Below are positions 1-22,705 of a stretch of DNA of 22,705 nt, in pieces. Origin of the DNA: Pseudomonadota bacterium (GTDB lineage Bacteria > Pseudomonadota > Gammaproteobacteria > Burkholderiales > Burkholderiaceae_D). The notes under the pieces were generated by a model. The model did no database searches. It saw only the letters and a list, made by a program, of their open reading frames with translations, and was not told the DNA's origin. Positions within the stretch are counted from its first letter, which is position 1. Each line of letters starts with the position of its first letter. The translations under genes were made by a program, and so were the position numbers. The stretch lies in NCBI GenBank assembly GCA_018241865.1, contig JAFECY010000331.1:1-22705 (forward strand). Reading direction: 5' to 3'.

Positions 1-19
1 TACCCCATCCCCATCCCAA

Positions 20-40
20 CCTTCCCCTTGAAGGGGAAGG
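20..40. repeat. Perfect palindrome, probable intergenic repeat
   Basis: Arms ccttcccctt (20-29) and aaggggaagg (31-40) are perfect reverse complements around one base, set in a C-rich tract. It resembles in style the C/G-rich palindromes around the DUF559 gene at 6696-6731 and 7090-7125, but is not the same sequence. It sits beyond the 3' end of orn and could act as a hairpin on a transcript. Between it and orn lie two perfect copies of gtgtccgcc (61-78) after an imperfect one. No gene is visible in 1-97. Confidence 0.6.
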
Positions 41-97
41 AGTATTCAAGATGTTCCGCCGTGTCCGCCGTGTCCGCCGTGGTTAATAAAATTCTCG

Positions 98-703
98 TTA
101 CAACTTGATGAAGTGCTCGCGGTAGTACTTCAATTCTTCCACTGACTCAATGATGTCGGCCAGCGCAGTGTGCTTCTGGTGTTTCTTGAAGCCGGTCGCC
201 AGTTCCGGCTTCCAGCGCCGGCACAGCTCTTTCAGTGTCGAGACATCCAGATTGCGGTAGTGGAAAAAAGCTTCCAGCTTGGGCATGCCGCGCACCATGA
301 AGCGGCGGTCCTGACAAATCGAATTGCCGCACATCGGCGACTTGCCGCTCGGAACAAAGTGTTTGAGGAAGGCGATGATCGCGCTTTCGGCATCGGCTTC
401 GGAAACGGTCGAGGCCTTGACCCGGTCGATCAAACCGGAGCGGCCGTGGGTGCCTTTGTTCCAGGCGTCCATGCCGTCGAGGATGGCATCGGCTTGATGA
501 ATCGCGAACACCGGCCCTTCGGCCAACACGTTCAAGTCGGGATCGGTGACTACCACCGCCACTTCGATGATGCGGTCCTTGTCGGGGTCGAGCCCGGTCA
601 TTTCCATATCGACCCAGACCAGATTGAATTCGTTGGGGCGGGTGGGCGCCGTGCCATGCGTTGCGCCTTGGGTTGCGCCTTGTTGGGGAGTCGGTTGTGA
701 CAT
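98..703 (-). CDS. orn: Oligoribonuclease (DEDDh 3'-5' exoribonuclease)
   Basis: Orn degrades the 2-5 nt RNA fragments left by other RNases, and also pGpG from c-di-GMP turnover, in the cytoplasm. The protein contains the DEDDh exonuclease motif I (VDMEMTGLD), the [11 protein letters not shown] segment and a C-terminal HTALADI motif that keeps the catalytic His and the last Asp. The C-terminal YYREHFIKL is identical to that of E. coli Orn as I remember it. I place the start at the ATG at 703 (MSQPTP...), which has AAGGA about 10 bases upstream. The frame stays open to 757, but that extension would overlap the divergent neighbour and does not look like Orn. The first ~20 residues are low-complexity (Gln, Thr, Gly, Ala) and are an extra tail relative to E. 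coli. The gene is divergent from the M48 protease, with 44 bp between the starts. Confidence 0.96.
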
Positions 704-747
704 AATGGTTTTCCTTGTAGATCGCGCCATTTTCGCACAGGCACCGC

Positions 748-2007
748 ATGAATTCATCTCTGTTTTCGCTCTTGTTTATCGCCTTTCTGGTTGTCACACT
801 TATCACACGCTTGTGGTTGGCCTCGCGCCACATCCGCCATATCCTGCGCCATCGCCACGCCGTGCCGACGCAATTCGCTGAAAAAATTCCAGTGCAAGCG
901 CACCAGAAGGCAGCGGATTACAGCATCGCCAAAACCAAACTCGGGCTGGTGGTATTGATCGTCAATAGCTTCGCCCTGCTCGGCTTCACCCTGTTCGGCG
1001 GTCTGCAATGGCTGTCGGTGGCGATGCTGCAAATCGCCGGCACCGGCATGCTGTATCAACTCGGTTTGCTGCTGGCCTTCGCCGCGATTTCCGGGCTGAT
1101 CGACCTGCCTTTCAATTACTACGCGCAATTCGTGCTGGAAGAAAAATTCGGCTTCAACAAAATGACGCCGGGTCTGTTCATCGCCGACACCGTCAAAGGC
1201 GTGGCCATCGGTACGGCCATCGGCTTGCCGCTGGCTTGGGTGGTGCTGACCCTGATGGCCGGGGCCGGCGAGTGGTGGTGGCTGTACGCATGGATCGTGT
1301 GGAGCGCGTTCCAGTTGCTGATGCTGGTGCTGTACCCGACCGTGATCGCGCCGCTGTTCAACAAGTTCACGCCGCTGGCCGACGACGATGTGCGCGTCCG
1401 CATCGAAGGCTTGATGCAGCGGGTCGGTTTCGCTTCCAAGGGTTTGTTCGTGATGGACGGCTCCAAACGCAGCGCGCATGGCAACGCTTACTTCTCCGGT
1501 TTCGGCACGGCCAAGCGCATCGTCTTTTTCGACACTCTGTTGGCGCGCTTGGCGCCGCAGGAAATCGAAGCGGTGCTGGCGCACGAGCTCGGTCACTTCA
1601 AGCTCAAGCACATCGTCAAGCGCATGGTCGTGATGTTCGCGCTCTCGCTCGGCTTTCTAGCGCTGCTTGGTTATCTCAAGGCACATGTCTGGTTCTATGT
1701 CGGCCTTGGCGTCACGCCGCTGCCCGGTATCAGCAACGACGCTATGGCATTGATTTTGTTCATGCTGGTGCTGCCGGTGTTCACCTTCTTGCTGTCGCCG
1801 CTCAGTTCGATCACCTCGCGCAAACATGAATTTGAAGCCGACGCCTTCGCCGCCCAATACACCAACGCGCAAGATTTGGTGACGGCGCTGGTCAAGTTGT
1901 ACGAAGACAATGCCGCGACGCTGACGCCCGACCCGCTGCACTCGACCTTTTACGATTCGCACCCGCCGGCTTCGCTGCGTATCGGCAAGCTGCTGGCCGC
2001 GAAATAA
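748..2007 (+). CDS. M48 (Ste24/CAAX prenyl protease-like) membrane metalloprotease
   Basis: This is a 419-residue integral-membrane zinc protease of family M48. The zinc site is HELGH at residues 279-283, and the third ligand is probably Glu361 in the [10 protein letters not shown] motif (residues 360-369), which also supplies Asp365. A hydrophobic segment starts the protein (about 4-25), further membrane segments lie around 65-180, and another pair flanks residue 300-350, as in Ste24-type enzymes. It is longer than HtpX (about 290 aa) and has the Ste24 layout. Bacterial members are thought to act in membrane-protein quality control rather than prenyl processing; the substrate here is unknown. 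No strong ribosome-binding site precedes the ATG. It starts a cluster with the dehydratase (15 bp gap) and rsgA. Confidence 0.9.
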
Positions 2008-2022
2008 AATCAGGAGCACATC

Positions 2023-2394
2023 ATGACGATCACCACCGCCGAATTGCTTGCCCGCCATTGCGCGCACTGCGAGCAGGGCTTGAGCGCCGCGCAAGTGCAG
2101 AACTATCTTTCCGCCGTCGCTGGCTGGCAAGTGGAAAACGGCAAAGCAGACGGCAACATCGTCAAGACCTTCGCCTTCCAGAACTATTACGAGACGCTGG
2201 CCTTCGTCAACGCCATCGCTTACGTGATCCACGCCGAAGACCACCACCCCGACCTGCTGGTCGGCTACAACCGTTGCACGGTGAAATTCAACACGCACTC
2301 GGTCAATGATGGCAAGGGCGGCTTGTCGGAAAACGATTTCATCTGCGCCGCCAAGGTCGATGCCGTGTTCGCCACCGCCTCCACCCATCGCTGA
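2023..2394 (+). CDS. phhB: Pterin-4a-carbinolamine dehydratase
   Basis: A 123-residue protein of the PCD/DCoH family, which dehydrates 4a-hydroxytetrahydropterin and so recycles the pterin cofactor of aromatic amino acid hydroxylases. The family signature is EDHHPDL at residues 72-78, followed by a Tyr ([10 protein letters not shown]) and a [16 protein letters not shown] C-terminal segment, here [25 protein letters not shown]. AGGAG lies 8-9 bases before the ATG. It is sandwiched between the M48 protease and rsgA, and no phenylalanine hydroxylase gene is in the window, so the role in this organism cannot be tied to phenylalanine breakdown from the sequence alone. The stop overlaps the rsgA start (TGATG). 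Confidence 0.92.
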
Positions 2395-3287
2395 TGGCGC
2401 AACTGACCGCCACCATCATCGCCGCCCACGGCCGCCACTATCTGGCGCAAGCCGATGGCAAATTTTTTCAGTGCGTCACGCGCGGCAAGAAAAGCGATGT
2501 CGCCGTCGGCGATGTCGTACACGTCAAGCAAACCTCGACCGACCAGGCGGTGATCGAAGCCATCGCCGAGCGCAAGACCCTGCTGTACCGCTCCGACCAG
2601 TACAAGTCGAAACTGCTGGCCGCCAACGTGACGCAATTGTTCATCGTGGTCGCCACCGAGCCGGGCTTCTCCGACGACCTGGTATCGCGCGCGCTGGTCG
2701 CCGCCGAAGCGGCCGGCATCCGGGTGCACATCATCCTCAACAAGACCGATGTCATCGACCTGCTGCCGCAAGCGCGCGAACGGATCGCCCTCTATCGCAA
2801 GCTGGATTACCCGGTGCACGAAGTGTCGGCGCGCAGCGCGCCGGATGAAACAAAGGCCGTACTCGAACCTTTGCTCGAAGGCCAGTCCACCATCCTGATC
2901 GGACAAAGCGGCATGGGCAAGTCATCGCTCATCAACCTGCTGGTGCCGGACGCCGACATCGCCACCCGCGAAATCTCCGCCGCGCTCGACACCGGCAAGC
3001 ACACCACTACCTTCACCCGCCTGTACACGATCAAGCCCGGCACCAGCGTGATCGACTCGCCCGGCTTTCAGGAATTCGGCCTCTACCATTTAAGCGAAGG
3101 CATGCTGGAACGCGCCTTCCGCGAATTCGCCCCGCACTTGGGGCAATGCCGCTTCTACAATTGCCATCATTTGAACGAACCGGGCTGCACGGTGCTGGCG
3201 GCGGTGGCGTCAGGGGAGATTGCGCAGATACGGCATGATCTGTATCGGCAACTGGTGCATGAGGCGGCGCAGACGGTGGGGTATTGA
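2394..3287 (+). CDS. rsgA: Ribosome small-subunit biogenesis GTPase RsgA
   Basis: RsgA is a circularly permuted GTPase that checks late 30S subunit assembly. The 297-residue protein has the expected order: an N-terminal OB-fold, then the G4 motif NKTD (116-119) ahead of the G1 P-loop GQSGMGKSS (170-178), then G3 DSPG (221-224), and a C-terminal zinc knuckle with Cys252, Cys257, His259 and Cys265. G4 before G1 is the hallmark of the permuted fold. The start codon shares one base with the stop of phhB, and no separate ribosome-binding site is evident, so translational coupling is likely. It is the last gene of the + strand cluster starting at 748; no clear intrinsic terminator follows. Confidence 0.96.
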
Positions 3288-3467
3288 TGGGACAGGCAAG
3301 ATTGGCCCTGCTGACCAGTAGTTGACGCTTTTGTTTTTCTGGCTATACCCTGCATAATGTTCACGCATCCAATGAGAAGCTATGGCCATGCGGGTTTCGG
3401 ACGGAGCGGGAAAAATTTTCTTTGTTGCGCTGGCCAGTTAATTTTCCAAGATGCAAATTAAATCAAG

Positions 3468-4183
3468 CTAGGCGTCACACCAAACTTCAAGGCGGTCGTT
3501 ATGAGCACAATTGGCGTAAACGTTCGGGACGACAAATTGGCGGCCGACTGTCTTGACGCATTAGTAGCATTTCCCGTTGCCATTCAGCACATGCGCGAGT
3601 CGAGCGACGCTATTGCTATCCCAAACCACATGCAAGCCCATACAAGAGATGCGTTCGCTGCCCTTGATACAGCGCAGCGCGATTGTCGGATGATCGCTGC
3701 AACAGCAACAGATCGCCTGTATCGGCACATTGTCGAGCTAACTGTCCTTGACACATTCACTCGCAGCTACACGGCGGTTGCTGTCAAAGAGTTCTACTCT
3801 CAACTTGCAACTCGGCAAGTCGGAACCTTCTACATTCTCGACAACTCGCTAAGGCAAGATCGGTTCATGGCAGTGCTGGAGCTTCTTGGCATTGCGGGCA
3901 TTTCATGCTTCTCACCCAACACTCACGGCACAGATTGGCTACCTATCGAAAGAGACATTCGGCACACCTCATCATCGCATGTCGCGTACATCGAGCCGGA
4001 CGCAACTGCCAATCACTTGGCTGCAGCGGTTGCGCTTGCCAAGCGTCTCAATTCCGTTGCCACGTTTCGCAATGAGGCTCCTGAGAATCCTAGCCTGAGC
4101 GTTATTAGTTTGCCGGGAGCCAATGCAAGTGACGCCTAACGATTCAAACCGATGCCGCTTCGCGGCACGGCTTAATTCAGGTG
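3468..4183 (+). mobile_element. Solitary integron-type gene cassette (5' core to attC)
   Basis: The segment has the architecture of an integron gene cassette. It begins after the G of a core-like gctaggc (3467-3473; consensus GTTRRRY with one change), contains one ORF, and ends in an attC site whose 5' R box overlaps the ORF stop codon. The last base is the G at 4183, where integrase cuts. The bases after it (ttgact) do not complement the R'' box. This is expected if the cassette lies beside ordinary host sequence rather than another cassette. No integrase gene or attI is visible in the window. The unoccupied target would read ...aatcaag-ttgact.... Confidence 0.65.
3501..4139 (+). CDS. Cassette-borne protein of unknown function
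   Basis: I do not recognise this 212-residue protein. It starts at ATG 3501 with AAGG about 9 bases upstream. It appears soluble, with no signal peptide or membrane segment. An N-terminal helical half (about 1-95) holds several Gln/Arg/Asp-rich stretches. A segment around residues 108-135 (QVGTFYILDNSLRQDRFMAVL) looks like an alternating beta/alpha core. The C-terminal quarter carries HVAYIEPDATANHLAAAVALAK. The TAA stop at 4137-4139 lies inside the attC R'' box, which is typical of cassette genes. Base composition is less GC-rich than that of the flanking core genes. The cassette context makes an accessory, possibly stress- or interaction-related role plausible, but no function can be assigned. 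Confidence 0.75.
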   Translation: MSTIGVNVRDDKLAADCLDALVAFPVAIQHMRESSDAIAIPNHMQAHTRDAFAALDTAQRDCRMIAATATDRLYRHIVELTVLDTFTRSYTAVAVKEFYSQLATRQVGTFYILDNSLRQDRFMAVLELLGIAGISCFSPNTHGTDWLPIERDIRHTSSSHVAYIEPDATANHLAAAVALAKRLNSVATFRNEAPENPSLSVISLPGANASDA

Positions 4184-4189
4184 TTGACT
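4134..4189 (+). other. attC recombination site (59-base-element type)
   Basis: The R'' box gcctaac (4134-4140) matches RYYYAAC. Inner arms aaaccg (4146-4151) and cggctt (4168-4173) pair with one mismatch, leaving one unpaired base (a, 4152). They surround a perfect terminal hairpin tgccgc-ttc-gcggca (4153-4167). The R' box gttgact (4183-4189) keeps the invariant GTT. From memory the whole site closely resembles attC sites of aadA-type cassettes. Only gtt of R' pairs with R'', as expected when the six bases after the cut come from the target. Confidence 0.75.
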
Positions 4190-4244
4190 TCCAGCTTTTC
4201 GCATTAGCGCCCGACAGCAATGAATCGGACGCAGGCATTCACGA

Positions 4245-4263
4245 TCTGACACATCGTGTCAGA
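4245..4263. promoter_or_regulatory. Perfect inverted repeat upstream of the monooxygenase
   Basis: Arms tctgacac and gtgtcaga flank atc and are perfect reverse complements. It lies 74 bp before the monooxygenase start and has no T-run, so an operator is more likely than a terminator. A second, weaker inverted repeat, ccttgt-gaat-acaagg (4288-4303), lies between it and the gene. The bound regulator is unknown. Confidence 0.4.
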
Positions 4264-4337
4264 ACACATCCCCCCCCTTACACATGCCCTTGTGAATACA
4301 AGGCCACACAACAGGCGCCGAAAGTAAAACAAAGAAC

Positions 4338-5534
4338 ATGATGCAGCAAGCCACATCAGCACAACTCCGCATCGGCATCGTCGGCGCAGGCACGGCCGGC
4401 TTGGCGACCGCCATCGCCTTTGCCCGTTCCGGCCATCATGTCCAGGTTTTTGAAAAACATCCCTCCCTCGCCACGCTGGGAGCCGGTCTGCTGATCCAGC
4501 CGCAAGGCGTGCGCGCGCTGTCCGAACTGGGCGTGCGCGACGAATTCAACGCCGCCAGCGTTCCCATCGATCGGCTGCTGGGCAAGAACCAGCGCGGCTG
4601 GCGGCTGGTTGACGTCGCCTATCCCGAGCACCACGCGCGCGCCGTTTCGCGGTCGGCGCTGGCACACCTGCTGTTGCGCGCCGCGCTCGCCGCCGGCGTC
4701 GAGGTGCGCTTCAATACGCCCATCGAACAGGTGGAAACCGATGGCAAGCTCGGCTGCATCCGCAGCGCAAGCGAACGGATGCCATTCGATCTGGTGGTGA
4801 TTGCCGACGGCGCATCGTCCGTGCTGCCGGCGCAGGTCGGATTGGCGGTGCCGTCCAGCCTGTACAAATGGGGCGCTTTGTGGGCGATGGTCGATGTCGA
4901 TCACTGGCCGCACGCGCGCGTGCTGCAGCAACGCTTCCGCACCACGCGCCAGATGTTCGGCCTGATGCCGACCGAGCGTCGTGGCGACAAGCTGCGCCTG
5001 TCGCTGTTCTGGAGCCTGCCCTGCGCTGCCTATCCGGCATGGAAAGCCTCATCGCTCGACGCCTGGAAAGCGCAGTTGCTCGACCTGTGGCCGGAATCGG
5101 CACCAGCCGTCGAGCAAATCCACGCACACGACCAGCTTACTTTCGCGACCTATCACCACGCTTGGCCGCGCCGCCTGGCCAACCCGCCGATCTGCATCGT
5201 CGGCGACGCCGCGCATGCGATGAGTCCGCAACTCGGACTGGGCGCGACGCTGGCGGTGCAGGATGCCCTGCTGCTGGCGCAACACGTCAATGCGCGAGGC
5301 GTTGCGGCGGGCACGCTATCCTTCGCCAAAAAGCGGCTGCCAGCGGTGCGTGCCTATCAAGCGCTGAGCCGCACATTGACGCCGTGCTTCCAGGCGGATG
5401 GCGGCGGACTGTGGCGCGACCTGCTGTTCGCGGCAGGCCTGCACATCCCCGGTGTGCCGTGGCTGATGCATCGCAGTATCGCCGAACCGCAACCGCGCGC
5501 CAGATTGGCGGTCGAAGAGCCTGATTGCGCTTGA
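4338..5534 (+). CDS. FAD-dependent monooxygenase (UbiH/salicylate-hydroxylase-like)
   Basis: A 398-residue class A flavoprotein monooxygenase. The N-terminal Rossmann motif GAGTAG (16-21) binds the ADP part of FAD. The middle DG motif (VVIADGASSVLP) contacts FAD and NAD(P)H. The GD motif GDAAHAMSPQLGLGA starts at residue 289 and contacts the flavin ribityl chain. Such enzymes hydroxylate aromatic or other small organic substrates with NAD(P)H and oxygen; the substrate cannot be read from the sequence. Two tandem ATGs (4338, 4341) are possible starts and no clear ribosome-binding site separates them. The gene stands alone between the cassette and the argF leader, with similar inverted repeats on both sides (4245-4263 and 5563-5576). 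Confidence 0.85.
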   Translation: MMQQATSAQLRIGIVGAGTAGLATAIAFARSGHHVQVFEKHPSLATLGAGLLIQPQGVRALSELGVRDEFNAASVPIDRLLGKNQRGWRLVDVAYPEHHARAVSRSALAHLLLRAALAAGVEVRFNTPIEQVETDGKLGCIRSASERMPFDLVVIADGASSVLPAQVGLAVPSSLYKWGALWAMVDVDHWPHARVLQQRFRTTRQMFGLMPTERRGDKLRLSLFWSLPCAAYPAWKASSLDAWKAQLLDLWPESAPAVEQIHAHDQLTFATYHHAWPRRLANPPICIVGDAAHAMSPQLGLGATLAVQDALLLAQHVNARGVAAGTLSFAKKRLPAVRAYQALSRTLTPCFQADGGGLWRDLLFAAGLHIPGVPWLMHRSIAEPQPRARLAVEEPDCA

Positions 5535-5562
5535 CGGTTGCTGATTTTTTTCATGCAAGATC

Positions 5563-5576
5563 GACACGAACGTGTC
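5563..5576. promoter_or_regulatory. Inverted repeat after the monooxygenase, before argF
   Basis: gacacg-aa-cgtgtc is a perfect inverted repeat preceded by gatc, like the related palindrome at 4245-4263. It has no following T-run. It could be an operator for the argF promoter region or a half of a paired site around the monooxygenase. Confidence 0.3.
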
Positions 5577-5638
5577 ACCAATAATCTGTCACTGACGGCA
5601 GTATCGCTGAACGCTAAGCAATTGAATTCGTTCGATAT

Positions 5639-5669
5639 TTGCCCGAACGCTAGTGAAAACCCTTATAAT
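5639..5669 (+). promoter_or_regulatory. Candidate sigma-70 promoter upstream of argF
   Basis: A consensus -10 box TATAAT (5664-5669) is preceded by ttgccc (5639-5644, four of six -35 bases) at 19-base spacing. A 10-bp palindrome taaggcctta (5671-5680) lies at the expected transcription start. The direction is toward argF. Confidence 0.45.
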
Positions 5670-5686
5670 TTAAGGCCTTATGAACG

Positions 5687-5727
5687 CGGCGGCGGGCGCC
5701 AACCTGACCGCCGTTTTTTATTTTTTT
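5687..5727 (+). terminator. Intrinsic terminator in the argF leader
   Basis: A stem cggcgg (5687-5692) / ccgccg (5708-5713) is followed at once by six T, an A and seven T. It faces the + strand and sits about 20 bases after the candidate promoter and 60 bases before the argF start. It may either end transcripts from the left or attenuate argF. Confidence 0.6.
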
Positions 5728-5779
5728 GATTATTGCTGGACCGGGTCAAGCACCAGCGGCGCTTTGCCTCCGACAAATC

Positions 5780-6691
5780 ATGATCAAACACTTTCTCCAG
5801 TTTTCCGACTTCACGCTTGACGAGTTCGACTACGTGATGGAACGTTCGCGTCTCATCAAGCGCAAGTTCAAAAATTACGAACCGCACCACACGCTGACCG
5901 ACCGCACGCTGGTGATGGTGTTTGAGAAGAATTCGACCCGCACCCGCCTGTCCTTCGAGGCCGGCATGCACCAGATGGGCGGCGCGGCGATTTACCTCAA
6001 CACCCGCGACAGTCAGCTCGGGCGCGGCGAGCCGGTCGAAGACGCGGCGCAAGTGATGTCGCGCATGTGCGATGTCATCATGATCCGCACTTTCGGCCAG
6101 GACATCATCGAGCGCTTCGCCGCCAACTCGCGCGTGCCGGTCATCAACGGCCTGACCAACGAACATCACCCCTGCCAGGTGCTGGCCGATGTCTTCACCT
6201 TCATCGAACAGCGCGGCTCGATCGCCGGCAAGACCGTGGCCTGGATCGGCGACGCCAACAACATGCTTTATTCCTGGCTGCAGGCGGCGCAAGTGTTCGG
6301 CTTCCACGTCAATGTTTCGACCCCGGCCGGCTATCCGATCGACATGTCGCTAGTGGCAGCGGACAACCAGCGCTATACGGTATTCGCCCATCCGTCGGAT
6401 GCCTGCGTCGATGCCGATCTGGTGACCACCGATGTCTGGACCAGCATGGGCTTCGAGGAAGAAAACGCCGCGCGCCTAAAAGCCTTCGACGGCTGGATCG
6501 TCGATGCCGCCAAGATGCAGCGCGCCCATCCCGACGCTCTGTTCATGCATTGTCTGCCGGCGCATCGCGGCGAGGAAGTGGCAGCGGAAGTCATCGACGG
6601 CCCGCAATCGGTGGTCTGGGATGAAGCGGAAAACCGCTTGCATGTGCAAAAAGCGCTGCTGGAATATCTAGTCATTGGCAAGCTGACCTGA
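5780..6691 (+). CDS. argF: Ornithine carbamoyltransferase
   Basis: ArgF joins carbamoyl phosphate and ornithine to make citrulline, the sixth step of arginine synthesis in the cytoplasm. The carbamoyl phosphate loop STRT is at residues 52-55, HPCQ at 130-133, and the ornithine-binding HCLP motif at 257-260; the SMG loop (VWTSMG) is present. The length of 303 residues is normal. I chose ATG 5780 (MIKHFLQFSDF), which matches the family's N-terminus. The open frame to 5726 would add an unrelated 18 residues. No good ribosome-binding site precedes it. Its partner argG follows after the DUF559 insertion. Regulation may involve the leader terminator at 5687-5727. Confidence 0.95.
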   Translation: MIKHFLQFSDFTLDEFDYVMERSRLIKRKFKNYEPHHTLTDRTLVMVFEKNSTRTRLSFEAGMHQMGGAAIYLNTRDSQLGRGEPVEDAAQVMSRMCDVIMIRTFGQDIIERFAANSRVPVINGLTNEHHPCQVLADVFTFIEQRGSIAGKTVAWIGDANNMLYSWLQAAQVFGFHVNVSTPAGYPIDMSLVAADNQRYTVFAHPSDACVDADLVTTDVWTSMGFEEENAARLKAFDGWIVDAAKMQRAHPDALFMHCLPAHRGEEVAAEVIDGPQSVVWDEAENRLHVQKALLEYLVIGKLT

Positions 6692-8518
<1,827 letters not shown>

Positions 8519-8557
8519 AGAAATCCTTTTCAACTTCACACAATCAAACACAAAATC

Positions 8558-8872
8558 ATGAGCACCCAATTCGATCACGTTTCCGTCATCAAGAAATCCA
8601 ATATTTATTTCGATGGCAAATGCGTTTCGCACACTGTCCTGTTCACCGACGGCACCAAGAAAACCATCGGCGTGATTTTTCCGTCGAAGCTAACCTTCAA
8701 CACCGGCGCACCGGAAATCATGGAAATCAACGGCGGCAAATGCCGCGTGCTGCTGGCTGCCGGCGGCGACTGGAAGACTTATGAAGCCGGTCAGCGCTTT
8801 GAGGTGCCGGGCAATTCCAGCTTTGATATCGAAACCCTGGAAACGCTGGATTACGTCTGCCACTTCGGCTGA
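8558..8872 (+). CDS. ppnP: Pyrimidine/purine nucleoside phosphorylase (DUF1255)
   Basis: A 104-residue single-domain cupin-like protein. Family residues are evident: [39 protein letters not shown], and the C-terminal half [30 protein letters not shown]. PpnP phosphorolyses several nucleosides to base and ribose 1-phosphate and so serves nucleoside salvage. The length equals the usual ~95-105. It lies 39 bp after argG on the same strand and ends in a shared bidirectional terminator with murB. Confidence 0.92.
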
Positions 8873-8897
8873 TCTCACGACGCCTTAGGCGTCAACA

Positions 8898-8935
8898 AAA
8901 AAGCCGCTGCAAGGCAATCGCCCCAGCGGCTTTTT
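8898..8935. terminator. Bidirectional intrinsic terminator, ppnP/murB
   Basis: Stem aaaaagccgctg / cagcggcttttt (8898-8909, 8924-8935) has A- and T-tracts on both sides, so it works for ppnP (+) and convergent murB (-). A smaller hairpin gacgcc-tta-ggcgtc precedes it at 8879-8893. Confidence 0.85.
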
Positions 8936-8953
8936 GTTTGCCCGGCGTTTTTA

Positions 8954-9979
8954 AATGAATACCGGCTCGGGTTCGAGTTGCACGCCGAAGCGCGCCAACA
9001 CATCATCCTGAATCTGCCGCGCCAGCCGGGCAATATCCTCGCCGCTGGCGCCACCGTGATTAACCAGCACCAGCGCCTGTTTTTCATACACGCCTGCCGC
9101 ACCCACGCGTCTGCCCTTCCAGCCGCATTGGTCGATCAGCCAGCCAGCCGCCAGCTTGACACTACCGTCGGGCTGGGCATACGCCGGCAGCGCCGGGTAT
9201 TGCGCCAGCAAGGTATTGCGCACCGCCGCGCTCACCACCGGGTTCTTGAAAAAGCTGCCGGCATTGCCGATCGCCAGCGGATCGGGCAGCTTGCGGGTGC
9301 GAATAGCGATCACGGCATCGCTGACTTGCTGCGGCGTCGGGGCGGCGATCTGGTGCGCCGCCAGTTCCTGCGCCACGTCGGCATAACGCAGATTGGCTTG
9401 CCAGCGTTTGGGCAAGGCAAAGGTAACGTCGAGGATGGCGACCTTGCCGTGCAGGCGGCGCTTGAACACGCTGTCGCGATAGGCGAATTCGCAAGCGGCA
9501 TTGTCGAGGTTGCTGGTGACGCCGGTTGTGAAATCGAATACCGTCACGGCATGCAGGACATCTTTGATTTCCGCACCATACGCGCCGATGTTTTGTATCG
9601 GCGCTGCACCGACGCTGCCGGGGATCAGCGATAAATTCTCCAACCCGCCGTATCCTTGCGCCAGCGTCCATTGCACAAATGCATGCCAGTTCTCGCCGGC
9701 CGCCGCGCGGACATACACAGTCTCTTCATCCTCGCCGACCGCGGCCATCCCCTTCATGGCCATGTGCAGCACCAGACCGGGGAAGTCGCCGGTCAGGAGG
9801 ATGTTGCTGCCGCCGCCGAGTATCAAGCGTGGCAAGGCGCGCAAATCGTCATCGCCATTGATTTTCAGCAACATATCCGCTGCGACCACCTCCAGGAAGC
9901 ACTGCGCGCGTGCAGCGATGCCGAAGGTATTGTGTTCGCGCAAGGAATGATCGGAACGGATAGGAAGATGGGCTGCCAT
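8954..9979 (-). CDS. murB: UDP-N-acetylenolpyruvoylglucosamine reductase (type I)
   Basis: MurB reduces UDP-GlcNAc-enolpyruvate to UDP-MurNAc with NADPH and FAD in peptidoglycan synthesis. The FAD-binding region includes [10 protein letters not shown], the [23 protein letters not shown] motif, the catalytic-Ser region NAGSFFKNP, and near the C-terminus [11 protein letters not shown] followed by ...EPEPVFI, typical of the E. coli-type (type I) enzyme. I start it at ATG 9979 ([20 protein letters not shown]). An upstream in-frame extension to 10090 would run into yajQ and does not look coding. The 3' end is given approximately: the stop codon lies at about 8951-8956. It is convergent with ppnP and divergent from yajQ. 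Confidence 0.94.
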
Positions 9980-9988
9980 AGGGCGCTG

Positions 9989-9994
9989 ATTATA
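9989..9994 (-). promoter_or_regulatory. murB: -10 box close to the murB start
   Basis: On the minus strand TATAAT (9994-9989) ends 9 bases before the murB ATG. There is no convincing -35 box at 16-18 bases. If used, the mRNA would have almost no leader. Confidence 0.3.
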
Positions 9995-10080
9995 GACGCA
10001 AGCGAGGGGCTTCGATAGAATGAGCCGATTGAAAAAACGAAAAGCAGCCGGATGCAAAATTCGGCGACCATGGAGCCTGT

Positions 10081-10566
10081 ATGCCGTCATTTGATATTGT
10101 TTCCGAAGCCAATCTGATCGAGGTCAAGAATGCGATCGACCAGAGCAACAAGGAAATTTCCACCCGCTTTGATTTCAAGGGCAGCGATGCCCGCATCGAG
10201 CAAAAAGAGCGCGAGTTGACCGCGTATGCCGATTCCGAATTTCAGTTGAATCAAGTACGTGACGTGCTGACCGGCAAACTGACCAAGCGCAACGTGGACG
10301 TGCGTTTCATGGATATCGGCAAGATCGAGAAGATCGGCGGCGATAAGGTCAAGCAAGTCATCAAGATCAAGAATGGCATCGAATCCGACGCGGCAAAAAA
10401 AATCGTGCGCCTAGTCAAGGATAGCAAGATGAAGGTGCAGGCCAGCATCCAGGGCGACGCGGTACGTATCACCGGCGCTAAACGCGACGACCTGCAATCG
10501 GCAATCGCCATGCTGCGTAAAGATGTCACGGACCTGCCGCTGGAATTCAACAATTTCCGCGATTAA
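10081..10566 (+). CDS. yajQ: YajQ family nucleotide-binding protein (UPF0234)
   Basis: A 161-residue YajQ homologue with two ferredoxin-like halves. Hallmarks are MPSFDIVSE, the [12 protein letters not shown] segment, [21 protein letters not shown], and the C-terminal [10 protein letters not shown]. Members bind nucleic acids and some bind c-di-GMP, acting with a transcription regulator; which applies here is not shown. GGAG lies 8-9 bases before the ATG. It is divergent from murB (101 bp between start codons) and leads a short + strand run of genes to 11560. Confidence 0.94.
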
Positions 10567-10602
10567 GCGACCATTACCACTCTGCACACTTGGAAGGATG
10601 CC

Positions 10603-10938
10603 ATGCCCCGCTATCGCTTTCCCGCCAGCGGCCCCAGCGCACCCGGTCTGATTAGGGCGGCCGCGCCACCGAAAGAGCAATACCAGTCGGCACTGGAAAG
10701 CCAGTTTCCGCACGTCCTGTCGGCGATCCAAGCGCTATGGGGCTTCAAGGAACTGAACGCCTATTTCACCAAGCTGACCATCGACGAACGCGGCGACCGC
10801 GCCGGTTTTCCAGCCGAAGTCTGGGATGAATTGCACCTGCTGCTGGTCCTGCACCAAGAGCTCTTTCCTGAACCGCTTTTTGCCACCAACACCTCTCGCC
10901 ATGCGCTCGATTTCCCTCGCGATTCTCGCCGTTACTAG
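10603..10938 (+). CDS. Conserved-looking hypothetical protein
   Basis: A 111-residue protein with an excellent ribosome-binding site (GGAAGGA, 6 bases before the ATG). The first ~25 residues are Pro/Ala-rich and probably disordered. The middle ~60 residues (ESQFPHVLSAIQALWGFKELNAYFTKL, then VWDELHLLLVLHQELFP) are predicted helical. There is no signal peptide or membrane segment. I do not recognise a named family. Its end overlaps the next gene by 38 bases, which suggests co-translation. The function is unknown. Confidence 0.7.
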   Translation: MPRYRFPASGPSAPGLIRAAAPPKEQYQSALESQFPHVLSAIQALWGFKELNAYFTKLTIDERGDRAGFPAEVWDELHLLLVLHQELFPEPLFATNTSRHALDFPRDSRRY

Positions 10939-11560
10939 CGGCCTCGCCTTGCTGCCCTGCCCGGCACTGGCTGCCGACATCGCCCTAATCGGCTTATTCC
11001 CCGGCAAGGCGGTATTGGTGATCGATAACGGCGCGCCCAAGACCTACGCCGTCGGCAGCACCATCGCCAGCGACAGTAAGCTGATCGACGTCAGCAGTTC
11101 TGCCGCCGTCATTGAAACCAACGGCAGGCGCCAGACGCTCACGCTCGACGGTTATGTCGCACATGCTGCTGGCTCGCACTCCGGCGCTAGTTCGGGCAAA
11201 GTGATTCTGATGCCAGACAGCAAAGGACATTACATGGCACAAGGGCAAATCAACGGCGGTGCGATTCGCATGTTGCTTGATACCGGTGCCAGCACCATAG
11301 CCCTGCCTGCCAGCGATGCAATCCGTCTTGGCATCGATTACAAAAAGGGGAAAGTTGGCCGAACCAATACCGCCAATGGCGTCACGCAGGTGTATCGCGT
11401 CATGCTCGATACCGTCAAAATCGGCGATATTCAGATCAATCAGGTCGAGGCCGCTGTGCACGAAAGCGGCTTGCCATTCGCGCTGTTGGGCATGTCGTTT
11501 CTGAGTCGAGTGGAAATGCGTAATGAAGGTGGACAGATGATGTTGACCAAGCGTTACTGA
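10901..11560 (+). CDS. Exported retropepsin-like aspartic protease (clan AA)
   Basis: A 219-residue protein with an N-terminal signal peptide (MRSISLAILAVTSGLALLPCPALA, probable cut before ADI). The mature part begins with an SH3-like segment around GLFPGKAVLVI and then a retropepsin domain with catalytic LLDTGAS (Asp127). The later ALLGMSFLSRVEM is the family's conserved C-terminal hydrophobic motif. It matches the bacterial 'clan AA aspartic protease, TIGR02281' type, a single-domain enzyme that should act as a dimer in the periplasm. ATG 10901 was chosen because it gives the signal peptide; an upstream start at 10826 would add Cys-rich unlikely sequence. No separate ribosome-binding site is clear. 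Confidence 0.85.
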   Translation: MRSISLAILAVTSGLALLPCPALAADIALIGLFPGKAVLVIDNGAPKTYAVGSTIASDSKLIDVSSSAAVIETNGRRQTLTLDGYVAHAAGSHSGASSGKVILMPDSKGHYMAQGQINGGAIRMLLDTGASTIALPASDAIRLGIDYKKGKVGRTNTANGVTQVYRVMLDTVKIGDIQINQVEAAVHESGLPFALLGMSFLSRVEMRNEGGQMMLTKRY

Positions 11561-11581
11561 TTCGTTTTTACTTCGCCCAAC

Positions 11582-11610
11582 AAAAAGCGCCGGCATGTCC
11601 GGCGCTTTTT
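11582..11610. terminator. Bidirectional terminator between the protease gene and aroG
   Basis: A perfect stem aaaaagcgccgg (11582-11593) / ccggcgcttttt (11599-11610) with a 5-base loop and A/T tracts at both ends serves the two convergent genes. Confidence 0.88.
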
Positions 11611-11629
11611 GCTGGTAAGGAAAACCGAT

Positions 11630-12694
11630 TTATTCCGGTTCCCGCACATGACGACGCTGCTTGACTGCGTCCGCCAAACCTTCCAGCACTTGCAAGCTCT
11701 GATCCCAGTTGATGCAACCGTCAGTGATCGACTGACCATAAGTCAGTTCCTTGCCCGGCACCAGATCTTGGCGACCCGCCACGAGGTGCGACTCAACCAT
11801 CACGCCGACGATGCGTTCATCGCCGCCGGCAATCTGACGCGCGATGTCGGCACATACCGGCACCTGGTTTTCCGGTTTCTTGGAACTGTTGGCATGCGAG
11901 GCATCGATCATCAGGCGCGAGGCCAAGCCGCTCTTGGCGATGTCTTGGCAAGCCGCTTCGACACTGGCAGCGTCATAGTTGGGTGCTTTGCCGCCGCGCA
12001 GGATGATGTGGCAATCCTCGTTACCGGCAGTCGAGACAATGGCCGAGTGACCGCCCTTGGTCACCGACAGGAAGTGGTGCGGCTGCGACGCCGCTTTGAT
12101 CGCATCGACCGCGATCTTGACGTTGCCGTCGGTGCCGTTCTTGAAACCGACCGGGCACGACAAGCCGGAGGCCAGTTCGCGGTGTACCTGCGATTCGGTG
12201 GTACGTGCGCCGATCGCACCCCAACTGATGAGGTCGGCGAAATACTGCGGGCTGATCACGTCGAGAAATTCGGTGCCGGCAGGCAGGCCGAGTTCATTGA
12301 TGTTCAGCAGCAGTTCGCGCGCAATGCGCAAGCCGTCGTTGATGCGGAAGCTGTTGTCGAGATACGGATCGTTGATTAAGCCTTTCCAGCCGACCGTGGT
12401 GCGCGGCTTCTCGAAATACACGCGCATGATGATTTCCAGTTCGCCGGCGTACTTGGCACGCGCCTTGACCAGCAGATTGGCGTATTCCATCGCCGCCTTG
12501 GTATCGTGGATCGAACACGGGCCGATGACCACCATCACGCGGTCGTCCTGGCCGTGCAGGATGCGATGCAAAGCCGTACGCGCCGAAGCAGCGGTGGTGG
12601 CCGCTTTTTCGGAACAAGCAAATTCACGGATCAAATGCGAAGGGGGCGTCAGTTCTTTCAATTCACGGATCCTCAGATCGTCGGTGCGCGGCAT
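11630..12694 (-). CDS. aroG: 3-deoxy-7-phosphoheptulonate (DAHP) synthase, class I
   Basis: It condenses phosphoenolpyruvate and erythrose 4-phosphate in the first step of aromatic amino acid synthesis. The 354-residue protein has the metal-ligand GPCSIHD (Cys60), EKPRTTVGWKGL, GARTTESQVHRELASGLSCPVGFKNGTDG-type core segments, MIDASHANSSK and VGVMVESHL. The N-terminal DDLRIRELKELTPP closely resembles E. coli AroG and is the region that carries feedback control by an aromatic amino acid. AAGGAG lies 7-8 bases before the ATG. Expression is probably governed by the leader peptide and terminator at 12770-12909. It is the last gene of the minus-strand run yhdP, nitrilase, tldD, aroG. Confidence 0.96.
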   Translation of the reverse strand: MPRTDDLRIRELKELTPPSHLIREFACSEKAATTAASARTALHRILHGQDDRVMVVIGPCSIHDTKAAMEYANLLVKARAKYAGELEIIMRVYFEKPRTTVGWKGLINDPYLDNSFRINDGLRIARELLLNINELGLPAGTEFLDVISPQYFADLISWGAIGARTTESQVHRELASGLSCPVGFKNGTDGNVKIAVDAIKAASQPHHFLSVTKGGHSAIVSTAGNEDCHIILRGGKAPNYDAASVEAACQDIAKSGLASRLMIDASHANSSKKPENQVPVCADIARQIAGGDERIVGVMVESHLVAGRQDLVPGKELTYGQSITDGCINWDQSLQVLEGLADAVKQRRHVREPE

Positions 12695-12769
12695 GGTTTT
12701 CTCCTTAAATCAGTTAAATCATGTTGGGGACAGGCTGTGGCTACGTGTAACGCCGTCCCGCAATCGATC

Positions 12770-12801
12770 AAAATAAAAAAACCGCCATCGCTGGCGGTTT
12801 T
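12770..12801 (-). terminator. Attenuator terminator in the aroG leader
   Basis: On the minus strand a stem accgcca / tggcggt with a gcga loop (12798-12781) is extended by A-T pairs and followed by a T-rich run (12781-12770). It sits between the leader peptide and aroG. The 3' arm, written on the plus strand as accgccatcg (12781-12790), is repeated exactly at 12851-12860 within the leader-peptide codons; that copy can pair with the 5' arm and would then prevent the terminator. Confidence 0.82.
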
Positions 12802-12837
12802 CAGAAATTCGGTTCAGGGCTTTTACTATCCACGCGC

Positions 12838-12909
12838 TTACCGCTTTTCCACCGCCATCGGGCTGGAATAGCTAAAGTAAAAATAAAAGTAAACGGGTGC
12901 GGAAGTCAT
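12838..12909 (-). CDS. Tyr/Phe-rich leader peptide of the aroG attenuator
   Basis: A 23-residue peptide, MTSAPVYFYFYFSYSS then PMAVEKR, with four Tyr and three Phe codons among residues 7-14. A GAG lies five bases upstream of the ATG and is a weak ribosome-binding site. It ends 37 bases before the terminator stem and contains the antiterminator copy (12860-12851) just after the Tyr/Phe run. Ribosome stalling early in that run would leave that copy free to pair with the terminator's 5' arm, whereas a ribosome reaching the stop codon would cover it. This is the classic arrangement of pheA- and trp-type leaders. It is too short for ordinary gene finders. Confidence 0.8.
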   Translation of the reverse strand: MTSAPVYFYFYFSYSSPMAVEKR

Positions 12910-12942
12910 AGCAGCTCATACTTCAAAGACATCGGTTCAAGG

Positions 12943-12971
12943 ATAGTGCAATAAATCGGCCTGTTTTGCAA
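12943..12971 (-). promoter_or_regulatory. Weak candidate promoter for the aroG leader
   Basis: TTGCAA (12971-12966) and CACTAT (12948-12943) lie 17 bases apart on the minus strand, about 35 bases before the leader peptide. Each matches consensus only partly. No better pair is visible between the tldD stop and the peptide. Confidence 0.3.
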
Positions 12972-12995
12972 GCCGGGCTGTTGTTTTGACAAAAA

Positions 12996-14456
12996 TCAAG
13001 CCGTGCCGCCGACGGTCACGCCGTCGATACGCAAGGTCGGCTGGCCGACCCCGACCGGCACGCTCTGTCCTTCCTTGCCGCACACGCCGACGCCGGAATC
13101 GAGTCGCATGTCATTGCCGATCATCGAAACACGATTCAACACATCCGGGCCGTTGCCGATCAGCGTCGCGCCCTTGACCGGATACGTCACCTTGCCATTT
13201 TCGATCATATAAGCCTCGCTGGCGGAGAACACGAATTTGCCGTTGGTGATATCGACCTGACCACCACCGAAATTCACCGCATACAAACCGTTCTTCACCG
13301 AAGCGAGAATTTCCGCCGGATCTTTGTCGCCGGCCAGCATGTAGGTATTGGTCATGCGCGGCATCGGCAGGTGCGCGAAAGACTCGCGTCGCGCATTGCC
13401 AGTCACCGCCATATTCATCAGACGCGCATTCATAGTGTCCTGGATATAGCCTTTCAGGATGCCATCTTCGATCAGCGTGGTGCACTGGGTCGGGTTGCCT
13501 TCGTCATCGACGTTGAGCGAACCGCGACGATCGGCGATGGTGCCGTCATCCACGACCGTCACGCCCTTGGCGGCGACGCGCTCGCCGATGCGGCCGGAGA
13601 AGGTGCTGGAGCCTTTACGATTGAAATCGCCTTCGAGGCCATGACCAACCGCTTCATGCAGCAGCACACCGGGCCAGCCGGGGCCGAGCACCACGGTCAT
13701 CGGACCGGCCGGTGCGGGACGCGCATCCAGATTCACCAGCGCCGAATCGACTGCTTCGGCGGCATATTGTTCCAGCAATGCGTCGCTGAAATAATCATAG
13801 CGATAACGACCGCCGCCGCCGGATGAGCCCATTTCACGCCGGCCATTTTGCTCGGCGATCACCGTCACCGACACCCGCACCAACGGCCGAATGTCGGCCG
13901 CCAGCACGCCATCGCTGCGCAACACCAGCACCACGTCGTATTCGCCGGCCAAACCTGCCATCACTTGCACCACGCGCGGATCGCGGGCGCGGGCGATGCG
14001 TTCGACCTTTTCCAGCAAAGCGACTTTTTGCGCGGCGTCGAGCGAGGTCAGCGGATCGTTCGGCAGATACAACTTGCGACTACCGCCCGCTTGCACCGTC
14101 GTCGCCACTTTGATCTTGCCTGCGCCTTGACGGGCGATGGTGCGCGTAGCCGCTGCTGCTTCCAACAAAGCCCGTTCGGAAATTTCATCGGAATAGGAAA
14201 ACGCCGTTTTATCGCCGGAGACCGCGCGCACGCCGACACCTTGGTCGATGGAAAAACTGCCGGTCTTGACGATGCCTTCTTCCAAACTCCAGCCTTCGTT
14301 TTTCGTGAACTGAAAATACAGATCAGCGTAATCGACCTTATGGCTGAACATCGAGCCGAGCGCCTTGAGCAGTTTGGATTCGTCGAGGCCGAAAGGTGTG
14401 AGCAAAATGTCGCGCGCAACGGCGAGCGTGGCGAGGTTCGGTTCAAATGGAGTCAT
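12996..14456 (-). CDS. tldD: TldD metalloprotease subunit
   Basis: TldD pairs with TldE/PmbA in a zinc protease that processes small peptides such as microcins and degrades unfolded peptides. The 486-residue protein has the catalytic HEAVGH motif at 267-272 and a conserved Cys459 (VGVCGKEG), both in the positions known for E. coli TldD. Glycine-rich segments ([28 protein letters not shown]) are typical. TldE is not in this window. The start at 14456 lacks an obvious ribosome-binding site. It follows the nitrilase gene by 99 bp on the same strand. Confidence 0.95.
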
Positions 14457-14555
14457 GGCATAGTGGCGAAACAGTATCGCCGTAAAAAACGAAAGATAAG
14501 TTGATTGTAGAACATCCGGCGTTGGCAGGTTGATCGATGCCGATCAGAGCTTGCA

Positions 14556-15362
14556 TCAGAGTTTACGATGGCGCAACGCCGGCAGGCTGTCGCGCACACT
14601 GTTCAGCATCTGCATTTCCATCTCGCCGACAATCACGCCCTCGCCTTCCGGCAGCACCGCTTTGATCTCACCCCAAGGGTCGATCAACATGCTATGCCCC
14701 CAAGTGCGGCGACCGTTGACGTGCGTACCGCCTTGCGCTGCGGCTAACACATAACACTGATTTTCAATGGCGCGCGCGCGCAGCAATGTTTCCCAATGAG
14801 CGCGACCCGTCGTATAGGTAAACGCCGCCGGTACCACGATCAACGACACCGGCCCCATAGCGCGATACAGTTCAGGGAAGCGCAAGTCGTAGCAGACCGA
14901 CAAACCGACCAAGCCGAAGGGCGCACCGAACACCGTCACATCTTTGCCCGGCACGATGGTCTGCGATTCGTCGTACGATTCCTCCCCCTTGCGGAAGCCG
15001 AACAAATGTATTTTGTCGTAACGCGACACCATCATGCCTTCAGGGGAATACACCAGCGTCGCATTCATCACCTTGCCAGCCTCCGGCGCGACCAGCGGCA
15101 GCGTGCCGCCGATCAGCCAGATGTTTTGCTCGCGTGCGATGTCGGCCATGCATTGTTGAATCGGTCCGCCAGTGACGGCTTCCGCCATCGCCACCTTATC
15201 GCTGTCACGCATGCCCATGATCGGCCAATATTCCGGCAGCAGCACCAATTGCGCGCCTTGCTCCTTTGCCGCACCAATCAGGCGGCGCGCCGTCGCGATA
15301 TTGTCCGCAACCACCGGGGTCGATACCATCTGCACCGCCGCGACTTTGATTTTTTCTGTCAT
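14556..15362 (-). CDS. Carbon-nitrogen hydrolase (Nit1/deaminated-glutathione amidase-like)
   Basis: A 268-residue nitrilase-superfamily amidase with the full catalytic triad: Glu44 (LLPEYWP), Lys117 (RYDKIHLF) and Cys157 (VCYDLRFPEL). The GRAHWETLLRARAIENQCYV segment and length match the Nit1/NitA group, whose known job is hydrolysing deaminated glutathione; the substrate here is inferred only. The ATG at 15362 is preferred because AAGGA lies 8 bases upstream; a TTG two codons earlier is too close. Only two bases separate it from the stop of yhdP, so the two are surely co-transcribed. Confidence 0.9.
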   Translation of the reverse strand: MTEKIKVAAVQMVSTPVVADNIATARRLIGAAKEQGAQLVLLPEYWPIMGMRDSDKVAMAEAVTGGPIQQCMADIAREQNIWLIGGTLPLVAPEAGKVMNATLVYSPEGMMVSRYDKIHLFGFRKGEESYDESQTIVPGKDVTVFGAPFGLVGLSVCYDLRFPELYRAMGPVSLIVVPAAFTYTTGRAHWETLLRARAIENQCYVLAAAQGGTHVNGRRTWGHSMLIDPWGEIKAVLPEGEGVIVGEMEMQMLNSVRDSLPALRHRKL

Positions 15363-15364
15363 GT

Positions 15365-18300
15365 TCAATTTCCTTCCACCGAAGTGATTGCCGATGCGCT
15401 GCTCTGCCCGGCCGCACCATGATCCGTTTTTCGCTCCAATTTGGTAACGACCGGCTCAGACCACGGACCGGTGATCTGGTATTCAAAAGTGAAGGCGCGC
15501 TTCAAGGGTTCACGCAGGAACAATTGCGCGAGAAAGGCACCAATGCCAATTGCCGGATTGAGCGCAACCAATCCAATCGTTGCATCGGCATTGATTTCTG
15601 GAATCACCACCACATGCAGGTTGGTCGTTTCGCGGGCGATATCGACCGTGCCATCCATCCCGACCGTCGCAGCGAGTCCGCGCATCTTGAAGCTGTCGGT
15701 CTTGGCAACGCCGCGCTCTATCGTCGCATTACCTGCGACATTATCAAAAGCAAACCCTGCGGCAAACACGTCTCGAAAATCGAGCGCGAGGCGACGCGGG
15801 ATGGATTGCAAACTCAACACGCCCAACAACTTGGCTGCGCTCGGCTCGACTTTCAAAAACTGGCCGGCACCGATGTCCAACGTCAAATTTCCCGTCAGCG
15901 AAGGAATATCGAGACTGAAAGGTAAGCCGCGCCAGTTGATGTCCCCATTCAATTTACCGCGTCCGCCGCGCAACACTTTTTCATAACCAAAACGATCCAA
16001 CAGCCTACCTGCATCGGCGATATCCAATGTGTAATTCAAACTGGTTTGGTTCACACCATTTTGATTTACCCATTTTCCACTCGCATCCAACTTGCCGTCG
16101 GGGTTGGTGATCTTCAAACTGTTAATCAGCCATTCGCGCCCGATAGGTCCTCGGCTGTTTTTCGCTTGTAATTCGAGTTGACCGAGTTTTTTGCCGAACA
16201 GTTCAAAATTCTCGGCGACGATATCCAGCGCGGGGATCTGCTGCGTCGTTGCTTTTTTTCCTTCCAACAAATCCGACACGTCTTTCACTGCCGATTTGGG
16301 AATGATGAGCGTCGCCAACCGTGCCGTGACCCGTCCCATGCCGCGCCCAGAACGCGATTGCTGCCAAGTGAGATAGCCGGATGCTTGTTCGGAATCGATG
16401 TTGGCTTGCCAAACGTTTTGCTGATGCGATGCGCCGACCACCACGTTGTCAAGCTTACGGCCAGCCACGAATAATTCAACGGCGCTTACGGCCAACACAT
16501 CGGGATCGACGTATTGCGTCCACGCGGAAGCAGGTGTGGCGGCACTTGCAGCGGCACTATCGCCACCGTCGCCACTAATCGCATCGATATAATCATTCCA
16601 ATCGTCGAGACTAAGCGAGCGCAGATTGACGTTGGCGATCAGACCGCTGTCCGGCTGTGGCGCCGGCACATTGACGCCAATGCCGCCGCGCACCACGCGC
16701 CAGACGGCGTTCTTTTCATTGCCCTTCTGCCGCTCGTAACGTGCCGACAGGGTGGAACCCAGCGTCATGCGGATTTCCTCGGCAGCCTGCGCCCTTCCTG
16801 TTGCCGGCAAACCGACCAACTGCAACTTCAGCGGCATGGCGTCTTTGGCCGGTTTGTTAAGCGGCACAGGAAAGTTCAGCCCCAGCCCCTGCAGCGAGGA
16901 TTCCACCGTGATTTCTGGATGCCCATGCTTTTTCACGAATACCGTGGCGCTGTAGCGCGTGCTGCCGTTCAGCGATTTCGCCACGCGCTGCATGGCTGGT
17001 AGCGGGTAAGCTTTGCGCACGCCATCGGCGCTGATACCGCCGGCAGCTTTGACCAAGATGTCGCCATTTCCTTGCGAGCCGCCAGAAATTTCTGCCTGCG
17101 CGCCGAGGAAATTCGCTTTCAAGGGCGGAAGGGTAAAGCCCTTCTCGCTGAATTCCAACTTGCCGCTGGCGATTTTCAGCTCCGGCATGCCATCGAACAG
17201 CACGATGTCGTTGTTATCGAACTGCAGCGCGCCCTGCACTTTGGCGTCATTGATGGACGCCAAAGGCAGATGCAATTTCAACGCCAGCTTCGCATTGCCG
17301 CTCGCCTTGGTGTCTTCAGTGAAATCGCCTATCCATTCACTCACCGGGCTGCGCGCCACATAGTCGAGGAAGCGCTGCATCGGCCCGGCGGCATTGCCAT
17401 CGATGTCGAGTATCGTGCTGTGCGCCATCAAGTCCGGCACCACCGCTTTGACATTGGTGAGTTGAACACCCTTGGTAAGCGCGCTGTCGGCCCGAATCTC
17501 CATGCGAGAACGATCGAAGCGGATACTGCCCTTGATTTCTTCGGCCAGCGGCCAAAGCGGAGACTTGCCATCCTTGGCGAACAGCGTCGGATCGTAATTG
17601 ATCCGACCATCGACGATGCGGCCACTGACCTGAAATTCGCCCTTCGGCCTACCATCCGGCTGCGCGACGTTAAATGGGAAGTCGCTGAGCTTGCCTTTGA
17701 GTCTAATCGACAGATTCTGCGCCTTGCCACCCAACAAGCCGTCTTGCAGCCACTTCCGCAAATGCTCCGGTGTTTGCGCCGGCAGGTAATTCGCCACTTT
17801 ATCCAACGCGATTTCATTGATCTTGCCGGTCAGGTCGATCTCGCCGAAAGCGTCGCCCTGCTTTTCCTTTAGAGATATCTTGTGCGTGCCGGCGAAAGAG
17901 CCACTCACGCCTTGCTGCGCGAATTGCATCTGGTCGATTTGCAGCAACAACTGGTCATCTCGATCGAACACCCAACCGGCGCGCATGTCGAGCCGATCAA
18001 AAGCCATGATCGGCTCGCTGAAATAACCGGGCAGATTCAGTCGCAACGCCGAAGAAGCCAACGTGAAATGGCCTTCCTTGTCATTGGCGTCGATGCTGCC
18101 CGTGAGATTATCGAATCCGGGAATGCCGGGTAACGCGGCTTGCGCCGGTTGCTTGCCACGTGCCGGCTGTGCCGGGCGCGGCGCTTGCGAATTCATGCTG
18201 AGTCCGATGAATTGTCCCTTGATGCTATAGGAAACCAGATGCGGGTACGTGCCTTGCCATTGCACGGCGATGTCCTTCAATTGTCCGCGTGGCAGGAAAG

Positions 18301-19576
18301 ACGCGAACATTTCGCGCTGGCCGGCGGCGAGCGGCAAGCGTTCGGCGAAATCAGCCAGCGTGCGCAGATCGACCACCTTGGCACGCAGCTCGATGCGTTC
18401 CGGTTGATTGCGTCGCGCCGGCAAGTAACGCTCGGTCATGGTGGTGTTCGGGAACACCAAGCCTTCGCGGGTAGCGAAGGAAAAATCGGTCAGCGCGACC
18501 GCGTGGCCGTAGGCGCCGAAAGCTGGCGCAGTCACCGGTGCGGTGATTGCGTCGCCATCGAGTTCTTCGCGCAGGGAAATGCGGCCGTTCACCCGCGTCA
18601 AGTCCATCGCCTGTAAATCCTTGCGCAGCCGGGTCGATACATCCGTCAGATGCAAATCAGCGGTGAGATCGGCAATCCGCGCGCGGTCGAAGGCCAGCCA
18701 AGCGCGCACCGCACCCTGCCCCTGCGTCAACTCGACCGGATAATCGATATACGCTTTCCATGCCGCCAGATCCGTGCCGCGCACGTCGGCATACAGCGTG
18801 CCGACCCATTGCGAGAAATCCGAAATGCGTTTGGCTAAATGTGGATGCGAAAAATCGGCGCGAATATCGAGCGGCTTGGCGAATGCGGCGGGCGGACTGG
18901 CCTTCAAGGCGAAACGATGCCGCCACCAGCCGTTACGCAAAACGAAATCGACATTCTCCAGCACCAGCTCGGGTGCGCCGCGCTTTTCGTCGAGCCAACT
19001 CAAGCGGCCGCCGTGAATCGCGATCTCGCCCTGCGACAGCACCCAGTCCAAGCCTTTACCGTCATCCGGTTTGCCGGTATCCATGTAAATGCCGCCGACA
19101 TACAGCTTGCCATCGGCGTCGCGCCGGATATCGACGTCCGGCCGGTTGATTTCCAAGCGCTCCAGTTGCAGGCGCGCGCCCAGCAACGACGACCAAGCGA
19201 TGGTGGCGGAAATCCGCGGCAAGCTCAGTGCCGCTTCGTTGCGCTGATCGTGCACCACCACATTGGTCAGCGTCAGCGTCGGCCGCAAGCCGCGCCAAGT
19301 AGCCTCCAACGTATCGAAACTGAGCGGGCGACCAATCGCCTGACTGGCAGCTTGGGCAATCTCTGTTTTGTAATGTTCGATCTGCGGAAGCACCCCGTAA
19401 CGCAGCACGAGGAACAGCGCACAAAAAATAAAATAGACGACGACCAGCAGGCGCAGCAGGATGGTCAGTGCGTTGCGCGTGAGCAGATTGAGATCATCGT
19501 AATAATCCCGCACCGTCAGCCGAAACTGTTCAAGGCGATGACGCAGATAGACGATGGGGTGTTGTCCTGTAGTCAT
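15365..19576 (-). CDS. yhdP: YhdP-family AsmA-like envelope protein
   Basis: A 1403-residue giant protein of the YhdP (DUF3971/AsmA-like) family. A short cytoplasmic start is followed by one membrane helix (about residues 38-62, LTILLRLLVVVYFIFCALFLVLR), and the remainder is a long beta-rich periplasmic body that ends in an AsmA-like C-terminal domain (LDIGAGQFLKVEPSAAKLLGVLSLQSIPRR). E. coli YhdP and its relatives TamB and YdbH help move phospholipids to the outer membrane, and a bridging role across the periplasm is known for that family. The start ATG 19576 was taken over a preceding TTG. It diverges from glnE and overlaps, nearly, the nitrilase. Confidence 0.92.
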   Translation of the reverse strand: MTTGQHPIVYLRHRLEQFRLTVRDYYDDLNLLTRNALTILLRLLVVVYFIFCALFLVLRYGVLPQIEHYKTEIAQAASQAIGRPLSFDTLEATWRGLRPTLTLTNVVVHDQRNEAALSLPRISATIAWSSLLGARLQLERLEINRPDVDIRRDADGKLYVGGIYMDTGKPDDGKGLDWVLSQGEIAIHGGRLSWLDEKRGAPELVLENVDFVLRNGWWRHRFALKASPPAAFAKPLDIRADFSHPHLAKRISDFSQWVGTLYADVRGTDLAAWKAYIDYPVELTQGQGAVRAWLAFDRARIADLTADLHLTDVSTRLRKDLQAMDLTRVNGRISLREELDGDAITAPVTAPAFGAYGHAVALTDFSFATREGLVFPNTTMTERYLPARRNQPERIELRAKVVDLRTLADFAERLPLAAGQREMFASFLPRGQLKDIAVQWQGTYPHLVSYSIKGQFIGLSMNSQAPRPAQPARGKQPAQAALPGIPGFDNLTGSIDANDKEGHFTLASSALRLNLPGYFSEPIMAFDRLDMRAGWVFDRDDQLLLQIDQMQFAQQGVSGSFAGTHKISLKEKQGDAFGEIDLTGKINEIALDKVANYLPAQTPEHLRKWLQDGLLGGKAQNLSIRLKGKLSDFPFNVAQPDGRPKGEFQVSGRIVDGRINYDPTLFAKDGKSPLWPLAEEIKGSIRFDRSRMEIRADSALTKGVQLTNVKAVVPDLMAHSTILDIDGNAAGPMQRFLDYVARSPVSEWIGDFTEDTKASGNAKLALKLHLPLASINDAKVQGALQFDNNDIVLFDGMPELKIASGKLEFSEKGFTLPPLKANFLGAQAEISGGSQGNGDILVKAAGGISADGVRKAYPLPAMQRVAKSLNGSTRYSATVFVKKHGHPEITVESSLQGLGLNFPVPLNKPAKDAMPLKLQLVGLPATGRAQAAEEIRMTLGSTLSARYERQKGNEKNAVWRVVRGGIGVNVPAPQPDSGLIANVNLRSLSLDDWNDYIDAISGDGGDSAAASAATPASAWTQYVDPDVLAVSAVELFVAGRKLDNVVVGASHQQNVWQANIDSEQASGYLTWQQSRSGRGMGRVTARLATLIIPKSAVKDVSDLLEGKKATTQQIPALDIVAENFELFGKKLGQLELQAKNSRGPIGREWLINSLKITNPDGKLDASGKWVNQNGVNQTSLNYTLDIADAGRLLDRFGYEKVLRGGRGKLNGDINWRGLPFSLDIPSLTGNLTLDIGAGQFLKVEPSAAKLLGVLSLQSIPRRLALDFRDVFAAGFAFDNVAGNATIERGVAKTDSFKMRGLAATVGMDGTVDIARETTNLHVVVIPEINADATIGLVALNPAIGIGAFLAQLFLREPLKRAFTFEYQITGPWSEPVVTKLERKTDHGAAGQSSASAITSVEGN

Positions 19577-19688
19577 CAATCAAAACTGAGCAGTGGCAGG
19601 AGCAAGGCCGAGGCAGGCATCTTAGGTATGATGGTCATGTTACCGCCGCGACGATGCGGCCATCCGAGATGATACCCTGTATTGACCC

Positions 19689-22418
19689 ATGACAGATCCC
19701 ACCCTGACACCCGCCCTCGCCTCGCGTTTCTTCACCCGTTGGCTCCATGCCGAAACCGGCCGCGCCGCCTTGATCGAGCACTATATCCACATCAAGATGT
19801 CGCCGGCCGTCTTTGCCGAAATCCTGCAGATGGAAGCGGCAGCCGGCATGCCCTTGCCGCGTGCCACGCGCCGCTTGCGTAATCTGGTCATCGCCCAACT
19901 GATCGCGCGCGATCTGAGCGAACGCGCCGATCTCGATGAAGTCGTCGCCACGTCGAGTGCACTGGCCGAATGCATCGTGCAAACGCATCTCCAAGCCCTG
20001 AGCATCGAGCTGGCCGAACGCCACGGCACGCCCATCGGCCAAGAATCGGGCAAGCCGCAAGAAATGATCGTGCTCGGCATGGGCAAGCTGGGCGGGCGCG
20101 AGCTGAATGTCTCGTCCGACATCGACTTGATTTTCGTGTATCCAGAAGACGGCGAAACTGCCGCCAGCGGCGAGCAACAAGGCTTGTCCAACCACGAATT
20201 TTTCACGCGCCTCGGCAAGAAACTCATCAACGCCATCGCCGACCTCACCGAGGACGGCTTCAGCTTCCGGGTGGACATGGCGCTGCGCCCCAACGGCGCG
20301 TCCGGCCCGCTGGTAGCCAGCTTCGGCATGATCGAGGAATACCTGATGGTGCAGGGGCGCGAATGGGAACGCTATGCCTGGGTCAAGGCGCGCGCGCTGA
20401 CCGGCCAGCCGGACGACATCGCCGCGCTCGACAAGATCGTCCAACCCTTCGTGTATCGGCGCTATCTCGACTTCGGCGCGATCGAAGCAATGCGCACCAT
20501 GCACGCGCAAATCCGCGCCGAGGTCGTGCGTCAAGAAACCCGCCATCCGCATCGCGTGTACAACGTCAAGCTGGGGCGCGGCGGCATCCGTGAAATCGAA
20601 TTTTTAGCGCAAGTGTTCCAGTTGATCCGCGGCGGGCGCGACCCCGAGTTGCGCGACCGCTCCACTCGCGAAACCCTGCGCACGCTGGCGCGCAAGCAAT
20701 TGCTCGACGCCGACGTGGTCTGGCGGCTGCTGGAAATTTACAGCTTTCTGCGCGATCTAGAACACCGCCTGCAATACCTCGACGACGCCCAGACCCACGT
20801 ATTGCCTGCCAACGAAGCCGACCGCCAACTCATCGCCGGCATGATGGGCTTTGCCGACGTGCCGGCGCTGCTGGCCGCGCTGGAAGAACGCTGCGCCTTC
20901 GTCGCCGCGCAATTCGACGCCATCTTCAGCGACAAAAACAGCGACGATGCCGGCGACGAATCGGGCAAGGGCACGCCCGACCTGCCCTCGCTGCTGTGCG
21001 GCAGCGAAGCGCAACAGACGGTCGGCGCGCATCTGGCCACGCTCGGCTTTGCCGAGAGCGATGCCGCCGCCCAGCGTCTGCTGGCGAGCTGGCAATCGAC
21101 GCGCATACAATCTTTGAGCGAAGCCGGCCGCAACCGCGTGCTGGCACTGACCGGCGCAGCACTGCCGATGATCGCCGCTTGCCCGGACGAGCAACTGGCG
21201 ACGCTCAATCGCCTGCTCGATTTCCTCGAAGCCATCGCCCGCCGCAGCGCCTACCTCGCCCTGTTGAGCGAATACCCGCACACCCTGCGCCGCGTGGTAC
21301 GCATGATGCACGCCAGCCGTTGGGCCGCGCAGTACCTAACGCGCCACCCGATTCTGCTCGATGAACTGCTCGACGACCGCACCCTGACCGCCGCGCCGGA
21401 CTGGGCCGCTTTCGGCGCCGAACTGCAGCGCCAGCTCGACGCCCATGCCGGCGACACCGAACACCAGATGAATATCCTGCGCGACATGCATCATGCGCAA
21501 CTGATCCGCCTGCTGGCGCAGGATATCGAAGGCCAGCTGACGGTCGAGCGGCTGGCCGATCACCTGTCGGCGCTGGCCGACGTGCTGGTCGGTGCCACCG
21601 TCAAAACGGTGTGGCAATCGATTAATCAGCGCCACCGCGAGACGCCGCAATTCGCCGTGATCGCCTACGGCAAGCTGGGCGGCAAGGAACTCGGCTACGC
21701 TTCCGACCTCGACGTGATCTTCCTGTACGACGACGACGATCAGGAAGCGCCGATGCACTATGCAAAACTGGCGCAGCGCTTCATCACCTGGATGACCAGC
21801 CACACCTCGGCCGGCATCCTGTTCGATATCGACATCGCCCTGCGCCCGGACGGCGCCAGCGGCCTTCTCGTAACCAGCGTCGCGTCCTTCGAGAAATACC
21901 AGAAGGAATCCGCCTGGCTGTGGGAACACCAAGCCCTGACCCGTGCCCGCTTCTGCTCTGGCGACGCCTCCATCGGCACGAAGTTCGAAGCGATCCGCGA
22001 AACCGTGCTGCGCCAGCCGCGCGAAGAAGCGCCCTTGAAGGAAGAAGTGCTGGCGATGCGCGAAAAGATGCGTACTGCCCACCCCAACCGCAGCGGACAA
22101 TTCGATCTCAAGCACGACGCCGGCGGCATGATCGACATCGAATTCATGGTGCAATACCTGGTGCTGCGCCACGCTGCGCAGTATCCGCAACTGACGGCGG
22201 ATATCGGCAATATCGCGCTGCTGAAACTATGCGGCACGCTGGGCTTGATCGATGCGGAACTGGCCGGGAAAGTGGCGGATGCCTATCGCAGCTTCCGCAA
22301 GATGCAGCACCAGATCAGGCTGCAGGGGGAGGACAAGGCGAGGGTGAGTGGGGAGTGGGTGGAAAAGGAGATCGCGGCGGTGAAACAGTTGTGGAAAAAG
22401 ATTTTCTATAGACTTTAA
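19689..22418 (+). CDS. glnE: Glutamine synthetase adenylyltransferase/adenylyl-removing enzyme
   Basis: GlnE adenylylates and deadenylylates glutamine synthetase in response to PII and glutamine. The 909-residue protein has both nucleotidyltransferase halves. In the N-terminal deadenylylase half, GMGKLGGRELN starts at residue 130, with Asp144 and Asp146. In the C-terminal adenylylase half, GKLGGKELGYASDLD starts at 661, with Asp673 and Asp675. The linker PII-sensing region lies between. All metal Asp residues are present. Intact to the stop at 22416-22418, which abuts the AT-rich insertion. No strong ribosome-binding site; it diverges from yhdP with 112 bp between the starts. Confidence 0.97.
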   Translation: MTDPTLTPALASRFFTRWLHAETGRAALIEHYIHIKMSPAVFAEILQMEAAAGMPLPRATRRLRNLVIAQLIARDLSERADLDEVVATSSALAECIVQTHLQALSIELAERHGTPIGQESGKPQEMIVLGMGKLGGRELNVSSDIDLIFVYPEDGETAASGEQQGLSNHEFFTRLGKKLINAIADLTEDGFSFRVDMALRPNGASGPLVASFGMIEEYLMVQGREWERYAWVKARALTGQPDDIAALDKIVQPFVYRRYLDFGAIEAMRTMHAQIRAEVVRQETRHPHRVYNVKLGRGGIREIEFLAQVFQLIRGGRDPELRDRSTRETLRTLARKQLLDADVVWRLLEIYSFLRDLEHRLQYLDDAQTHVLPANEADRQLIAGMMGFADVPALLAALEERCAFVAAQFDAIFSDKNSDDAGDESGKGTPDLPSLLCGSEAQQTVGAHLATLGFAESDAAAQRLLASWQSTRIQSLSEAGRNRVLALTGAALPMIAACPDEQLATLNRLLDFLEAIARRSAYLALLSEYPHTLRRVVRMMHASRWAAQYLTRHPILLDELLDDRTLTAAPDWAAFGAELQRQLDAHAGDTEHQMNILRDMHHAQLIRLLAQDIEGQLTVERLADHLSALADVLVGATVKTVWQSINQRHRETPQFAVIAYGKLGGKELGYASDLDVIFLYDDDDQEAPMHYAKLAQRFITWMTSHTSAGILFDIDIALRPDGASGLLVTSVASFEKYQKESAWLWEHQALTRARFCSGDASIGTKFEAIRETVLRQPREEAPLKEEVLAMREKMRTAHPNRSGQFDLKHDAGGMIDIEFMVQYLVLRHAAQYPQLTADIGNIALLKLCGTLGLIDAELAGKVADAYRSFRKMQHQIRLQGEDKARVSGEWVEKEIAAVKQLWKKIFYRL

Positions 22419-22430
22419 GCTAGGCATCAC
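22419..22430 (+). other. Cassette-like 5' border directly after glnE
   Basis: gctaggcatcac starts at the base after the glnE stop and differs at one base from gctaggcgtcac (3467-3478), the 5' border of the attC cassette. The sequence becomes AT-rich from here. No attC is visible, since the 3' part is missing. Confidence 0.4.
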
Positions 22431-22461
22431 TAAATCTAAATTGATCAATTTTGGAGTGATT

Positions 22462-22593
22462 ATGTTTTTCTTTCGATTGATATCTACTGTTTTTTTATCG
22501 TTGTTTTGCTCAGTAGCATTAGCTGATGTTTATTTTTCTGAAAGTACCAAGTCAATCTCTATAGAGATTAGCGGGAACATTGACCTGTGCTGA
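22462..22593 (+). pseudogene. Secreted-protein gene truncated by an insertion sequence
   Basis: The ORF encodes 43 residues: MFFFRLISTVFLSLFCSVALA is a clear signal peptide, followed by DVYFSESTKSISIEISGNI before the reading frame enters the IS end and stops. GGAGTG precedes the ATG by 4-5 bases. It is far lower in GC than glnE. The product's family is not recognisable. The last few residues and the stop derive from the insertion sequence, so the true gene was longer and is probably inactive. Confidence 0.65.
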
Positions 22594-22705
22594 GATTTTC
22601 GGACCGAAAGTAATTTGAGAGAATAGCTCCCAAACCGAGAGGGAGCAATGAAGAAGAGCCGATACAGCGACGAACAAATCGTCCGGATTTTGCGGGAAGC
22701 CGACA
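22586..22705 (+). mobile_element. Left end of an IS3-family insertion sequence
   Basis: The sequence from tgtgctgag (or from tgacct at 22581) to the window edge precedes a typical IS3-family orfA. A short inverted repeat tttcgg-a-ccgaaa lies inside the end. The exact boundary cannot be set without the other end and the target duplication. Confidence 0.7.
22648..22705 (+). CDS. IS3-family transposase OrfA, N-terminal fragment
   Basis: The visible start MKKSRYSDEQIVRILREAD is the usual beginning of an IS3-family OrfA helix-turn-helix DNA-binding protein, close to IS407-type OrfA. GGGAGC lies just upstream. The gene runs off the window; OrfB with the DDE domain would follow and be joined to OrfA by programmed frameshifting. 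Confidence 0.85.
   Translation, partial: MKKSRYSDEQIVRILREAD

Follow-up and report, generated by a model that had tools for sequence, protein, structure and literature searches.

On the minus strand of the window, the whole 22,705-nt stretch of DNA that was analysed, the gap between tldD and aroG very probably carries a ribosome-mediated transcription attenuator controlling aroG, whose product catalyses the first step of aromatic amino acid synthesis. This reading had been put forward in an initial annotation and is supported by conservation in relatives, by covariation and by a folding model; the ORF, the pairing arms, the conservation and covariation of these and their unvarying position ahead of aroG are all read from the sequences. 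The upstream gene, tldD (product TldD), runs from 14456 to 12996 and aroG occupies 11630..12694, both on the minus strand, with the aroG start at 12694. That the downstream gene encodes a DAHP synthase was borne out by NCBIfam model NF006723 (595 bits for a cutoff of 568), which makes AroG the best name; the product also passed the own cutoffs of lower-scoring sister models (aroFGH, NF009395, and the AroH model NF009396). The gap, 301 nt long, holds on the same strand a probable promoter, a short leader ORF, and a hairpin with a T-run that lies 80 nt from the aroG start.

The leader ORF (MTSAPVYFYFYFSYSSPMAVEKR; 12838..12909, minus strand) has 23 codons, and its codons Tyr7-Tyr14, which read YFYFYFSY (12868..12891, minus strand), are the candidate control codons according to the translation and to a codon tally of relatives. 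The initial annotation had pointed to this 23-residue ORF, which was found again at 12909-12838 and is hardly a product of chance: of 5000 dinucleotide shuffles of the 301-nt gap, one yielded an ORF that reached 7 Tyr/Phe among 8 residues, and among the other ORFs of 10-60 amino acids in the window none has 7 Tyr/Phe in 8 residues and one has 5. The tally covered 83 of 85 family leaders in register (L056 and L075 were left out). At the end of the run, the final three codons read TTT in 79, TAC or TAT in 77 and TTT in 81 of the 83, and Ser AGC comes next in 81/83; this TTT/AGC bias at the end of the Oxalobacteraceae run exceeds what the amino acids alone demand. Counting back from the end, Phe, Tyr or Trp is found at the fourth position in 71/83 leaders, at the fifth in 45, at the sixth in 31 and at the seventh in 70, the remainder being other residues.

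The family set consisted of the best 80 of 591 aroG loci from a scan of named genomes; their titles are mostly those of Oxalobacteraceae genera, a few giving only Burkholderiaceae, Pseudomonadota or uncultured bacterium. Among these best 80 of 591, an aromatic ORF (at least 5 Phe/Tyr/Trp in 9 residues) precedes aroG in 78 and a CCGCC..GGCGGT terminator with its T-run is present in 79. The exceptions to the former count are L056, with 4 aromatic residues, and L024, with 1. The latter locus, where tldD reaches close to aroG, has neither leader nor terminator and was removed from later family counts; another Oxalobacteraceae genome, G098 (L084), similarly has an aroG without the leader element. 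Conservation of the aromatic leader ORF in relatives, named in the initial annotation as a check on its proposal, is thus found in the family set and extends to leaders of 15 other families (see below). Behind the aromatic run, most rows are alike around GGCGGTGGA and in the GCGG that comes after it, whichever frame they are read in: the peptide may end as AVEKR-stop, as a shifted AVKSGKRS-stop or with a stop after AVE. What is kept in this part would therefore be the RNA, not the peptide. A family sequence model (A1) was made from 52 of 79 leaders, 27 near-identical ones and L075 being left out. With A1, the own genome (87.6% complete) gave a single full-length copy; a second one was sought in it and none of full length was found. 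Fifty-six of 60 family genomes matched A1 at E 0.01 or better, some of the matches being weak or partial, and aroG is downstream in all 31 A1 loci that were laid out from the own genome and the 60 family genomes (two of them being the own locus).

Between the ORF and aroG stands an intrinsic terminator, an 11-pair hairpin with the loop GCGA (12802-12777, minus strand) followed by Ts to 12775. The 45-nt fold has an energy of -18.2 kcal/mol and a z value of -5.0, with 1 of 200 shuffles equally good, so that the hairpin and T-run reported earlier on the ORF strand are confirmed. Four arms were delineated, all on the minus strand: arm 1 (TTCCAGCCC, 12860..12868); arm 2 (TGGCGGTGGAA, 12847..12857), within the ORF; arm 3 (GAAAACCGCCA, 12792..12802), which is the 5' arm of the terminator and also the antiterminator partner; and arm 4 (TGGCGGTTTTT, 12777..12787), the 3' arm of the terminator, from which the T-run continues to 12775. 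Arm 2 may pair either with arm 1 or, via TGGCGGT, with arm 3. In the 1:2 hairpin of the window, TTCCA and CCC (12868-12860) face GG-G and TGGAA (12856-12847), and the folding model favours this pairing in the absence of a ribosome (p 0.70 that the core of arm 2 is paired upstream). Overlooked by the initial annotation, the 1:2 hairpin is in the model a third element of the leader, one that would hide the arm copy when no ribosome is there.

The copy itself had been described as an exact 10-base repeat of the terminator 3' arm inside the peptide codons. The repeat is real (ACCGCCATCG on the plus strand at 12781 and 12851, with a third copy at 4407), but not all ten bases belong to the terminator 3' arm on the minus strand: seven (TGGCGGT) do and the CGA is loop. 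Because some exact 10-base repeat is present in 149 of 2000 shuffles of the 301-nt gap, the repeat alone is weak evidence and was rejected as a stand-alone argument; it is conservation that makes it strong.

Pairing was analysed in 111 leaders, 85 of family f1 and 26 of other families. In 110/111, the longest perfect complement to the terminator 5' arm, within the span from the aromatic run to the terminator, starts inside the ORF. For a single leader the 2:3 complement exceeds in length those of 95% of shuffles in 37/85 cases for f1 and 14/26 for the others; individual cases are thus often weak, and the force of the argument comes from recurrence and covariation. The 2:3 core is GGCGG, and its flanks change along with the terminator 5' arm, giving the compensatory arm 2:arm 3 sets CCTGGCGG:CCGCCAGG in f11, GCTGGCGG:CCGCCAGC in f4, f21, f30 and f59, ACTGGCGG:CCGCCAGT in one f30 leader and GCCGGCGGT:ACCGCCGGC in one f8 leader. 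When arms were swapped between 23 non-redundant leaders, 0.5% of 10000 trials reached the observed pairs (p 0.005, with kinship still in the test); pairing is confined to the core in 6 of the 23.

Covariation was scored on the alignment of a cross-family covariance model (A2; built on 31 leaders of 11 families and including the terminator stem), keeping in mind that related sequences can surpass shuffles on such scores without any structure. For the 2:3 helix, 83.3% of cells are paired and the covariation is 0.091 versus a shuffled mean of 0.055, a value reached by 3 of 500 shuffles, and slid versions of the helix gave 0.001-0.053. Two of five covariation measures were at the level of the shuffles for this helix (both-sides-changed pairs, 2 versus 2.0; further pair types, 7 versus 6.0). 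The 3:4 helix is 96.4% paired with a covariation of 0.186 versus 0.115 (0/500 shuffles), and its further pair types do not exceed shuffles. Two rows, L113 in arm 2 and L155 in arm 3, are visibly misaligned; they were retained and counted as broken pairs. RNAalifold returned no structure for the A1 family alignment, probably because its rows differ so little and a few of them are out of register at the terminator. On this evidence the alternative pairing suggested at the outset appears conserved in relatives, and arm 2 and the terminator 5' arm seem to covary between families, although not in every measure.

For the ribosome states, RNA up to arm 3 was folded at 30 °C, a ribosome being mimicked by deletion of the 5' part it would cover and an antiterminator being called at p of at least 0.5. 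Without ribosome, arm 2 is predicted to be held upstream in 68/85 f1 leaders, with an antiterminator in 9/85. A ribosome at the last aromatic codon would give the antiterminator in 85/85 f1 and 24/26 other leaders, one in mid-run in 65/85 and 26/26, and one at the stop codon would give the terminator in all 111. In the window, the model holds arm 2 with a probability of 0.70 and gives the antiterminator 0.02 without ribosome, 1.00 at the last aromatic codon and 1.00 in mid-run, and the terminator 1.00 at the stop. Outside f1, arm 2 is held upstream in 10/26 ribosome-free leaders and an antiterminator is called in 15/26, so that basal termination without translation looks weaker there. Folded whole and at equilibrium, the leader forms the terminator in 111/111 cases, ribosome or none; the switch consequently depends on the RNA being made in order, a feature that the model mimics only by cutting the RNA. 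In several leaders arm 2 ends at least 20 nt before the stop, too far for good cover by a ribosome standing there.

We further infer a transcription start, a stalling step, a termination step and a sensed amino acid, arranged as follows. RNA polymerase would start upstream of the leader ORF with a ribosome behind it. With plentiful charged Phe-tRNA and Tyr-tRNA, the ribosome would reach the stop codon and cover arm 2, the 3:4 hairpin would form and the transcript would end at about 12775. When charged Phe- or Tyr-tRNA is scarce, the ribosome would stall in the Tyr/Phe codons and cover arm 1; arm 2, left free, would capture arm 3 ahead of the synthesis of arm 4, the terminator would not form and aroG would be transcribed. 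If there is no translation at all, arm 1 would keep arm 2 and the terminator would form.

When 300 whole genomes of the order were searched with the A2 model, 85 gave a match at E 1e-4, and for 80 of these it was full-length with at least 43 bits. The gene aroG is directly downstream of all 80 full-length matches, as judged by tblastn for 30 loci and 18 stretches, by laying out the locus for G433 and by coordinates for 31; 24 of the matching genomes had supplied the model, which makes the placement true by construction for them, and 56 had not. A further match of 38 bits, in G519, where aroG is absent, was left out of the 80. In 75/80 the leader has a stretch of 8 residues with at least 5 Phe/Tyr/Trp; the run is weak or lost in L105 (4) and in four leaders of one family, L300 (4), L304 (3), L274 and L278. 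L274, L278 and L304, all f42, keep the leader layout and the terminator before aroG with the aromatic run nearly gone. The matches belong to 14 of about 50 families sampled in the order (f1, f3, f4, f8, f9, f10, f11, f18, f21, f28, f30, f38, f42 and f48). A sample of 323 genomes of the class gave 7 matches; four lie outside the order (three in f59, one in f64), and here too the element stands before aroG. Judged by its sequence features, the leader element is thus recognizable in 16 families, two of them outside the order. Examination of 60 aroG upstream stretches by an ORF filter and by reading found 18 with and 42 without a leader; absence at several of the 42 goes with the end of tldD or of another gene nearby, which would account for it. 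Loci L082-L110 and L171-L199 were oriented by tblastn and the 60 stretches by match strand. Tandem aroG-type genes were seen in G143 (C1 2562489-2564623), G021 (C1 2636360-2638526) and G350 (C35 23452-25587); in the G143 and G021 tandems the leader precedes the first aroG-type gene.

A probable promoter was picked out by eye upstream of the ORF (12943..12971, minus strand): TTGCAA at 12971-12966, a spacer of 17 nt and CACTAT at 12948-12943, which together score below the promoter-scan threshold. Relatives have CTTGCCAA at this site, with GCACTAT or TATAGT. A 7-pair hairpin (CGGCTTG CAAAA CAGGCCG, 12975-12957) overlaps the probable -35 box, and some relatives show TTGCCAA and then TTGGCG near it, possibly an operator. 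In f1 leaders a TANNNT motif mostly ends 20-34 nt upstream of the AUG. Among the 26 non-f1 leaders it ends 5-9 nt before the AUG in 15, each other 5-nt bin holding 0-2; the corresponding figures were 15/25 in a second set (other bins 0-3; L273 and L277, without a terminator by pattern, were left out, L243 repeats L128 and L272 is f1) and 8/19 in a third (other bins 0-2). Pooled without the repeat and the f1 row, 37/68 leaders have the motif there (examples of such a -10-like hexamer, ending 6-9 nt before the AUG, being L114, L118, L124, L138 and L166); they are from f4, f8, f10, f11, f21, f38, f42 and f48, and in this pool of 68 no leader of f3, f9, f18, f28, f30 or f59 has it. A -10 box in this position would place the transcription start at the AUG or a few bases from it, and so many leader mRNAs in these eight families may begin at or beside the AUG.

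The element has the make-up of trpL/pheL/hisL-type attenuators: a short ORF rich in end-product codons before a biosynthetic gene (78/80 of the best of 591 loci, 75/80 model matches), an intrinsic terminator between ORF and gene (79/80 of the best of 591, z -5.0, covariation) and, going by sequence and model only, an antiterminator incompatible with the terminator, which would be able to form when a ribosome stalls. Rfam 15 gave no family at gathering score in the window or in 10 relatives. The best sub-threshold match is to Phe_leader (RF01859), which we take to be the family of pheA leaders; its layout is the same as that of the aroG leader and the whole model aligns to 12910-12772 (25.7 bits, E 0.026). 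This is weak evidence, since the gathering score of 55 is missed by a wide margin and RNAI, an unrelated model, comes close to the same value (22.9 bits, E 0.03). Proteobacterial attenuators are reportedly the subject of Vitreschak et al. 2004. The main text of a survey of premature terminators contains no word beginning with DAHP, the accessible portions of a regulon survey of Proteobacteria place aroG under TrpR and TyrR only, and no betaproteobacterial aroG leader is named in the accessible portions of the open-access literature searched, where an earlier mention is possible. The mechanism proposed here is the known, classical ribosome-mediated attenuation, and the betaproteobacterial aroG case is unnamed in that literature.

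Comparison with described systems relies on the accessible portions of the papers cited. The nearest case, missing from the initial annotation, is the aroR leader of aroF in Corynebacterium glutamicum, which encodes a Phe-Tyr-Phe peptide and raises transcription on Phe limitation (PMC11802643 citing Neshat 2014; PMC4046766), Tyr availability being said to have no effect (PMC11802643). Both leaders encode a Phe/Tyr peptide before a DAHP synthase gene; unlike the present one, with its long run, aroR has three aromatic residues and is from an actinobacterium, and the likeness is by description only. In Acholeplasma, uORFC-13-1 upstream of aroF combines, like the aroG leader, a Phe-coding uORF with a terminator before a DAHP synthase gene (PMC8632094), but it belongs to another phylum and is described as having at least one Phe residue. 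An attenuator sensing Tyr-tRNA has been suggested for aroF of Escherichia coli and Shewanella (PMC2659441 citing Camakaris 1980; PMC8632094); the enzyme and the proposed Tyr signal are alike, and the structure of a leader peptide is not given there. The attenuator RNA rnTrpL of Sinorhizobium meliloti starts at the leader AUG (PMC7298713), as may many non-Oxalobacteraceae aroG leaders, and differs in its Trp codons and in its target, trpE. Phe occurs in all of the 111 leader peptides, Tyr in 108 and Trp in 31, and four f11 peptides have the run FFFGFF, without Tyr. With Phe in all 111, these Tyr-less runs and an aroR said to answer only Phe limitation, Phe is the safest signal: it is most likely sensed, and Tyr possibly so.

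The same hairpin, standing between tldD and aroG, would end tldD transcripts too, and the 80 nt downstream of the T-run in the window provide room for a second promoter. It might thus be an ordinary tldD terminator accompanied by a chance ORF, with aroG transcribed from its own promoter downstream of it. We consider this highly improbable, because aromatic codons would not persist in a chance ORF in 78 of the best 80 of 591 loci and across 16 families, nor would chance hold the arm copy inside the ORF in 110/111 leaders; besides, the T-run ends at most 32 nt before aroG in 24 of 79 loci (from the best 80 of 591), which leaves little space for a promoter.

The strong conservation of both peptide and RNA within Oxalobacteraceae would also suit a leader RNA or peptide that acts in trans, like rnTrpL/peTrpL of Sinorhizobium, with attenuation of aroG being secondary; trans roles have been reported for an attenuator RNA and its leader peptide in S. 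meliloti, in the accessible part of that work (PMC7298713). The constancy of the bases behind the run despite changes of frame and stop (AVEKR, AVKSGKRS, AVE-stop) speaks for RNA pairing rather than for a job of the peptide and makes a conserved trans-acting peptide unlikely, while the T-run and the covarying terminator stem indicate termination. We accordingly give the trans reading very little credence, and attenuation of aroG transcription is retained as the explanation.

A broader proposal, which we put forward tentatively and with some doubt, is that an old attenuator present in 16 families is the main transcriptional control of entry into the shikimate pathway and that in at least eight families its leader mRNA starts at the AUG, amino acid sensing then beginning with initiation on a leaderless mRNA. 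If this is true, the short terminated RNA could also act as a small leaderless mRNA or as a trans-acting RNA, as rnTrpL does. Those leaders that seem to start at the AUG would tell whether an attenuator of this group can be based on leaderless initiation. The leaders are a natural experiment, in that the arms and their position behind the aromatic codons stay constant across widely different peptides, and the approximately 160 leaders read from 16 families could found a new RNA family. To conclude, the attenuator offers a likely explanation of the way in which a large bacterial group regulates entry into the synthesis of aromatic amino acids.
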